Part shown: piece after piece, positions 1 to 64,000 of the stretch | How the letters are laid out: each line of letters starts with the position of its first letter | Numbering within the stretch: position 1 is the first letter of the stretch | Assembly: GCA_015272395.1 (NCBI GenBank) | Contig: JACYLQ010000018.1 | Span: forward strand, 1 to 64,000 | Direction: 5' to 3' | From: Calothrix sp. C42_A2020_038 | Lineage (GTDB): Bacteria; Cyanobacteriota; Cyanobacteriia; Cyanobacteriales; Nostocaceae | Length of the DNA: 64,000 bases | The notes under the pieces: generated by a model | What the model was told of the DNA's origin: nothing | What the model saw: only the letters and a program-made list of their open reading frames with translations | Databases searched by the model: none | Made by a program: the position numbers and the translations under genes

Positions 1-3
1 CAA

Positions 4-22
4 GGCGCGGCGCAGCCGCGCC
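4..22. repeat. GC-rich hairpin
   Basis: Perfect 8-bp inverted repeat (GGCGCGGC and GCCGCGCC) around a 3-base loop. It is much more GC-rich than its surroundings. It looks like an intergenic repeat unit or the end of a terminator belonging to a gene outside the window. Confidence 0.5.
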
Positions 23-189
23 AAGACCAATTTGTGCCAGTTGCGTAAGTCCTGAGAATGATATCAACAATTTGTTAGTTGTAAATTACATATTTTGTTG
101 CTATACACAAAGCAAGCGAGAAATCCCCAAAAATTGCACAATAGCATAACTCCTGATAGATGTTTAATTTTTTCCAAATCACCTTATTC

Positions 190-300
190 TTATACCCTAC
201 GTCGTCCTTGTCCCATAAAAACAACAACAACTAAATAAATCAAAGCGTAGTAAGCCATAAAAGTGACAATAACAGCAGCTATTGCTTGAAAAAGTGACAT
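190..300 (-). CDS. 36-aa single-span membrane peptide next to mgtA
   Basis: A small protein of 36 residues that begins MSLFQAIAAV and is almost entirely one hydrophobic span (about residues 4-28), ending in a basic tail GQGRRRV. A strong ribosome binding site, AGGAGG, lies 7 bases before the ATG, which is the main support for translation. It lies downstream of mgtA on the same strand, about 100 bp away, with two small hairpins in between. I do not recognise the family. Small membrane peptides such as MgtS and MgtR bind Mg2+ transporters in enteric bacteria, so a similar role is possible, but that is inference from position and size only. Confidence 0.6.
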   Translation of the reverse strand: MSLFQAIAAVIVTFMAYYALIYLVVVVFMGQGRRRV

Positions 301-346
301 CACAAATTCCTCCTAATTTCCATATCATCCATATATGCGTTTATAG

Positions 347-387
347 TCAGGACTTTAATCCTGAAAATACTCAAGCACTAAAGTGCT
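347..387 (-). terminator. Double hairpin downstream of mgtA
   Basis: Two adjacent short inverted repeats, TCAGGA/TCCTGA (347-364) and AGCACT/AGTGCT (374-387), lie just past the mgtA stop. Neither has a clear T-run on the minus strand. They could terminate or attenuate mgtA transcription, or be an intergenic repeat. Confidence 0.35.
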
Positions 388-403
388 GACTACAAACCGA
401 CGA

Positions 404-3088
404 CTACAACCATTTTCCAAAGATGCGAATATACCACAATTTAATGACTTGAGTTAGCAAACAATAAGCTCCGAGAATTGCCCATAACCAACCAAAGTAG
501 CGCATGGGTAAAGGAACCATACCTAAAGTAGTACCCAAGGGTGTGAAGGGAATCACCATCCCAATGATAATAATCATGCCAGTCAAAAGCAACACAGGTA
601 GGGAAGCTGTACTTTGCAGGAACGGCCAGCGTGATGTCCGAATCATGTGGACAATTAATGTTTGTGAGAGCAACCCTTCAACAAACCACCCAGAGTTGAA
701 CAATTTGACTTCTTCTGGAGTATTTGCACCAAACACAAACCACATGACTATGTAAGTAACGTAGTCAAAAATCGAACTCACTGGGCCGATAAATAGCATA
801 AACCGTCCGATGTTGGGAACATTCCACTTTTGCGGTTTCTTGAGGAAGTCTTTATCAACGTTGTCAAAAGGGATGGTGATTTGAGAAATATCGTAGAGTA
901 GATTTTGCGTCAACAGTTGGATGGGTTGCATGGGTAAAAAGGGCAGGAAAGCACTTGACCCCATGACACTGAAAACGTTGCCAAAGTTCGAACTGGCGGT
1001 CATATTCAGGTATTTGAGGATGTTACCAAAGGTGCGGCGACCTTCAATCACACCTCGTTCCAACACCATAAGATTCTTCTCTAACAAAATAATATCTGCG
1101 GATTCTTTGGCAATATCCACCGCCGTATCAACGGAAATTCCTACATCAGCATCCCGTAGAGCTGCGGCATCATTGATCCCATCACCCATATAGCCGACGG
1201 TATGACCTTTGCTTCTCAGGATACGGATAATCTTGGCTTTTTGGATGGGCGACATTTTGGCAAATACAGTAGTAGTGTCTACGATATCTGCTAGCTGTTC
1301 ATCACTCATTTTCTCCATTTGACCGCCCAAGAGAATACCATCAATGTGTAAATCAACTTCTTGGCAGATTTTGCGAGTCACGATGTCGTTGTCACCAGTA
1401 ATGATTTTAACAGCCACACCATGTTCTTGCAGTGCCATAATTGCTTGGCCTGCACTATCTTTGGGTGGGTCGAGAAAGGCAAGATAGCCAACTAAAATCA
1501 AGTCACACTCGTCTTTAGTGCCGTAGGTAGGAATGGTATCTTGAGGAATGGGTATTTCTTTGTAGGCAACGGCAATTACCCGGAAACCGTCTTCGTTTAA
1601 TTGTTGTGTGACTCGCATTCCATCGGCTCGGACAAATTCATTCATGCGGGTGATTGCACCTTGATATTTGGCATGAGAGCAGATATTAAAGATTTCCTCA
1701 ACTGCACCTTTGCAAATCAAAATGTGCTTGTTATGTGATGGATTCAGTTCTTCCACCACAACAGACATCCGCCGACGCACAAAGTCAAAGGGAATTTCAT
1801 CAACTTTGGTATAACCTTCTGAGGGTCTTAACTTGGTATTGAGTTCTACGTGTTCCAGTACGGCGACATCGAGGAGATTTTTCAACCCAGTTTGGTAGTA
1901 GCTGTTGAGATAGCCGTACTGGAGAGGTTCTTGGCTCTCGTAACCGTGTAAATCTATATGCCTCTCCAGGATGATTTTATCTTGAGTCAGTGTCCCGGTT
2001 TTATCCGTACACAGCACATCCATTGCCCCAAAGTTTTGGATAGAGTTGAGGCGTTTGACGACTACTTTCTGATTTGCCATCGCTACAGATCCTTTGGCGA
2101 GGTTAGCGGTGACAATCATCGGTAGCATTTCGGGAGTTAAACCTACGGCAACGGAAACACCGAACAGGAAAGCATCGAACCATTCTCCTTTAGTGATACC
2201 ATTGATTAAGAAGACAATGGGAACCATGACTGCCATGAACCCAATTAGTAACCAACTAACTCGATTCACTCCTTGTTCAAAGCTGGTAAGCACTCGTTTA
2301 CCGACGATATTTTTAGCTAGAGAACCGAAATAGGTGCGATCACCTGTCGCCACAACCACGGCAACTGCTGTTCCACTGACGACATTTGTACCCATAAAAC
2401 AGATCGTGGGAGAGTCGAGAAAGCTTACCTGGTCTTGAACTAGAACATCTGCCCGTTTCTCTACCACAGCACCCAAGGTATCATATTTTTCTACGGGTAA
2501 GGATTCACCAGTCAGTACGGCTTGACTCACAAACAAATCTTTAGAAGAAAGTAGCCGCACATCGGCAGGAATCATATCTCCTGCTGCTAGGTGAATAATG
2601 TCTCCAGGGACTAATTCGTTAATGGGGATTTCTCGCAGTTTTCCTGGGTTGTCTAAACGGTTGCGACGTTTCACTGTGGCTGTGGTACTGACCAATGCTT
2701 TGAGTTTTTCGGCTGCTTGGGTAGAACGATACTCCTGCACGAATCGCAGTACACCGCTAATTACAACCATCAAGGTGAGGACGATGGTTGCTTTCATGTC
2801 TTCTGTGACATAGGAAACAACCGCTAACCCAATCAGGATATAGACAAAGGGATTATTAAAGGATTGCAGTAGTTGTCCGTACCAAGTAGGGGGCTTTTCG
2901 TGGCTAACTTCGTTTTTACCAAACTTTTTCAAGCGAGATAAAGCATCATTGTTTACCAAGCCTTCTTTGTTGCTGTCAAGGCTTCGCAGCACTTTGTCAA
3001 CACTCGTACCTGCTTCTTCCACTACCCGCATTGATAACCGCATCTCTTCGGTTTGAGAACGCTGGTTTCTGGTAGCTTTGATCATCAT
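404..3088 (-). CDS. mgtA: Magnesium-translocating P-type ATPase (MgtA, P3B type)
   Basis: 894 residues, the normal length for MgtA. It is an inner-membrane P-type ATPase importing Mg2+. Visible motifs: actuator TGES at 193-196, the ion-site motif GLTPEMLP in M4 near 316-323, the phosphorylation motif DKTGTLT with Asp362, and the hinge GDGIND near 640. Membrane segments lie near 78-112, 275-330 and in the last 170 residues (M5-M10). The start is ATG with GGAGGAGA just upstream. A small gene lies 18 bp upstream on the same strand and a membrane peptide lies downstream. The gene contains no GGCGCC, the palindrome common elsewhere in the window, which may point to later acquisition. Confidence 0.97.
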   Translation of the reverse strand: MMIKATRNQRSQTEEMRLSMRVVEEAGTSVDKVLRSLDSNKEGLVNNDALSRLKKFGKNEVSHEKPPTWYGQLLQSFNNPFVYILIGLAVVSYVTEDMKATIVLTLMVVISGVLRFVQEYRSTQAAEKLKALVSTTATVKRRNRLDNPGKLREIPINELVPGDIIHLAAGDMIPADVRLLSSKDLFVSQAVLTGESLPVEKYDTLGAVVEKRADVLVQDQVSFLDSPTICFMGTNVVSGTAVAVVVATGDRTYFGSLAKNIVGKRVLTSFEQGVNRVSWLLIGFMAVMVPIVFLINGITKGEWFDAFLFGVSVAVGLTPEMLPMIVTANLAKGSVAMANQKVVVKRLNSIQNFGAMDVLCTDKTGTLTQDKIILERHIDLHGYESQEPLQYGYLNSYYQTGLKNLLDVAVLEHVELNTKLRPSEGYTKVDEIPFDFVRRRMSVVVEELNPSHNKHILICKGAVEEIFNICSHAKYQGAITRMNEFVRADGMRVTQQLNEDGFRVIAVAYKEIPIPQDTIPTYGTKDECDLILVGYLAFLDPPKDSAGQAIMALQEHGVAVKIITGDNDIVTRKICQEVDLHIDGILLGGQMEKMSDEQLADIVDTTTVFAKMSPIQKAKIIRILRSKGHTVGYMGDGINDAAALRDADVGISVDTAVDIAKESADIILLEKNLMVLERGVIEGRRTFGNILKYLNMTASSNFGNVFSVMGSSAFLPFLPMQPIQLLTQNLLYDISQITIPFDNVDKDFLKKPQKWNVPNIGRFMLFIGPVSSIFDYVTYIVMWFVFGANTPEEVKLFNSGWFVEGLLSQTLIVHMIRTSRWPFLQSTASLPVLLLTGMIIIIGMVIPFTPLGTTLGMVPLPMRYFGWLWAILGAYCLLTQVIKLWYIRIFGKWL

Positions 3089-3106
3089 TCTCCTCCAAGT
3101 ATTTAG

Positions 3107-3262
3107 TTATTTTTTGATGGAACGAGTTTTGGGATATTTATTTGCTTGCTTGATTGATTCTTTAACTAACTCAGTTACAAAATATTCCAATAATATTGGT
3201 AAGGCTTTTTCGAGCAATACTTCCCACAGCTTTTCGGTGCTATTTAGGAAAAATTTGTTCAT
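3107..3262 (-). CDS. Small helical protein upstream of mgtA (51 aa)
   Basis: Starts MNKFFLNSTEKLWE and is predicted mostly amphipathic helix, ending in a lysine-rich tail. I chose the ATG at 3262 because AAAGGAG lies 9 bases before it; the longer reading from 3289 has no ribosome site. It is separated from mgtA by 18 bp on the same strand, so the two are probably co-transcribed. No family is recognised. A regulatory or assembly partner of the transporter is possible but only inferred. Confidence 0.6.
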   Translation of the reverse strand: MNKFFLNSTEKLWEVLLEKALPILLEYFVTELVKESIKQANKYPKTRSIKK

Positions 3263-4178
3263 TTTTATCATCTCCTTTATGGATATCAAAATATCACAAA
3301 ATAGGGCAGTTCATCGCACTAAATTTCCAATTGTAACAAGAGAAAATTCGCCTTTATTTACACTACAAGGGAGATTAATTCAAAGTGAATCTGATGGATT
3401 TAGAATAACCCTTTTTCAAACCTCTCTTTGTTTCGGAGAAAAGCTTAAAACCTTTATTTTTCGTACTAAATTGTATGCTTTGAGCAGCCTTATATTGTAA
3501 GAAGGAGGTTGGGGTTAGATTCCGTTAAACTCACGTTAATTCAAATAAAAATTTTGCCAATACAAAACCAAAATCGAGTTTTGGTTTTGCTTCAATTGCA
3601 ATTCAATAACTTACGCATAACTTACGCACGCAATGTTAATAGTAATCCAAAAAGCCTGGATTACTATATAGGAAGGCGTTGCTGATTGAAAGTATGAATG
3701 TGCCTCACCCAAAAACATAAAGCCGCAAATAATCGCGTTTTAATCATGGCAAAAATTCAAATTCATACTCAGATTCAGCAAAGCCTATGGGAACGACATG
3801 CGAAGAGTAGCACTTTTCTAAGTACTGAAGTGCTTACTATAGTAGTTCCTTGTCAAGTTATGACATCGCAAAACCCACCCTTGTACACTTTACTAGAACG
3901 GGAAACGCTATAAGAAAACAGTTATGCTAGTTTTAACTAAATCTGCAATTTTGGACATATATAACACCTAGTAAAGTTCTATGCACTATCTATCTAGGTT
4001 TATTCAGCTAACGTAATTAGTCACAAGTTATCTTTGAATGATCTCATTCAATAAGAAAACCAAACACTTAAGCTAAGAAACTATTCTGTTGAAAATAAGC
4101 TTTTCATAGTTCATCCCCTTTACATGTAGTTGCCTTACCCAGTAGCAACCAGAGATGAACCGGAGACTTAATACGAGT

Positions 4179-4307
4179 CTACAAGGGCGGATTCATCTGA
4201 GCGATCACTAACCTAATAACATTAGAAGGTTCTGAGTAAGGGTCTTCGTCTGACACCATAGTTTCCCCAGTAGTAGCATCATAGCTACTACTACCATAAG
4301 CCTCCAT
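4179..4307 (-). CDS. Possible 42-aa peptide gene
   Basis: Open frame beginning MEAYGSSSYDATTGE and ending AQMNPPL. GGAGAAAG lies about 5 bases before the ATG. The serine run is encoded by an imperfect palindrome (AGTAGTAGC/GCTACTACT at 4270-4294). The sequence is acidic, without a membrane span, and unlike any family I know. It could equally be part of a structured RNA, because other short complementary segments lie at 4110-4160. Confidence 0.3.
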   Translation of the reverse strand: MEAYGSSSYDATTGETMVSDEDPYSEPSNVIRLVIAQMNPPL

Positions 4308-5083
4308 TTAAACTTTCTCCAAACTAAACTGCGAGGTAATCGTGAGTTAACGTTGATTGTGTATCTAAAAGCTTAATATAGACCTTAAAATAAATTAAGT
4401 CAATACCTGTGTGCGAAAACTCTCCTTTTTAAGGATGAATGTAGTATGTATAGCAATCCGAAATCATTTATGAGAAAATACGGTTATGAAAGTTAAGTAA
4501 ATTAAAATACAAGTGTACATATGCTACTATGTAAATTCAGTAATTTGAGGGTTTTATCAAAAATAGCCAAGATAAACGTGAAATAACGCGAGCAATGGCA
4601 GTAAAAATGCTGCTAATTCGGTGGTATAATCGCAAAGATATAATCATAATGCTAATACTAAATATTTCGTTCAGGTTTATTAGTACGTGGAAAAAAGTAT
4701 TTTTTCAAAACGGTGTAGAAGGACTAAAGCTAGAGGATGTTTGAAAAGTCGGGAATGAGGTATAAAATATTTCTCAGTATCAGATGTAAATAGATAGTAG
4801 ACAGCAGTGTTTGGGGTTTTTCTCTTATTTGTGATTATAAGTGGTAATATTCTTAACTTATTAATTAAAAGTCGGGAGCATGGCAAGAAAATCTCAGGCG
4901 TATGTCATACGTACAAATTTTAACTACTGAAGAAATTTTATACCTTGTGAAAATATTTGCAAGATAACCCTGTATTTAGTTGTGTATGTATGGCTACTCC
5001 AGTAGTTCAATAATTCGTAAAATATTCCGGATGCACTAACAGTTAAAGTGGATAGATAAAATAGATGCACCCTAATTCATCGT

Positions 5084-5113
5084 AACTCTCAGTCTTGGTG
5101 GCTGAGGGTTTTT
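5084..5113 (+). terminator. Orphan rho-independent terminator
   Basis: Stem AACTCTCAG (5084-5092) pairs with CTGAGGGTT (5102-5110), with G-T pairs, and is followed directly by a T-run. No open reading frame precedes it on the plus strand, so it may end a small RNA. Confidence 0.5.
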
Positions 5114-5471
5114 CCTGAAGATACAATGGTTAAAAGCTTGGAATTACTTACAGTCAAAAAAACTGTGCAAAAGTAGATATATCAGTCATTCTTGCATTAC
5201 ACTGATACTTAACCCTAATATTTAATATAAAACTTTCATGAAGTTGCCGCACCTACCAAAAGGAATATGTTTTTAGGAATATGTTTTTGATTTTCTAGGA
5301 AATCAGGTTTAAAAGTAAGATACTAACTTTAAACTCAAGAATCTCTCTATTATTTATACTCTATGATGTATTCTTCCGAGTTAGTGAATAAAAATCTCAA
5401 CTTTGGAGTCGGCACCTAGATTGGGATGGAAGAGTACTTGTTTAAAAATAATCTCTATCAACACTCATAAA

Positions 5472-5530
5472 GTGCGTGAAAGCCATTATAGCCAACCAAT
5501 AAAACGAGATATTAAAGTGCTTTCACACAC
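5472..5530. repeat. GTGCGTGA inverted repeat, copy 1
   Basis: GTGCGTGAAAGC (5472-5483) faces GCTTTCACACAC (5519-5530) across a 35-base spacer. It belongs to the intergenic repeat family also seen near 8561, 17674, 40952 and 49447. Confidence 0.6.
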
Positions 5531-5544
5531 CATCGAGACTCGTA

Positions 5545-5607
5545 GGTGCGTAACGTCATAAAAGTATTGAAACGAAGGAAGCTAACTACTTGATAGTATC
5601 ACGTACC
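5545..5607. repeat. GGTGCGT inverted repeat, decayed copy
   Basis: GGTGCGTAACG at the left faces ACGTACC at the right. Only the outer ends remain complementary, which suggests an old copy of the same family. Confidence 0.4.
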
Positions 5608-5814
5608 CTAATGAAAATATTTTTTATTTAGCTAAGTAAAAAATATTGTATAGGCCTAATAAATCAAGAATTTAAACTTTAGTTAGAAAATTTTTATGGT
5701 TATTGGCGTTTTTTGTCCAAAATTATCAACCAAAAATTCCCCATCTGTGGCAATCTGGGAAACAGAACGTTTAAAAATTTGATAATTTCGCTACAGACAT
5801 TTACCTAAAAGGTT

Positions 5815-7041
5815 ATGCAAACACTGCCTACGTTGACTACAAGTAAAACAGCATCAACCCAGCCTACTTTTGATACCGCAATCAAAAGGCGCAAAACTCG
5901 TCCCGTGAAAGTGGGTGATATCACTATTGGCGGTGGATACCCAGTGGTGGTACAGTCGATGATTAATGAAGATACCCTTGATATTGAGGGTTCAGTTGCG
6001 GCAATTCGGCGCCTGCATGAGATCGGTTGCGAAATTGTTCGCGTCACAGTACCAAGCATGGCACATGCCAAAGCTCTAGCAGAAATTAAACAGAAATTGA
6101 AGCAAACCTACACAGATGTACCAATAGTGGCTGATGTTCACCACAACGGCATGAAAATCGCCTTGGAAGTAGCCAAGCACATCGAAAAAGTCCGAATCAA
6201 TCCAGGTTTATACGTTTTTGAAAAACCCAATACTAGTCGTACCGAATATACCCAAGCAGAGTTCGACGAAATCGGTGAGAAAATACGTGAAACTCTCGAA
6301 CCGTTAGTTGTATCACTTCGTGACCAAAACAAAGCGCTGCGAATTGGAGTGAATCACGGTTCGTTAGCTGAGAGAATGCTATTTACTTACGGTGATACCC
6401 CTGAAGGGATGGTGGAATCAGCGCTAGAATTTATACGCATTTGCGAATCCCTTGATTTCCGTAATATAGTCATATCAATGAAAGCCTCGCGCGTTCCCGT
6501 CATGGTTGCCGCTTATCGTCTCATGGCAAAGCGTATGGATGATTACGGCATGGACTACCCATTACATTTGGGTGTCACCGAAGCTGGAGATGGTGAGTAT
6601 GGGCGTATTAAATCAACAGCAGGAATTGCCACACTACTAATGGATGGTATTGGCGATACGATTCGCGTTAGCTTAACCGAGGCGCCGGAAAATGAAATAC
6701 CTGTATGCTACAGCATCCTGCAAGCATTAGGTTTACGTAAAACAATGGTGGAATACGTCGCATGTCCATCCTGTGGACGCACGCTGTTCAACCTAGAAGA
6801 AGTATTACATAAAGTCAGAGAAGCAACCAAACACTTGACAGGATTAGATATTGCTGTTATGGGTTGCATAGTCAACGGGCCTGGAGAAATGGCGGACGCA
6901 GACTATGGATACGTCGGCAAAACACCCGGTTACATCTCGTTATATCGTGGTCGTGAAGAAATTAAAAAAGTCCCCGAAGACAAAGGCGTTGAAGAGTTAA
7001 TAGACTTGATCAAAAGTGATGGACGTTGGGTAGAACCGTAG
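5815..7041 (+). CDS. ispG: 4-hydroxy-3-methylbut-2-enyl diphosphate synthase (GcpE)
   Basis: 408 residues. It converts MEcPP to HMBPP in the plastid-type isoprenoid (MEP) pathway, which supplies carotenoids, phytol and quinone tails. The [4Fe-4S] cysteines are visible as CPSC (Cys317, Cys320) and Cys351 in [11 protein letters not shown], with the catalytic glutamate of the NGPGE motif at 358. The N-terminal TIM-barrel part (about 25-290) is followed by the cluster domain. In cyanobacteria the electrons come from ferredoxin. The ATG at 5815 has no strong ribosome site. It is followed by tandem heptamer repeats and then a protease gene in the same direction, but the 222-bp gap argues against a tight operon. 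Confidence 0.97.
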
Positions 7042-7105
7042 GAGTTAGGATTTAGGAGTTATGAGTTAGGAGTTAGGAGTTAAAGCCCACAACTCATAAC
7101 TCATA
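7041..7105. repeat. Tandem GGAGTTA heptamers with an inverted copy
   Basis: Several direct GGAGTTAG-like heptamers lie just after the ispG stop. GTTATGAGTT (7058-7067) then pairs with AACTCATAAC (7091-7100). Short tandem repeats of this kind are common in Nostocales. The inverted part could act as a terminator. Confidence 0.6.
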
Positions 7106-7263
7106 ACGTTTTTTGTAAAGTTTGTATTATCTGCCACACAAATCACCGGATTTAAGGGACAATTTTTAGAAATAACGAGATATGCTTAATCAGTACAACG
7201 TATGCATGTGTTAGATTGAGCATACCGACTTATAAAATTTAGCTATTCCATGCAGCTGTCATT

Positions 7264-8553
7264 ATGGTAATTACTAAAAGTGGACTTGTTTTGGGTGCTA
7301 CGGCAGTAACGCTGACTACAATCGCATTCACTGGCCTTGGCATTCACTCACGAGGACAAGCTTTGTTTAAGGAAAGTCCCAAAGAATTGGTGGACGAAGT
7401 ATGGCAAATCATTAATCGCCAGTACGTAGACGGTACTTTTAACCAAGTTGACTGGCAAGCTACTCGTAAAGAGTTTCTAAACAGGTCTTACAGTAATAGG
7501 CAGGAAGCTTATAAGTCTATTCGGGAAATGCTCAAGAAGCTTGACGACCCATATACGCGGTTTATGGATCCCGAAGAGTTTAAAAACATGCAGGTCGATA
7601 CCTCCGGGGAACTCACAGGTATTGGAATTCAAATTGGTCTTGACGATAAGACTAAAAAATTAACTGTAATCGCACCAATCGAAGATACGCCAGCATTTAA
7701 GGCTGGTGTTTTGGCTAAAGACATTATTACTAACATTAATGGCAAAAGCACAGAGGGGATGGATACCAACCAAGCGGTATCTCTAATTCGAGGAGAACCT
7801 GGCACCAATGTCAGATTGACGATTTTGCGGAATGGGCAACGCAAGGAATTTAATATCGTCCGCGCGAAAATTGAAATTCACCCTGTCAAGTACTCACAGC
7901 AACAAACACCTGCTGGAAACATTGGCTACATCCGCCTCAACCAATTTAGCGCCAATGCAGGCAAAGAAATGCAAGCTGCGATTAAAGCCTTGGAGAAGAA
8001 GCAAGTTCCTGGCTATATTCTTGATTTACGTGGCAACCCCGGTGGTTTACTCTTTTCTAGCGTCGAAATCGCTCGGATGTGGTTAGACAGAGGTACAATA
8101 GTATCAACAAAAGGGCGTAAAGGAGAACAAGAGCGCGAAGTTGCAAGTGGTAAAGCATTAACAGATAAACCTTTAGTAATTTTGGTCAACAAAGGTTCAG
8201 CAAGCGCAAGTGAAATCCTCTCTGGTGCTTTACAAGATAATAAGCGCGCGGTCTTAGTAGGTACACAAACTTTTGGTAAAGGGCTAGTACAATCAGTTCG
8301 TCCCCTTGATGATGGTTCGGGTGTAGCTGTGACTATTGCTAAATACTTTACTCCTAACGGTAGAGATATTAATAAGCATGGTATTGAACCCGATATCAAG
8401 GTCGAGTTATCACAACAACAAGAACAAGATTTGTGGTTACGTAACCGTGATAAACTTGGTACTCTCCAAGACCCACAATTTGCAAAAGCAGTAGAAATTC
8501 TCAATCAAAAAATAGCTAAAAGAAGTACCACTACCGCAGAAAAGCAAAATTAA
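7264..8553 (+). CDS. C-terminal processing peptidase, S41 family
   Basis: 429 residues. An N-terminal hydrophobic segment (about 5-27) exports or anchors it to the periplasm or thylakoid lumen. A PDZ domain spans about 115-200, and the S41 Ser/Lys protease fold follows, with GSASASE (311-317) holding the catalytic serine and TFGKG with Lys339 as the general base. Cyanobacteria carry CtpA, which matures the D1 protein, and CtpB/CtpC paralogs. The sequence alone does not let me say which paralog this is. Length and domain order are normal. An inverted repeat (8561-8616) sits just after the stop. Confidence 0.93.
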   Translation: MVITKSGLVLGATAVTLTTIAFTGLGIHSRGQALFKESPKELVDEVWQIINRQYVDGTFNQVDWQATRKEFLNRSYSNRQEAYKSIREMLKKLDDPYTRFMDPEEFKNMQVDTSGELTGIGIQIGLDDKTKKLTVIAPIEDTPAFKAGVLAKDIITNINGKSTEGMDTNQAVSLIRGEPGTNVRLTILRNGQRKEFNIVRAKIEIHPVKYSQQQTPAGNIGYIRLNQFSANAGKEMQAAIKALEKKQVPGYILDLRGNPGGLLFSSVEIARMWLDRGTIVSTKGRKGEQEREVASGKALTDKPLVILVNKGSASASEILSGALQDNKRAVLVGTQTFGKGLVQSVRPLDDGSGVAVTIAKYFTPNGRDINKHGIEPDIKVELSQQQEQDLWLRNRDKLGTLQDPQFAKAVEILNQKIAKRSTTTAEKQN

Positions 8554-8560
8554 AAATCAA

Positions 8561-8616
8561 GGTGCGTGATGTTAGCAGTAAGCTTACAACTAACCAATAA
8601 TGCAACATTATGCACC
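8561..8616. repeat. GGTGCGTGA inverted repeat, copy 2
   Basis: GGTGCGTGATGTT (8561-8573) pairs with AACATTATGCACC (8604-8616) through two wobble pairs. The inner stem differs from the other copies, but complementarity is kept. Confidence 0.6.
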
Positions 8617-8661
8617 TAGAAAATGTCTCGAAAACGCGATCGAGATCGAAGTATTATTAAA

Positions 8662-8850
8662 TTATTGAGGTTGACATTTACCCGCACGAATCAATCCGAT
8701 GCGACGGGCAATTGCATCCCCCTGCGAATCAAAAGGTCCCCACTTTTCCACAACCTCGCTATTCTCCTCAAGGTCAGTACTGACTATTTTGCAATTACCT
8801 GCTGAAGTCTTGATTACATACCAACTTTGTGAATTTGATGCATCATTCAT
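8662..8850 (-). CDS. Small conserved-type hypothetical protein (62 aa)
   Basis: Begins MNDASNSQSWYVIKTS and has the look of a real small globular protein: a WYVIKT beta strand, an ENSEVVEKWGPF segment and an RRIGLIRAGKC end. The frame can be extended to a GTG at 8859, but I prefer the ATG at 8850. No strong ribosome site is visible. No family name comes to mind. It lies convergent to the protease gene. Confidence 0.6.
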   Translation of the reverse strand: MNDASNSQSWYVIKTSAGNCKIVSTDLEENSEVVEKWGPFDSQGDAIARRIGLIRAGKCQPQ

Positions 8851-9045
8851 AATCAACACGAATTAATTGGTTACGAGAAAATACTATATCAAGGCGCCTC
8901 GAAGGCAGCAATTATATTAAGTTCAGACGAATACTTGTAATCAAAATTATTTTTGTAGGTTGGCTGTTGTAGAGACGCGATTAATCGTGGAACATGATAT
9001 TAACCGCTACTGAGGGATAGGTTTATCGAACTCAAATTGAACAAT

Positions 9046-9078
9046 AAAACTCCTAAGCGCTTTGCCTAGGAGCGTTTT
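9046..9078. terminator. Bidirectional terminator
   Basis: AAAACTCCTA pairs imperfectly with TAGGAGCGTTTT, so the stem has A/T runs on both sides. It lies just past the stop of the minus-strand methyltransferase at 9106. Confidence 0.6.
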
Positions 9079-9105
9079 GTACTTTATCGCTTAGATTTTG
9101 AGTGA

Positions 9106-9735
9106 CTATCGTAGGTTTTCGGGAACTTGTTCTGGTATGGTCCAGTAATAAACTGTTCTACCGTTGACATTAAGTGTCTTTTCTGGCTTCCAATCACCCA
9201 TATCAAAAGCATGGGAAACGATGCGAGTGCCGGGTTTGAGTTGTTTAAATAACTGTGGTCGCAGTTTGACATTCAATTCGGGTAACAAGTAGAGTGTTAC
9301 AACTGTAGCATCGCTAAAGTCACTCTTGAATAAATCTTGTTGAAGAAACTGAACTTTATCAGCCACACCTGCTTTTTTAGCATTTTCCCTTGCTTCTTTG
9401 ATACGTTCAGGGTCAATATCTATACCAATACCCCTGGTTCCAAACCTTTGTGCCGCAGTAATTGGAATTCTACCGTCACCGCTACCAAGGTCATACAAGA
9501 CATCATCTTTTCCAACTTTAGCCACTTTGAGCATTTCGTCTACTACTTCTTGTGGTGTTGGTACATAAACGACATCCGGTGTTCTCTCGCGCGATTGTGT
9601 GTCTTGTGCCGTTTGCTGAACTTGTACTGTTTGACCTGGTGTTTGCGGCACCTCAGCTACATCTCTAGATTGTTGGGCACAACTTGCCAGTAGCAAACTA
9701 CCTGCACTCAGGGTTGCCAGTAAGATTTTGAACAT
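9106..9735 (-). CDS. Lipoprotein with class I SAM-dependent methyltransferase domain
   Basis: 209 residues. The N-terminus MFKILLATLSAGSLLLASC is a lipoprotein signal with lipobox LASC (Cys19), followed by a Gln/Thr-rich linker (about 20-50). The methyltransferase fold follows, with motif I DLGSGDGR at 82-89 and an acidic motif II GIDIDPE near 103-109. A methyltransferase exported as a lipoprotein is odd, because SAM is cytoplasmic. Similar lipoprotein-type proteins exist in cyanobacteria, with unknown substrate. It lies 26 bp downstream of the permease gene on the same strand, so co-transcription is plausible. Confidence 0.8.
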   Translation of the reverse strand: MFKILLATLSAGSLLLASCAQQSRDVAEVPQTPGQTVQVQQTAQDTQSRERTPDVVYVPTPQEVVDEMLKVAKVGKDDVLYDLGSGDGRIPITAAQRFGTRGIGIDIDPERIKEARENAKKAGVADKVQFLQQDLFKSDFSDATVVTLYLLPELNVKLRPQLFKQLKPGTRIVSHAFDMGDWKPEKTLNVNGRTVYYWTIPEQVPENLR

Positions 9736-9761
9736 AAGATTATGACTCCAGTAAGATGAAA

Positions 9762-11093
9762 TTATTCCCTATTCCCAATTAGCAATATGGGAACTCCAGT
9801 CAACAATACCAAAACACCAACAGTACCACCTATACCTGTGTAATTGATGCTGGAGTAAAGTAGATACGCACAGGTGGCGCAGAATAGTAAAGGGATGACA
9901 GGATAAACGGGTACCCGGAAGGGACGGTTAATTTCTGGTTCGCGGTGGCGTAGTACAAATAGGGCTATACCCGATAGAAGGAAGAAGAACCAGAACACCG
10001 GGGCAGTATAATCTACCATTGTTTGAAACCCGTTTCTAGTCAAAGCACCCATTATTATTAGTAAAAGTGTTATACTAGCTTGCACTAATAGAGCGTTAAC
10101 TGGTGTACTATTATTACTCCACTGCCCAAGCACAGCAAATTTACGAAAGTCTCTTCCTAATGCATAGTTAGTGCGAGCGCCAGTAAATATGGTGGCGTTA
10201 GCTGCACCTAAAGCAGAAACTGCAATTAGTAGACTTAGAAATATTGCTCCACTTTCACCTAAACCACGACGCATTAATTCAGCAGCTGGCGCCTTGGATT
10301 TTGCCATATCTACTAAACCTAAACCATGCAGATATGCTAGGTTGATTAATAGATAGATGGCAGTAATGACTACGATACTTCCTATTAATACCTTTACCAT
10401 GTTTCTTTGGGCACCGCGTACCTCCGCAGAAAGATATGCAGCTTCATTCCACCCACCGTAGGTTAGCAATACAAATACCATTGCTAACCCAAAAGTTGTA
10501 CTTTGGGGAGATGGAGGTATCGTACTTGCTGGTTGTGCATTGGCAATAAAAATACCCACACCAATAACAAGCAATAATCCTAATATTTTTGCAGCGGTAA
10601 GGAGATTTTGTGTCCACCTACCGGCATTGATACCTTTAATATTGAGAAACGTCAGCAGCAAAACTGCCAAACCAGCATATATGGCTGAAGAATATTCTCC
10701 CAAGCGTAGTAGCTGTGAAGTGTAGTCCCCAAATACGAAAGATAGTAAAGCAATTGAACCCGTCTGGACAACAGCCATACGTGCCCAAGCAAATAAAAAT
10801 GAAACTTGGTTACCAAACGCACGCTGCAAATAGTAATAGGTTCCACCTGCGTCTGGGTACGCAGTTGCTAACTCGGCATAACATAAGGCGCCGATCAACG
10901 ACATTACACCACCCAGCAACCAAGCAGTTAAGGCAACTTGTGCATTGGCAGCATTTGCTGCGACTAAAGCAGGTGTCTCGAAAATTCCTACACCAATAAC
11001 CATTCCTACAATTAAAGCACCTGCATCGATACTAGAAAGAGTTGGTTTCGGAGTAGACATTGCTGACTGAGACACTGTAGGTTCTGACGCCAT
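9762..11093 (-). CDS. APC-family amino acid permease
   Basis: 443 residues with about 12 membrane helices. The first helix carries the family signature GALIVGMVIGVGIFETP (about residues 25-41), where the unwound GxGIF segment binds the substrate amine in APC transporters. TM6 has FVLLTYGGWNEAAY. The protein is expected in the cytoplasmic membrane as a secondary amino-acid or polyamine transporter; the substrate cannot be told from sequence. The next gene downstream is the lipoprotein methyltransferase. Upstream, a divergent HxlR regulator starts about 390 bp away. Confidence 0.9.
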   Translation of the reverse strand: MASEPTVSQSAMSTPKPTLSSIDAGALIVGMVIGVGIFETPALVAANAANAQVALTAWLLGGVMSLIGALCYAELATAYPDAGGTYYYLQRAFGNQVSFLFAWARMAVVQTGSIALLSFVFGDYTSQLLRLGEYSSAIYAGLAVLLLTFLNIKGINAGRWTQNLLTAAKILGLLLVIGVGIFIANAQPASTIPPSPQSTTFGLAMVFVLLTYGGWNEAAYLSAEVRGAQRNMVKVLIGSIVVITAIYLLINLAYLHGLGLVDMAKSKAPAAELMRRGLGESGAIFLSLLIAVSALGAANATIFTGARTNYALGRDFRKFAVLGQWSNNSTPVNALLVQASITLLLIIMGALTRNGFQTMVDYTAPVFWFFFLLSGIALFVLRHREPEINRPFRVPVYPVIPLLFCATCAYLLYSSINYTGIGGTVGVLVLLTGVPILLIGNRE

Positions 11094-11484
11094 AAGATAA
11101 ATTAGGTGGTCTTATCAATAACTAATTAAAGAGCATATGCTCTAATTTTTATAGCCTTTTAACCATTTAGTTATTTTTTTCATACAAAATAATATGATAA
11201 AAATTGTGTAATAAAAAAATAGCACTAGTGCCAGTATTTGCTTGACTTGTCAAGACATACTCATACGTTCGTACATTTCCGAGTTTCCAAAACTTGAATA
11301 AATCTGCCATGAAAGTTTTATGAAAACATTTTAATAATTTTTTTATATGTTTTGCAAATGTTTTTATTTGGAATAAATATAACTTGAGAGGGATGTAAAC
11401 TTATTTAAAATAAATATCACTTAATTGCTGGTAGCTATGTGCTATGAAAAGAGAAGCTAAACTCGAAGAAATTTCCTTGATATT

Positions 11485-11829
11485 ATGCTTCTAAACTCCG
11501 AAAGCCATGACAGGCTGACTTGTGAAGTCGAAACAACCATAAAAGTGATAGGAGGACGTTGGAAAGTTTTAATACTTCGCGAATTGATGGCAGACATCAA
11601 ACGCTTTGGTGAGTTACAGCGTGCATTACGGGGAATTACTCAGAAGATGCTCACTCAACAACTGCGCGAACTAGAAGACGATGGAATTGTTCGGCGCCAG
11701 GTTTATCCCCAGATTCCACCAAAAGTAGAATACTCACTTACACCCCTAGGAGAGACACTTAAACCCCTTCTCTACGCAATGCATGATTGGGGTTTAAAAT
11801 ATACACAAAATTTTTCTAATCAAAAATAG
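11485..11829 (+). CDS. HxlR-family winged-helix regulator
   Basis: 114 residues, the usual length for HxlR/MarR-like single-domain regulators. The recognisable pattern is IGGRWKVLILREL, then RFGELQRALRGITQKMLTQ as the DNA-binding helices, and a wing ending YSLTPLGETL. A cysteine lies near the N-terminus (Cys13), the position used for redox or aldehyde sensing in some HxlR proteins, but sensing is not shown here. It is divergent from the permease gene and might regulate it. Confidence 0.9.
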   Translation: MLLNSESHDRLTCEVETTIKVIGGRWKVLILRELMADIKRFGELQRALRGITQKMLTQQLRELEDDGIVRRQVYPQIPPKVEYSLTPLGETLKPLLYAMHDWGLKYTQNFSNQK

Positions 11830-11855
11830 TAAAAAATTAACTTTATAGTTATCAA

Positions 11856-12260
11856 CTAAAATTCGATTCCTCCTAGATACTCTATAGCCGCATCTAACTT
11901 AGATGAATATCCTTGTGCAAAACTCTCAAACCAAAGTCCTTCAGGGGAAAGCGGTTCTAACTGTTCCAACCAAGTTTTAGCCTTTTGTTTTATAACTTCT
12001 AGTTTTTTAAGCTCTAACTCCTCTTGACGGACTCGTTCAGCTTCAAGTTCTTGCTTGCGCTGCAACGAAAGTGCTAAATCCTTCTCCTCAAAATCTGCTT
12101 TGACATCAGCCAAAAGCTTGTCAACTCCAAAAGTTGATTTACCACTTGATGAAACAGAAGGTTTGATTGAAACTGGATGTATATGCTGTGATTTTGGCTT
12201 CGCTTCTGCATATTCGTGTTTGATTTCAGCAAGCAACTTGTCTATTTCATCCATATCCAT
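11856..12260 (-). CDS. Coiled-coil protein with a duplicated N-terminal motif (134 aa)
   Basis: Begins MDMDEIDKLLAEIKHEY. The motif DKLLAEIKHEYAE (residues 7-19) recurs as DKLLADVKADFEE (about 47-59), so the N-terminal half is an internal repeat. A Glu/Lys/Arg-rich coiled coil covers about 62-93. The C-terminus contains WLEQLEPLSPEGLWFESFA. It has no signal peptide or membrane span. I know such proteins only as cyanobacterial hypotheticals. It ends 26 bp from the convergent HxlR gene. Confidence 0.75.
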   Translation of the reverse strand: MDMDEIDKLLAEIKHEYAEAKPKSQHIHPVSIKPSVSSSGKSTFGVDKLLADVKADFEEKDLALSLQRKQELEAERVRQEELELKKLEVIKQKAKTWLEQLEPLSPEGLWFESFAQGYSSKLDAAIEYLGGIEF

Positions 12261-12817
12261 ATAGATATCATCACTACCAGACTTTAAATACTAGTTTATC
12301 AAACTGATTTTTTATAGCCATAAATTAAGCGTTACAGTCTGATGAGTCCATCATCTGTTACATTTGTCACTTGCATTCATATTTTTTTACATATCTTGCC
12401 AATCACAAAATAAGTGCTAAGTTATACTAATGCAACCGATAAGATTTTCCAATGTAATTATTTTAATTTAGAGATTACTGAGTTGAAATGATTATCAAAT
12501 TTCTGTTCTTTGGGTAAAGTTACAGCAGTTTTTAGGTTGCGCTCTTGTACATAGATTAAAATCAAACTGTTCTGGAGTGGGCATCCTTGACTACTCAGCT
12601 GTATTTAACCAACTTGAAATTTGCTGTATTGACTTGATTATTGTCTCTAAGTTTCGCATGAGTATTGAAATCAACTGAGGTTTATGTTAATTAGCACAAG
12701 GCAATGGTTCATTTTTGTGTTGACGCAAATAAGCGCACTTGGGTTTATCTTGTTTGCTTGTCTATATATTTAGAATATTTAAATTTTCTATTTGATGTAA
12801 TATAAGGGTAAACAGAT
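12261..12817. other. Intergenic region, no gene seen
   Basis: AT-rich; no open frame with a ribosome site and no strong hairpin was found in about 550 bases. Confidence 0.5.
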
Positions 12818-13075
12818 ATGACCTACATGCAGGTAGTATTGGATTTTATTACATGTAAATTTCCTTATTGGGGAGCATGTAACTTCCGCTTTGAACCCAG
12901 AACCAAAACAATGTTTATTCAATGCTTAACTCCAGAAGGGAGAAAAAGAATACTTGCAGATGCTCAGACTATTTCAACATTAGATATTAATGTCAAAAAA
13001 TTTGTAGTTACATTTCCCAAGCATTCAGATGTCGTAATTGCGACGGCAATATCCCGTAGAGTGCGTGAAAGCTGA
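12818..13075 (+). CDS. Hypothetical protein (85 aa)
   Basis: Begins MTYMQVVLDFITCKFPYWG. It reads like a compact alpha/beta protein and has no membrane span. AAGGG lies 9 bases before the ATG. The last codons (RVRES) come from a solo arm of the GTGCGTGAAAGC repeat at 13060-13071, so the natural C-terminus may have been altered by that repeat. Family unknown. Confidence 0.5.
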   Translation: MTYMQVVLDFITCKFPYWGACNFRFEPRTKTMFIQCLTPEGRKRILADAQTISTLDINVKKFVVTFPKHSDVVIATAISRRVRES

Positions 13076-13092
13076 AACAATCGAGGATATAT

Positions 13093-13120
13093 GTAGAGAC
13101 GTTACATGTAACTTCTCTAC
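13093..13120. repeat. GTAGAGA palindromic repeat
   Basis: GTAGAGA-C-GTTACATGTAAC-T-TCTCTAC is a 28-bp palindrome with one mismatch. A related copy lies inside the photolyase-like gene at 58168-58193, and a solo arm lies near 8969. Confidence 0.65.
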
Positions 13121-13144
13121 TGTAACTCGGCGCCATATTTAAAT

Positions 13145-13340
13145 TTAAATTAAAGTTTGGGTTTCCTGCTTTTCTAGACCTTCACGTGCTTGGTCTAGAC
13201 GTAGTTCGCCTTTTGGTTGACCACGTAACCAAAATGGAGTTTCGGAACCCTTCTTTAGCAAATTTATGAGCTATTGCTGCTTCAATTTCGGTACCAGCAC
13301 CAGTAATAATTGCAACTTTTCCTTCGAGTCTTCGTTCCAT
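13145..13340 (-). pseudogene. Remnant of a short-chain dehydrogenase gene
   Basis: The 5' part starts MERRLEGKVAIITGAG, a Rossmann-fold SDR N-terminus, and stays readable to FAKEGF. After that only a different frame makes sense, giving the tail GELRLDQAREGLEKQE and a stop at 13145. The central several hundred bases, including the catalytic YxxxK, are missing. It is an internal deletion with a frameshift, so the gene is dead. Confidence 0.75.
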
Positions 13341-13486
13341 CGTTAAATCTCTTAATTACCGCAAATTACTACTTCAGATTGTTATTCTTCTGGATTCAAA
13401 TACATCTGTCTCCAGTGGGGTTAATTTGGAAATCAAGTTTTGATAGCTTGACTACGTTAGGGTATAAATAGCAATCGGAGGCAATC

Positions 13487-13978
13487 ATGACTTATACTCA
13501 AAGTCCCAACCAAGAGATCAATCAAGTCGCACAAGCTTTTCGCAGCTTAGAGGTAGATGAACAGTTAGCTTTATTCTGGTTCGTTTATAAAGAAATGGGC
13601 AGTTCTGTCACTCCTGCAGCTCCTGGTGCTAGCACTGCTTCAAGTGAAATAGCAGAAGGTTTATTCAATCAAGTTAAGGAATTATCCCACGAGCAACAGT
13701 TGCAAATTCAAAGAGATTTGATTAATAAGGTAGATACTCAAATCAGTCGTCAGTATGGTTCTTTGAGCGATACCACAAAATTGCTGTTTTGGTACTTGTT
13801 AGCTCAAGGTATGGATAATGGTACGATTATTCCAATGCCGGAAAATTACGAGCTTTCGAGTACAGCACAAGACTTACTAAATCAAATCAAGCAAAAAGAG
13901 TTTGAACAACAAATTACCATTTTCCGTGACTATGTAGCACCGATGGGTGCCGAACCTAAATCTGGCGCCGAAGTTTAA
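13487..13978 (+). CDS. Helical carotenoid protein (OCP N-terminal-domain homolog)
   Basis: 163 residues, matching only the N-terminal carotenoid-binding half of the orange carotenoid protein. The typical VAQAFRSLEVDEQLALFWF start and LLFWYLLAQGMDNGTIIPMP middle are present. HCPs bind a keto-carotenoid and act as singlet-oxygen quenchers, and some quench phycobilisomes. The C-terminal NTF2-like domain is absent; a separate homolog of that half lies at 49585. GGAGG precedes the ATG. The C-terminal tail APMGAEPKSGAEV is flexible. Which HCP clade it belongs to needs alignment. Confidence 0.9.
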   Translation: MTYTQSPNQEINQVAQAFRSLEVDEQLALFWFVYKEMGSSVTPAAPGASTASSEIAEGLFNQVKELSHEQQLQIQRDLINKVDTQISRQYGSLSDTTKLLFWYLLAQGMDNGTIIPMPENYELSSTAQDLLNQIKQKEFEQQITIFRDYVAPMGAEPKSGAEV

Positions 13979-14199
13979 ATATAGCTTGTGATCTAGTTGT
14001 CAGATTTCCGGCTTCGTAAAAGTTGTCGGAAATCATATACCAATCTTTGAGCGCAGATTCAAGACTGTTTTTCTGGTTCGTTCAACTCATTGCTAATAAA
14101 TCTTAAAATAAAATTTAATTTCCACACCATTATCAAAATAAATATATATTTATTGATTATTGATGAAATTAAAGGGATGTTTGATACAGACGAAATACC

Positions 14200-15195
14200 A
14201 TGAGTAACTTACCCAGTAACGAAGTTATTGATCAGATTGTTGCAGGCGCCGTTCAAGAACAAGCTACGAAGGCACCGGGATTACGACAAGTACATGCCAA
14301 AAGTCATGGTTGTGTTTGGGGAGAATTTATAATTGCAGATGATATCCCAGAAAGCCTAAGAATCGGTGTTTTTAGCAAGGTCAAAACTTACCCAATCTGG
14401 GCGCGGTTTTCTAATGGATCTAGTCCTTTAAGTCAAGGAGAATTACAATCAGACAAAATCCCTGATGTTAGAGGTTTTGCAATTAAACTGATGCAGGTAG
14501 AAGGAAAAAAGATATTAGAGGATGAACCAAGTACTCAAGATTTTGTAATGATTAACCATGCCATTTTCTTCGCGCGGAATGCCCAAGATTATATTCGTTT
14601 AGCAGAAGTAAGTGCAGGTAAACTTTCCCCAGAATCAATGGCATATGAGCTTGGAATTCTTGAGCAGATGAGAGCGAAGAAAGTCCTTAATCCTCTCCTA
14701 ATTCAGTACTGGAGTGCTACTCCCTACCGTCTTGGAAGACAAGTAATTAGATATTCTGCTAAACCACAGGTTTTAGATACTGCTGACTCGCCAATTCCAG
14801 ATTCTGATAATTATTTGCGTGAAGCGCTGAAAAATAGTCTTACTAGTAAGCAACAAGATAGCTATTTTGATTTTTTGATTCAGTTACAACCTGATGATGA
14901 CCCGAAATGGGTTGATGATCCTACACTCCCTTGGGATGAGACTATTTGTCCCTATATTAAAGTGGCAACCGTCAAAATTCCATCTCAAGAATTTGATACC
15001 CTAGAGCGCAAACAATTCGACGAAGGTCTTTCCTTCACACCTTGGCACACTTTACCAGAACATGAGCCATTAGGTAGTGTTAATGCACCTCGATTAAAGG
15101 TGTATCAAACTATTGCCAAAAATCGTAGGGAGCATAATCATCAAGCAACTACTGAACCACAACCTTTTTTTAATCCAACTTGTCAAAATCGGTAA
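14200..15195 (+). CDS. Catalase-like heme protein
   Basis: 331 residues, shorter than true catalases and like the reduced catalase-related (SrpA-like) proteins. The catalase pattern is visible in LRQVHAKSHGCVWGEF with a distal-histidine-like His, WARFSNGSS near 68-76, and DVRGFAIKLM followed by TQDFVMINHAIFF. The proximal heme-ligand region is expected near the C-terminal half but is not secure by eye. The last nine codons (FFNPTCQNR) and the stop lie inside a duplicated piece of the neighbouring MFS gene read in antisense, so the C-terminus is not the ancestral one. The ATG has no strong ribosome site. Confidence 0.8.
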   Translation: MSNLPSNEVIDQIVAGAVQEQATKAPGLRQVHAKSHGCVWGEFIIADDIPESLRIGVFSKVKTYPIWARFSNGSSPLSQGELQSDKIPDVRGFAIKLMQVEGKKILEDEPSTQDFVMINHAIFFARNAQDYIRLAEVSAGKLSPESMAYELGILEQMRAKKVLNPLLIQYWSATPYRLGRQVIRYSAKPQVLDTADSPIPDSDNYLREALKNSLTSKQQDSYFDFLIQLQPDDDPKWVDDPTLPWDETICPYIKVATVKIPSQEFDTLERKQFDEGLSFTPWHTLPEHEPLGSVNAPRLKVYQTIAKNRREHNHQATTEPQPFFNPTCQNR

Positions 15196-15275
15196 CTGTC
15201 GAGCAAACCAATCGACTCTAAAATACAAATAATACCACTGCCAATCACCGTATTCGAGGCGCCGATATGCTCTGC
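15166..15275 (-). repeat. Duplicated 3' fragment of the MFS gene
   Basis: About 110 bp here match 15714-15824, inside the MFS gene, with only a handful of substitutions and one indel. The fragment has the same orientation as the MFS gene and overlaps the last codons of the catalase-like gene on the other strand. Confidence 0.85.
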
Positions 15276-15299
15276 TTAATACTTACTAGATACTGAAAA

Positions 15300-15573
15300 T
15301 TATTCGATTTCGTCAGGATTTATTTCTAACTGGCGCAATTTTTTCGCAAATTTTTCTGCTTTTTTTTGGCTTCAACAGTTTCTTGTTTAGCTTCGATGAT
15401 TTGTTCTTCGGGAGAAAGAATTAACTCTCCTTCAAAGGCTGTAAAAAATGGAAGTCGTCAGGCAAACCTGGTTCCTCTGGGTTCTCACTAGGTAAATCAT
15501 ACATTTTTGGTAGGGTCAGGTGAGGAGGAAGCGGTGGGTCTGATTGAGGAACATAACCAAAAACGGAAGCCAT
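15300..15573 (-). pseudogene. Degraded Uma2-type endonuclease gene
   Basis: Starts MASVFGYVPQSDPPLPPHL, typical of the N-terminus of cyanobacterial Uma2 (DUF820) proteins. The frame breaks near KES, resumes in another frame with LSPEEQIIEAKQETVEAKK, breaks again in an A-run, and ends LEINPDEIE-like at 15300. The catalytic core is deleted. It lies between the two copies of the MFS fragment. Confidence 0.7.
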
Positions 15574-15671
15574 AGTTGTGAATTTAAACCTAGTGCGCCA
15601 TTTTTCTAGCGTAGCGCAACAATTACAAAACCTTCCACATCCAAAATCAGTACATATTTTGATTAGTATTA

Positions 15672-16955
15672 TTATGTCGCAGATTCGATTCTAGAGTTAG
15701 ACAAATTTGTCTTATTTTTAATCCAACTTGTCAAAATCGGTAACTGTCGAACAAACCAAATCGACTCCAAAATACAAATAATACCACTGCCAATCACTGT
15801 ATTCGGGGCGCCGATATACTCTGCCAAAGTACCCGCTAACAAGTTACTCAAGGGTAGTGTACCAATTATAGATAAAGAATAAAGACTCATGACTCGACCC
15901 CGCTTATCGTCTTCAACTAAAGTTTGGACGATGGTGTTACCACAAGACACTATAAGCATTCCGGCCCCACCAATTACGACTAAAATTAATAGCGAAAGCC
16001 ATAGTTGTCTGGAAAGTGCAAAGCCAATTAGCCCAACTCCAATTACCGCAGGACAAAACGCCATTAACTTTTCTAAACCCAAGACTTGCCGACGCAAGCT
16101 CAGATAAAGACAACCAATAACTGAACCGACTGAACCAGCTGCACTCAAAAAGCCCATTGTCTCCCCACCACCCTTGAGGATATCAGCGGCAAAGATGGGA
16201 AATAATGCCATATGGGCTACACCGACTAAGCCATTTAATGCCAACAATAACAAGATGGTACGAATTGGCAACACACTATATATATAGCTAAACCCTTCTT
16301 GCAATTTTTGCCAGGTATTTTTTTGGGACACCTCCGGTTTTAAAGTTGTTGCTAGTCTCATCGACGTTAGCGTCAATAGTGCCACAACATAACTCAAACT
16401 ATCGTAAAGAAAACAATAGTTGGCGCCAAGCTTGGCAAGTAATAAACCTCCAATTGCAGGACCAACTAACATAGAACTACTGAGCATAGCAGAGTAAAGA
16501 GCAATCGCGTTGCTCAGATGGTCACGATTATCAACTGTTTCAATGACAATCGCATACCTAACAGGCATGTCCAAACCCTTTAACAATCCTCCCCAGATAC
16601 TGAAAATCATCAACCACCAAAAATTGATCAATCCAGAAAAAGATAGTGTGGTTAAAGTCAGCGATGCAAAAGTTCCCAGCACCTGCACCAATATCAGCAA
16701 ATCTCGCTTACTCCAACGGTCGCTCAAAACTCCTGAAAACGGCGCCAGGATTAATGTGGGCAAAAATTGTAGAAACCCATTCAAACCAAGCAACCAAGCA
16801 GAACCCGTCAGTTGGTAAATTAACCAGGAAATCGTTACCTGGGTCATAAAGGTTCCTGACAGGGACATTGTTTGTCCGCCAAAAAAAAGTCGAAAGTTAC
16901 GCGACTGGAATGCAGGTAGATGTAGATAAATATTATCTTTTAGCCAGTTCCTCAA
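15672..16955 (-). CDS. MFS transporter (EntS-like exporter)
   Basis: 427 residues with 12 predicted membrane helices. The MFS signature loop reads GVLSDRWSKRDLL between TM2 and TM3 (about residues 79-91), and the sequence resembles the enterobactin-exporter-like MFS group. Substrate unknown. The most likely start is TTG at 16955, with GGGAGA about 12 bases upstream; the first internal ATG would remove TM1. It has no operon partner. About 110 bp near its 3' end are duplicated at 15166-15275. Confidence 0.88.
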   Translation of the reverse strand: MRNWLKDNIYLHLPAFQSRNFRLFFGGQTMSLSGTFMTQVTISWLIYQLTGSAWLLGLNGFLQFLPTLILAPFSGVLSDRWSKRDLLILVQVLGTFASLTLTTLSFSGLINFWWLMIFSIWGGLLKGLDMPVRYAIVIETVDNRDHLSNAIALYSAMLSSSMLVGPAIGGLLLAKLGANYCFLYDSLSYVVALLTLTSMRLATTLKPEVSQKNTWQKLQEGFSYIYSVLPIRTILLLLALNGLVGVAHMALFPIFAADILKGGGETMGFLSAAGSVGSVIGCLYLSLRRQVLGLEKLMAFCPAVIGVGLIGFALSRQLWLSLLILVVIGGAGMLIVSCGNTIVQTLVEDDKRGRVMSLYSLSIIGTLPLSNLLAGTLAEYIGAPNTVIGSGIICILESIWFVRQLPILTSWIKNKTNLSNSRIESAT

Positions 16956-17446
16956 GCTTAGATGTCTCCCTGATGAGATAATTATGTATTTTATTATACT
17001 AGACTTTCACCTGTAATACTTCAAGCGAGCTTGGAGACCCAACTATGAGAAGCTTTAGATTACCCAAATTTAGTTGGCTATTCTGCATTAAACACCATAA
17101 TTAGCATGGATAAAGATGTGAACTATTTCGACTTACATCAAATTAGTAAACAAATCCATTCGCATAATCACTTTAAAGCTGGAAACTAGCTACTGCAAAG
17201 CTTTTCTTCCCTACTCACAGTGGATTTGATAGTTCGATTGATGATAGAAAAACATTCATTTTTATTAACAAGAGAACACTAACACAAATTATTCAAAACG
17301 GATATCAGTAAATAAGAAAAAATCTAGACTCACCATAAGAATGTCAAATATGTAAAAGTATGCACTATTTTGAAAATATGCGTTACAATTTTTTACGAGA
17401 GGTTACAAACCTTAACACATTCATTGAATATACATTATATATAGTT
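16956..17446. other. Intergenic region upstream of the Hlip gene
   Basis: About 490 AT-rich bases. I see no gene or strong hairpin. It should carry the promoters of the divergent MFS and Hlip genes. Confidence 0.4.
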
Positions 17447-17629
17447 ATGGCAGATAATACAACAACCGCTACTACACCTGTAACACAAGATCGTAATGCT
17501 TGGGTTTGGGGTTTCACTCCACAAGCTGAAATTTGGAATGGTCGCTTTGCACAAATCGGTTTCTTAGCTGCTGTTTTAATCGAATTATTCTCTGGTAAAG
17601 GTTTCCTGCATTTTTGGGGAATCCTGTAG
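17447..17629 (+). CDS. High-light-inducible protein (Hlip/SCP)
   Basis: 60 residues, starting [15 protein letters not shown]. The chlorophyll-binding signature [12 protein letters not shown] (residues 28-39) sits in a single membrane helix and is followed by FLHFWGIL. Hlips bind chlorophyll and carotenoid in the thylakoid and protect photosystem II assembly under stress. The frame can be extended upstream to 17360, but the extension is not Hlip-like, so the ATG at 17447 is preferred. Stand-alone gene; an inverted repeat lies 45 bp downstream. Confidence 0.92.
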
Positions 17630-17673
17630 GGTGTGTAATACCACCAAAAACCTTAAAAGCACAACCATAGGTC

Positions 17674-17733
17674 GGTGTGTGACGTTACAACTTCTGTAGC
17701 TACGTTGAAATATGTTGGCAACGTCACGCGCAC
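17674..17733. repeat. GGTGTGTGACGTT inverted repeat, copy 3
   Basis: GGTGTGTGACGTT on the left faces AACGTCACGCGCAC on the right, with two extra bases in the right arm. It is a member of the GGTGCGTGA family, with its own inner stem. Confidence 0.55.
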
Positions 17734-17911
17734 TAAGGTTTTGATATGTCACTTGAGTAAGTGTTAACTTTGTTCACAAAGTTTTGAGAAAGTAAAGTAG
17801 CAGGTAGATAAAAGCGCTTCTATCTGCTATTTTTACTATATTTATTATCAGTTTTGAAACTCTTGTTTTCGTTCAAGATAATTAAGTGCCCAATTAAAAG
17901 CTAATTATTTT

Positions 17912-18667
17912 ATGCCCCAAGAAAACCGAGTTGCTGTTGAGTTTCGGAATGTTGCGGTGCATTGCAATGACCGAACTTTAGTGTCTAATCTCGATTTTAG
18001 TATTTATAAAGGTGAAGCGTTAGTTTTACTTGGGCGTAGTGGCAGTGGCAAGACTACAACGATGAAGTTGATTAATCGACTTTTAACCCCTACGGTTGGT
18101 GAGGTACTATTTGATGGTGTACCTACTACCCAATGGGATGAAATAAAGCTACGGCGCCGGATCGGTTACGTGATACAAGAAACTGGTTTATTTCCACATT
18201 TTACGGTCGAACGCAACGTTGGTTTAGTTCCCACGCTCGAACGTTGGAAACCGAAGCAAATCAAAACGCGCGCACATGAGTTGTTGAAGTTGGTAGGTTT
18301 GGAACCGGGACAGTTTGCACAGCGTTATCCTCATCAGCTTTCGGGAGGACAGCGACAACGTGTCGGTGTTGCAAGAGCGCTTGCTGCTGACCCACCAATG
18401 CTGTTAATGGATGAACCATTTGGCGCCTTAGATCCGATAACTAGATTGGAAATTCAACAAGAGTTTAAAAGGTTACAACAAGAGTTAGGAAAAACAGTTG
18501 TTTTTGTCACTCACGACATTCAAGAAGCGTTTATTTTAGCTTCACGCATTGGTTTGATGCATCAAGGAGAGTTGATTGTATTAGATACACCGCAACGATT
18601 TATGAGTTCACAGCACCCGGAAACAAAAGCTTTTTTGCAATGTATTCAATATCAACCCTCCGTTTAA
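17912..18667 (+). CDS. ABC transporter ATPase, OpuCA/ProV type, without permease
   Basis: 251 residues. Walker A GRSGSGKTT (about 42-50), Q-loop IQETGLFPH, signature LSGGQRQRVGVARAL and Walker B MLLMDEPFGALD are all intact, with the switch His in VFVTHDIQEA. These features match ATPases of osmoprotectant/glycine-betaine (OpuCA-like) importers. The CBS domains often found at the C-terminus are missing. No permease or binding protein lies next to it, so its partners must be elsewhere. No clear ribosome site. A strong terminator follows. Confidence 0.88.
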   Translation: MPQENRVAVEFRNVAVHCNDRTLVSNLDFSIYKGEALVLLGRSGSGKTTTMKLINRLLTPTVGEVLFDGVPTTQWDEIKLRRRIGYVIQETGLFPHFTVERNVGLVPTLERWKPKQIKTRAHELLKLVGLEPGQFAQRYPHQLSGGQRQRVGVARALAADPPMLLMDEPFGALDPITRLEIQQEFKRLQQELGKTVVFVTHDIQEAFILASRIGLMHQGELIVLDTPQRFMSSQHPETKAFLQCIQYQPSV

Positions 18668-18684
18668 GTGATGATACAATACGC

Positions 18685-18721
18685 AAAGATTCGCAACTTC
18701 TCCTAGAAGTTGCGAATCTTT
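18685..18721. terminator. Perfect 17-bp terminator hairpin
   Basis: AAAGATTCGCAACTTCT pairs perfectly with its complement across the 3-base loop CCT. It lies between two convergent genes and carries A/T ends on both strands, so it can serve both. Confidence 0.85.
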
Positions 18722-18730
18722 AATATAACA

Positions 18731-18982
18731 TTAGCCAATAACAATACTCTGACCAGCGCTAGATGCGGTTTCTTGGAATTTAAACAGTGAAGCAGTGTAG
18801 CTACCATTTGGACCAGCAAATGTTTGTTGCCCTACGGTCAAGGTTTTTTGATAGAAACTATTATTGGCATCTGACGCAAAACCTTTGACATCGCCAATAA
18901 TTAGAGACAATCCACCAGCTAAATTATCAAGTTCATCCAGGGATAATTCAATAGCGTAAATGTTGTTAGTTTCGTTAGACAT
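18731..18982 (-). CDS. Double-glycine leader peptide (putative RiPP/bacteriocin precursor)
   Basis: 83 residues. The N-terminus ends in the leader motif LSLDELDNLAGG (residues 13-24), the classic double-glycine cleavage site for C39 peptidase-transporters. The remaining 59 residues (LSLIIGDVKGFASD...) are rich in Ser, Thr, Gly and Ala and have no cysteine, which argues against a lanthipeptide or thiopeptide core. No modifying enzyme, peptidase or transporter lies nearby, so it is an orphan precursor. A secreted, non-antibiotic peptide is an alternative. The call rests on the leader motif. Confidence 0.65.
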   Translation of the reverse strand: MSNETNNIYAIELSLDELDNLAGGLSLIIGDVKGFASDANNSFYQKTLTVGQQTFAGPNGSYTASLFKFQETASSAGQSIVIG

Positions 18983-19301
18983 GATAGTTATTCCTTAGTA
19001 TATTTAGCGACTTAAATGTAATGTGCTTAGAAATGTGTTTTTGAAACATAGCAGTGTTGAAACTGCGTTTGTTTCTGTTTCATGTGTACATAATAAAAAT
19101 TCTGCTCTTGCTTGAACATCGGAAAAAAGTTTGGATTGCAACGTGGGAGTTTCTCGACCGAGAGTCATACTAAAGTTGGATAATCGCAACTCACGGTGCG
19201 TGGCAATATATGATGCCAAGACTTTTGTGTTCCTGGGAGTACATCTTGCATATACTAAATAAGATGGACAAGATTAATTTTTATTAAGCAGGGGGTAACT
19301 G
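18983..19301. other. Intergenic region between divergent genes
   Basis: About 320 bases separating the leader-peptide gene from glgA. An open frame at 19004-19219 (minus) has no ribosome site and is not believed. Both promoters should lie here. Confidence 0.4.
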
Positions 19302-20780
19302 ATGTACATCGTACAAATAGCCTCGGAGTGCGCTCCTGTCATCAAGGCAGGTGGTTTAGGTGATGTGGTGTACGGATTAAGTAGAGAGTTGGAAATCAAG
19401 GGGCATTGCGTCGAATTGATTCTTCCCATGTATGATTGTATGCGGTATGACCATATATGGGGATTGCACGATGCTTACCGTGATTTGTGGGTGCCTTGGT
19501 ATGGTGGACAGATTCACTGTTCTGTATACTGCGGTTGGGTGCATGGGCGCCTTTGTTTCTTTATTGAACCACATTCACAAGATAATTTCTTTCATCGTGG
19601 GTGCTATTACGGGTGCAATGATGACAATATGCGCTTTGCTTTCTTTAGTAAAGCTGCTTTGCAGTTTTTACAGCAAAGTAATAAGTGTCCTGATGTTATC
19701 CACTGTCACGATTGGCAAACTGGTTTAGTTCCAGTACTGTTATTCGAGATATATAAGCATAACGGTATGGAGTTTCAGCGTGTTTGCTACACTATCCACA
19801 ATTTCAAGCATCAAGGAATATGCGGTAACGAGGTTTTACAGGCAACAGGTTTAAACCGTCCTGAATATTACTTCCAGTACGATAAGCTCCGAGATAACTT
19901 TAATCCGTTTGCGTTAAACATGATGAAAGCGGGTATTGTTTACTCGAATGCTGTCACCACTGTTTCACCGCATCATGCTTGGGAAGCACAACACACAGAT
20001 ATTAGCTGTGGACTGGGACATACTTTATACTTACACCGTGATAAATTTCAAGGAGTTCTCAACGGTATTGATTTTGAATTTTGGAACCCAGAAGTTGATA
20101 AGTATATCCCTTACAACTACACCACAGAAGATTTTGAACAAAAACAGTATAATAAGAAAGCTTTACGCGAACGCTTAAAATTAGATGATACCGAAAAGCC
20201 CCTAGTTGCATACATTGGGCGCCTTGATGGTCAAAAAGGTGTGCATTTGGTTCATCATGGAATGTACTATGCACTTGAGCGTGGCGCCCAATTTGTTTTG
20301 TTAGGTGCTGCAACTGAACCCAGCATCAACAGTTGGTTTACCCATGAGAAAAAGTTTCTTGATAGTAATCCTGATGTGCATATCGAATTAGGATTCAATG
20401 AAGAATTATCGCACCTCATATATGCAGGCGCCGATATGATTATTGTTCCTAGTAACTATGAACCCTGTGGATTAACTCAAATTATTGGTCTGAAATATGG
20501 TACCGTTCCTATTGTTCGAGGAGTTGGCGGATTAGTAAATACTGTATTCGACTGGGACTACGACCAAATACACCCACGGGAAACCCGCAACGGTTTTGTA
20601 TTCTTTGAATCGGATAACTATGCTTTAGAATCGGCAATGGGACGCGCGATGGATTTGTATAATATCAGTCCAAAACTATTCCGCGAGTTAGCGATTCAAG
20701 GTATGAAATACGATTATTCCTGGAACAACCCCAGTGATAAGTACATAGAAATTTACGACACAATCCGCCATAAATGGTAG
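19302..20780 (+). CDS. glgA: Glycogen synthase (GT5)
   Basis: 492 residues. It transfers glucose from ADP-glucose to the non-reducing end of glycogen. The ADP-glucose motif KAGGLGDV begins at Lys15. The C-terminal GT-B domain has the NYEPCGLTQIIGLKYG segment with the catalytic glutamate. The length suits the shorter cyanobacterial GlgA2-type synthases. An AGGGGGT ribosome site precedes the ATG. Glycogen is the night-time carbon store, and the ROK glucokinase gene at 21965 works in the same sugar-phosphate pool. The gene is rich in GGCGCC sites. Confidence 0.95.
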   Translation: MYIVQIASECAPVIKAGGLGDVVYGLSRELEIKGHCVELILPMYDCMRYDHIWGLHDAYRDLWVPWYGGQIHCSVYCGWVHGRLCFFIEPHSQDNFFHRGCYYGCNDDNMRFAFFSKAALQFLQQSNKCPDVIHCHDWQTGLVPVLLFEIYKHNGMEFQRVCYTIHNFKHQGICGNEVLQATGLNRPEYYFQYDKLRDNFNPFALNMMKAGIVYSNAVTTVSPHHAWEAQHTDISCGLGHTLYLHRDKFQGVLNGIDFEFWNPEVDKYIPYNYTTEDFEQKQYNKKALRERLKLDDTEKPLVAYIGRLDGQKGVHLVHHGMYYALERGAQFVLLGAATEPSINSWFTHEKKFLDSNPDVHIELGFNEELSHLIYAGADMIIVPSNYEPCGLTQIIGLKYGTVPIVRGVGGLVNTVFDWDYDQIHPRETRNGFVFFESDNYALESAMGRAMDLYNISPKLFRELAIQGMKYDYSWNNPSDKYIEIYDTIRHKW

Positions 20781-20794
20781 TTTGATAGTAGTAG

Positions 20795-20826
20795 TGCTGG
20801 GTTAAAGCCCCTCCTTTAAACCAGCA
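20795..20826. terminator. Terminator between convergent genes
   Basis: TGCTGG(G)TTAAAG pairs with CTTTAA(A)CCAGCA around CCCCTC. It sits between the ends of glgA and the SDR gene. Confidence 0.6.
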
Positions 20827-20829
20827 TTG

Positions 20830-21831
20830 TTAGGCATTATCTTGATTAAGTAATCCAAATAATGCAGCAGTTCCGACAGCAAGTATTCCCCACTTCAAGC
20901 TTGGGTTTTTATCTAAGTTGTCTAGAAAACTTGGTATTGTTAATTTACCAAAATCACCTTCGATTTTGTTATACCCTTCAATTGGTTGGTACAAGTTGTC
21001 AGGTGCAGATTCTGATTTTAATTCATTTGTGCATTGTCCTGAAAAACCTATCGTTGCTAAGATTGTGTCTACTAATTCTGGCGAAAATCTCTGTAGAATA
21101 TCTAATATTCTACCAACATCCCCAGCAATAAAATCGCGCGTTGGATGTTCTGCTGCATAGAGAATTGCTTCCGCAACAACGCGCGGTTGGTAGTAAGGTG
21201 GTATTCCGGTTGGTTTTACTCCTAGCTTGGTACGAATCTTGTTGTAATAGGGTGTATTGATTACCGATGGCAAAATTGATGTGATGCTGACGGGTACTTG
21301 GTTATGTTGTAACTCAACACGCAAAGCTTCTAAAAAGCCTTCTAAACCATGCTTTGCTGTTGAATAAGGACTTTGCAACGGCAAGCTTCTTCTACCTTCC
21401 ATCGAAGAAACACAAATAATTGCTCCTCCCTGTTGTTTGAGATAAGGTAAAGCAACCATTACACCGTTGATTTGTCCCATTAATGTAACATCAACTACAC
21501 GTTTAAATTCATCGGGTGTAATATCTTCAAAACGAGCAATTACACCTGTAGCTGCTGCATTGACCCATGTATCAAGGCGCCCATATTGTGCGACAGTTTT
21601 CTCAACAAAGGTTTTAACTTGTTCGATATCGCTAACATCGGCAACAATATAATCTGCTTCACCCCCGAATAAATTAATTTCATCTACTAACGATTTTAGA
21701 CCCGCTTCCGAACGTGCCGACACCATTACCTTGGCACCTTTTTGCGCGAACATAAATGCTGTCAATCTGCCGATACCACTTGAGGCACCCATTACAGCAA
21801 CTACTTGTTGGTTAATTGGCTTAAGAAGCAT
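20830..21831 (-). CDS. SDR-family oxidoreductase with C-terminal hydrophobic tail
   Basis: 333 residues. The cofactor motif GASSGIG lies at about 15-21 and the catalytic YSTAK near 155-159, with Ser142-143 in CVSSMEG. The first 250 residues are a classical SDR. The C-terminal extension ends KWGILAVGTAALFGLL, one hydrophobic segment that may anchor the enzyme to a membrane. Substrate unknown; the family acts on many alcohols and ketones. No operon partner is apparent. Confidence 0.88.
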   Translation of the reverse strand: MLLKPINQQVVAVMGASSGIGRLTAFMFAQKGAKVMVSARSEAGLKSLVDEINLFGGEADYIVADVSDIEQVKTFVEKTVAQYGRLDTWVNAAATGVIARFEDITPDEFKRVVDVTLMGQINGVMVALPYLKQQGGAIICVSSMEGRRSLPLQSPYSTAKHGLEGFLEALRVELQHNQVPVSITSILPSVINTPYYNKIRTKLGVKPTGIPPYYQPRVVAEAILYAAEHPTRDFIAGDVGRILDILQRFSPELVDTILATIGFSGQCTNELKSESAPDNLYQPIEGYNKIEGDFGKLTIPSFLDNLDKNPSLKWGILAVGTAALFGLLNQDNA

Positions 21832-21964
21832 AATTAAGTTTATAATTATTTGACCTACTCTTAAGAGTGATAAATTTTATTAAAGATAGTTGCATCCTTC
21901 GACAGGTTGACAGTTAACTACGTCTAAGTGAAGAGTGATGATTTTGACTAAAGAAAACTCACAT

Positions 21965-22684
21965 TTATAAAGCTTCTAAATCTTTCCACAAGGCAATACC
22001 CCCCAGTAAACCATTCAGATTAGAAATGATTTTTATATTTTGGGCTAGGGGGAGTTTGACTAATTTGGCTTCTCCACCTCCTATATACAAAAAATCATAG
22101 TTAAACAACTTTTGTAGTGAGTTTATAGCTTTCTGTAATCTTTTATTCCATTTTTGCTCGCCAACTTTTTCTAATGCTGCGCGTCCTAATTGCTCTTCAT
22201 ATGTTTCACCTTTGCGGAAGCGATGGTGTGCCATTTCTAAATTGGGTACTAGTTTTCCATCTACAAACAACGCTGATCCAAACCCCGTACCCAGAGTGAT
22301 TACCAACTCTACACCTTGACCAGAAATGGCGCCTAAACCCTGCATATCAGCATCATTGATGACACGTGTGGCTTTTTGTAAGCGCTTTGATAATTCAGTT
22401 GCCAAATTATATCCAATCCAATCAGGATGTAAATTCGCGGCAGTTTCTATTACACCCATGCGAACAACACCAGGAAACCCAGCAGAAATTCTTTCAAACT
22501 CACCAACTGACATAACCAACTGTTTGATAGTATTCAAAACAGCTTCTGGAGTTGCAGGTTGTGGGGTATCCAAGCGTACACGCTCGCTCAGTGGGGCGCC
22601 GCTCTTGTCTAATACCATTACTTTTATACCACTACCACCTATATCTATTGATAGAGTACGAGCAGATGCATTTGTGTGAAGCAT
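21965..22684 (-). CDS. ppgK: ROK-family glucokinase, polyphosphate-glucokinase-like
   Basis: 239 residues, the compact size of PPGK rather than typical ROK sugar kinases. The phosphate motif SIDIGGSGIKV lies near 12-22, the ROK-like AGFPGVVR near 69-76, the catalytic aspartate is in VINDADMQGLGA, and LGTGFGSALF forms the second phosphate loop. The predicted reaction is phosphorylation of glucose from polyphosphate or ATP in the cytosol. There is no repressor HTH. It is divergent from the creatininase-family gene and close to glgA. Donor preference cannot be read from sequence. Confidence 0.85.
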   Translation of the reverse strand: MLHTNASARTLSIDIGGSGIKVMVLDKSGAPLSERVRLDTPQPATPEAVLNTIKQLVMSVGEFERISAGFPGVVRMGVIETAANLHPDWIGYNLATELSKRLQKATRVINDADMQGLGAISGQGVELVITLGTGFGSALFVDGKLVPNLEMAHHRFRKGETYEEQLGRAALEKVGEQKWNKRLQKAINSLQKLFNYDFLYIGGGEAKLVKLPLAQNIKIISNLNGLLGGIALWKDLEAL

Positions 22685-22767
22685 TATAATTTGTTCCCCT
22701 TGTTACATTGTTACTAATTTGCCTAACCCAGTTAAAATTTTAGTTAAGGCTTTACATGTGAGTTCTT

Positions 22768-23580
22768 ATGCACAGTTTTATTCCTCCTACTCGTTTTTTC
22801 CCATACTTAACTTGGACAGATATCGAAGCAATGCCCGATAAAGAAAATGTGGTAATCATTCAACCTGTAGGAGCTATTGAACAACATGGACCACATTTAC
22901 CATTAATAGTTGATGCCGCAATCGGAATGGGAGTATTAGGAAAAGCACTGGAAAAACTGGATTCTAATATCCCTGCTTATGCAATGCCATCCCTCTATTA
23001 CGGTAAATCAAACGAGCATTGGCATTTTCCAGGAACTATTACCTTGAGTACGGAAACACTCTCAGCCACCTTAATGGAAGTTGGTGATAGCTTATACCGC
23101 GCTGGTTTCAAGAAACTAGTACTAATGAATTCACACGGTGGACAACCACAAGTCATGCAGATGGTGGCAAGGGATTTACACGTTAAGTACAGTGATTTCA
23201 TTGTGTTTCCATTATTTACATGGCGGGTACCCCACATTTCCAAAGAATTAGTCACACCAAAAGAAGCACAATTAGGAATGCACGCAGGAGATTTGGAAAC
23301 CAGCATTATTTTGGCACTTTTGCCCGAACAAGTGAAAATGGAGCGCGCGGTAGCGGAGTATCCACCAGAACAATCTAATGACAGTCTACTCTCACCTGAA
23401 GGTAAACTACCTTTTGCATGGACAACGCGCGATTTAAGTAAAAGTGGTGTAATTGGGGATGCAACAACAGCAACCAAAGAAAAAGGTATACAAATTCTCG
23501 AATCAGTTTCTGACGGTTGGGTAATGGCAATCAAAGATATTTACGCTTTTCGTCAACCTCAACCGAAGATTAAAGTGTAA
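22768..23580 (+). CDS. Creatininase-family amidohydrolase
   Basis: 270 residues. Metal-binding residues of the family are visible: Glu and His in PVGAIEQHGPHLP (about 32-44), Asp in LIVDAAIG, His in MNSHGGQ (about 125-131) and Glu in MHAGDLETS (about 171-179). The family includes creatinine amidohydrolase, the riboflavin-pathway ArfB and the mycofactocin peptidase MftE. Which reaction applies here is not clear. Cyanobacteria widely carry one such gene. It has no linked pathway genes. Confidence 0.85.
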   Translation: MHSFIPPTRFFPYLTWTDIEAMPDKENVVIIQPVGAIEQHGPHLPLIVDAAIGMGVLGKALEKLDSNIPAYAMPSLYYGKSNEHWHFPGTITLSTETLSATLMEVGDSLYRAGFKKLVLMNSHGGQPQVMQMVARDLHVKYSDFIVFPLFTWRVPHISKELVTPKEAQLGMHAGDLETSIILALLPEQVKMERAVAEYPPEQSNDSLLSPEGKLPFAWTTRDLSKSGVIGDATTATKEKGIQILESVSDGWVMAIKDIYAFRQPQPKIKV

Positions 23581-23675
23581 GCACAAATGAACTATATTTT
23601 GCGATATTAGTTGATGTTGGCTACCACATTATGACAAACATAAATAAAGATAAAGATTGCTATCAAAATAAGCTC

Positions 23676-23740
23676 TCCTCACAATTTCCTCAAATTATCT
23701 TCATATAAACATAGTTATAAGGTAAACGGGTATCTAGATA
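23676..23740 (+). promoter_or_regulatory. Conserved promoter block with paired CCTCA boxes (usp)
   Basis: CCTCA boxes at 23677 and 23688 are exactly 11 bp apart, the spacing of OmpR-type regulator sites. They are followed by AAATTATCT and a TATAAAC hexamer, then AAGGTAAA. Almost the same 60 bases occur at 30468-30533, and the core occurs again at 32164-32186. It ends 12 bp before the usp start codon. Confidence 0.65.
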
Positions 23741-23751
23741 GGAGTTTTAAT

Positions 23752-24279
23752 ATGTTTGGCAAAATTATAGTTGCAATTGACAATTCTGAAATTAGCGACT
23801 TAGTTTTTGATAAAGCTGTATCATTAGCAAAAGCTGCTGCCGCACATCTAATGCTATTAAACGTTATCTCACCTTCAGATGAAGAGTACCCTTACCCTAT
23901 ATATATTTACCCTAATACTGTTGTTCCAAGTTTACATGAAGAAACTTTGAAAGAATATATGGGACAGTGGGAAGAATTAAAGCAAGAAAGGATCAATTTT
24001 CTGAGTAAACGTTGTCAGCAAGCAATTGATTTGGGCATAAATACAGAATATACACAGTCTTTTGGCAGTCCAGGTCGAATTATTTGCGAAATCGCTAGCA
24101 ATTGGAACGCTGATTTGATTATTGTTGGGCGCCGTGGTCGTACTGGACTAAGTGAGTTGTTTTTAGGTAGCGTTAGTAATTATGTTTTGCACCATGCTCC
24201 TTGCTCTGTTCTGACAATACAACAACCTATCAAAGCTAATACAGAAGAATCGCAAACAGTACATTTAAACTGTACTTAA
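23752..24279 (+). CDS. Universal stress protein (UspA family)
   Basis: 175 residues, one Usp domain. The ATP-binding signature GRRGRTG (126-132) followed by LGSVSNYV (138-145) marks the nucleotide-binding class. An insertion containing YPYPIYIYPN near 46-55 is extra to the minimal fold. TAGGAGT precedes the ATG. It is driven by the conserved CCTCA promoter block and lies 33 bp before the Acg-like gene, so the two probably form an operon. Role: a stress or dormancy factor; the precise function of Usp proteins varies. Confidence 0.92.
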   Translation: MFGKIIVAIDNSEISDLVFDKAVSLAKAAAAHLMLLNVISPSDEEYPYPIYIYPNTVVPSLHEETLKEYMGQWEELKQERINFLSKRCQQAIDLGINTEYTQSFGSPGRIICEIASNWNADLIIVGRRGRTGLSELFLGSVSNYVLHHAPCSVLTIQQPIKANTEESQTVHLNCT

Positions 24280-24312
24280 TATTTCTACAAGTTTTTGATG
24301 GAGGTTGTATAA

Positions 24313-25347
24313 ATGTTTCTCAAAGCCGATATTTGGAATGTTCAAGATACTGAATTTCCTACAACTGGGACACCAGAGGAAAAACTAAAATTTGTGCTTA
24401 ATTACGCAATTTTGGCGCCTTCGAGCCACAACACTCAACCTTGGCGATTCAAAATTGAATCAGGTAAGATATACTACTATGCAGACCGTACTCGTAGTTT
24501 ACCTGTTGCAGACCCAGATGGTCGAGAATTAATTATCAGTTGTGGTGCGGCACTTTTTAATTTGCGTATTGCATTGCACCACTTCGGTTATGCTAGTGAA
24601 ATTAAGACTTTCCCCGACTCCACAAATCCAGATTTACTAGCTTGTATTGAATTAGGTCATCCGATTCAAGAAACTACTGACGAAAAACTACTTTTCCAAG
24701 CAATTAAAGCAAGACATACAAACAGACACGATTATCAAAATTGGGATGTTCCAGAAACATTACTGAAATGGTTGCAAAAAGATGCAATATCTGAAGGCGC
24801 CACTTTACAAATTATCAAGGGTGATATCGCGCGCTCAAATGTTGCAGAGCTAGTTGCACAGGGTGATCACTTGCAAATGGCAGACCCTAATTTCCGCAAT
24901 GAACTGGCAGCTTGGATACGTCCCAGTACCAGCAAAAGCCAAGATGGTTTACCAATTTATACTCATGGTATAGATGAACATTTTGAATTTGCGACACCCC
25001 TATTTGCGTTTGTCTTACGAACTCTTGATATGGGTAACTCAGTTGCAGAGCGTAGCCGCAAACTACTAGAATGCTCACCTGTGATTGTAGTATTAAATAC
25101 TAAATTTGATACGTCTGCAAATTGGTTAGCAGTTGGACAAGCATTACAAAGGGTACTACTTAGGGCACAAACAGTTAAGCTATTTGCATCTTTCTTGAAC
25201 CAGCCAATTCAAATACCACAATTAAGAAGCCAACTTAGTAAGCTTCTGGGTGACAAAGGCTATCCACAAATTATGCTGCGTTTAGGGTTTGGACAGGAAG
25301 CAAAGCCAACACCGAGACGAACGGTTGATGAGGTTATGTCTAAGTAA
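24313..25347 (+). CDS. Acg-like nitroreductase-family protein
   Basis: 344 residues. The N-terminal half carries LNYAILAPSSHNTQPWRF (about 29-46), the FMN-site pattern of the nitroreductase superfamily. A second nitroreductase-like half follows, as in mycobacterial Acg (Rv2032). GGAGG precedes the ATG. Known Acg proteins bind FMN but are thought to store or sequester it rather than reduce nitro compounds, and they are induced by hypoxia. Here it follows a usp gene, the same pairing seen in the mycobacterial DosR regulon. It overlaps the convergent NACHT gene by 8 bp. Confidence 0.8.
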   Translation: MFLKADIWNVQDTEFPTTGTPEEKLKFVLNYAILAPSSHNTQPWRFKIESGKIYYYADRTRSLPVADPDGRELIISCGAALFNLRIALHHFGYASEIKTFPDSTNPDLLACIELGHPIQETTDEKLLFQAIKARHTNRHDYQNWDVPETLLKWLQKDAISEGATLQIIKGDIARSNVAELVAQGDHLQMADPNFRNELAAWIRPSTSKSQDGLPIYTHGIDEHFEFATPLFAFVLRTLDMGNSVAERSRKLLECSPVIVVLNTKFDTSANWLAVGQALQRVLLRAQTVKLFASFLNQPIQIPQLRSQLSKLLGDKGYPQIMLRLGFGQEAKPTPRRTVDEVMSK

Positions 25348-27652
25348 GTCCTTTGTCTTCAATTTCCTTAGTGGGTAATAATAAAGTTGCTTCAATTTCC
25401 TGCCTGATCACAGTTGTTACCTCACAATTGCTATTTAGACAATCAAGTAGTAATTGATTGGCATCATAGTAGCTTTGCAACGCTTGCTGTTGCTGTTGGC
25501 TAAACTGCCAGTGGTGGTTAGTGTTACGATAATTGATGATCGTCGTTTTTAACTGTTCAAACCAGGCTTTTGAGTGTGCTTGCCACCAAAGCTGAAATTT
25601 TTCTTGGTTTTGATTGGTATTTGGTAATTGCTCTCTAAGTTGTTGTAGGGCTTTATAAAATCCAGCATCAAGAACAATACCTAAAATGTTCGACAGAGCA
25701 TCTCTACAGGTGCATCCATAGGCAAAGTCCTGGCTACGGTCGATCGCACACTCCAGCAGTAGGTTATCTAACGCTGCATCCAGGAACATCCCCTGGTCGA
25801 GGGTGCAGGCTAGGGTAAAATGAGAAGCGATATGAGGAGTCCGGGCAAGGGCAAGGTAAAATGCACGGGCACTTGCTATCTTTGGTTGCTTAGAAATAGT
25901 AAGAGATTGTTGGCTTGCCCACATCAAAAATTCTTGTAGGTAAGGGTCTTGGGCAACTAGTGCATCAATATGTTGCTTCATCAACTGCATTAGCCTATCT
26001 GCATTCCTTAGCATCGCAGCGGTCAACAAAAAGATTTCCCGCCAGTGAGGATCAGTGATGTGACTAACTAATCCTCCCAAAGCTTGCTCCAATGCTTGTA
26101 GGTTATGGCTCGCAACGATTTTTCTAGCCGTGAAGTATTCCTGAAATGCTAGATAGGAGAAGGAGAAAATTCCTCGTGCCCGTTCTGTCAGTAGCCCATG
26201 TTGGGACTCTATTGCCCTCAGCACTGCCTCACTTTCTAGTTGCAGTTCCTCTGGTTCGGTGGGCATCTCAGGTAGATTACGAATATAATCACTAATGTAC
26301 TGCTCAATAACCCGTTGCTCAAAAAAGTATTGACCTTCCTTAAACGTTGCGGCTGCAATTTGACTCAGCAATTTGAGCTTTTGTGGTAGCAAAAATCCTC
26401 GATAAACATTATCTCGTTCAACGCCTCTGGCTTCATCCCATTTTCCCAAAAGAATATCTAGTCCTTGCTTATAAAACTCAGTCCGCTTAGTTGGAAATTT
26501 TTCCTGACCATGAAACACCCAACATGCAAGATGCAAAAACAGGGGTGTAATGATAAGTTGGCGAAATTGCCAGTTTTCAGGTAAGTCCAGCTTCTGAATA
26601 AACTTAACGGACTGTGCCTGCCCATCATAAGTGGTTGTCTTGGTGAATGCCACAAACCATTTGTTGGCAAACCCAATAATTTGTTCTTGGCTAAATGGGG
26701 CAATTTCCACATCGGTAAAGCCTCGGAGTGTGAGCTTTTGAGCCGCCGTTCTACAGGTGGCCACAAACCGATTTTTGTGATACTTGTCCGAAAATCTGCG
26801 AATTTCTCTTAATACAGCATTACTCTCTTGATTAAGAACTTCATCCATGCCATCCAGCAACAGTAAAACTCTACCTGCACCAAGTAGGGTTTCAATAATT
26901 GACGATTCTGAAATTCTGGACGTAGCAAACTCCTGAGAGATATAATTTAATAGGTTGAATTCACCGCGTCCTCGTGATTCTTCAGCAAAATTCCTTAGTA
27001 CAATGAAAATCGGAACTTGGTTTGCCGCAAAAGCGCCTCGGTTACACTGAATAGCAAGATGTTGCAAAAAAGTGGTTTTACCTACCCCAGGTTTACCCAA
27101 TACCCTCAGCTTAGAGTAAGTTTCGACTGCTTGCATACCAGGTATTTGTTTTTGCTCAATTTCACCTTTACCAAAGCGGTCAAATTCCTCTTGATTTAAG
27201 TTTTTCAGATCAGATATCTCTAACCACTGTTGACTTGCAATTTTCTCCAAAATATTGACATCAATGTATATGTCATCGATCGCAACCGGATGACCGATAT
27301 CTAACAACTGCAAGATACCACACTGATCTTGAATTTTTTCCTGACGTCGTAATCGTACTTGCTGCACCAATACATCAATATCTAAGACGGCATTCTGGGC
27401 AACTTCTCCGGGATCGCAAAATTCGCCAGGGGGACTAATCACGATATCCAACCAATTCAATTCCAGTATGGAACAAATTTCGAGAAATATATGACGCTCG
27501 ACCGGGCGCCCAGAGAAAAACCGCCAAATGGGCTGTCGAGTCTTTAAACCGACTTCCCACGCCAAATTTTCCTGAGTCCATCCCTTCCGAGCAAACGCTC
27601 TTTTAGCTTGTTGAATTCCAATGTTTGATGCTTGGAGTGACCGCTTGACCAT
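25340..27652 (-). CDS. NACHT-domain STAND NTPase with N-terminal HTH-like domain
   Basis: 770 residues from the ATG at 27652 (a TTG three codons upstream is possible). Residues 10-70 form a helix-turn-helix-like domain containing RKGWTQENLAWEVGL. The NACHT core has Walker A GKPGVGKTT (about 187-195) and Walker B VLLLLDGMDE. A helical C-terminal region follows FSYLAFQEYFTARK, without clear repeats such as TPR or WD40. Such proteins are frequent in Nostocales, and several bacterial NACHT proteins protect against phages. A defence role is therefore plausible but not shown. It interrupts the stress-gene island on the opposite strand. Confidence 0.85.
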   Translation of the reverse strand: MVKRSLQASNIGIQQAKRAFARKGWTQENLAWEVGLKTRQPIWRFFSGRPVERHIFLEICSILELNWLDIVISPPGEFCDPGEVAQNAVLDIDVLVQQVRLRRQEKIQDQCGILQLLDIGHPVAIDDIYIDVNILEKIASQQWLEISDLKNLNQEEFDRFGKGEIEQKQIPGMQAVETYSKLRVLGKPGVGKTTFLQHLAIQCNRGAFAANQVPIFIVLRNFAEESRGRGEFNLLNYISQEFATSRISESSIIETLLGAGRVLLLLDGMDEVLNQESNAVLREIRRFSDKYHKNRFVATCRTAAQKLTLRGFTDVEIAPFSQEQIIGFANKWFVAFTKTTTYDGQAQSVKFIQKLDLPENWQFRQLIITPLFLHLACWVFHGQEKFPTKRTEFYKQGLDILLGKWDEARGVERDNVYRGFLLPQKLKLLSQIAAATFKEGQYFFEQRVIEQYISDYIRNLPEMPTEPEELQLESEAVLRAIESQHGLLTERARGIFSFSYLAFQEYFTARKIVASHNLQALEQALGGLVSHITDPHWREIFLLTAAMLRNADRLMQLMKQHIDALVAQDPYLQEFLMWASQQSLTISKQPKIASARAFYLALARTPHIASHFTLACTLDQGMFLDAALDNLLLECAIDRSQDFAYGCTCRDALSNILGIVLDAGFYKALQQLREQLPNTNQNQEKFQLWWQAHSKAWFEQLKTTIINYRNTNHHWQFSQQQQQALQSYYDANQLLLDCLNSNCEVTTVIRQEIEATLLLPTKEIEDKGLT

Positions 27653-28183
27653 AACATACAAAACTTATGATGAAAACTGATAAATTGAATTGATATTAAA
27701 AGCATGTATTTTATAGTTTTTCTTATCTTATTAAAAAACCGCTCAATTAAAATCACACAAAAGTAATAGATTAATTTTTATTTCATACAAATCAAACCAT
27801 TAACAATTCAACCATACTGATAATTTGAGGTACAGGGAGAAAATCAATACTATGTATGAGTTGACGTTTTTAAATATTAAGCAATACTAAAATTTTCATA
27901 GTAATAATTGTTACATCGGAACCTCACTCAAAAGCTTGCAGATGAAAAGCAACTAAGTGAGTAGGTTACATATTTTTTCTATCATAAGGATTAGAATCCC
28001 CTCGGCGCCGATTCCAGGGGAGGGTCAAAGTTCCACTTCATTTCAACACCAGTGTATCTTTGGAATGTTTTAGTGGAAATTATACAAATAATACGTTTTC
28101 AAACACTTGCTAAAACATGATTTCTAACAGTGAAGTGTAATACTGCAAGAGTTAGCAGATTACAGAAAATAAGGTGAAATCAA
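27653..28183. other. Intergenic region before the fasciclin gene
   Basis: About 530 bases, mostly AT-rich. A hairpin with stem CCCCT/AGGGG around a GGCGCC site lies near 27990-28020. No gene was recognised. Confidence 0.4.
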
Positions 28184-28585
28184 ATGGCTGATATTATTGA
28201 TACTGCTGTGAAAGCTGGTTCTTTCGATACACTAGTTGCCGCAGTTAAAGCTGCTGGTTTAGTTGATACTCTCAAAGGAAAAGGTCCATTCACTCTTTTT
28301 GCACCTAATGATCAGGCCTTTGCCAAGCTGCCTGAAGGTACAGTAGACGCGCTACTTAAGGATATTCCAAAGCTCAAAAAAATCCTGACCTATCATGTCG
28401 TTTCTGGCAAAGTGATGTCGGCTGATGTAGTTAAACTAAAGTCAGCTAAAACAGTTGAAGGTGAAGATGTGAAAATTGACGCTTCTCATGGTGTCATGAT
28501 AAACAATGCCACAGTCACATCACCAGATGTTGCTGCTGATAATGGTGTTATCCACGTCATTGATACAGTATTGATGCCTAAGTAG
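28184..28585 (+). CDS. Single fasciclin-domain protein without signal peptide
   Basis: 133 residues, one FAS1 domain. The conserved H1 box reads [17 protein letters not shown] (about 34-50), the YH motif is ILTYHVV (about 66-72), and the H2 box is [13 protein letters not shown] at the end. Most FAS1 proteins are exported adhesion proteins; this one starts [12 protein letters not shown] with no signal sequence, as do many cyanobacterial versions, so its place in the cell is unclear. A perfect terminator follows, so it is probably monocistronic. Confidence 0.9.
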
Positions 28586-28591
28586 GCTTTT

Positions 28592-28619
28592 CCCATAGAT
28601 AGAACATACTATCTATGGG
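28592..28619 (+). terminator. Terminator after the fasciclin gene
   Basis: CCCATAGATAG pairs perfectly with CTATCTATGGG around AACATA, 6 bp after the stop codon. Confidence 0.75.
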
Positions 28620-29037
28620 GCAAAGGAGCCAACGTAGGGACAGTTAGCAAAGTAGCAAATACTGTTTATAGATTTTATACAGGATTATTCTGAACATTAT
28701 TTCCATCATTATTTATTTTATTTGGCAATAAACATTGCAGTTTTGTCATAAAAATGTTAAATTTAATTTATAGAAAAAAGAAAACAAAAAAGTAAAACTT
28801 ATCATAAACGGCTTGGTCATTGAGAAATTCTGTCGGCTGAACGACTACGCCATTGAATCTTTGTAAGTACGTAATTGATGAAATTTACTCAGTATCCAGA
28901 AAAATAAGCGGTACCTTTTTGAGAACTAGCAAGCTTGATCAGGTGTGATTTGTCTTTTAACTGGCTTTTGGAAAATTTAACTTCACCATACACCCTAAAG
29001 ATTTTTGCAAAATATGCAAAACATAAGGATAAAACTA
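28620..29037. other. Intergenic region, no gene seen
   Basis: About 420 AT-rich bases ahead of a small membrane protein gene. No CCTCA promoter block was found here. Confidence 0.4.
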
Positions 29038-29277
29038 ATGAAAACTAATGTTGATTTAAATAGCCCCTCTGTATTCAGTTCAGTTGTCTTCAGACCTGAT
29101 TTCAATGATTTTAAGAAAATCAATGCAACTCAAGCTTGGTCACTATTTTTTACTGGAGGTAGAGAAGGCAAGGCACTAGGACTTAGCCCTACAGCAGGCC
29201 GTTTTTACAACCTCAGCTTGTTCATAATCGCTATTGCAGGTGGTATTCTCTGGACTTTCTTGCTCCGACCTTTCTAG
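29038..29277 (+). CDS. Small single-span membrane protein (79 aa)
   Basis: Begins MKTNVDLNSPSVFSSVVFRP. A soluble N-terminal half contains AWSLFFTGGREGKALGL; the C-terminal half is one membrane helix (LSLFIIAIAGGILWTFLL) and ends RPF. It lacks the ExxNxR chlorophyll motif, so it is not a normal Hlip, although size and position suggest a thylakoid protein. AAGGA lies 9 bases before the ATG at 29038; a longer reading from 29005 is less likely. A terminator follows. Family not recognised. Confidence 0.65.
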   Translation: MKTNVDLNSPSVFSSVVFRPDFNDFKKINATQAWSLFFTGGREGKALGLSPTAGRFYNLSLFIIAIAGGILWTFLLRPF

Positions 29278-29296
29278 ACATAACTAAACACTAAAC

Positions 29297-29326
29297 ACCT
29301 GTTCACATCTAGGCGCCTGAACAGGT
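29297..29326 (+). terminator. Terminator hairpin
   Basis: ACCTGTTCA (29297-29305) pairs perfectly with TGAACAGGT (29318-29326), with a GGCGCC site in the loop. Confidence 0.65.
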
Positions 29327-29388
29327 TGCAACGTAAATAACTTAGAAATCATAGATCACATTAAATTAACCTTGATTGGAAAATCATT

Positions 29389-29541
29389 ATGTCAAAAGAG
29401 AAAAAAGGTAACAGAGAAGCTAAAAAACCTAAAAAGCCATCAGATGGTATTAAAAAGCAAAAGAAAGACCCCAATAGACACGATGGACCGATAGCACGTA
29501 TAGCAAAAAAATCAAATGAGCAACGAAACACTCAACTATAA
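29389..29541 (+). CDS. Small highly basic protein (50 aa)
   Basis: Begins MSKEKKGNREAKKPKKPS and is about one-third Lys plus Arg, ending RNTQL. It is a disordered, cationic peptide of a type seen as a conserved hypothetical in many bacteria. No ribosome site is obvious. Role unknown; nucleic-acid binding is only a guess from charge. Confidence 0.55.
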   Translation: MSKEKKGNREAKKPKKPSDGIKKQKKDPNRHDGPIARIAKKSNEQRNTQL

Positions 29542-29603
29542 AACATAGTAAGTGCAGCATCAAACTAACAGTTTTCATGTGAATGGGGTTAGAGTAGACA
29601 ACT

Positions 29604-29801
29604 ATGGATCAAGCAATCAAACTAAATTTAGAGCAAGAGTTTAGTCTTAGAAACTTTACCGATCAAGTGCAGCAAATGTCACGCGAACAAGCTCAGGAGT
29701 TATTGATTTTGCAGCATAAGCATATGATGATTCGAGAAATTATATATCGAGAGATTCTGAAACAACAGTGGAAATTAAATCAAGATTTCGCCTCTGTGTA
29801 A
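29604..29801 (+). CDS. nblA: NblA phycobilisome degradation protein
   Basis: 65 residues. The sequence LNLEQEFSLRNFTDQVQ (about 8-24) followed by MSREQAQELL is the NblA signature, with a C-terminal helix IIYREILKQQWKLN. NblA binds phycobilisome subunits and recruits Clp protease during nutrient or light stress. It sits just before an allophycocyanin-alpha paralog in the stress island. A second nblA lies at 39810-39977. Confidence 0.92.
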   Translation: MDQAIKLNLEQEFSLRNFTDQVQQMSREQAQELLILQHKHMMIREIIYREILKQQWKLNQDFASV

Positions 29802-29853
29802 ACGATTTAACCGTTTCAGATAGATTGAATTTAAATCTTTTAGGAGCTAACTA

Positions 29854-30339
29854 ATGAGTATTATTATAAAGATGATTGTGAATGCAGATGCTGAAGTTCG
29901 CTATTTTACTCCTGGGGAAATGGAGCAGATTAAACTCTTTATTAACAACAGCGAGCGCCGTCTACGCCTTGTGCAGACTTTAACTCTGAGCCGCGATCGG
30001 ATCATTAAAGAAGCTGGGAACGAACTATTCCAAAAGCGCCCAAGCCTTGTTTCTCCTGGTGGAAATGCTTATGGCAACGATATGACTGCCACCTGCCTGC
30101 GAGATATGGATTACTACCTCCGTTTGATTACTTACAGTGTTGCTGTTGGAGATACTACACCCATTGAAGAGATCGGAGTTGTTGGTGTTCGCCAAATGTA
30201 CAGATCTCTTGGTACCCCAATTGAGTCCGTTGCCGAAAGTATTCGTGCCATGAAGAACATCATTAACTCGATGTTATCTGGAGAAGATTATAGTGAAGTT
30301 AGCATTTACTTCGACTACCTAATTAGCGCTCTCGATTAA
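29854..30339 (+). CDS. Allophycocyanin alpha-subunit paralog
   Basis: 161 residues, the same length as ApcA. The bilin-binding cysteine is Cys81 in [13 protein letters not shown], and the GGNAYG segment is conserved. It is closer to ApcA than to ApcD by eye (SPGGNAYG...TPIEEIG). It has several unusual substitutions ([24 protein letters not shown]) and no apcB partner next to it, so it is not the core apcAB operon. TAGGAGC precedes the ATG. It may form altered core trimers under stress; that is inference. Confidence 0.88.
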
Positions 30340-30395
30340 ACAGACTTATTAAGCTTGAACAAATACAATATAGTACTTTTATACTATTAAATTAG

Positions 30396-30425
30396 GTCGA
30401 GGGAAGCATAATTGTTTCCCTCGAT
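30396..30425 (+). terminator. Terminator after the apcA paralog
   Basis: TCGAGGGAA (30397-30405) pairs perfectly with TTCCCTCGA (30416-30424), followed by an A/T-rich stretch. Confidence 0.75.
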
Positions 30426-30467
30426 CTTATACTAATTTAACAAAAGTTCTGAGTAGAGCTATAAAAA

Positions 30468-30533
30468 TCCTCACAAGTTCCTCAAATTATCTCTGTATAA
30501 ACAAAGTTGTAAGGTAAATAGGCATACAAACAA
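30468..30533 (+). promoter_or_regulatory. Conserved promoter block with paired CCTCA boxes (30665 gene)
   Basis: CCTCA boxes at 30469 and 30480, again 11 bp apart, followed by AAATTATCT, TATAAAC and AAGGTAAA. The match to 23676-23740 extends over about 60 bases, far beyond the boxes. It ends about 130 bp before the start of the small gene it probably drives. Confidence 0.65.
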
Positions 30534-30664
30534 TCAAAAACTTTGTACAACAATAAGGTCAAATTACAACATCTTTAGAAAAGCTAAGAAATTTGTGAAT
30601 AGATTTTAATATTATGTAAAAAACTGGACAATGGTTAATATCTCAGGCATTGAGGAGAATTATC

Positions 30665-30871
30665 ATGACTATTTGGGTAAACGAACAAATTGATGCATCA
30701 GGCATGGTTCACGCATGTATTGCGACCTGTAGTGAGTCCCATGCTCAAGATTGCCATAAATCATTTCAGCAAAATTTGACCGAAATTCAAAAAGCCTGGG
30801 GTTGGCAGGCAAGATTACGGAAGGTTACATCTTGGGATGAAGTACCTGTAAATGCATTGAAGCTAAGTTAG
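30665..30871 (+). CDS. Small protein of the stress island (68 aa)
   Basis: Begins MTIWVNEQIDASGMVHACIA and contains a CxxxxxAxxC-like pair, WGWQARLRKV and a C-terminal WDEVPVNALKLS. GAGGAGA lies 6 bases before the ATG at 30665. It is controlled by a copy of the CCTCA promoter block shared with usp. No family is recognised; cysteines at about 17, 22 and 30 could be redox-active or bind metal. Confidence 0.6.
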   Translation: MTIWVNEQIDASGMVHACIATCSESHAQDCHKSFQQNLTEIQKAWGWQARLRKVTSWDEVPVNALKLS

Positions 30872-30886
30872 CTGTTTATGTCATTA

Positions 30887-30905
30887 CTCTCCCCCACTGG
30901 GAGAG
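30887..30905. terminator. Hairpin after the 68-aa gene
   Basis: CTCTCCC pairs with GGGAGAG. It is followed by further short complementary segments (TGGGATG and CATCCC, near 30930-30975), so the first 100 bases of this 430-base gap look like a folded repeat. The rest, to 31304, shows no gene. Confidence 0.45.
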
Positions 30906-31304
30906 AGACTTGACTTTCTACGAAAGTATCTGGGATGTTTTGATGTCCCAGTAGTCGGGGTTATGACATCCCCTACTGGTATCGAACTGGCGTAGAGAGG
31001 TTTAGAGGTTTATAGAACTCACGTTGTTTTAGTAGGTTATCTACTACCAAAACTTCTGACATGAACGTTGATATTTGTAAACAAAATTTATTACAAGCTA
31101 GCATTTATTTTATGATCAGTTTAAAAACAGTATATCAAATATTTTGGCTTCTCTTATACTAATTTAATATGAAGCTGTAACAAATTAGACTCCTAAGCCA
31201 CGTTTGATATATAAAGGGAGGCTAAGAGTAATAATAAAGTATATCTTCATATATGAATACTATTAGTATCAAGTTTAACTAAATTTGGTTAAAAAGATGA
31301 CAAC

Positions 31305-32933
31305 ATGAAAATTTTAGTTGTTGAGGATGATGTATTTTTCTGTGAGGCACTGACAGCTATCTTAACTAGTTACAATTACGTAGTAGAGACGGTAGCTGAT
31401 GGCGAAGCTGCTGAGTATTTAATTGAGAGTTATAACTATGATTTGATACTGCTTGATATTGTGCTACCCAAGCTGGATGGTATCAACCTTTGTCGCAAAA
31501 TTCGGGCCAAAGGTTTACTTGTACCAATTTTGTTATTAACAGGAAATAATAGTAGTCAAGATAGAGTACTAGGTTTAAATGCAGGCGCCGATGATTATTT
31601 GGTTAAACCATTTGATAAAGAGGAATTAATTGCGCGAATACATGCTTTGTTGCGCCGCAGCCAAATCCCTTTACAATCAGTATTAACTGTAGGTGACTTA
31701 AAACTTGATACGGTTAACAGTGAAATTACGTATTGTAATAAAATTTTAGCTTTAACACCAAAAGAATACGCACTTCTTGAGCTTTTTATCCGAAACAGTA
31801 AGCGAGTATTTAATTGCAGAATGATTTTAGAGCATTTATGGTCGTGTACAGAAACACCGGGAGAAGAAGCTGTTCGTACTCATATCAAAGGGCTACGAAA
31901 AAAGTTAAAAGCAGTAGGGGCACCAGATGATTTAATTGAAACAGTGTATGGAATTGGCTATCGCTTGAAAACATCATCCGAATACCAAAAGCCTAAAAAA
32001 TCTAAATCTTCAAAGCAAAGTCCTTTTATACCACAAAAGACTTCTTTTGATAGATTGGTTAACGAAGAGGAAGGATGTGTTTGCTTAGAAAGTACTATAA
32101 GTGAGCGAGGTTTTTTTTACTTCACTGTAATAATAAGTAAAGATTTATTAAAAGTAAATATCATCCTCACAAGTTCCTCAAATTCTTCTCATAGTTTAAA
32201 ACTAGAGCCGGAAAGCTCGATATTAAAAAAAATCGAAGAGTATTTGAGGAATATAAATATGTCTTTGATACCTTGGCAACCACTCAAAGAGTTAAATACT
32301 CTCCGCCAACAAATCAACCGTTTGCTAGATGAATTTATGCACGGTGAGCAAGCCCATAGCTCGTTCACTAAACTTGAAAATATTACTTGGACACCTGCAA
32401 TAGAACTTAAGGAAAGCGAAACAGATGTTATCCTCAAAATTCAAGTTCCAGGAATTGACCCTAAAGATTTAGATATCCAAGTTAGTGAAAACGCCATTGC
32501 AGTGGCTGGTGAGTATCAAGAAGAAAAAGTCAGTGATAGTAAAGGTTTTTACCGTTCGGAATTTAGCTACGGTAATTTCCAACGTATCATCCCTCTACCA
32601 GTAGAGGTCAAACACGAAGAAGTAAAAGCAGAAGTCAAAGATGGTATTGTAACGCTGACTTTACCAAAATCTGAAAAATCCCATCGCAACATTGTGAAAG
32701 TTGATTTGAATGTGTCAGAAAAAGCACGCGAGGCAATGGCACAAGAACGCTTACACAATGAACATTTGCAGCAAACTATGCATGAACGTGCAGCATCCGA
32801 GCTAGATACCCGCACTTACAGTAATGTTGATGAAGAAGCTCGAAATGCAATGACTGAACAGCGCTTGAATGAAGAACACATACAAGAAACCATGCATAGT
32901 CGCGCAAAAACTGAGCTTGGCGCCGATAATTAA
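31305..32933 (+). CDS. OmpR-type response regulator fused in frame to Hsp20
   Basis: 542 residues in one frame. Residues 1-120 are a receiver domain with acidic pocket Asp8/Asp9, phospho-acceptor Asp51, Thr79 and Lys101. Residues about 128-222 are an OmpR-type winged helix ending ETVYGIGYRL. Residues 223-318 are a low-complexity linker. From Met319 (MSLIPWQPLKEL) comes an Hsp20/alpha-crystallin protein whose ACD spans about 355-460, then a duplicated tail (EAMAQERLHNEHLQQTMHER and NAMTEQRLNEEHIQETMHSR). The linker DNA holds a CCTCA promoter core, and GAGGA lies just before the ATG at 32259. Hsp20 may therefore also be made alone (32259-32933). I know of no regulator-Hsp20 fusion family; loss of stops between neighbouring genes is the simplest origin. 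Confidence 0.8.
   Translation: MKILVVEDDVFFCEALTAILTSYNYVVETVADGEAAEYLIESYNYDLILLDIVLPKLDGINLCRKIRAKGLLVPILLLTGNNSSQDRVLGLNAGADDYLVKPFDKEELIARIHALLRRSQIPLQSVLTVGDLKLDTVNSEITYCNKILALTPKEYALLELFIRNSKRVFNCRMILEHLWSCTETPGEEAVRTHIKGLRKKLKAVGAPDDLIETVYGIGYRLKTSSEYQKPKKSKSSKQSPFIPQKTSFDRLVNEEEGCVCLESTISERGFFYFTVIISKDLLKVNIILTSSSNSSHSLKLEPESSILKKIEEYLRNINMSLIPWQPLKELNTLRQQINRLLDEFMHGEQAHSSFTKLENITWTPAIELKESETDVILKIQVPGIDPKDLDIQVSENAIAVAGEYQEEKVSDSKGFYRSEFSYGNFQRIIPLPVEVKHEEVKAEVKDGIVTLTLPKSEKSHRNIVKVDLNVSEKAREAMAQERLHNEHLQQTMHERAASELDTRTYSNVDEEARNAMTEQRLNEEHIQETMHSRAKTELGADN
32164..32258 (+). promoter_or_regulatory. Promoter core and ribosome site inside the linker, ahead of hsp20
   Basis: CCTCA boxes at 32165 and 32176 (11 bp apart) with AAGTT and AAATT neighbours identical to the block at 30468. 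The downstream TATA part is weaker (TAGTTTAAAAC). GAGGA at 32246-32250 is spaced 8 bases from the ATG at 32259. It would be a normal hsp20 promoter, except that it is also open reading frame. Confidence 0.6.
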
Positions 32934-32944
32934 TTTATGGTTTT

Positions 32945-32974
32945 AAATTCCCGACTTCATGAAGTCGGGAATTT
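32945..32974 (+). terminator. Perfect 30-bp palindromic terminator
   Basis: AAATTCCCGACTTCA is followed directly by its exact complement. The core CCCGACTT/AAGTCGGG is shared with the terminator after clpB (55842-55878). Confidence 0.8.
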
Positions 32975-33148
32975 ACAAAGAAGGCTAGCTGAAAACCCTT
33001 GAAGTTAAGTACTGCCTTGCCTTCATGCCTCTATTCGTTGGGGTCAAATTTAGCAATGCACCTTTAGATAGATTGTTTTGTTGTTTTTCTCATCTGTATT
33101 ATAATACGATACTAAAGATCAAAAAAACAATACAAATTGTTGACAAGG

Positions 33149-33413
33149 TATGTTTACAAGCTGCGTCCAAATCATGAACAAGCTGCCAAAATAAATAATT
33201 GGTTAGAGATGTTACGTTCATCTTACAATTGGTGCTTAAATGACAGAATTGAACAATATTATTACCAGCAATATATTTTTTGTTTTTTGTGGTGATTACT
33301 GTGATTTCAGAACTAAGGGTAAAGCTTGTGTTTTGACATGCTTTGTCAGTAAGAACGGAGCGTCTGGAGAACCTTTTGAGGATATTGAGAGTGCATCGAG
33401 TTCTGCCTCTTGA
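33149..33413 (+). pseudogene. Relic of an IS200/IS605-family tnpB
   Basis: One frame reads YKLRPNHEQAAKINNWLEML, then SSYNWCLNDRIEQYYQQ, the N-terminus of TnpB. A stop and frame change follow, and the next frame reads GDYCDFRTKGKACVLTCFVS up to a stop at 33411. The catalytic RuvC part is absent. It is only the first ~85 codons of a transposon-encoded nuclease, frameshifted. Confidence 0.8.
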
Positions 33414-33417
33414 GAAT

Positions 33418-33438
33418 CCCTCCACAGAGAGTGGAGGG
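33418..33438. other. Hairpin after the tnpB relic
   Basis: CCCTCCAC pairs with GTGGAGGG around AGAGA. It may be the remains of the element end or a terminator. Confidence 0.45.
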
Positions 33439-33516
33439 AGTCGTCAAGTCAAAATATTCCCCAGTACAACAAGGCAAAAGTAATAAAGCCGATTTATGCT
33501 CTCCTGGTACTAGTCT

Positions 33517-34374
33517 ATGCTGCATCCACCGTCTTATAACCCAATTCACAACCGCGCGCCTTTGAAACTGCCTAATGATGAGCGTGTTGCTGTTTGGGTA
33601 GTAATGAATGTTGAACATTTCACCTTTGGTAAATTTGGAACTGCAATTCAACCACATTTGAATAGTCAGCCTGAAATTGCTAACTATGCTTGGAGAGATT
33701 ATGGCAATAGAGTTGGAATATGGCGCCTGTTTGAATTATTTGCTGAGTTAGAAATACCTGTAACAGCAGCAGTCAATGGTGAAATTTGTACTTTATATCC
33801 GGAAATCATCACAGCTATACAGGAATATGGCTGGGAAGTGATGGCGCATGGAATTAATAATTCCACTGGTCATAGTGGCATGGATAGGGATACTGAGGTA
33901 GAGACTATTAATAAAACATTAAGCCTGTTACAGCAGGCAACTGGTAAACTCCCTAAAGGATGGCTAACACCAGGTTTCTCAATCACAGAATCCACTTTTG
34001 AATTATTACACTCTGCCGGGATCGTGTACACTGCTGATTGGGTAAACGACGACCAACCGTATTGGTATCCCCTCAAAGAAGGCCGTATGTTAGCCATACC
34101 ATATACAATCGAAGCTAATGATATTAGCTTATGTTTGAGTAATCGATTTTCCGGCGCCCAATTTGCCACAGCAATACAAGACCAATTTGACCAGCTTTGG
34201 TTCGATGGAGAAAAAAACGTGCGGGTAATGGCAATTGGTCTACATCCTTTTATTGTTGGTCAACCATTACGGATGAAGTATCTTAAACAGTGTTTATCAT
34301 ATATTAAAAGTAAACCTTATACTTGGATGACCACAGGTGAAAGAATATATGAGCATTTAGGAGTTAGAAGTTAG
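33517..34374 (+). CDS. Polysaccharide deacetylase-fold hydrolase (PuuE-like)
   Basis: 285 residues. The NodB-fold pattern is present: a strand AVWVVMNVEHF, VTAAVNGEICTLYPEII, and WEVMAHGINNS, where the metal-binding His lies. The lack of a signal peptide and the match to the PuuE (metal-independent allantoinase) type suggest a cytosolic amidohydrolase. It is followed 63 bp later by a ureidoglycolate-lyase-like gene, which supports a role in allantoin or ureide use. The ATG at 33517 has no ribosome site. The last codons overlap a GGAGTTAG-type repeat. Confidence 0.78.
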   Translation: MLHPPSYNPIHNRAPLKLPNDERVAVWVVMNVEHFTFGKFGTAIQPHLNSQPEIANYAWRDYGNRVGIWRLFELFAELEIPVTAAVNGEICTLYPEIITAIQEYGWEVMAHGINNSTGHSGMDRDTEVETINKTLSLLQQATGKLPKGWLTPGFSITESTFELLHSAGIVYTADWVNDDQPYWYPLKEGRMLAIPYTIEANDISLCLSNRFSGAQFATAIQDQFDQLWFDGEKNVRVMAIGLHPFIVGQPLRMKYLKQCLSYIKSKPYTWMTTGERIYEHLGVRS

Positions 34375-34437
34375 GAGCGGTAAAAACCCTTCGGTTCTTC
34401 ATATCTGTTCGAGTTATAAGTTATTTATTATTTGATT

Positions 34438-35028
34438 ATGACGGTATCACAGAATAAAATTTTAACGATTCCTGTTATCGATGCCAACCAAGACAATATC
34501 AAACCATATGGGTATTTGCTTGGTGATGATGTTAGTAAACCTGGACTGGGGATACCTTTTTATCAAGAACGAGTTCTGGAAGGCGAAAATATCGACTTTA
34601 TTTATCGTGGTACTGCTACTTTTAGAACTGCGAAAATTATGCCAGGATATCCCACTAATATCATTTGGCTAGAGCGTCATATGCATATGACGCAAATGTT
34701 TATTGGACTAGGACAATCACCATTTATTATGGTTATGGCGCCGCCTAACCATAATGATAATCATAATCAAGAATTACCTGATTTAAACCAAGTTAAAGCA
34801 CTACGTTTTCCAGCCGGACATGGCTTATTACTACACCTTGGTACATGGCATGATTTTCCGATCGCTTGCGAAACACCGGTTGTAATTTTGACAGCTAATT
34901 CAGATGAAGTTGTAGCTGCATTAAGCGAAATGAAAGAACCCGGAGAAATGAACCAAGGTGATGTGTATAAAATTTCACTACTGAAGCGACTAGGTTATGA
35001 AATTCAGCTTGAGGATATGTCAAGTTAA
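34438..35028 (+). CDS. Ureidoglycolate lyase family protein (AllA-like)
   Basis: 196 residues from the ATG at 34438. The cupin-like AllA family pattern shows in GYLLGDDVSKPGLGIPFY, a central IWLERHMHMTQMFIGLGQSPF and HLGTWHDFPI. Known AllA splits ureidoglycolate to glyoxylate and urea, the last step of allantoin degradation. Pairing with the PuuE-like gene supports this, but no allantoicase or urate oxidase is in the window, and the proteins could act on other ureides. It ends 13 bp before the end of the convergent pstB. Confidence 0.8.
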   Translation: MTVSQNKILTIPVIDANQDNIKPYGYLLGDDVSKPGLGIPFYQERVLEGENIDFIYRGTATFRTAKIMPGYPTNIIWLERHMHMTQMFIGLGQSPFIMVMAPPNHNDNHNQELPDLNQVKALRFPAGHGLLLHLGTWHDFPIACETPVVILTANSDEVVAALSEMKEPGEMNQGDVYKISLLKRLGYEIQLEDMSS

Positions 35029-35041
35029 GATGACTTACTCA

Positions 35042-35833
35042 TCAACCAAAACGTCCACTAATGTAATCTGCCGTTTGTTGGTGAGATGGGTTATTAAAAA
35101 TAGTCTTTGTAGAATTATATTCTATTAACTCACCCAGATACATGAAAGCTGTAAAGTCTGATACGCGAGACGCTTGTTGCATATTATGGGTAACAATAAG
35201 AATTGTCACATGATGCTTAAGTTCTCCAATCAAATCTTCGATGCTACCAGTAGCAATGGGGTCAAGGGCAGAAGTGGGTTCGTCAAATAGTATGATTTCA
35301 GGGTCGGTAGCCAAAGCACGAGCAATACATAAACGTTGTTGCTGACCACCAGAAATATCAGTACCAGGTTCTTTTAAGCGATCTTTGACTTCATCCCACA
35401 AAGCTGCACCACGCAAGGCCTTCTCTACCTTTTCATCAAGAATTCTTTTTCTTCCTTCTCCCCTTACCCGCAGTCCATAAGCGACGTTTTCGTAAATTGA
35501 TTTTGGGAAAGGATTGGGTCTTTGAAAGACCATACTAATCCTCATTCGTACTTCAATTGGGTCTACCTTGGAACTGAGGAGATTTATGCCATCAGGTTCT
35601 AAGACAATCTCCCCGCGATATTTATTTCCAGAGTAAAGATCATGCATCCGGTTGAAGCAACGTAGTAAAGTTGTTTTACCACAACCAGAAGGGCCAATCA
35701 ATGCCGTTACTTGTTTCTCGTAAACGGGCATATTAATATCCTTGAGGGCGTGCTTGACACCACCATAGTAAAAATTGAGGTAGTTTACCGCAGCTTTAAT
35801 AGGAGGTTGTTTGGATTCTCTGGCTTCTACCAT
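35042..35833 (-). CDS. pstB: Phosphate ABC transporter ATPase
   Basis: 263 residues. Walker [10 protein letters not shown] (about 47-55), PstB-type QRPNPFP at the Q-loop, signature [15 protein letters not shown], Walker [14 protein letters not shown]. It powers high-affinity phosphate import. The start codon overlaps the end of pstA, so translation is coupled. It is the last gene of pstSCAB; no phoU follows. Confidence 0.96.
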
Positions 35834-36720
35834 TTGATTTTCTTCCTTAAACGATAGCGAATGTAAATTGCGACACCGTTCATTGTTAAAGTCATGAAAA
35901 CAAGCACGACACCTGCTGCTGCTGCATTTACTTGAAATTCTACTTGGGGACGGTCAGTCCAGTTGAACATCTGGATAGGTAGAACTGTGTAAGGGTCAAA
36001 CAAACCAGTTGGTAAAAAAGCTATGAACGCAACTGCACCAACAACAATCAAGGGAGCAGTTTCACCAAATGCTCGTGCCAATGCCACAATAATTCCCGTC
36101 AGAATTGTACTAAATGCATAAGGTAGAATATGATCCCAAGTCGTTTGCCATTTAGAAGCTCCACAAGAATAAGCCGCTTCACGGATACTATTAGGAATCG
36201 CGCGGATTGCTTCACGGGTAGCGACAATTATCACAGGTAAAATCAAAAGAGCTAGAGTTAATCCTGCTGATAGAACACTACGCTCAAACTTTAAGCCATA
36301 GACGAATACACCTAAGCCTAATAGACCATAAATAATCGAAGGTACCCCAGCTAAGTTGGCAACATTAATCTCTATTAAATCAGTAAACCAGTTTTTCCGA
36401 GCATATTCTTCTAGATAAATACCTGCGGCAATACCTAAAGGAATCGCAGCACTAGCAGTCACTAGAATTACAATAATACTTCCCACCCAAGCCGCAAGAA
36501 TACCTGCTTCCAAGGCATCGCTGCTAGGAAAAGAAGTCAAAAATTGTAAGTTCAGACGGGGTAAACCATCAATAAATAGATCAATAATCAGTGCTAGCAA
36601 GGTGCTGATAGCAACCAACATTGACATTAAACCGATAACATTAAAAATAGCGTCTGATATTTTGTTGCGGGCTATTGTCTGGCGAATTTTACGGATATTT
36701 TGAAGAGTTTGACTTGTCAT
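35827..36720 (-). CDS. pstA: Phosphate ABC transporter permease PstA
   Basis: 297 residues with six predicted membrane helices. The EAA-like cytoplasmic loop reads [20 protein letters not shown] (about 181-200). It forms the channel together with PstC. It is one base from pstC upstream and overlaps pstB downstream by 7 bp, a tight operon. Confidence 0.95.
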
Positions 36721-36721
36721 A

Positions 36722-37651
36722 TTAATAACTTTCTCGATAGCGTTTGGTAAGTATATGACCGATGATATTGAATACCAAAGTCATTAAAAGCAAAGATAGA
36801 CCAACCGCGAAAATGGTTTGATATTCCAAGCTACCATAGGGAATATCGCCTTTACTCACCGAAACAATATAAGCAGTCATTGTTTGGGATGGTTCCATCG
36901 GATTCCAAGTCAAATTAGGCTGTCCACCAGCAGCAATCGCTACTACCATTGTTTCTCCAATCGCGCGGGAAATTCCCAAAATATAAGCTGCTGAAATACC
37001 GGAAATTGCAGAGGGTAAAATTACTCGTACAGCCGTTTGAAAACGGGTAGCTCCTGTTGCATAAGAACCCTCCCGGAGATGGTTTGGAACTGACCGCATA
37101 GCATCTTCCGACAGAGAGCTAACATAAGGAATAATCATAATACCCATCACCAGCCCTGCACTCAACATGTTTGAATAGGGCAACTCAGGCAAAAAATTTT
37201 GCAACAGTGGTGTGACGAAAAGTAGTGCAAAATAACCATAAACTATTGTTGGAACACCAGCTAGTAATTCCAGAGTCGGTTTGACTATCTCCCGCACTGC
37301 AAACGGAGAAAACTCACTCAGGTATATCGCTGCAATTGTTCCCAAAGGTATTGCTACACACAATGCCACAAAAGTTGTTACCAAAGTTCCAGAAACCAGG
37401 GTAATAATCCCGAAGTGTTTCTCTTCAAACAATGGTGTCCATTGAGTGTCTGTCAAAAACTGCCAAATTGGTACTTCTTTAAAAAATAAGGAAGATTCGT
37501 ACAGCAAGATAGAGATAATCCCTACTGTTGTTGCAACAGAAGATAATGCTGCGAGAAATAAGATAAACTCTATTATCTTTTCTTTTATATTCCGCAATGA
37601 CTTTGAAGACATTACGTTTCTTTGAGATTGTTTTAAAAATACTTTAGCCAC
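36722..37651 (-). CDS. pstC: Phosphate ABC transporter permease PstC
   Basis: 309 residues, six predicted membrane helices, with the conserved loop REGSYATGATRFQTAVRVILP. The GTG at 37651 is given as the start; an ATG at 37612 (MSSKSLRN) is an alternative, since neither has a strong ribosome site. It is separated from pstS by 82 bp containing a hairpin that may reduce expression relative to pstS. Confidence 0.94.
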   Translation of the reverse strand: MAKVFLKQSQRNVMSSKSLRNIKEKIIEFILFLAALSSVATTVGIISILLYESSLFFKEVPIWQFLTDTQWTPLFEEKHFGIITLVSGTLVTTFVALCVAIPLGTIAAIYLSEFSPFAVREIVKPTLELLAGVPTIVYGYFALLFVTPLLQNFLPELPYSNMLSAGLVMGIMIIPYVSSLSEDAMRSVPNHLREGSYATGATRFQTAVRVILPSAISGISAAYILGISRAIGETMVVAIAAGGQPNLTWNPMEPSQTMTAYIVSVSKGDIPYGSLEYQTIFAVGLSLLLMTLVFNIIGHILTKRYRESY

Positions 37652-37684
37652 TGCTGTCTGTTGTAAGATTTACATGTTTAGATC

Positions 37685-37710
37685 CCTGACGCACGGTCTT
37701 AGCTGTCAGG
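37685..37710 (-). terminator. Intra-operon hairpin between pstS and pstC
   Basis: CCTGAC (37685-37690) pairs with GTCAGG (37705-37710), and the stem extends with GC/GC. Partial termination here would give more PstS than membrane components, as is usual in pst operons. Confidence 0.5.
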
Positions 37711-37733
37711 AATCTTACCTTTTTTACTTATGA

Positions 37734-38738
37734 TTAGTCTTTGGTTGTAGCCAGCAGTTCATTAATTGTCACACCAATTTTTTCTTTACCACCAAATACT
37801 GAACCAGTTCGCTTCTGGTTGAAGCGGTTCTGGATCGCAGCATAAGCATTGCTGGGTAGAGATACATACTTAACTTTCTTGTTGATTGCTGTCACGTTTT
37901 TAAGGTAGTAATCAACAAATTGCTTCACTGCCGGATTGTCAGCAGACTTGGCATTGACATAGATAAAGATAGGACGAGATAGAGGGCTGTACTTACCGCT
38001 TCTAATAGTTGATTCAGAAGGCAATACACCGTTAACAGCTACAGGTTGTAGCTTATTTTTATTTTCTTCGTAGTAAGCATAGCCAAAATAACCAATCGCA
38101 TTCTTATCGCGGATAACTCCGTTAACTGTAACGTTGTCATCTTCGGTTGCGGTGTAGTCACCACGACTGGACTTCGCCTTACCAACTATTGCTTCGGTGA
38201 AGTAGTCGAAGGTACCAGAATTAGTTCCGGCGCCGAAAAGTCTTAAAGGAGCATTAGGAAAACCAGCACGAATCTGGTTCCAGTTAGTGATTTTACCTTG
38301 TGCCTCTGGTTCCCACATTTTCTTGAGTTCAGCAACAGTCAAATTCTTTGCCCAGGTATTTTGCTTATTGATTACAAGTGTTATACCGTCATAAGCGATA
38401 GGTAGTTCGATGTATTTAATGCCAGCAGCTTTACAGGCATCAATTTCCTTTTGCAGAATCGGACGAGAAGCATTGGAAATATCAGTCTCCCCACGACAAA
38501 ACTTCTTGAAACCACCACCAGTACCGGAAACTCCCACTGTAACGCGAGTTTTGCCACCAGTCGCTTTTTGGAATCCTTCCGCTGCTGCTTCTGTCAAAGG
38601 AAAAACTGTGCTGGAACCATCAATTTTGATTGTTGAACTTTGAGAATACACTGCTGGTACTGCTAGCGTCAACGTCGCTGCCAAGGCAGCAAAAAAACTA
38701 ATTAATGTGAATCTTTTATATCTTTTATCGATATTCAT
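37734..38738 (-). CDS. pstS: Periplasmic phosphate-binding protein PstS
   Basis: 334 residues from the ATG at 38738, chosen because AGGAG lies 11 bases upstream; the longer frame to 38780 is not needed. A signal peptide (about 1-33) ends AVYSQS. The phosphate-binding loops read [13 protein letters not shown] (about 39-51), [12 protein letters not shown] and [15 protein letters not shown]. Length and motifs fit the cyanobacterial PstS family. A Pho box lies about 60 bp upstream. Confidence 0.96.
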
Positions 38739-38794
38739 TGAGAAAATTCTCCTCACGACAAAATGTTTTCTGTGAAACAATCATATTAAAAAGA

Positions 38795-38824
38795 ATAATT
38801 GTTTAAGGTTAAGAAATGGTTATA
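38795..38824 (-). promoter_or_regulatory. Pho box upstream of pstS
   Basis: Read on the minus strand, three 8-mers (TATAACCA, CTTAACCT, ACAATTAT) are each separated by 3 bases. The first two fit the cyanobacterial SphR/PhoB repeat PyTTAAPyPy(T/A); the third is weak. It predicts induction of pstSCAB by phosphate limitation. Confidence 0.7.
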
Positions 38825-39383
38825 ATCTTTGTTTCCCTTAATGAAACTATAACCAACAATTTTATTAATATTTTTTTAATATTTCACTAATTAGAACTTA
38901 CAAATTTTAAAGAAAAATTGTTCCAAGTCAGCGTGTAGCGGAACATCAGAGATGCTATACGCTTTCCACTATGTTCAGCATGACAAAATTTTGCGTAAGT
39001 CCTAACTTCCGATTCTTAACCAACAGTTAAGGGATGTCCACTCAGTAAATTAGTACCTAAGTATCAAATTTTAAGTATAAAAAAAATACTTAAATTAGTA
39101 AAAGTACTTAGCAAAAAAAGATGTTTTATGACCTATTAGTATTCTAAGTTTTCAAAAGAAATAACTCTTTGCATTTTGCATAAAAACATTTAAGTATCAG
39201 CGTATTTATATATGAAGGTCGTTACTGGCACCGTTAAACACTTATGCCAATGTAAACCTAGATAATTATCATTCTGTTGCAATATATATTTGACTTGTAA
39301 AGATGCGATGTCATCTTCACAAGATATTTTGCATGGTTTTGATAGTTCATATTTCTAATATTTACTATGAATTAACTTAAATC
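38825..39383. other. Intergenic region upstream of the pst operon
   Basis: About 560 very AT-rich bases. A GCGTAAGTCCTAA segment near 38993 repeats one at about 43-54. No gene was recognised. Confidence 0.4.
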
Positions 39384-39620
39384 ATGAAATTAAAAACTCA
39401 ATTAGTTGGCGCCATCTTTATTGTTTTCAGTATCTCTACTTGGACTTTGATGGCACCAACTACACACGCGAATACAAATAAAAAGAATATGAATCAGACT
39501 TTCAAATCTGTCAAGATTTGGCAAATCTTGTCTCCTAGGAGCTGTAACGGACACAATAACCGTAAGCGTGCCAATATATCAAGAGCAAGGAATGATTCTT
39601 GCACAAAAATTTCACGCTGA
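39384..39620 (+). CDS. Possible exported small protein, maybe frameshifted
   Basis: 78 residues. The first 30 (MKLKTQLVGAIFIVFSIST, then MAPTTHA) look like a real signal peptide with an A-x-A-like cleavage site. The following part becomes poor after about residue 47. A different frame from about 39515 reads LLGAVTDTITVSVPIYQEQG and ends at 39620 as well, so a frameshift may have happened. No ribosome site. Function unknown. Confidence 0.4.
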   Translation: MKLKTQLVGAIFIVFSISTWTLMAPTTHANTNKKNMNQTFKSVKIWQILSPRSCNGHNNRKRANISRARNDSCTKISR

Positions 39621-39809
39621 ATAAATAATGACAATACACTAAGTCTGGGGAAGTTTAATCATCTTCACCCAGACTCTTGGTTATTATGCTTTTATTAATT
39701 CTATTGTAGCTTCTACACTCCTGTGTGTTTCCAAGGTTTTCTGCCTTAAACCTTTTTACTCACTTAATCTATCTGTGTACATAAAAATCAAAACATATTG
39801 AGCAACAAA

Positions 39810-39977
39810 TTATGCCTGCTTCAGAAGCTGCTTGACTAAGTTATCCTTTACCATCATTTGCCGTAACACTTCAATTAAAAACTCTTGCGCCTCTTGTTGA
39901 CTCAAGCTTTTAACCTGCTCTTTTAGAGTTTGTAAACGAAATTGCTGTTCTAATGTCAATTCAGTAGGAAAGTCCAT
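39810..39977 (-). CDS. nblA: NblA-type phycobilisome degradation protein, second copy
   Basis: 55 residues, MDFPTELTLEQQFRLQ then LKEQVKSLSQQEAQEFL, matching the NblA pattern LEQEFxLR...MSxEQAQ, with a short C-terminal helix. AGGAGTGAGTA precedes the ATG. It is next to phycobilisome lyase and linker genes on the other strand, whereas the other nblA sits in the stress island, so the two copies are probably regulated differently. Confidence 0.85.
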   Translation of the reverse strand: MDFPTELTLEQQFRLQTLKEQVKSLSQQEAQEFLIEVLRQMMVKDNLVKQLLKQA

Positions 39978-40338
39978 TACTCACTCCTAGTTAAGTAACT
40001 GAATTACTTGCCTATAGTACTTATTTACTAAATAATGTACTGTAGACGGGTTTTTGCGACTCTTCTGTAGTTTAGCATTTGATTGATGTTTTTGTCAATT
40101 TTGTCAAGCGATGATTAATTAAGGTAAAAAAAATTTACAATTAGATTTAGGTTTATGTATCCAAACAAACTACTAGGCGCCGTTTGCTGCCATCAACACT
40201 CCTACGGGTAGAGAAATTATCCGCGAATACCAGTTGAAAGCAGATTATGGACAGGTGTAATGTTAAGTAATTAGGTTAAGAAAAGACAAAAGTTAATACA
40301 TCATTCTCAAGTATTAAGAATCAGGAGTCAAAATATAG
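39978..40338. other. Intergenic region between divergent nblA and the lyase gene
   Basis: About 360 bases. Contains one GGCGCC near 40175 and no recognised gene; promoters for both divergent genes are expected. Confidence 0.4.
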
Positions 40339-40929
40339 ATGGATGCTATAGATTTTTTCAGGTTAAGTGCAGGCAAGTGGAAATCTTCACGAGTGACACA
40401 CCACCTTGCTTTTAAGCGGTCGGAGACAGGAGAGTCTGAAATTTTGGTGGAAACCCTAGCAGCAGATGACTCAGAAATTATTGAGTTGTGCAAAATGCAT
40501 GACATTGACCCTAGTTTATCAGTTGGTGGTTCGCGCGTGCGTTGGTTAGGGACAATGGCATGGGATAGAGAAGGAGAAGAAAACCACGAGGGTAAAACAG
40601 TATTTGCAATTGTGCCAGATGTGGGTAATTCTCGTCAGGGAAGATTATTACGTGAACGAGGTTATGCAGAAATTGTCCCTGTAGTTGGTCAGTTTCATAT
40701 GGATGAGGAAGACGGACTGGTGCTTACTACCGAGTATGAAACCATGAGTTCAATTGAAAGGTTTTGGTTCTCTGGCGAGAATATGCGGATGCGAACTAGT
40801 ACAGTCAAACGTTTTGGTGGTTTTAGCACAGCATCATACTGTGTTGAAAGTCGTATCTATAATGATAATCTCAACACAATCCAAGAAAACACAACGGTGC
40901 TGCAATTTGCTTCGGTGTTAGGTTGGTAA
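40339..40929 (+). CDS. cpcS: Phycobiliprotein lyase, CpcS/CpeS family
   Basis: 196 residues, the usual length. The family starts MDAIDFFRLSAGKWKSSR. The hallmark motif SSIERFWF lies near 138-145 and STVKRFGGFSTASY near 155-168. S-type lyases are lipocalin-fold proteins that attach phycocyanobilin to Cys82/84 of beta-phycocyanin and to allophycocyanin subunits. It is followed by an inverted repeat and an uncharacterised HEYTH protein, then cpcL and cpcG, a phycobilisome assembly neighbourhood. Whether it is CpcS or CpeS by function cannot be told by eye. Confidence 0.88.
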   Translation: MDAIDFFRLSAGKWKSSRVTHHLAFKRSETGESEILVETLAADDSEIIELCKMHDIDPSLSVGGSRVRWLGTMAWDREGEENHEGKTVFAIVPDVGNSRQGRLLRERGYAEIVPVVGQFHMDEEDGLVLTTEYETMSSIERFWFSGENMRMRTSTVKRFGGFSTASYCVESRIYNDNLNTIQENTTVLQFASVLGW

Positions 40930-40951
40930 TTTTTGGAGGCAATGTGTCAAT

Positions 40952-41013
40952 GGTGCGTGAAAGCATGTAAATCTTGGCTTTATATTGATTGATTATGGTT
41001 GCTTTCACGCACC
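40952..41013. repeat. GGTGCGTGAAAGC inverted repeat, copy 4
   Basis: Perfect 13-bp arms GGTGCGTGAAAGC (40952-40964) and GCTTTCACGCACC (41001-41013). The right arm ends 12 bp before the next start codon, so it occupies that gene's leader. Confidence 0.75.
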
Positions 41014-41025
41014 CGACGTTTTCTC

Positions 41026-41595
41026 ATGACTAATTCTCATTTCAATGATTCTTATGCTCGTGGTTTGAAGTACCTGGAAATGGTGCAGAGTTTTGCACTG
41101 GAACCACGTATGGTTGATGTTATGGAAAATTTGCGTGATCGTGCGGTAATTTGTAATTGGATTGGTAAATATATCAGTGTTGTTAATGCTTATTTAAATA
41201 CTTATTTAGAAGCTTGTCACGAATGCTTTTATCCAGAACAACGTCGCCATATTCAAATTTTTGCAGCACCTTTAGCACAGTCATTAGGTATAGATGGACT
41301 GTGTAATATTTGGATGGTGCCAGTTACTATTTTGATTGATGTTGGTCGAGTTGCCCCTGAAGATTGGTTTGGTCTAGTTGCACATGAGTATACTCACGCA
41401 CATATAGGAAATGCAGGACATAATGAGCAATTTGCTGAAGTTTTATCTCATCTGTGTTTAGGATTGGGATTTCCGACTCCGTTGTTGGAAATGGGTATGC
41501 AAAAAAACTTGCAAAGCTGGCCATATTGTCGATCTATGACTGACTCATTAGCTTTTTGGCGTGGTGAAACTTTTACCAAATATGTTAGCAGTTAA
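41026..41595 (+). CDS. Uncharacterised protein with an HExxH-like metal site
   Basis: 189 residues from the ATG at 41026; an upstream TTG reading would start inside the repeat. The segment VAHEYTHAHIG (about 124-134) is an HExxH zinc-metallopeptidase-like motif. A further conserved-looking HNEQFAEVLSHL follows 7 residues later and could supply the third ligand. There is no signal peptide. It lies between a bilin lyase and the cpcL linker, so a job in phycobilisome assembly or turnover is a reasonable guess. Family name unknown to me. Confidence 0.75.
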   Translation: MTNSHFNDSYARGLKYLEMVQSFALEPRMVDVMENLRDRAVICNWIGKYISVVNAYLNTYLEACHECFYPEQRRHIQIFAAPLAQSLGIDGLCNIWMVPVTILIDVGRVAPEDWFGLVAHEYTHAHIGNAGHNEQFAEVLSHLCLGLGFPTPLLEMGMQKNLQSWPYCRSMTDSLAFWRGETFTKYVSS

Positions 41596-41677
41596 CAGCG
41601 AACAGTAATTCTATAGCTGTTAACTGAATAGTTAGGCTTCTCCTGAGTAAAGTCGTATGTACATGGAGAAAATCGAC

Positions 41678-42415
41678 ATGGCACTTCCACTGTTTACTTA
41701 TTCACCTTCTTCACAAAATCAGCGCGTTTGTGGATATGAAATTCCGGGTGACGAACAACCGAGAGTTTTTACAACCGATAACTTCTTGACAGCATCAGAT
41801 ATGGATACGTTGATATTGGCTGCGTATCGGCAAATATTTAATGAGCAGCAAATGCTGGTTTATAACCGTCAAATAAATTTAGAATCCCAACTGAAAGCTG
41901 GTCAAATTACAGTTCGAGATTTTATTAGGGGACTTGCAACATCTGATACTTTTAAAAGGCGTAATTACGATACCAATAGCAATTATCGTTTCGTGCAAAT
42001 GTGTATCCAGCGGATTCTTGGGCGCCAAGTTTATAACGAACGCGAAAAACTGGCATGGTCAACTGTGCTGGTAACCAAAGGTCTCACGGGTTTTATAGAT
42101 GATTTACTCGATAGCGAAGAATATTTAACAAATTTTGGTTACAACACAGTTCCATTCCAACGGCGCCGAATTTTACCGCAACATAGTAAAGGTGAATTAC
42201 CATTCGCGCGTATGGCTCGGTACGATAAACACTACCGAGACACACAACCACGAGGTCACATTTACCGCTTCTACGATACGGTTAAACCATTCAACTTAGG
42301 AACCTTCTTACGTGAAGCTGACTTGAGAGCCGCAGGCGGTGTAGTATTAATATTTGCAGCAGTTGCTATACTGACTCTAATGATTAGTTATGGACTAAAT
42401 CCTGCAATTTATTAG
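41678..42415 (+). CDS. cpcL: Membrane-anchored phycobilisome rod linker CpcL (CpcG2 type)
   Basis: 245 residues from [14 protein letters not shown] lies 9 bases before this ATG (an in-frame ATG at 41657 is less suited). The Pfam PBS-linker domain covers about 10-180. The C-terminus, [18 protein letters not shown], is a membrane helix and marks CpcL rather than a core-binding CpcG. CpcL tethers core-less phycocyanin rods to photosystem I, often with NDH-1, and in Anabaena supports heterocyst light capture. It is followed 168 bp later by ordinary cpcG. Confidence 0.93.
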
Positions 42416-42583
42416 AGGAGCAAAGGGGAAAATAGGAATTTGGGAATGTGCATTCACCTATCTTTCCCCCGTTTCCAGTAAAGTTTCGTTAATTTTTATC
42501 AGAATAGTGAGGATAAGCCACACCTACTCCTTTAAGATATTTTTTAAACTTGTTAACTTTAATTAACCTCACGGAGTGTAGTT

Positions 42584-43351
42584 GTGGCATTACCTCTACT
42601 AGATTACGCACCAAAGAGCCAGAACCAACGTGTTGCTGGCTACGAGGTACCAGGTGACGACCAGCCAAGAGTTTTCTCCACGGACAACTTATTGTCCTCA
42701 TCTGACATGGATAATCTGATTGAGGCAGCGTACCGTCAGATTTTTTTCCATGCGTTTGCAGCTGATCGCGAAACATTCCTCGAATCTCAACTTCGCAACG
42801 GACAAATTACCGTGCGTGACTTTATTCGTGGATTAGTACTTTCAAACACTTATAGAAAAAGCTTCTACGATCTCAACAGCAATTACCGCTTTGTTGAACA
42901 AACTGTACAGCGCGTACTTGGACGCGATGTATATAATGAGCGCGAAAAAATCGCTTGGTCAATTGTAGTTGCAACAAAAGGTATTCGCGGTTTTGTTGAC
43001 CAACTGCTCGATAGCGAAGAATATTTAGATAACTTCGGCTATTCGACAGTTCCTTATCAACGTCGTCGCAACTTGCCAGGACGTACAGAAGGCGAATTAC
43101 CCTTTAACATTAAGTCTCCTCGTTACGAAGCTTACACCCGCGCGAAACTAGGTTTCCCTCAAATTATCTGGCAAACCGAAGTACGCCGTTTTGTTCCCCA
43201 AGACAAGAAACCCAAAGCAGGCGACCCCGCAAACTTCTTGGCTATGGCACAAAGCTACGGTTCTATTGGCAACAACCCACAACGCTTATCACCTTTCAAC
43301 GTTGATATCAATAAGGATGTTCCTTACCGTCAAAAAGCTGGTGTTCGCTAA
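42584..43351 (+). CDS. cpcG: Phycobilisome rod-core linker CpcG
   Basis: 255 residues starting at GTG ([15 protein letters not shown]), with CGGAG upstream. The linker domain (about 10-185) is followed by a soluble C-terminal arm ending [10 protein letters not shown], with no membrane helix, so it joins phycocyanin rods to the allophycocyanin core. It is strongly similar to the upstream cpcL over the linker domain, indicating a tandem duplication. A long inverted repeat after the stop probably ends transcription. Confidence 0.94.
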
Positions 43352-43386
43352 ACGGCGCCCACATAACATGAATCTCTAACAAAATT

Positions 43387-43475
43387 GGTCATTAGTCGTT
43401 AGTCAAGAATCAAGAGTTAAGAGTTAAGTTGACTTAACTTTCAGCTTTCGGTTCAGGGCTTTAAGACTAATGACC
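43387..43475 (+). terminator. Long inverted repeat after cpcG
   Basis: GGTCATTAGTC (43387-43397) pairs with GACTAATGACC (43465-43475), and an inner palindrome AGTTAAGT/ACTTAACT sits between. It contains GAGTTAAG heptamers like those after ispG. Confidence 0.6.
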
Positions 43476-43507
43476 TTAGTTTTTGAATTTGGTTTTTAAA
43501 TGTAGAA

Positions 43508-43696
43508 TCATTTCTTGACTTTTGCGGCTTTCCAAGTTCCCCCATACATATAAAACGGGTTATCTTGACTGATTTTGTGCCAGCAATCGCGACATACAAA
43601 AGCCCAATCTCCGTCCTCTTGGTATCTGACTCGGTATAAAACTGGCACCGATTGATTACAAATTTGACAAAGCTTAATACGCTCTCTTACAGCCAT
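43508..43696 (-). CDS. Small zinc-ribbon-like protein (62 aa)
   Basis: MAVRERIKLCQICNQSVPV. Two CxxC knuckles, CQIC (10-13) and CRDC (about 35-38), imply a structural zinc. The C-terminus NPFYMYGGTWKAAK looks conserved. It is typical of short cyanobacterial zinc-binding hypotheticals. Function unknown. Confidence 0.75.
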   Translation of the reverse strand: MAVRERIKLCQICNQSVPVLYRVRYQEDGDWAFVCRDCWHKISQDNPFYMYGGTWKAAKVKK

Positions 43697-43735
43697 ACTT
43701 TGACCAATATTATTAAATCAGCAATATTAAGATTT

Positions 43736-44932
43736 CTAATTAATAATAGCTGGAACAATTTTTTCCGATGCCATTCTGGCGCCTGATAAATTTCGTGCGG
43801 TCGGTCCAACTTGTAAAGCAGCTAATCCCCCCATGATAAATAATTCGCAACCACGCCATTGTAAATTTTCTTCTAGGACAGGTAAACCGTTAACTATATT
43901 AATTGGATAAGTAGCTAAAACATCTTTTAGTAATGGTTCATCTGTTACATCAAATTTACTACCAGTACATAACCAAATCCGACTAAACTCATACTGCTCG
44001 CCATCACTACATGTAACCAACCAAGAATTCCCTAACCACTCAGCTTTTACCACTTGGCAATTTTCATCTATTCTAAGATTACCATTACGTACTTGGCGCC
44101 GTAGTTGCATACCCATAGAGGGGGTGATTGAACCACCATTTCTGGCTTGTTGAATCATTTTGAATCTTTCTTCGTAGTCAGAACAAGCAAAAAATCCCTT
44201 CAGGTACTTAGGTCCTAACCAACCGGGTTCAGCATCAAATAACTTTTCTTGCAGTTGCCTTTTAATCATTAAATGGACTTTTGCACCTTTAGAAATAGCA
44301 CCTACTGCTAAATGTCCACTGGTTAGTCCACCACCCAGGATTAACACCTTTTCTCCAGTCAAGTGTAAATAACGCAAGTCTACATTTGTTGAATGACATA
44401 GCTTATCTTGTGGGTATTTTGACTCAATCTGATTTACCCAACCAGGTATTTGCAATTTGGCACCACCTGTAGCTAATACAACTCGCTTTGCAGTAATCGA
44501 TTTTCCATCTTGTAAACCCAGACGAAAACAGTTAACACGTGGAGAAATCTCAATAACCGTATTCTGATGCACTTGATTATGCAAATCCCAGCGAGAGATA
44601 ACATCAGTACAAAAATCATTAAATAACTTACTTCCCGGTAAATCATAAGGAGCGAAAAGTTCACTCGAACGAGATTCTGCAAACTTTCGCAACCCAAAAG
44701 CATTAGGGTCTGGATGGTGAACTGCTGGGGAACGTAAATGAGGTATCTCGAATGCAGCGAATTGCTGGCGCCATCGACTCATCCATTCACCACTGGGGTC
44801 AAATACTACAAATTTAGACCGCATTTTGGCGCGTTTTTGTAGCAAATGGGTTACTAATGTTAATGCATGAGGACCAGCCCCAATAATCGCTAGGCTTGTT
44901 TTACCGGGTAAGTAAGGTGCAGCAAGTTTCAT
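43736..44932 (-). CDS. FAD/NAD(P)-binding monooxygenase-like protein, iron-regulated
   Basis: 398 residues from the ATG at 44932. N-terminal FAD site LAIIGAGPHAL (about 14-24); second dinucleotide site VLILGGGLTSG near 196; a hallmark-like LATGGAKLQIPGW near 160. It resembles the lysine/ornithine N-hydroxylase (IucD/PvdA) side of flavin monooxygenases but may be a general FAD/NAD(P)-binding protein. A Fur box lies 17 bp upstream of the start, so iron limitation should induce it. No siderophore synthetase or transporter gene is adjacent. Confidence 0.82.
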   Translation of the reverse strand: MKLAAPYLPGKTSLAIIGAGPHALTLVTHLLQKRAKMRSKFVVFDPSGEWMSRWRQQFAAFEIPHLRSPAVHHPDPNAFGLRKFAESRSSELFAPYDLPGSKLFNDFCTDVISRWDLHNQVHQNTVIEISPRVNCFRLGLQDGKSITAKRVVLATGGAKLQIPGWVNQIESKYPQDKLCHSTNVDLRYLHLTGEKVLILGGGLTSGHLAVGAISKGAKVHLMIKRQLQEKLFDAEPGWLGPKYLKGFFACSDYEERFKMIQQARNGGSITPSMGMQLRRQVRNGNLRIDENCQVVKAEWLGNSWLVTCSDGEQYEFSRIWLCTGSKFDVTDEPLLKDVLATYPINIVNGLPVLEENLQWRGCELFIMGGLAALQVGPTARNLSGARMASEKIVPAIIN

Positions 44933-44948
44933 AAAAATTTGATATAAC

Positions 44949-44968
44949 AATAATCATTATCATTATCA
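44949..44968 (-). promoter_or_regulatory. Fur box
   Basis: The minus strand reads TGATAATGATAATGATTATT, three near-perfect GATAAT-type hexamers matching the Fur consensus GATAATGATAATCATTATC. It lies directly in front of the flavoprotein gene and predicts iron repression. Confidence 0.78.
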
Positions 44969-45014
44969 CTTCATAAACTTGGCGCCATCAATAGCCAAGG
45001 TATCTAACTCAAAA

Positions 45015-47771
45015 TCAGATTGCCAACTTTTGTAGAAATTTGGGAATATTAAAACAGAATAACACGATGAGTATAATCAAAAATGTGCTGAATAATGCCC
45101 ATTGGTAAAAAGTAATTTTTGTTTGCATCTGTTGAAGTTTAAGAATTAAATCATTTAATTTTGGTCGCTGCTGTTTCTGAATAAATGCAGCCAAGTAATC
45201 ATGAACTAGCTGATAACGTCCATCGGGATTATCGGGTATTAGTAATACAATCCCAGCTGCAACTAAAATTTGTAAAACTAAATCTAAACTATCATCATCT
45301 ATTAAATTTTGTTGCCAATCAATGTCGGTAATTCTGAGCAGAAAATCTTGTTTTAACTCTAAACGAGTTTTGGAGGGGCGAGTTCCTTTTTCATCCGTGA
45401 GCAAATATAATATTATTTCTGCTATTTTTTGGTTTTTTTGACCACAGTCTTGGACAACTTCTTGTAAGTAACGCTTAACTAGTTCATGTTTCGGGCCAAG
45501 CTGTTGATACTGTGTTGATGTGGTGATGTTTTCTGTTTCTAGCTGCGCGCATACAATTTGTAACTCAATTGGACGTACTTCCCCAAATTTAATCGATAAG
45601 TCATCTACTAAACGTTCGACTAAATCTGCTTCTAGATAGTGTTTTGAACGCTTACTCAAGCGTGCAATTAATGTTTTAGCATCATTTGCTGAAAAATTTC
45701 CTAATTCATATAATACATTTTTGCTAAGAATATCATAATTAATAATATTCATGCTGGGAATTTTGAGACACTCAAGTAAGTAGTGTAAATATTCTTTGCG
45801 CAGTGATAAAATTACTTTCACTCCCAGTAAATTAAGACATTCTCCTAAAAAAACAAAAAAATCATGTCGTTGCCGATAAGTATTATTTTTAAGTAAAAAC
45901 TCTTCAAATTGGTCAAAGATTAATACAATTTTTAAATTATATAAGCAAGTTTCCTGTAGTGTTTGCAAAATATGCTCTGATGTGACTTTTTTATAAGAAC
46001 TGGTTTGAGTTGTAGATAACGTTAATGCTAGGGCATTATCTAATGCATTAATCCAATTATCATAAAATCGTACAAATACCGATATAATGTTAACACGATT
46101 ATTAATACTTGTTTGTTTGAGAGCGGGAATCAAGCCAGCTTGTACGAGTGAAGTTTTGCCGACACCAGAATATCCATGAATCACAATCAGTTTATGGTCG
46201 GGACGGATGATACGTTCTAGTAGGTGTTTAACATCTTGCTCACGTCCGGAAGCTGTGATTTCTGGCGCCATTGTTTCTTCTAATGATTTGTTATCCACCG
46301 AATCGATAATCTGAGTTAAGCTGGATTGCGGTTTGCGTTGCGCTTGTATTTGTCCGGCGCCAATAAAAGCTCGAAAGCCATACTGTTGTTCGGTGGAGCG
46401 TATTTCCAATTTTGCCCGAAAAGCATCCAGGTAACGGTTTTGTTGAAAATATACAGTTCGTAACAACTCTAAAATTTGAATATATTGAATTGGGTTCTCT
46501 TTACCTCCTAGAGAGCGTGCTTGCAATAAATGTTTGATTGCGCGCGATGTTTGTGCTAGTTTAAGTTCGGCTTGAGCAAGCAAGAGTAGATACGAAGCTT
46601 GATGCGATGGTGCTGCTCCATTTTTCATGATATAATGTAAAGCTTGGTAAGCATTTTGTTTTGCCTGCTTCCAGAAGCGTTTACTCAAAGCAACTTCTGC
46701 TAAAAAACCATAAGCGCGCGCGACTCTTGCCGAGTTTCCATAAAGTTTTTGTAAATCTAAAGCAGTTAGTGCCAGATGCTGTAATTCATCCCAAGCCTCT
46801 AAACGTCGCAGTGTTTCACCTAACGGATTAATATACTTAGCGACTATATTAGGATAATTGGCTTCGGTAAAAAGATTAATACATTTTTCAAAGCATTGTC
46901 TTGCGCGGGTTAAATATTCTTGATATTCTTGTGGACTTGTTGGATTATCAGCTTTTTGATAGTAGCATAAGCCAACATGGAAAGCTAATATTCCGGCTCG
47001 CAGTTGAAAAGATTCCTCCTGTGTCCAAAAAATTAAGCTACGTTCAAAATAATCTAAGGCAGTGTCAACTTGGTTTTTCAAATAAGCTTCTTGCCCACGT
47101 ACAAAATCAACACTTGCTTGTAATTCTGGTTCTAATTGATGTTGTAAAAGCTGTAAATCATGATGATATCTAATAATTTCACTACGACGTATATACCCGA
47201 CTTGCAACCCAATCGAGTAAGCATCAGATGTCATTGCGAAGTCAAAAATAGCATCAGTATCATGTTTGAGTTCTTTAATTAATTCATCGGTTGTAATATT
47301 AAATTCTATTGTAGTTGACCAACTTTCAAAATCGCTAGAAAGTCTCATCATTTTTGATAAAACTTCATCATTAACCCACAAAATAACAGGACAGTTCAAA
47401 TTTTTTCTAAATTCTTCGCGAACTAAATTTGTTGCAACCAGCAATTTATCTAAATTTAATAACGATTCTAAACCCCATACCATTATTGCTTCAGGCTGTT
47501 TAGGTAAAAGTGCTTCTATTTTTTTATACAAGGTTTTCTCACTTCTCCGCAAATTGAGAACGAGAATTTTAATATTAGTAAGTTTTTGTAAGTGTTTATA
47601 GAGAACAGAACGTAATAAAATATAGTTACATCGTGCTAAAATTAATCGAAATTCACCCTGTGATACCGAAAGCGTCCATGCTAGTTCTTCTAATGCGGGA
47701 GAAATTTCTGGGTGAAGGGTGTCTGTTTTTTGGTTTTGATTACATGTGGAGTTTTCTTCTGAATTACTCAT
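45015..47771 (-). CDS. TPR-nSTAND NTPase with C-terminal membrane anchor
   Basis: 918 residues. Residues 25-165 look like a P-loop-type domain without Walker A but with a Walker-B-like AIMVWGLESL. Residues about 215-460 are helical TPR-like repeats. The active STAND core starts ASGREQDVKHLLERI (about 507), with Walker A GYSGVGKTS (533-541) and Walker B IVLIFDQFEEF (near 620), the QFEE form typical of nSTAND1. One membrane helix (WALFSTFLIILIVLFCF) lies at about 888-910. It follows an AAA-type ATPase gene by 5 bp, so the two form one operon. No effector domain is recognised; membrane targeting could be the output. Similar multidomain proteins are common in filamentous cyanobacteria and mostly uncharacterised. 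Confidence 0.8.
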   Translation of the reverse strand: MSNSEENSTCNQNQKTDTLHPEISPALEELAWTLSVSQGEFRLILARCNYILLRSVLYKHLQKLTNIKILVLNLRRSEKTLYKKIEALLPKQPEAIMVWGLESLLNLDKLLVATNLVREEFRKNLNCPVILWVNDEVLSKMMRLSSDFESWSTTIEFNITTDELIKELKHDTDAIFDFAMTSDAYSIGLQVGYIRRSEIIRYHHDLQLLQHQLEPELQASVDFVRGQEAYLKNQVDTALDYFERSLIFWTQEESFQLRAGILAFHVGLCYYQKADNPTSPQEYQEYLTRARQCFEKCINLFTEANYPNIVAKYINPLGETLRRLEAWDELQHLALTALDLQKLYGNSARVARAYGFLAEVALSKRFWKQAKQNAYQALHYIMKNGAAPSHQASYLLLLAQAELKLAQTSRAIKHLLQARSLGGKENPIQYIQILELLRTVYFQQNRYLDAFRAKLEIRSTEQQYGFRAFIGAGQIQAQRKPQSSLTQIIDSVDNKSLEETMAPEITASGREQDVKHLLERIIRPDHKLIVIHGYSGVGKTSLVQAGLIPALKQTSINNRVNIISVFVRFYDNWINALDNALALTLSTTQTSSYKKVTSEHILQTLQETCLYNLKIVLIFDQFEEFLLKNNTYRQRHDFFVFLGECLNLLGVKVILSLRKEYLHYLLECLKIPSMNIINYDILSKNVLYELGNFSANDAKTLIARLSKRSKHYLEADLVERLVDDLSIKFGEVRPIELQIVCAQLETENITTSTQYQQLGPKHELVKRYLQEVVQDCGQKNQKIAEIILYLLTDEKGTRPSKTRLELKQDFLLRITDIDWQQNLIDDDSLDLVLQILVAAGIVLLIPDNPDGRYQLVHDYLAAFIQKQQRPKLNDLILKLQQMQTKITFYQWALFSTFLIILIVLFCFNIPKFLQKLAI

Positions 47772-47776
47772 TTAAA

Positions 47777-49138
47777 TTATCCTTCAGGATTAAGTTCTTC
47801 TGCTTCTAACAAAATTGGATTGACATCAAACCAAGATTCACCATGATAGTTACGATATTCAAACACTAAACGACTGTGAATCATCGTTTGATAATCTCTG
47901 TCACCACCAACTTTTTTACGTGTCCGCACTTGTCGTAACAATTCCCACTCTTGATCACAAATCTGCATTGTCATTTCGTTACGACGCGAACGAATTAAAG
48001 CTTCTAAAGTTTGTCGTTCCAAAGGTAATTTTCTTTGACGTTGAATCCAGTTATTTAATAACCTTAATAAATCTCGCACATGACCGCCACTAATTTGGCA
48101 TAAACGGTCTAGGCTTTCTATACTATCAAAAATTTCCGTTATTTTACTTAGACGTTTACTTGCGTCTAAATTGGGAAAAGCGCGCGCAAGTACCATTTGA
48201 CGCATCAGTTCCATACCAGCTTCACAAGAACTACCATCTTTATAATGTACTGGTACCATTGGTAATACTCTAGGTTCTTCTGGAAAGCGCTGCGTTAAGT
48301 TATTGTAATCATTAGAGAACTTCAACGCTAATGGCATTGTGTAAACTACATGACAGCGTAGTTTTGTTAAATACTCACTTTGATCAATAAATAAGTATTC
48401 TTGTTGCGGGCGCCCCCAAGGTTTGACACGACTATCAATACGGTCAAGATTATCAACGATAACAACAAGTCCATTTTTGCCACGCTGTTTCAGTTTTGCG
48501 ATAGCAGGTTCCAATAATTCTGTATTTATCGCTTCTAAAAGTTTACCCTTTTGAGGAGCTAAATACTGGTTAAGCCGTTCGCGTAATGTTGCATCACCTT
48601 TAGTTCGAGTCGTAATTTCACCAATTCCGACCGAGAGTGAAAACTTTTCCTCATTAGAATTAAAACCGACATCGCCCAAAACAGGAAGTTTAGCTTTGAC
48701 TCCAATAATTTCCGCATTCAAAATTTTCCATGCACCTTGGAGTAATTCTTTAAGTTTATCAAGTTCATGAAATTTAATTTCAACCAGACTTTGACTAACG
48801 TGACGTGCGATAGCTAGTAAAAAATCACCAATATCAACATCTGCCATTTCCAAGTCTTGACTTGACTCAAAATAAACTACATAAAAATTTTCTTTTTCTA
48901 ATTCAAATTTGAGTTGTAATAGTTCTGTAGATTTACCACAACCAATATGACCTGTGAACAATTGACAAGTTGGTTCATCGGGAGAAAAAAAAGTTATATT
49001 ATCTCTCAACTCTTCAATAATTTTTCCACCTCTTACCGAAGAAAAATCGATGTATAACTTCAAATCTTCAAGATTGTCAAAAGCTAGGGTCTTACTAGGA
49101 TTTGTGACCTGATAAAACGCGCGTATATCTATAGTCAT
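47777..49138 (-). CDS. AAA-type P-loop ATPase, first gene of a STAND operon
   Basis: 453 residues. Walker A GHIGCGKST (63-71), Walker B GLVVIVDNLDRI (near 225), and a sensor-like YTMPLAL strand at about 291. The C-terminal helical region has SGGHVRDLLRLLNNW, as in ORC/Cdc6-like ATPases and helicase loaders. No DNA-binding or effector domain is recognised. Its stop lies 5 bp before the TPR-nSTAND gene, so the products are probably made together. Candidate for an ATP-driven sensing or conflict system; that role is inference. Confidence 0.8.
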   Translation of the reverse strand: MTIDIRAFYQVTNPSKTLAFDNLEDLKLYIDFSSVRGGKIIEELRDNITFFSPDEPTCQLFTGHIGCGKSTELLQLKFELEKENFYVVYFESSQDLEMADVDIGDFLLAIARHVSQSLVEIKFHELDKLKELLQGAWKILNAEIIGVKAKLPVLGDVGFNSNEEKFSLSVGIGEITTRTKGDATLRERLNQYLAPQKGKLLEAINTELLEPAIAKLKQRGKNGLVVIVDNLDRIDSRVKPWGRPQQEYLFIDQSEYLTKLRCHVVYTMPLALKFSNDYNNLTQRFPEEPRVLPMVPVHYKDGSSCEAGMELMRQMVLARAFPNLDASKRLSKITEIFDSIESLDRLCQISGGHVRDLLRLLNNWIQRQRKLPLERQTLEALIRSRRNEMTMQICDQEWELLRQVRTRKKVGGDRDYQTMIHSRLVFEYRNYHGESWFDVNPILLEAEELNPEG

Positions 49139-49219
49139 AATACTTCTGTTGGATTTAATTATGTGTGTTTAAAATAATGTTACTTTGTGTTGTTTACAAT
49201 ACATTACATACCAAATAAT

Positions 49220-49247
49220 GGTGCGTTACGTTCTTAGAGAACGCACC
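49220..49247. repeat. Compact GGTGCGTT hairpin
   Basis: GGTGCGTT (49220-49227) pairs with AACGCACC (49240-49247) over a 12-base loop. It is the compact form of the GGTGCGT family. Confidence 0.6.
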
Positions 49248-49446
49248 TGATGTATCTATAAAACAAACAAGTTTAACTTTATACAATGGTATAATTCTTA
49301 TTAAGAAAATGTTTAGTCATAAAACATACATTTAATTAATTTTCTCTAAAATAATAAGTAAAAAAATATTTAATTAATTATGAATAAAGTAGTAATTATT
49401 ACTTACATTCATCAATGCTTTGTGTTATGAATTTTAGACAACGTAG

Positions 49447-49504
49447 GGTGCGTGATATTACAAAAGAATTTAAATTAGTCAGAGTATAAGTAATATCACG
49501 CACC
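49447..49504. repeat. GGTGCGTGATATTAC inverted repeat, copy 5
   Basis: Perfect 15-bp arms, GGTGCGTGATATTAC and GTAATATCACGCACC, 28 bases apart. Outer bases are shared with the other copies, while the inner six differ and still pair. Confidence 0.75.
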
Positions 49505-49584
49505 AGTAAAATTCCTGATTTCTTAAAGAATGTAGGAATCTGAACCGATCAAAATCTCTGTTCATTTATATTGGTTTCGATTTT

Positions 49585-50016
49585 ATGATTGTGAGTACCG
49601 AACCTTCTCAAATACAATATGACAGTTTGCCAAAGGTGACAGTTGACCGTTACTTCCAGACAATGAACGATGGAATATTCTCAGAAACGGCATTATTATT
49701 TACACCTGACGGTATATTGGCACCACCTGTAACACAGCAAATTAAGGGACAGGCAGCTATTGCAGCATATCTAGATAAAGCCGCACGGGGAATAAATTTG
49801 CAGCCAGTAACAACAACAGTAAAGCCTTTTTACAAAGATAGAATTCAAGTTGATGTTGAAGGGAGAGTCCAAACGTCGTGCTTTGAAGCGGATGTATCTT
49901 GGGCATTTTTGATTAGCAGTGACAGTAAAATCTGCCTCTTGCAAATCAAGTTACTGCTAAATTTAGATGAGTTAAGACAACTTCGCCCATATTTAAATGA
50001 ATATGTCTGTGGTTAA
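49585..50016 (+). CDS. OCP C-terminal-domain homolog (CTDH, NTF2-like)
   Basis: 143 residues, one NTF2-like fold. The pattern VDRYFQTMNDGIFSETALLF (about 19-38), then GILAPPVTQQIKGQAAIAAYL, matches the C-terminal domain of the orange carotenoid protein. CTDHs bind and deliver carotenoid to apo-HCPs. A cysteine in VQTSCFEADVSW may be the one that controls dimerisation in known CTDHs, but its alignment is uncertain. An HCP lies at 13487, not adjacent. The ATG at 49585 has no ribosome site. Confidence 0.82.
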   Translation: MIVSTEPSQIQYDSLPKVTVDRYFQTMNDGIFSETALLFTPDGILAPPVTQQIKGQAAIAAYLDKAARGINLQPVTTTVKPFYKDRIQVDVEGRVQTSCFEADVSWAFLISSDSKICLLQIKLLLNLDELRQLRPYLNEYVCG

Positions 50017-50175
50017 TAGCTAAATCTAACAAACTATAATCTTGAAACAAATTTTGTCAAAACTTTAATTACCAAAGAAAGCGCTGAATGTAGAGTAAAG
50101 ATAGCAGGCTGAAAAATAAGTAGATTTACACAGGGGGCAACTAACAGCTTGGGATTGTCCCCTCATGGGAGCAAA

Positions 50176-50727
50176 ATGCGGGTTGGATATTTATTCGGCG
50201 CAGTTTTATTTTCCATATTAGCGACTAGTGACTCAATGTACTTGAGTCAAATTAGCCAAGCGGTTGAGGTACGAGGTAAGGTATACTTTAACCAACCACC
50301 ACGTTTGGTCGAAGCTGCTACTACATACAATGATGTGTTTTTTTGGGGCGCTACATATTACTTTACAATCGATGTTCCAAATAATGCTGTAGAACCATTA
50401 CAAAAAATTACACTCAACCAACGCGAAGGTGTAGATAATATTCGCTTTGACCTTAATAATACTTATGCTTTTGAAGGAACACGGCGCCGAAAAGGTCAAA
50501 AATTAGGACTACAAGATGTAACTTCTCAAGGGAAGCAAAGTGTTTCAGTCATTTTTAATCCTCCTGTACCACCAGGCAAAACAATTACAATTGCTATGAA
50601 ACCACTGCAAAATCCTACTGTTCCTGGTGTTTATTTATTTGGAGTAACTGCATTCCCCACAGGAGAACAATCTCACGGACAATTTTTAGGATACGGAAGA
50701 TTGCAGTTTTATCATCGGATGCTGTGA
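50176..50727 (+). CDS. DUF2808 exported protein
   Basis: 183 residues from the ATG at 50176 (GGGAG upstream); the longer TTG reading is less likely. A signal peptide (about 1-30) is followed by a beta-rich domain with VYFNQPPRLVEAATTYND, YYFTIDVPNNAVEPLQKI and FNPPVPPGKTITIAMKP, the DUF2808 family pattern. It is widespread in cyanobacteria and of unknown function, probably in the periplasm or outer envelope. It ends 16 bp before the convergent exbB-like gene. Confidence 0.8.
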   Translation: MRVGYLFGAVLFSILATSDSMYLSQISQAVEVRGKVYFNQPPRLVEAATTYNDVFFWGATYYFTIDVPNNAVEPLQKITLNQREGVDNIRFDLNNTYAFEGTRRRKGQKLGLQDVTSQGKQSVSVIFNPPVPPGKTITIAMKPLQNPTVPGVYLFGVTAFPTGEQSHGQFLGYGRLQFYHRML

Positions 50728-50743
50728 GTCATGACCTCAGCAT

Positions 50744-51370
50744 CTACGATTTTAAACTTTGCAAATAAATTAATTCGAGTTCGCTGCTAACTTTGGTAAA
50801 GTAGTCTGTCTGCTGTGTGCGCAAAATTACAAAAGTCCGAAGAAATACAAATGCTGCCACTGCGAGTGATATTCCTGCACCCGAACTAATCAAGGCTTGA
50901 GCAATACCACCAAAAATTGCAGAAAGATTCGTTGTATCGAAACCACCAGATTTCAGATTGTAGAACATGCTCATCAAACCGTTTACAGTTCCAACAATAC
51001 CAAGTAGAGGGGCGATTGCAGCTATACTTTCTATCAATTTATCACCTTGACGCATTTCAACAAACTCTTTATCTAAAGCTGCTACAAGAGCAAGATGAAA
51101 CGTTTCTGGTGAAGGCACTTTCAGTTTTAAAGGAGCTGCTAGTACACGTCCAATAGCCAAACCTTCCGCGCGTTCTGCAAAGGTGCGTGCTTCTTCTAAA
51201 TCTACTTTTGCTGCTGTTAGAACTTTATGCACTACATTTTTTTCTCGGATGATTAATCTAAACCAATACCATATCCGCTCTAAAACATAAGCAAAAGTTA
51301 TAACCGATAAAGCTAGCAGGGGGTACATTACGAAACCACCTACTAGGAAGATATCTAATACTCTAGTCAT
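50744..51370 (-). CDS. exbB: ExbB/TolQ/MotA proton channel protein
   Basis: 208 residues with three membrane helices (about 10-30, 110-135 and 150-172) and the TolQ/ExbB signature AAIAPLLGIVGTVNGLM. It forms the proton channel that energises TonB-dependent uptake (with ExbD) or envelope stability. No exbD or tonB lies next to it. A partial Fur-like sequence (AATGATAATCAAT) is present about 110 bp upstream. ExbB rather than MotA is favoured by its size. Confidence 0.85.
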   Translation of the reverse strand: MTRVLDIFLVGGFVMYPLLALSVITFAYVLERIWYWFRLIIREKNVVHKVLTAAKVDLEEARTFAERAEGLAIGRVLAAPLKLKVPSPETFHLALVAALDKEFVEMRQGDKLIESIAAIAPLLGIVGTVNGLMSMFYNLKSGGFDTTNLSAIFGGIAQALISSGAGISLAVAAFVFLRTFVILRTQQTDYFTKVSSELELIYLQSLKS

Positions 51371-51761
51371 TACAGCTTAATTAAGTTTCTTAATGTTACA
51401 AATTACGCATACAGACCTGTAATATATCGTGATAACACTGAATCAATGATTAAGAAAAGTTAATTAAATTATTAATGAATGATAATCAATCACAATGTAT
51501 TTTATGTGGCAGCACGTGTCAATATCTAGCGATGGTTTTAAAAATAATTTATCCGAGATTTTAGGAAGATAAATGTATCTAAAATCCAACATATAAAAGA
51601 AAATATAAATACCAATATTACTTCATCTAAATTTATAAAAACTCTGTTTGAAATACGGAATTAAGTAAGCAAATAGTGAAGTTATTATATAGAAACATAA
51701 GCTAAAAATGATTTACTTCCAAACATAGCTGGTATATACAGAATAGGAGGTATGTAGAGAT
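51371..51761. other. Intergenic region between divergent genes
   Basis: About 390 very AT-rich bases. It contains the weak Fur-like sequence near 51474-51494. No gene. Confidence 0.4.
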
Positions 51762-52289
51762 ATGCAATTCAGCACAGTTAAAAGCTTACGTTGGATATTA
51801 TTACTTAGTGCAATTTCTATTTTGACAACATTGAATATTGCAATTCCGGTCGCTGTTTCGGCGCCGATTTCGACTGCTGCAGTATCAAAATCTGACAAAA
51901 TAGCTCAAAGAATTATTAGTTTAAAACAATCGCAGCAACGCTGGATAGAAATAAATCTCAAACAGCAGAAATTGCGAGCTTGGGAAGGTGACAAAATAAT
52001 ATATGATATTACGGTGTCAACAGGTAAAAAATCAACTCCTACACTGACAGGAGTTTATGCAATTCAAACAAAATTACCTAGAGCCAGAATGCGCGGTGCT
52101 GACTACGACATTCCTGACGTACCCAGCACAATGTACTACGACGGTAACTATGCTATTCACGGCGCCTACTGGCATAATAACTTTGGTACACCAGTCAGTC
52201 ATGGATGTGTAAATCTACCACCCAAAAAAGCACGCTTATTATTCAACTGGGCAAAAGTTGGAACTCCCGTAATTGTACGTAATAAATAA
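51762..52289 (+). CDS. L,D-transpeptidase (YkuD domain)
   Basis: 175 residues. A signal peptide (about 1-34) ends AVSAP. The YkuD domain begins RWIEINLKQQKLRAW and has the catalytic motif HGAYWHNNFG...SHGCVNL with the nucleophilic cysteine. It acts in the periplasm, forming 3-3 peptidoglycan cross-links or attaching proteins. GGAGG precedes the ATG. Single gene. Confidence 0.93.
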   Translation: MQFSTVKSLRWILLLSAISILTTLNIAIPVAVSAPISTAAVSKSDKIAQRIISLKQSQQRWIEINLKQQKLRAWEGDKIIYDITVSTGKKSTPTLTGVYAIQTKLPRARMRGADYDIPDVPSTMYYDGNYAIHGAYWHNNFGTPVSHGCVNLPPKKARLLFNWAKVGTPVIVRNK

Positions 52290-52353
52290 TTCAAAATCAA
52301 AAGGACTAAAAGCTCAAGACACATCTATCGTCAAAATTATTCCCGATCTTCTA

Positions 52354-52698
52354 TCAGGTTAGAAGCGGCTCTAATTTCGCTATAACTTCATCAATCAATT
52401 CAGAAGGAGCTGTTTCAACAAAAACCGCTTTTCTCGCGCTACAATCAACTGCTCTAAGATGATCTACTAATACGACACCATAAGTCTGCATCTGGGCTGG
52501 CAATTCAACTTCAAATGGCCATCCCTTCTTGCGACTAGTAATGGGACAAACCATGATAATCTTAGAAACTTGATTATAAACTAATGGCGAAATGATAATG
52601 GCGGGGCGATAGCCTGCCTGCTTACTGCCAGTACGGGGATTGAGTTCCAATTGGATAATGTCACCACGTTCGGGAACGCGCTCATCAATCTTTACCAA
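52354..52698 (-). CDS. mazF: MazF-family endoribonuclease toxin
   Basis: 114 residues. The PemK/MazF fold is recognisable by RGDIIQLELNPRTGSKQAGYRPAIIIS, then ICPITS-type VCPITSRKKGWPFEV and VLVDHLRAVD. It cleaves mRNA at short motifs when free of antitoxin. Its start overlaps the antitoxin gene by 7 bp, so translation is coupled. Confidence 0.92.
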   Translation of the reverse strand: MVKIDERVPERGDIIQLELNPRTGSKQAGYRPAIIISPLVYNQVSKIIMVCPITSRKKGWPFEVELPAQMQTYGVVLVDHLRAVDCSARKAVFVETAPSELIDEVIAKLEPLLT

Positions 52699-52934
52699 CT
52701 TTCTTCTCCCGCAGGCTCTCCCCAGTCTATCTCATCATGCTGCATGTCTGGGGTAACATTTTGAAGCAATTCATCAAGGTTATATTTGGGTCTTGCCGGA
52801 GATAAAATAATCTTATTTTCCTCGGTTGAAATGGCTACCAAGTCTCCTTGTTTTAATCCTATCTGCTGAATAATGCTTTGCGGAAGCCTGATTCCAAGAG
52901 AGTTGCCCCACAGGCTGATTTTTTGGGTAATCAT
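52692..52934 (-). CDS. mazE: MazE-family antitoxin
   Basis: 80 residues. The N-terminal AbrB/MazE swapped-hairpin domain reads KISLWGNSLGIRLPQSI (about 5-21) followed by GLKQGDLVAIS. The acidic C-terminus (DEIDWGEPAGEE) would wrap the toxin. It is the upstream partner of mazF and presumably autorepresses the operon. Confidence 0.92.
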   Translation of the reverse strand: MITQKISLWGNSLGIRLPQSIIQQIGLKQGDLVAISTEENKIILSPARPKYNLDELLQNVTPDMQHDEIDWGEPAGEESW

Positions 52935-53221
52935 GTTTAAGAATTATGACAACCATGTTTATACATTGAGTATACAAAAGTTTTAGGCATATCAATCCTT
53001 ATCACATGACACAACTTAAAAATGCAGTAATTGTGGTGCAGTCGTCTACAAAATAATTGATTTGGTACTTAGGGTATAACACCACCATTGAAAGGGGCAA
53101 ACACCGAACCAGTTAGTTGCACAGTTATATTTACAATAACGATAGTAAAACAAATAAATCTAAAATTTCTTTATAACTCGGCACCCCTGCCACTGGTTCT
53201 TTATCCCTAAATAATCAGCCT

Positions 53222-55840
53222 ATGCAACCAACTAACCCAAATCAATTTACAGAAAAAGCCTGGGAAGCGATAGCCCATACTCCTGATATCGCTAAACAAA
53301 ACCAGCAGCAACAAATCGAAAGCGAACACTTAATGAAAGCGCTGCTGGAACAAGATGGACTTGCTAGTAGTATATTTACAAAACTTAGTATTAATGTTTC
53401 CAAGTTGCGTGACCGTACTGAACAATTTATACAACGTCAACCAAAAGTATCTGGTAGTAGCAGTTCTGTATATTTAGGACGGAGCTTAGATACTCTTCTT
53501 GACCGTGCAGAAAATTATCGCAAAGAGTTTCAGGACGAATTTATTTCTATTGAACATTTATTACTTGCCTATGCTAAAGACGACCGCTTTGGCAAAGGTC
53601 TATTTCAAGAATTCGGCTTGGATGAATCCAAACTTAAAAATATTATTAAACAAATTCGAGGAAGCCAAAAAGTGACCGACCAAAATCCAGAAGGGAAATA
53701 CCAATCGCTGGAAAAATATGGGCGTGACCTTACCCAAGCTGCCCGTGATGGTAAACTAGACCCAGTGATTGGACGCGATGATGAGATTCGTCGCACCATA
53801 CAAATTCTCTCCCGTCGTACTAAAAATAATCCTGTATTAATTGGTGAACCTGGTGTAGGTAAAACAGCTATTGCAGAAGGACTTGCACAGCGTATTATCG
53901 CGGGTGATGTTCCCCAGTCCCTCAAAGATCGACAACTGATAGCTTTAGATATGGGCGCCTTAATTGCGGGTGCAAAGTATCGAGGTGAGTTTGAAGAACG
54001 TCTAAAAGCTGTATTAAAAGAAGTTACCGAGTCGAACGGTAATATAGTTCTATTTATTGATGAAATTCATACCGTGGTTGGTGCTGGCGCCACTCAAGGT
54101 GCAATGGACGCTGGCAACTTACTCAAACCAATGTTAGCGCGGGGTGAGTTACGCTGTATCGGCGCCACCACTTTGGATGAATATCGTAAGTATATAGAGA
54201 AAGACGCTGCTTTAGAACGTCGTTTCCAACAAGTATATGTAGACCAACCTAGTGTCGAAGATACTATCTCCATCTTGCGTGGATTAAAAGAACGTTATGA
54301 AGTTCACCACGGGGTACGTATTTCTGACAGTTCACTAGTAGCAGCAGCAACATTGTCCAATAGATACATAACCGAGCGTTTTCTACCAGACAAAGCAATT
54401 GACTTGGTAGACGAAGCTGCCGCACGGTTGAAAATGGAGATTACTTCTAAACCCGAAGAACTCGATGAAATCGACCGTAAGATTTTACAGCTAGAAATGG
54501 AAAAACTATCGCTGCAAAAAGAAAGCGATCTAGCTTCGCGCGAGCGTCTCGAACGTTTAGAAAGAGAACTCGCTGATCTCAAAGAAGAACAGCGTACCCT
54601 TCAAGCGCAGTGGCAGTCAGAAAAAGACGTTATTACCAAAATTCAGTCGATCAAAGAAGAAATCGACCGGGTAAATTTGGAAATTCAGCAAGCAGAGCGT
54701 AATTATGACCTGAACCGCGCGGCTGAATTAAAATATGGTAAGTTGACCGACTTGCACCGTCGCTTGGAGCAAACAGAAGCTGAGTTGGCACAAGCCCAAC
54801 GTAGCGGAAAGTCACTGTTACGTGAGGAAGTTACCGAAGCAGATATTGCTGAAGTTATCTCTAAATGGACAGGTATACCAATTAGTAAACTAGTTGAATC
54901 TGAGAAAGAAAAACTTCTACATCTCGAAGACGAGTTACATAACCGGGTTATTGGACAAAATGAAGCTGTCACCGCAGTCGCTGACGCTATTCAACGTTCC
55001 CGCGCGGGACTTTCTGACCCCAACCGTCCAATCGCTAGCTTTATTTTCCTTGGACCTACAGGTGTAGGAAAAACCGAGTTAGCAAAAGCTTTAGCTGCCT
55101 TCATGTTCGACACAGAAGAAGCGCTGGTACGAATTGATATGTCCGAATACATGGAGAAACACGCAGTTTCTCGATTGATTGGCGCCCCTCCAGGATATGT
55201 TGGCTACGATGAAGGTGGACAGTTAAGCGAAGCCATTCGGCGCCGCCCATATGCAGTAGTGCTATTTGACGAAATCGAAAAAGCACACCCCGATGTATTT
55301 AATATCTTCCTACAAATCCTTGATGATGGTCGCGTCACCGATGCCCAAGGTCATACAGTGGATTTCAAAAATACCATCATTATTATGACCAGCAACATCG
55401 GTTCGCAGTACATCCTTGATGTCGCAGGTGATGATAGTCGTTACGACGAAATGCGTCATCGGGTAATGGAAGCAATGCGAAACACATTCCGTCCAGAATT
55501 TTTAAACCGCGTTGATGAACAAATCATCTTCCACGCACTGCAAAAGAGCGAACTACGCAAAATTGTTCAATTGCAAGTCGAACGCTTACGTCATCGTTTG
55601 GCGGACCGCAAGATGTCACTCAAGCTCTCTGATGTTGCACTTGACTTTTTAGCTGAAGTAGGGTACGACCCAGTATTCGGCGCCCGTCCATTAAAGCGTG
55701 CGATACAACGCGAACTAGAAACACAAATCGCCAAAGCCATTTTGCGTGGTGAGTTTAACAACGGAGACACAATCTTTGTCGATATCGAGAATGAACGTTT
55801 AGCGTTCAAGCGTCTACCCGCTGAATTATTGACAACATAG
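53222..55840 (+). CDS. clpB: ATP-dependent disaggregase ClpB
   Basis: 872 residues, normal length. The N-terminal Clp_N repeats (1-150) come first. NBD1 has Walker [10 protein letters not shown] (about 207-215). The middle coiled-coil domain (about 400-540) is present, and it distinguishes ClpB from ClpC/A. NBD2 has GPTGVGKTE (about 608-616). The start [15 protein letters not shown] fits the heat-inducible ClpB1 type. It rescues aggregated proteins with DnaK. No CIRCE element was seen upstream. A perfect terminator follows. The gene holds many GGCGCC sites. Confidence 0.96.
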
Positions 55841-55841
55841 G

Positions 55842-55878
55842 TTAGATACCCGACTTTTTCAAAAAGTCGGGTATCTAA
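55842..55878 (+). terminator. Perfect terminator after clpB
   Basis: TTAGATACCCGACTTTTT pairs exactly with its complement across one loop base. The core CCCGACTT is shared with the terminator after hsp20 (32945-32974). Confidence 0.85.
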
Positions 55879-56028
55879 GAATTAACCTACTGGTTCATGT
55901 CATAAGCAGGGACGCATGTTCCACAACACCCCAGAATTAATGGCACGAACCACTACCAACTTGATCAAAATCTGACAAAACATGATAAATGTTAAAATTG
56001 TGGTGTAAATAAATTTAAAAGAATCACT

Positions 56029-56118
56029 ATGGCTATCTTGACATTAGGTTGGGTTTCACTTCTGGTTGTTTTTACTTGGTCTATTGCAATGGTAGTCTGG
56101 GGTCGCAACGGATTGTAG
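56029..56118 (+). CDS. petN: Cytochrome b6f complex subunit PetN
   Basis: 29 residues, [20 protein letters not shown] and a RNGL end, which is the canonical PetN sequence. It is a single thylakoid helix needed for stability of the cytochrome b6f dimer. It is followed after 7 bases by another tiny membrane gene, so the two are probably co-transcribed. Confidence 0.97.
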
Positions 56119-56125
56119 GAGAACT

Positions 56126-56287
56126 GTGGAAAGTCAATTGCTCAATATTTTGGCAATAACAGCCATAGTATTGCTTATTGCAGTAACCGTTGGTGTTGGT
56201 TATCTGACTTTATCCGACTGGCGTGACCGTCGTCGCTTGGAGCAAGAAAACCGCGAAGTGCGACGTTCTGCTGCTCCTAAAAAATAA
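56126..56287 (+). CDS. Small membrane protein co-transcribed with petN (53 aa)
   Basis: Starts at GTG, 4 bases after TAGGAG, and overlaps no other gene. One hydrophobic helix (about 5-29, ILAITAIVLLIAVTVGVG) is followed by an arginine-rich cytoplasmic tail (DWRDRRRLEQENREVRRS). The tight spacing to petN suggests a role near the cytochrome b6f complex. I do not recognise it as a named subunit. Confidence 0.75.
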   Translation: MESQLLNILAITAIVLLIAVTVGVGYLTLSDWRDRRRLEQENREVRRSAAPKK

Positions 56288-56344
56288 AGGTGCCTATCCA
56301 ACAATAAATCTGTCATTCTGGAAGCGTAAGCGTACTGACATCCT

Positions 56345-56374
56345 CCCACGCTGAATCAAAGATTACAGCGTGGG
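56345..56374. terminator. Hairpin after the petN unit
   Basis: CCCACGCTG (56345-56353) pairs perfectly with CAGCGTGGG (56366-56374). It resembles the terminal hairpins of IS200/IS605-type elements as well as a terminator. Confidence 0.55.
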
Positions 56375-56467
56375 GAAATAAATTAATGAGTTTACTACGC
56401 TTTGTCCTAATTTGCTTTCTCTACCAATACTTTTGTATGTAATAAATTTGTAGCAAGTAAGTTACAA

Positions 56468-56487
56468 ATGTGAACCATGGTTCACAT
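56468..56487. promoter_or_regulatory. 20-bp perfect palindrome
   Basis: ATGTGAACCATGGTTCACAT is fully self-complementary without a loop, like an operator for a dimeric protein. It lies between the petN unit and the 3' end of the MltA-type gene, so a regulatory role is unclear. Confidence 0.35.
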
Positions 56488-56511
56488 CTGCTTGGTACTG
56501 AAAGATATGCA

Positions 56512-57717
56512 TTATTTCTTAACTAAAATATAGGCATTTGCGAACTCTGGAAGTGTGCGTATATAGTTTTGAAAATCTTGTTTGTTTTTAAAAACACCCG
56601 AAAGATAATCAAGTTGGTAAAGACTGGGCAAAAAAGCACCACCAGTATCAGCAATAACTGCCATTCGCAGGCGCCGATTTCTACCTTGTCCCGACTCAAG
56701 CACAACCATCCGACCTAAGCCAATATTTAAAACATCTCCAGCAAAGGTGACACCAGGTTTAATAGAGATTTTGGCATCAATCTTGTAACCATATCCTTTA
56801 ATAGCGTCTACTTTTCTAAAATACCAGTAGCGCTTTTGTTGTCGTGGGTTCACACCTTTAACAAAAGGAATTTCGTTACTCCTATCTACATTGAAATACC
56901 CACTTGTCCCATCAGGAAAGTTGATTAATATCGTTCCTTCCATTAATGCTTCTTCTAAACCTTGCCGAGTTAGATAAGCAAGTGGTTCTACTTTTCCATA
57001 TTCTTTGCCACCTGGTTCATAAATACCTGCTAACACATCTTGTTTGGTATACTGAGTATAAAATTTGTTACCAGCAAATTCATCTTTGAGACTATAGATA
57101 GGGATATTGAAAGTAGATGTTTTAGTACGTGAACCTGGATGTGTAAAGACAGCGTACTTAGTGAGTCGTACTTGTTTTTGGGCAGGTTGTCTGGGGTTAT
57201 GTGCAGTCCATCTAATCACCCGAAAGTTTTGGTTGATAAAATCTGGGTTTTGTAAACGAGTTGGGCGCCTGTTTGAAATATCTTCTTGCAAAACCGCTAT
57301 CATAAATTCTAGGGTTTTGAGTGTATCTTCGATAGTTATGCCTTGTGTACCAAGTAAACCAGGGCGTAAAATATCGGGGTCAGCACTTGAATGTTCTTGA
57401 TAGTACTTGCGAGTATTGACAAGAGTGGTTAATAAATCAGCTTGATTAAAATTAACTCTTGCTTTTGGTAAGTTTTCGGCGCTAAGTATCTGGCTCGGTT
57501 GAACAGTATATGTATATTGTCTAGCCTCATTGATAACTCTATAAGCGTTACTAACTTGTGCAACTTGAGGTTTTTGAGCTACAGTAGATACTTGAGTTTG
57601 AGTAGAATTTGCTTTGACTACGTTCTGCGAGCAGCTATTTAATACCAAAGTAGACAGTATTGACAGCAAACACAAGCCAAGAGATAGGTAAAGTTTACGA
57701 TTGAATTTAAAACGCAT
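56512..57717 (-). CDS. MltA-type lytic transglycosylase, lipoprotein
   Basis: 401 residues. A lipoprotein signal with lipobox LNSC (Cys29) is followed by a linker. An MltA barrel domain (about 130-290) contains VLAGIYEPGG and GTILINFPDGTSGYF. A C-terminal 3D domain has the three-aspartate-type motif VIADTGGAF near 358. MltA cleaves glycan strands of peptidoglycan to anhydromuropeptides in the outer envelope. Single gene. Confidence 0.88.
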   Translation of the reverse strand: MRFKFNRKLYLSLGLCLLSILSTLVLNSCSQNVVKANSTQTQVSTVAQKPQVAQVSNAYRVINEARQYTYTVQPSQILSAENLPKARVNFNQADLLTTLVNTRKYYQEHSSADPDILRPGLLGTQGITIEDTLKTLEFMIAVLQEDISNRRPTRLQNPDFINQNFRVIRWTAHNPRQPAQKQVRLTKYAVFTHPGSRTKTSTFNIPIYSLKDEFAGNKFYTQYTKQDVLAGIYEPGGKEYGKVEPLAYLTRQGLEEALMEGTILINFPDGTSGYFNVDRSNEIPFVKGVNPRQQKRYWYFRKVDAIKGYGYKIDAKISIKPGVTFAGDVLNIGLGRMVVLESGQGRNRRLRMAVIADTGGAFLPSLYQLDYLSGVFKNKQDFQNYIRTLPEFANAYILVKK

Positions 57718-57839
57718 AGAACTAAATCGCGTAAAACGTAGAAACGACTTCTACAGGTAAATAATAAGTTGATTTGACGACAAGACGCGATGTATGAGTA
57801 CTTAGTTTCCATATTAAATCTTGTGACATGTAAGAAAAA

Positions 57840-59366
57840 ATGACTGTAGGTGTTTGGATATTAGGAGACCAACTTTGGACAGGGCAAGCAGCACTTGCTT
57901 CGTGTGGTAACAAAAAAGTGCCTATAATTTTGATTGAATCACTACAGCATGTTAAAGCGCGCGAGTACCATAAACAAAAACTTGTACTTGTTTGGTCAGC
58001 AATGCGGCATTTTGCAGAAGAACTGCGTCAACAAGGTTATGATGTTACATATAAAATAGCCGATGATTTTGCCCAACCTCTGACTGAGTGGGTCAAAGAA
58101 AACAATATTAACGAAGTGCGGGTCATGGCGCCTGCTGATAAACCTTTCCTTGATATCATTAAAAATTTAGAGACGTTGCATGTAAAGTCTCTACAATGTT
58201 GTATCAAAATAATACCCAATAATCATTTTTTGTGGACACAGGAAGAATTCGCACAATGGGCAAAAGGTCGTAAAAATTTGTTGATGGAGTACTTTTACCG
58301 GGAAGGGCGCAAACGTTTTGATATATTGATGGAAGGTGATAAGCCTTTGGGAGGAAATTGGAACTATGACAAAGATAACCGTCAACCTCCCAAAGGTAAA
58401 TTATATACTCCACCTGCTAAATGGTTTGAAACTGATGCAATAACTCAAGAAGTAATTGATTTTGTGAACTCTTTGACTATTCCAACTTACGGAGAATTAC
58501 AAGATTTTCGTTGGGGAGTTACCCGCGCGCAAGCATTAGAAGTATTAGATTGGTTTTTGCATGTTCGTCTCGCTAATTTTGGTCCCTTCCAAGATGCAAT
58601 GGTGGTAGGAGAAGAAACTATGTGGCACGCGATGATATCTCCGTATCTTAATATCGGGTTGCTACATCCATTAGAAGTAGTGCAAGCTGCTCAAAAAGCT
58701 TTTCAAGAAAACAAACTGCCTCTCAACAGTGTAGAAGGATTTATTCGCCAAGTTCTGGGATGGCGCGAATATATGTATGGATTATATCAACATGTGGGTG
58801 CCGATTATTCAGAAAAGAATTACTTCAACCATACCGAAGCACTACCCAAATTTTTCTGGACGGGTAATACAAAGATGAATTGTTTACACCAAGTTATATC
58901 TCAATTACTTCGCATTGGATACGTGCATCATATTCAGCGTTTAATGATATTAAGTAATTTTTCATTAATAGCAGGGTTTTCACCGCAACAAGTCGAAAGT
59001 TGGTTTCACACAGCATTTATCGATGCATATGACTGGGTTATGCAAACCAATGTTATTGGCATGGGACTTTTTGCTGACGGTGGTATCTTAGGATCAAAAC
59101 CATATGCATCATCAGCGAATTATATCAATAAGATGAGCAATTATTGTAAAGGATGTGCATATGACCCAAAAGCACGGACAGGTGAGAAAGCTTGTCCGTT
59201 CAACTTCTTTTACTGGGACTTTCTCGACCGTCACCGTAATAAGTTAGAAAAACAAGGCAGAATGAGTTTTATTTTAAAGAATTTAGACACAATGCCAGAA
59301 GAAGAATTAAAAGCTATTCGCAAATTAGCGCGCGAGTGGCACAAGAAAACTAAAAAATATGAGTAA
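57840..59366 (+). CDS. Photolyase/cryptochrome-related FeS protein (FeS-BCP/CryPro type)
   Basis: 508 residues, usual length. N-terminal photolyase alpha/beta domain starts TVGVWILGDQLW. The FAD-binding helical domain ends with cysteines in YCKGCAYDP and CPFNFFYWDF, which with an upstream cysteine hold a [4Fe-4S] cluster, as in bacterial (6-4) photolyases such as PhrB. It binds FAD and probably repairs (6-4) photoproducts. About 9 residues near 109-120 (LETLHVKSLQCC) are encoded by a GTAGAGA-type palindromic repeat, seemingly an in-frame insertion in the linker between the domains. Confidence 0.9.
   Translation: MTVGVWILGDQLWTGQAALASCGNKKVPIILIESLQHVKAREYHKQKLVLVWSAMRHFAEELRQQGYDVTYKIADDFAQPLTEWVKENNINEVRVMAPADKPFLDIIKNLETLHVKSLQCCIKIIPNNHFLWTQEEFAQWAKGRKNLLMEYFYREGRKRFDILMEGDKPLGGNWNYDKDNRQPPKGKLYTPPAKWFETDAITQEVIDFVNSLTIPTYGELQDFRWGVTRAQALEVLDWFLHVRLANFGPFQDAMVVGEETMWHAMISPYLNIGLLHPLEVVQAAQKAFQENKLPLNSVEGFIRQVLGWREYMYGLYQHVGADYSEKNYFNHTEALPKFFWTGNTKMNCLHQVISQLLRIGYVHHIQRLMILSNFSLIAGFSPQQVESWFHTAFIDAYDWVMQTNVIGMGLFADGGILGSKPYASSANYINKMSNYCKGCAYDPKARTGEKACPFNFFYWDFLDRHRNKLEKQGRMSFILKNLDTMPEEELKAIRKLAREWHKKTKKYE
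58168..58193. repeat. GTAGAGA-type palindromic repeat inside a coding sequence
   Basis: TAGAGAC-GTTGCATGTAAA-GTCTCTA, a 26-bp near-palindrome like that at 13093-13120. It is translated as LETLHVKSL within the photolyase-like gene. Confidence 0.7.
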
Positions 59367-59662
59367 AATGCGAGTGCGCAAATAACCCATCTCCAATACT
59401 ACTTTTGTTCTCAAGCCTACATACAGTTGTGAACTAATTTGATGTCCGGGAATAATTGGGGTGAATGTTAGTAATAATTTATACTTAAATATTGATTACG
59501 TAATTATTTTTCCTTGACTCCGTTAGTATTCCCAAAAACTAGATGTCTACTAACAAACAGTAACAAAAAAGTCAGAAAGCTTAAGATTCGGTATAACTTT
59601 ACAATCTATCACTAATAAGTTATACAAGAGTTAAAGCGAAGATAAATGTAATAATAATTACT

Positions 59663-60784
59663 ATGATTTTTAAATATACTGCTGGTTATATCCCTGGCAA
59701 GAAATCAGAAGGCGCCAAGTTTCATCAAATCGGACGTTTCCAAAAGAGTAAATTACCACCCAAAGTAGACCTGCGTAAATACATGACAGATGTGGAAGAG
59801 CAGGTTGGTAACAGTTGTGTAGCCAACGCTTTTGTTGGAGCTTATGAATATCTAGCAAAACGGGCTTTAGGGGAATCTGCGGATGTTAGTCGCTTGTTTG
59901 TTTATTATAATGCGCGTTCACTGCATGAAAGTGAAAGCGAAGATAAAGGAACAAAAATGGAGTTAGCCATTGATGCTTTGTGCAAATATGGAGCTTGTTC
60001 TGAGGAATTTTGGCCCAATGATGAGGAATTAATTTTAGAGGAACCAGATGAATTAGCCTATGAACATGCAGCCAACTTCACAATTGAGGAAGCTGAGTTT
60101 ATCGAAACTGACCTTGACTTATGGCGCCATACTTTAGCAGAAGGTTATCCAATTGCCTTTGCTCTCAATACATTTAATTCTTTTGATGAGGCAACAAAAA
60201 ACCGGGGACGAGTACCAATGCCTAAGTCATCCGATAATGTACGCAAAACTCACGGGTGGCACGCAATGTTATGTGTTGGCTACTCCGACAAAGACCGGAT
60301 GTTTGTAGTACGTAATTCATGGGGTTCAGCCTGGGGAGACAAAGGGTATTGTTACATACCCTACGACTATGTAATTCATCCAGAGTATAACGGGCACGAC
60401 TCTTGGATAATTAAATCTGTTAGCGATTTAGATTTTAGTGCTGAGGTTTGGGAAGAGGATGAGTCCGTTTTTGCAGAGGAAGGTTCCTTGCTAGTGTTCG
60501 ACTTCTACATTACAACTTCTGACCCAGAAGGTTTTGTTGAAGATTTGGACAATTTGTGTCAAAACTATGTAGAAAGTGAGGAAGAGTATTACTTTGATTA
60601 CGAGTATGAAGAACAAGATGATGAAAGCTTTGTTCTTAACATCCTCAACTTTGATCTAACTATTGATGATGCAAGCGAATTCCTTGAGGAGTTAGAAGTA
60701 CTTTGCGATGAATATGCTATTGATGGTGACTACGACTATTATGTAGATGGCGCCGAAGAAGAGGAGGATGATAACATGTCTTGA
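59663..60784 (+). CDS. Cytosolic papain-like (C1A) peptidase with acidic C-terminal domain
   Basis: 373 residues. The C1 catalytic set is visible: Gln47 and Cys52 in EEQVGNSCVANAF, His in THGWHAML (about 202) and Asn in VVRNSWGSAWGDKGY (about 219). There is no signal peptide or inhibitory propeptide, so it seems cytosolic. After about residue 255 the sequence is extremely acidic, with two similar motifs (FVEDLDNLCQNY and FLEELEVLCDEY) and an EEEEDD end. The tail may inhibit or localise the enzyme; that is inference. C1 peptidases without a propeptide are uncommon in bacteria but known in cyanobacteria. Confidence 0.85.
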   Translation: MIFKYTAGYIPGKKSEGAKFHQIGRFQKSKLPPKVDLRKYMTDVEEQVGNSCVANAFVGAYEYLAKRALGESADVSRLFVYYNARSLHESESEDKGTKMELAIDALCKYGACSEEFWPNDEELILEEPDELAYEHAANFTIEEAEFIETDLDLWRHTLAEGYPIAFALNTFNSFDEATKNRGRVPMPKSSDNVRKTHGWHAMLCVGYSDKDRMFVVRNSWGSAWGDKGYCYIPYDYVIHPEYNGHDSWIIKSVSDLDFSAEVWEEDESVFAEEGSLLVFDFYITTSDPEGFVEDLDNLCQNYVESEEEYYFDYEYEEQDDESFVLNILNFDLTIDDASEFLEELEVLCDEYAIDGDYDYYVDGAEEEEDDNMS

Positions 60785-60834
60785 TAAACAATATCCTCTT
60801 ATCGCCCTTTTTTCCTGCTATTCGCCTTGGAGAG

Positions 60835-60852
60835 GGGAGTAACTATACTCCC
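60835..60852 (+). terminator. Hairpin after the peptidase gene
   Basis: GGGAGTA pairs with TACTCCC around ACTA. A weak terminator candidate. Confidence 0.45.
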
Positions 60853-60945
60853 TTCCCGTATCTGGGAAGAAGGTGGTTGGGGGTTAGGTTTTAAACATGC
60901 AAATGAATTGTCAGACCTATCTTTTCACTGGTTATCATTAAGTAA

Positions 60946-61170
60946 TCACATATCATTAGGGTCGGTACTATCCAAACGACACTGGTTTAACCCGTAAGCC
61001 TGTTTAATTGTTCGGTTCCAGAGTTCAGAACTAGCAAGGATTCTGAAGTGGGTCTTTAACTCTTGCCCTAAACGAATAGTCTGGTCAGCTAGGGCTAAAA
61101 GGCTTGCGCCTGAAGCCCCGTCCCTGAGTGTGTGGGGTTGCTGACTTCTAAGGAATATATTCATCGACAA
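60946..61170 (-). CDS. Doubtful 74-aa open frame overlapping the coq4-like gene
   Basis: Frame beginning MSMNIFLRSQQPHTLRDGAS. Its first 23 bases overlap the end of the Coq4-like gene. The DNA at 61107-61140 is GC-rich and contains CCCC/GGGG complementary blocks, so this may be a repeat or a transposon end rather than a gene. No family is recognised. Confidence 0.25.
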   Translation of the reverse strand: MSMNIFLRSQQPHTLRDGASGASLLALADQTIRLGQELKTHFRILASSELWNRTIKQAYGLNQCRLDSTDPNDM

Positions 61171-61822
61171 TGGTGATATTCAGTTCTTCCCTGACTTGAG
61201 ATAAAGGCTTCTCCCAATTTTCTTCCCATTTTTGCGCTAGAAAGGGTTTAGCTTTTGCACCCATGCGATAGCCAATTGCGATTTGCTCCAAAAGAAGCCC
61301 TAATTCTTCTGGTTGAGTAAACAAAGTCCTTAGTAGACCTCCAGCAATTAGTAAGATGGGTAAAGGAATACGAATCTGAGCAAGGCAAAATGCCTGTAAA
61401 CCCAGTTCTGCATTAACACTACTACCAAGTCCTGTTACTAAATGCCAGATATCGTGAGTTTGACGTAAGCGGGTTAGCACATAACTTGTATCATCTGTGA
61501 CTGGTAATGCTCGATAGTAATTTGGGTCAAAACCTGTTTGTTCTATGTATTCAGCGAAACACTTCCCAAGGGAACCTGGAGGTAGCTGTGCTAGGTATGC
61601 TAAATCTGGCGCCGTAGCTAGATATCGCTCTTGAATAATAGACGCAACCCCAGGCATTGTTTTAACATAATCGATGGCAAGCTCAGTGGCTTTTAACTTA
61701 ATCATGCCATCTTCAATATCCGGTGTCGCATCTGCTCTACTTGGATCTAATGCTAAAGTTACAGCACCTTTCAAAGTTGTTAAAAAATCTAATTTTAACT
61801 TACTATTTTTTCCACCAAGCAT
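61148..61822 (-). CDS. Coq4-family protein
   Basis: 224 residues. The hallmark zinc motif HDxxH-x11-E is exact: HDIWH, 11 residues, then Glu, in the middle of the protein (about 124-140). In eukaryotes Coq4 is required for ubiquinone synthesis, in decarboxylation/hydroxylation of the ring. Cyanobacteria make plastoquinone, and the role of their Coq4 homologs is not established. No signal peptide. Stand-alone gene. Confidence 0.85.
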   Translation of the reverse strand: MLGGKNSKLKLDFLTTLKGAVTLALDPSRADATPDIEDGMIKLKATELAIDYVKTMPGVASIIQERYLATAPDLAYLAQLPPGSLGKCFAEYIEQTGFDPNYYRALPVTDDTSYVLTRLRQTHDIWHLVTGLGSSVNAELGLQAFCLAQIRIPLPILLIAGGLLRTLFTQPEELGLLLEQIAIGYRMGAKAKPFLAQKWEENWEKPLSQVREELNITIVDEYIP

Positions 61823-62201
61823 ATATTATGTATAAAAACTTACTACTGATTCAGTAATAGTATAACTCAATTTTGAATAATGGCGCCTTTTTGATGTCGA
61901 TTACTACTGATCAGTGCGTCAAGCACCTCTTCTCTGATAAATAAACTACATTGCTTTGATATTCCCCCTTCCCGCATCTGGAAAGGAGATTAGGAGATGA
62001 GATTTTGCTGAGAGAGTTATAAGAATTTTCCAATGTCAAGTTCAGCAGCACTTTTTTTCTTCCGTAACAATTATAGGTTTTTAGACATTGGCAGTTATTA
62101 GTAATTGATGACTCCGTTTTAATTTATACAATACTTAACGCGACGGAATGTAAAAACGTAGAAGTACTACGTCTCCACAAGAGTTTCAGGCAAAATATAA
62201 T
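61823..62201. other. Intergenic region, one small hairpin
   Basis: About 380 bases without a gene. ACGTAG/CTACGT around AAGTA lies at 62156-62172, and a GGCGCC site at about 61882. Confidence 0.45.
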
Positions 62202-62753
62202 TTAATTTTTGGAGATCTTTTTTCCTTTGCGGTACCAGTCATACCAACTTTGAAAACTACGAATAGCAAGCCATAGTAACAGCAAAGCAATAACACCACC
62301 CTGCCAAGGAGCATTATAAGCAAAAATAACTAGAACAGCGCACAAAAAATCTTGAATAAAAACTGCCCATACTGGCAACCCTCTTAAGCGGAAAAACCAG
62401 CCAACTTGCACAATTTTGAGAACAAATGCCAAGCTACCACTAAATAGAATCACTAGCCAGTATAGAGTATCAGTGTTTACACAACTTAACCCCATAATGG
62501 CGCCGACAATAGGACTCAAAAACAGTTGAAATACTTGCAGCACCCTTTGACCTGTTAATTTTTTAGACGCGAGTACTTCTAAAATCGATAAGCTAGTTAA
62601 AGTCACTAATAGAAAAGGCGAAGAAATTCGCGATAAAATTGGTACTTGTGACCACAGACTTTGACCCTGCAATAACCCAACAAAAAGTAGAGGCAGAGCA
62701 ATTCTAATTCCTGCTGCCGCAGAAGCAGATAGTGCGGCTAGGACTTCAATCAT
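62202..62753 (-). CDS. DUF4126 membrane protein
   Basis: 183 residues. The family start AALSASAAAGIRIALPLLFV is clear, with about five hydrophobic segments and a basic C-terminal tail (WYRKGKKISKN). DUF4126 proteins are small inner-membrane proteins of unknown function. No neighbour suggests a role. Confidence 0.82.
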   Translation of the reverse strand: MIEVLAALSASAAAGIRIALPLLFVGLLQGQSLWSQVPILSRISSPFLLVTLTSLSILEVLASKKLTGQRVLQVFQLFLSPIVGAIMGLSCVNTDTLYWLVILFSGSLAFVLKIVQVGWFFRLRGLPVWAVFIQDFLCAVLVIFAYNAPWQGGVIALLLLWLAIRSFQSWYDWYRKGKKISKN

Positions 62754-62911
62754 AAACGCATCGTAGACAATTTATCTCAATCAAGGGATTGATTTAAACT
62801 TACCCACTTTCATCATAAATAAAGACAGAAGTAACACAAAAATGTCATTATGCCTATTCAACTTTAATATTTAATAAGGGAAAGGGGTATGCCTCACAAG
62901 CGCAGGTGTAC

Positions 62912-63163
62912 GGTTCTTTCGTAAAACGCGCGTGCTAAATTTTGGTTAATTACATGCTGAAAAAATGGTTCTTCCGGAACTAGCGTGCTAAATTTTAATC
63001 GAAGTTGCTAACTTTCCTTTAAAATCAAGGCTTACAGGCACTTATAGTTTCAATTTAAGCAAGGAATACCCTTATTCAGGTAACAATGGCTGTAAGATAA
63101 GCCCAACAATAGTTTTAAGCTTATTTTTCCACAAATTTAGCACGCGCTTTGTACGCAAGAACC
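62912..63163. mobile_element. MITE-like element with ~34-bp terminal inverted repeats
   Basis: The left end begins GGTTCTTTCGTAAAAC and runs through GCGCGTGCTAAATTT. The right end, read inward on the other strand, begins GGTTCTTGCGTACAAA and runs through GCGCGTGCTAAATTT. The element is 252 bp with no open frame. A third, direct copy of the end (GGTTCTTCC...GCGTGCTAAATTTTA) sits inside at 62967-62997. No target duplication is seen. Confidence 0.75.
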
Positions 63164-63248
63164 AGCGTTCGAGAAGAAGGATGATTTTGTGCTGACTGCC
63201 TTCCAAATAAATCTGTCAGGTAGTCAGCTTGTATCCCTTTATTTTTGG

Positions 63249-64000
63249 TTAAATTCCCAGTCTTTGATACACTTCATCTAAATGTTGAAGATGGTGCTGC
63301 GGATTGAAACAAGCTTCGATTTCTTGAGGCGATAATTTCTCTTTTACCCGCGCGTCTTTACTAATTAAATCACGAAAGTTACCGTCAAGTTTATTCCATG
63401 CAGTATGAGCATTTTCTTGTACTATTTTATACGCTTCTTCCCGCTTCACACCTTTCTCAACTAATGTCAGCATTACTCTTTGACTAAATACAACTCCCCC
63501 ATAGCAATTCATATTTCTTGCCATATTATCGGGATAAACTAACAGATTTTTGACTAAGTCTGTGATTTCAGTTAGCATAAAATGTGTTAAAATACACGCA
63601 TCCGGTAACATGACTCGCTCGACTGAACTGTGGGAAATGTCACGTTCATGCCAAAGAGCTACGTTCTCCACTGCTGCAACTGCATAGCTGCGAACCATAC
63701 GGGCCATTCCTGTTAAACGTTCAGACCGGATCGGGTTACGCTTGTGTGGCATTGCCGAAGAACCCTTTTGTCCTTTAGAAAAGTATTCTTCAACTTCGAG
63801 GACATCAGTTTTTTGCAAGTTACGAATTTCAACTGCAAACCGTTCAATTGAAGCTGCAAGTAATGCTAGTTGCTGCACATACTCTGCATGGACATCGCGC
63901 GATACTACTTGTGTTGATGCTGTATCTGGCTTTAGACCCAGTTTCTCACATGCTAACGCTTCTACGCGCGGCTCAATATTTGCATAAGTTCCAACGGCGC
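63249..64000 (-). CDS. purB: Adenylosuccinate lyase, C-terminal part (runs off the window)
   Basis: The frame is open from the window edge to the stop at 63249, at least 250 residues; the N-terminus is outside. The family signature SSAMPHKRNPIRSE is present, with the catalytic serine loop just before it. It catalyses two steps of purine synthesis (SAICAR to AICAR, adenylosuccinate to AMP). The downstream 370 bp hold the MITE-like element. Confidence 0.95.
   Translation of the reverse strand, partial: AVGTYANIEPRVEALACEKLGLKPDTASTQVVSRDVHAEYVQQLALLAASIERFAVEIRNLQKTDVLEVEEYFSKGQKGSSAMPHKRNPIRSERLTGMARMVRSYAVAAVENVALWHERDISHSSVERVMLPDACILTHFMLTEITDLVKNLLVYPDNMARNMNCYGGVVFSQRVMLTLVEKGVKREEAYKIVQENAHTAWNKLDGNFRDLISKDARVKEKLSPQEIEACFNPQHHLQHLDEVYQRLGI

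What the first reader, a model, noticed from the sequence alone, without database searches (positions are those of the whole stretch)
31305..32933. Response regulator fused to Hsp20, with a promoter hidden in the linker
A complete OmpR-type regulator (residues 1-222) and a complete Hsp20 (from Met319) share one frame. The linker DNA looks like an ordinary intergenic region: paired CCTCA boxes as in two other promoters of the island, then GAGGA and ATG. Ninety-odd stop-free linker codons in AT-rich DNA are unlikely by chance. Either a real fusion arose by loss of stops, giving a regulator whose output is tied to a chaperone, or both a fusion and a separate Hsp20 are made.
Basis: partly seen in the sequence, partly recalled or inferred. 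Interest (0 to 1): 0.78.

Follow-up and report, generated by a model that had tools for sequence, protein, structure and literature searches.

The report
Regulator–chaperone fusion left by gene deletion
In one filamentous cyanobacterium, most of a large signalling gene appears to have been lost, and its surviving front end now reads straight through the promoter of a chaperone gene, making a fusion whose function is unproven.

Summary
31305-32933 (+) is one 542-aa frame: OmpR-type regulator (1-222), 96 stop-free codons, Hsp20 from Met319. The linker holds a promoter shared with standalone hsp20 orthologues: box TCCTCAC-N4-TCCTCA, a -10 at fixed spacing, a ribosome site.

The proposed origin, loss of stops, is not supported. 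Linker residues 251-279 resemble the tail of a histidine-kinase ATPase domain, collinear and in frame with the 1,589-aa hybrid paralogue in the same genome. Relatives carry hybrid, single receiver, hsp20 on one strand. The gene is best read as a gutted hybrid joined to hsp20's promoter by deletions. Only about 39 codons are read-through promoter-side DNA, so the open frame is not very improbable.

Of 30 family genomes with this hsp20 (217 searched), only this one is fused. The regulator part is constrained but fast-evolving. I predict free Hsp20 from the internal promoter, plus a 60-kDa fusion whenever the regulator is translated. Function of the fusion is unproven.

By-product: the box co-occurs with this regulator subfamily (159/172 genomes, against 6/45 without).

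The parts
31305..31970 (+). REC + OmpR-type DNA-binding domains (residues 1-222), intact D8, D9, D51, T79, K101
   Evidence: 71% identical over 1-246 to the C24 hybrid
31971..32054 (+). tail after the OmpR domain (residues 223-250), loosely similar to the start of the hybrid's linker up to residue 246
32055..32141 (+). likely remnant of the HATPase_c C-terminus of the lost kinase (residues 251-279), in frame
32164..32180 (+). box TCCTCACAAGTTCCTCA, 11-bp direct repeat, candidate operator
32192..32197 (+). -10-like TAGTTT, TA at +12/+13 after the box as in 49 box contexts
32205..32218 (+). small leader hairpin GAGC...GCTC, present in aligned orthologues
32225..32232 (+). A8 tract on whose length the fused frame depends
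32246..32250 (+). GAGGA ribosome site of hsp20
32259..32933 (+). Hsp20 (residues 319-542 plus stop), own ATG
32944..32975 (+). strong hairpin after the stop (fold z -4.8); no T run reported there by the terminator scan

Best explanation
A paralogous copy of a locus found in relatives (RcaC-like hybrid regulator, then single receiver, then hsp20 with its own box promoter, all on one strand) lost its middle, probably through at least two deletions. One removed the hybrid from just after the OmpR domain to near the end of its ATPase domain. The other removed the last receivers, the single-receiver gene and DNA up to just before the hsp20 box. The surviving regulator frame now runs without a stop through a short ATPase remnant and through hsp20's promoter and leader into hsp20. 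Predicted outputs: (a) free 25-kDa Hsp20 from its own transcript starting near 32204, with Met319 as start; (b) a 60-kDa regulator-Hsp20 fusion whenever the upstream ATG is translated, because no stop intervenes. The regulator or its full-length paralogue probably binds the box inside the linker. Shown: the frame, the domains, the conserved promoter, the separate genes in relatives. Well supported but not proven: the ATPase remnant. Inferred: the deletions and their order, the transcription start, expression, binding, and any function of the fusion.
For: Frame and domains. Remnant: ungapped 29-residue match to hybrid residues 1295-1323, score 63 against a shuffle maximum of 55, 0 of 500; best ungapped 87-base DNA diagonal in the hybrid locus, 56 of 87; the only two non-self places found in the own genome are both C-terminal ends of kinase ATPase domains; HATPase_c is hybrid residues 1212-1321. 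Order hybrid, single receiver, hsp20 in L095 and L096; regulator upstream of hsp20 on the same strand within 12 kb in 11 of the 29 other hsp20 genomes (positions read by hand). The own C24 locus keeps hybrid, single receiver and box leader but has no hsp20. Promoter/leader conserved: box-to-ATG 94-97 nt in 7 of the 8 rows with the exact box, window included; fixed -10 spacing. Last 33 linker codons score noncoding (-0.276 bits/codon; 5th percentile of long ORFs -0.056), regulator 0.107 and Hsp20 0.255. Regulator constrained: dN 0.149, dS 1.34 against the C24 paralogue.
Against: The remnant is short and only 12 of 29 residues are identical; the linker alone matches no Pfam family at E<=0.01; own-genome E-values are weak (0.04 and 0.08), and the better hit is a different kinase, on C9. 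Against the L095 and L096 hybrids the score is lower (46 and 49; 2 and 1 of 500 shuffles reach it), and against a third kinase it is not significant (35; 54 of 500). The remnant itself also scores below most coding windows (-0.081). No second genome has the fusion, so selection on the linker cannot be measured directly. There are no expression data. The regulator's end branch is long (0.35 against 0.086 for the C24 paralogue), which would also fit a decaying gene. No promoter of the regulator was identified: similarity to the regulator genes of relatives starts at its ATG. L095 and L096 carry a variant box (TCTTCAC...), not the exact one (rows L063 and L064).
Confidence: 0.7

Rival explanations
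1. Accident only: the regulator is a decaying relic that is little or not expressed, the fused frame is a coincidence, and only free Hsp20 matters.
For: Fusion in 1 of 30 hsp20 genomes; long regulator branch; remnant drifting at near-neutral ratio, nonsynonymous 0.34 to synonymous 0.41; no coding signal in the last 33 linker codons; 2 of 29 other hsp20 genes are open 39 or more codons upstream by chance; no regulator promoter identified.
Against: Key receiver residues intact; regulator dN/dS well below 1; no stop in the drifting remnant.
Confidence: 0.4
2. Selected fusion: the chaperone module is a working part of the regulator (for example stabilising it, oligomerising it, or tying its activity to unfolded proteins).
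For: Regulator still constrained; linker free of stops despite drift, probability about 0.10-0.17 under neutrality at 0.2-0.3 substitutions per site; no frameshift in it.
Against: Not conserved in any other genome searched; hsp20 keeps its own promoter and start; the locus was picked for being open, which weakens the stop test.
Confidence: 0.18
3. Sequence or assembly error: a miscalled base in the A8 or T8 tract, or a misjoin, hides a stop or missing DNA.
For: The frame depends on the A8 tract; the two other frames after it stop at 32245 and 32330. The own genome is a 50-contig draft.
Against: T8 is flanked on both sides by in-frame ATPase similarity; the parts are about 20-36% diverged from the C24 copy, so this is not a simple copy-paste of C24.
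Confidence: 0.08

Closest known systems
RcaC-like hybrid response regulators of cyanobacteria (REC-OmpR-HPt-REC; RcaC itself recalled, not fetched)
   Same: N-terminal REC-OmpR unit 71% identical to the C24 hybrid of the same genome, which has Pfam Response_reg (5 stretches), Trans_reg_C, Hpt, PAS, GAF, HisKA and HATPase_c; candidate operator is an 11-bp direct repeat
   Different: The window gene has no HPt, no second receiver and no kinase core; it ends in Hsp20
Standalone box-promoter hsp20 of relatives (Calothrix NIES-4101, C. elsteri, Calothrix PCC 7716)
   Same: 69-73% identical protein, same box, -10 region, leader hairpin and ribosome site
   Different: In the 29 other family genomes with a match the frame is 185-294 codons long, against 546 here
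Ordinary OmpR/PhoB-type response regulators
   Same: REC and winged-helix domains with the usual Asp/Thr/Lys
   Different: C-terminal chaperone module and an internal promoter

Membership tests
OmpR/PhoB-type response regulator | REC domain with acidic pair, phospho-Asp, Thr/Ser, Lys | tested here: met
   Pfam Response_reg 3-112, E 3.3e-30; D8, D9, D51, T79, K101
OmpR/PhoB-type response regulator | C-terminal Trans_reg_C winged helix | tested here: met
   148-221, E 5.3e-21
RcaC-like hybrid regulator | HPt and a further receiver after the OmpR domain | tested here: not met
   No such Pfam match in P0001 at E<=0.01; Hpt 254-336 and five Response_reg stretches in the C24 paralogue
Small heat-shock protein (Hsp20) | alpha-crystallin domain | tested here: met
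   PF00011 369-461, E 1.9e-18
Box promoter | TCCTCAC-N4-TCCTCA followed by a -10 at fixed spacing | tested here: met
   32164-32180, TA at 32192-32193
Box promoter | Box bound by this regulator subfamily | not testable with these tools
   Only co-occurrence: 159 of 172 genomes against 6 of 45, Fisher 1.9e-25, relatedness not corrected
Established (selected) gene fusion | Same fusion in more than one species | tested here: not met
   Only 1 of the 30 hsp20-bearing genomes among 217 searched has it
Established (selected) gene fusion | Fusion protein made in the cell | not testable with these tools
   No expression data

The most novel reading that the evidence does not exclude
A working two-product gene: a DNA-binding regulator permanently tethered to a small heat-shock chaperone, whose own coding sequence contains the operator and promoter that the regulator controls, so that fusion and free Hsp20 form one autoregulated unit born by deletion of a kinase. 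In the long transcript the box half-site TTCCTCAAAT (32174-32183) is perfectly complementary to the hsp20 ribosome site ATTTGAGGAA (32242-32251), which could keep free Hsp20 from being made off the fusion mRNA.
Probability: 0.13. Interest if true: 0.65.

Novelty: new variant of a known kind. Interest (0 to 1): 0.4.

Why it matters
It is a readable example of how a fusion gene can be born: a duplicated signalling locus, internal deletions, and a promoter turned into linker codons, with a kinase remnant still marking the path. It also shows that an open frame across two domains does not by itself mean a selected fusion. The side result, a box tied to a widespread hybrid-regulator subfamily and placed before stress and fermentation-like genes, gives a testable regulon in these cyanobacteria.

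Tried and rejected
Loss of stops between two neighbouring genes: rejected, because the linker carries an in-frame ATPase-tail-like remnant and the order in L095/L096 has a kinase of 1,352-1,442 aa in between.

Linker as a new globular domain: no Pfam family. The AlphaFold model from a seven-row alignment was poor (mean pLDDT 44.7, linker blocks 21-41), so I made no fold search. No Rfam, PHROGs, NCBIfam, PADLOC or PDB search was made.

Hsp20 remnant at the C24 locus: no tblastn match better than E 1.4. The same fusion on a plasmid: no record covers 80% of the query (capped at 5000 records). Fusions of other regulators with Hsp20 in other phyla were not searched.

Literature: four exact box strings are in no held paper. 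Searches on regulator-Hsp20 fusions, RcaC repeats, fermentation regulons, orphan regulators and leaders listed nothing on this among the rows shown, of which I saw listings and starts of abstracts only. OrrA was considered as a regulator of the box; the passages I saw in PMC13131328 and PMC12157317 name no binding motif. Heat-sensing leader: the window leader folds with z -1.95; the alignment fold shows few compensatory changes (4 of 22 pairs); not pursued.

Limits of the counts: genomes with and without the regulator were sorted by hand at E<=1e-72; 13 of 172 with it lack the box and 6 of 45 without it have the box. The reversed control pattern is not zero in all genomes (for example 3 in G001 and 3 in G006). 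Tandem counts use listed hits only, and one search's list was cut off. One search also lists a few short frames of this regulator subfamily elsewhere (for example 246, 249 and 251 codons), so loss of the kinase part is not unique to this genome.

Full report
What is there. The frame 31305-32933 (+) encodes 542 residues without an internal stop. Pfam finds a receiver (3-112), an OmpR-type DNA-binding domain (148-221) and Hsp20 (369-461). The linker is residues 223-318. Genomes given as same genus have contigs whose lengths equal those of Calothrix sp. PCC 7716, Dulcicalothrix desertica PCC 7102 and Calothrix sp. NIES-4105, so the host is a filamentous cyanobacterium of that group.

The hsp20 half looks like an ordinary gene with its own promoter. 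This hsp20 subfamily occurs in 30 of 217 family genomes at E<=1e-45; the frame that holds it is 546 codons here and 185-294 in the 29 others. Upstream DNA is homologous in the nearest orthologues: box, leader with a small hairpin, GAGGAATATAAAT-ATG. Of the 8 rows with the exact box, box-to-ATG is 94 nt here, 95-97 nt in six and 119 nt in one. These steps are not multiples of three, as expected for noncoding DNA. In 49 distinct box contexts among the loci held, T (92%) and A (100%) stand 12 and 13 bases after the box; the window has TAGTTT there (32192-32197). The last 33 linker codons score as noncoding in this frame.

The regulator half resembles the front end of a much larger kinase. Its subfamily occurs in 172 of 217 family genomes at E<=1e-72; most of the listed matches lie in open frames above 500 codons, but a few are short (for example 246, 249 and 251 codons). 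The closest own paralogue, on C24, is a 1,589-aa hybrid with five Response_reg stretches, Trans_reg_C, Hpt, PAS, GAF, HisKA and HATPase_c. In L095 and L096 the order on one strand is hybrid, single receiver, hsp20, with a variant box before hsp20 (rows L063 and L064). From the positions, 11 of the 29 other hsp20 genomes have the regulator upstream on the same strand within 12 kb; two have it divergent within about 1.1 kb (compare), one divergent at 13 kb, and for the remaining 15 no listed regulator lies that near.

The linker seems to record the deletion. Residues 251-279 align without gaps to residues 1295-1323 of the C24 hybrid, the end of HATPase_c (domain 1212-1321): 12 of 29 identical, score 63 against a maximum of 55 in 500 shuffles. 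Against the L095 and L096 hybrids the scores are 46 and 49 (2 and 1 of 500 shuffles reach them), and against another C24 kinase 35 (54 of 500). Of 2,993 real 54-codon open stretches from 18 of the fetched own-genome loci, 13 scored at least 63, and by eye all 13 are receiver, kinase or OmpR sequence. At DNA level the best ungapped 87-base diagonal in the hybrid locus is this one, 56 of 87. An own-genome search with a 43-residue piece gave two other places: the C24 hybrid at this point, and the C-terminal end of another kinase on C9. The E-values are weak (0.08 and 0.04), so the case rests on agreement of place, frame and order. On this reading about half of the linker is old coding sequence and about 39 codons are promoter-side DNA.

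Reciprocal loss. On C24 the hybrid and single receiver are intact and are followed by a near-identical box (first base differs) and leader, 54 of 67 bases identical to the window, but no hsp20 is found there. The window kept hsp20 and lost the kinase. Duplication followed by complementary loss is the simplest reading. The tree places the window regulator just outside the hybrids of C24, L091, L010 and L012 (forks 93/80 and 90/75, not among the well-supported ones) on a long branch, so its exact place is unsure.

Is the fusion kept by selection? For: the regulator has dN 0.149 and dS 1.34 against the C24 paralogue; three-point estimates with L091 (my arithmetic; dS is near saturation) give dN/dS of about 0.17 on the window branch and 0.05 on the C24 branch. 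The remnant has drifted (nonsynonymous 0.34, synonymous 0.41 against C24; 0.22 and 0.53 for C24 against L095 and against L096) yet holds no stop. Against: neutral drift of 0.2-0.3 substitutions per site, my estimate for the time since deletion, leaves no stop with probability 0.165-0.098; the locus was picked for being open; the last 33 linker codons have no coding signature; and 2 of the 29 other hsp20 genes are open at least 39 codons upstream. I call it undecided.

How it most likely works. Free Hsp20 is made from the internal promoter. Translation from the regulator's ATG must yield the fusion, since nothing stops it. The box is probably the operator of this regulator subfamily: 159 of 172 genomes with the regulator have the box, against 6 of 45 without (hand sort; Fisher 1.9e-25; relatedness not corrected). 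The nine exact boxes of the own genome stand, among others, before hsp20, a universal stress protein (Pfam), and proteins that by eye look like a pyruvate-formate-lyase activase, an acetyl-CoA-synthetase-type protein and a CBS-domain protein. That this is a low-oxygen or fermentation regulon is an inference.

Verdict. It is most likely a deletion-born fusion, seen in one genome, laid over a live promoter: interesting as gene-birth anatomy, unproven as a functional protein.

Noticed in passing
window 23676, 30468, 32164; nine sites in the own genome: TCCTCAC-N4-TCCTCA box with a fixed -10, found in 165 of 217 family genomes and strongly co-occurring with the RcaC-like regulator subfamily; possibly an undescribed regulon (four exact strings absent from held papers).
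   Followed up: partly
L099 around 12089 (own contig C24): Orphan box and leader with ribosome-site-like sequence but no hsp20 behind it.
   Followed up: yes
window 32174-32183 and 32242-32251: Perfect 10-base inverted repeat between the box half-site and the hsp20 ribosome site; both would be together only in a read-through transcript.
   Followed up: no
window 33149-33293: Frame that by eye resembles the N-terminus of a TnpB-type transposon protein, ending in a stop, just downstream of hsp20; a possible agent of rearrangement.
   Followed up: no
window 32710-32930: The Hsp20 C-terminal extension carries two similar repeats; Calothrix NIES-4101 and C. elsteri have two, PCC 7716 and NIES-4105 one.
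   Followed up: no
window 30650-30870: 73-codon ORF of unknown function behind the box at 30468.
   Followed up: no
L013 2561-4849 and 5676-8204: In Calothrix NIES-4105 the hsp20 lies between a NorB-type nitric oxide reductase and a PEP-utilising enzyme with a PPDK_N domain, which would fit an anaerobic-metabolism setting.
   Followed up: no
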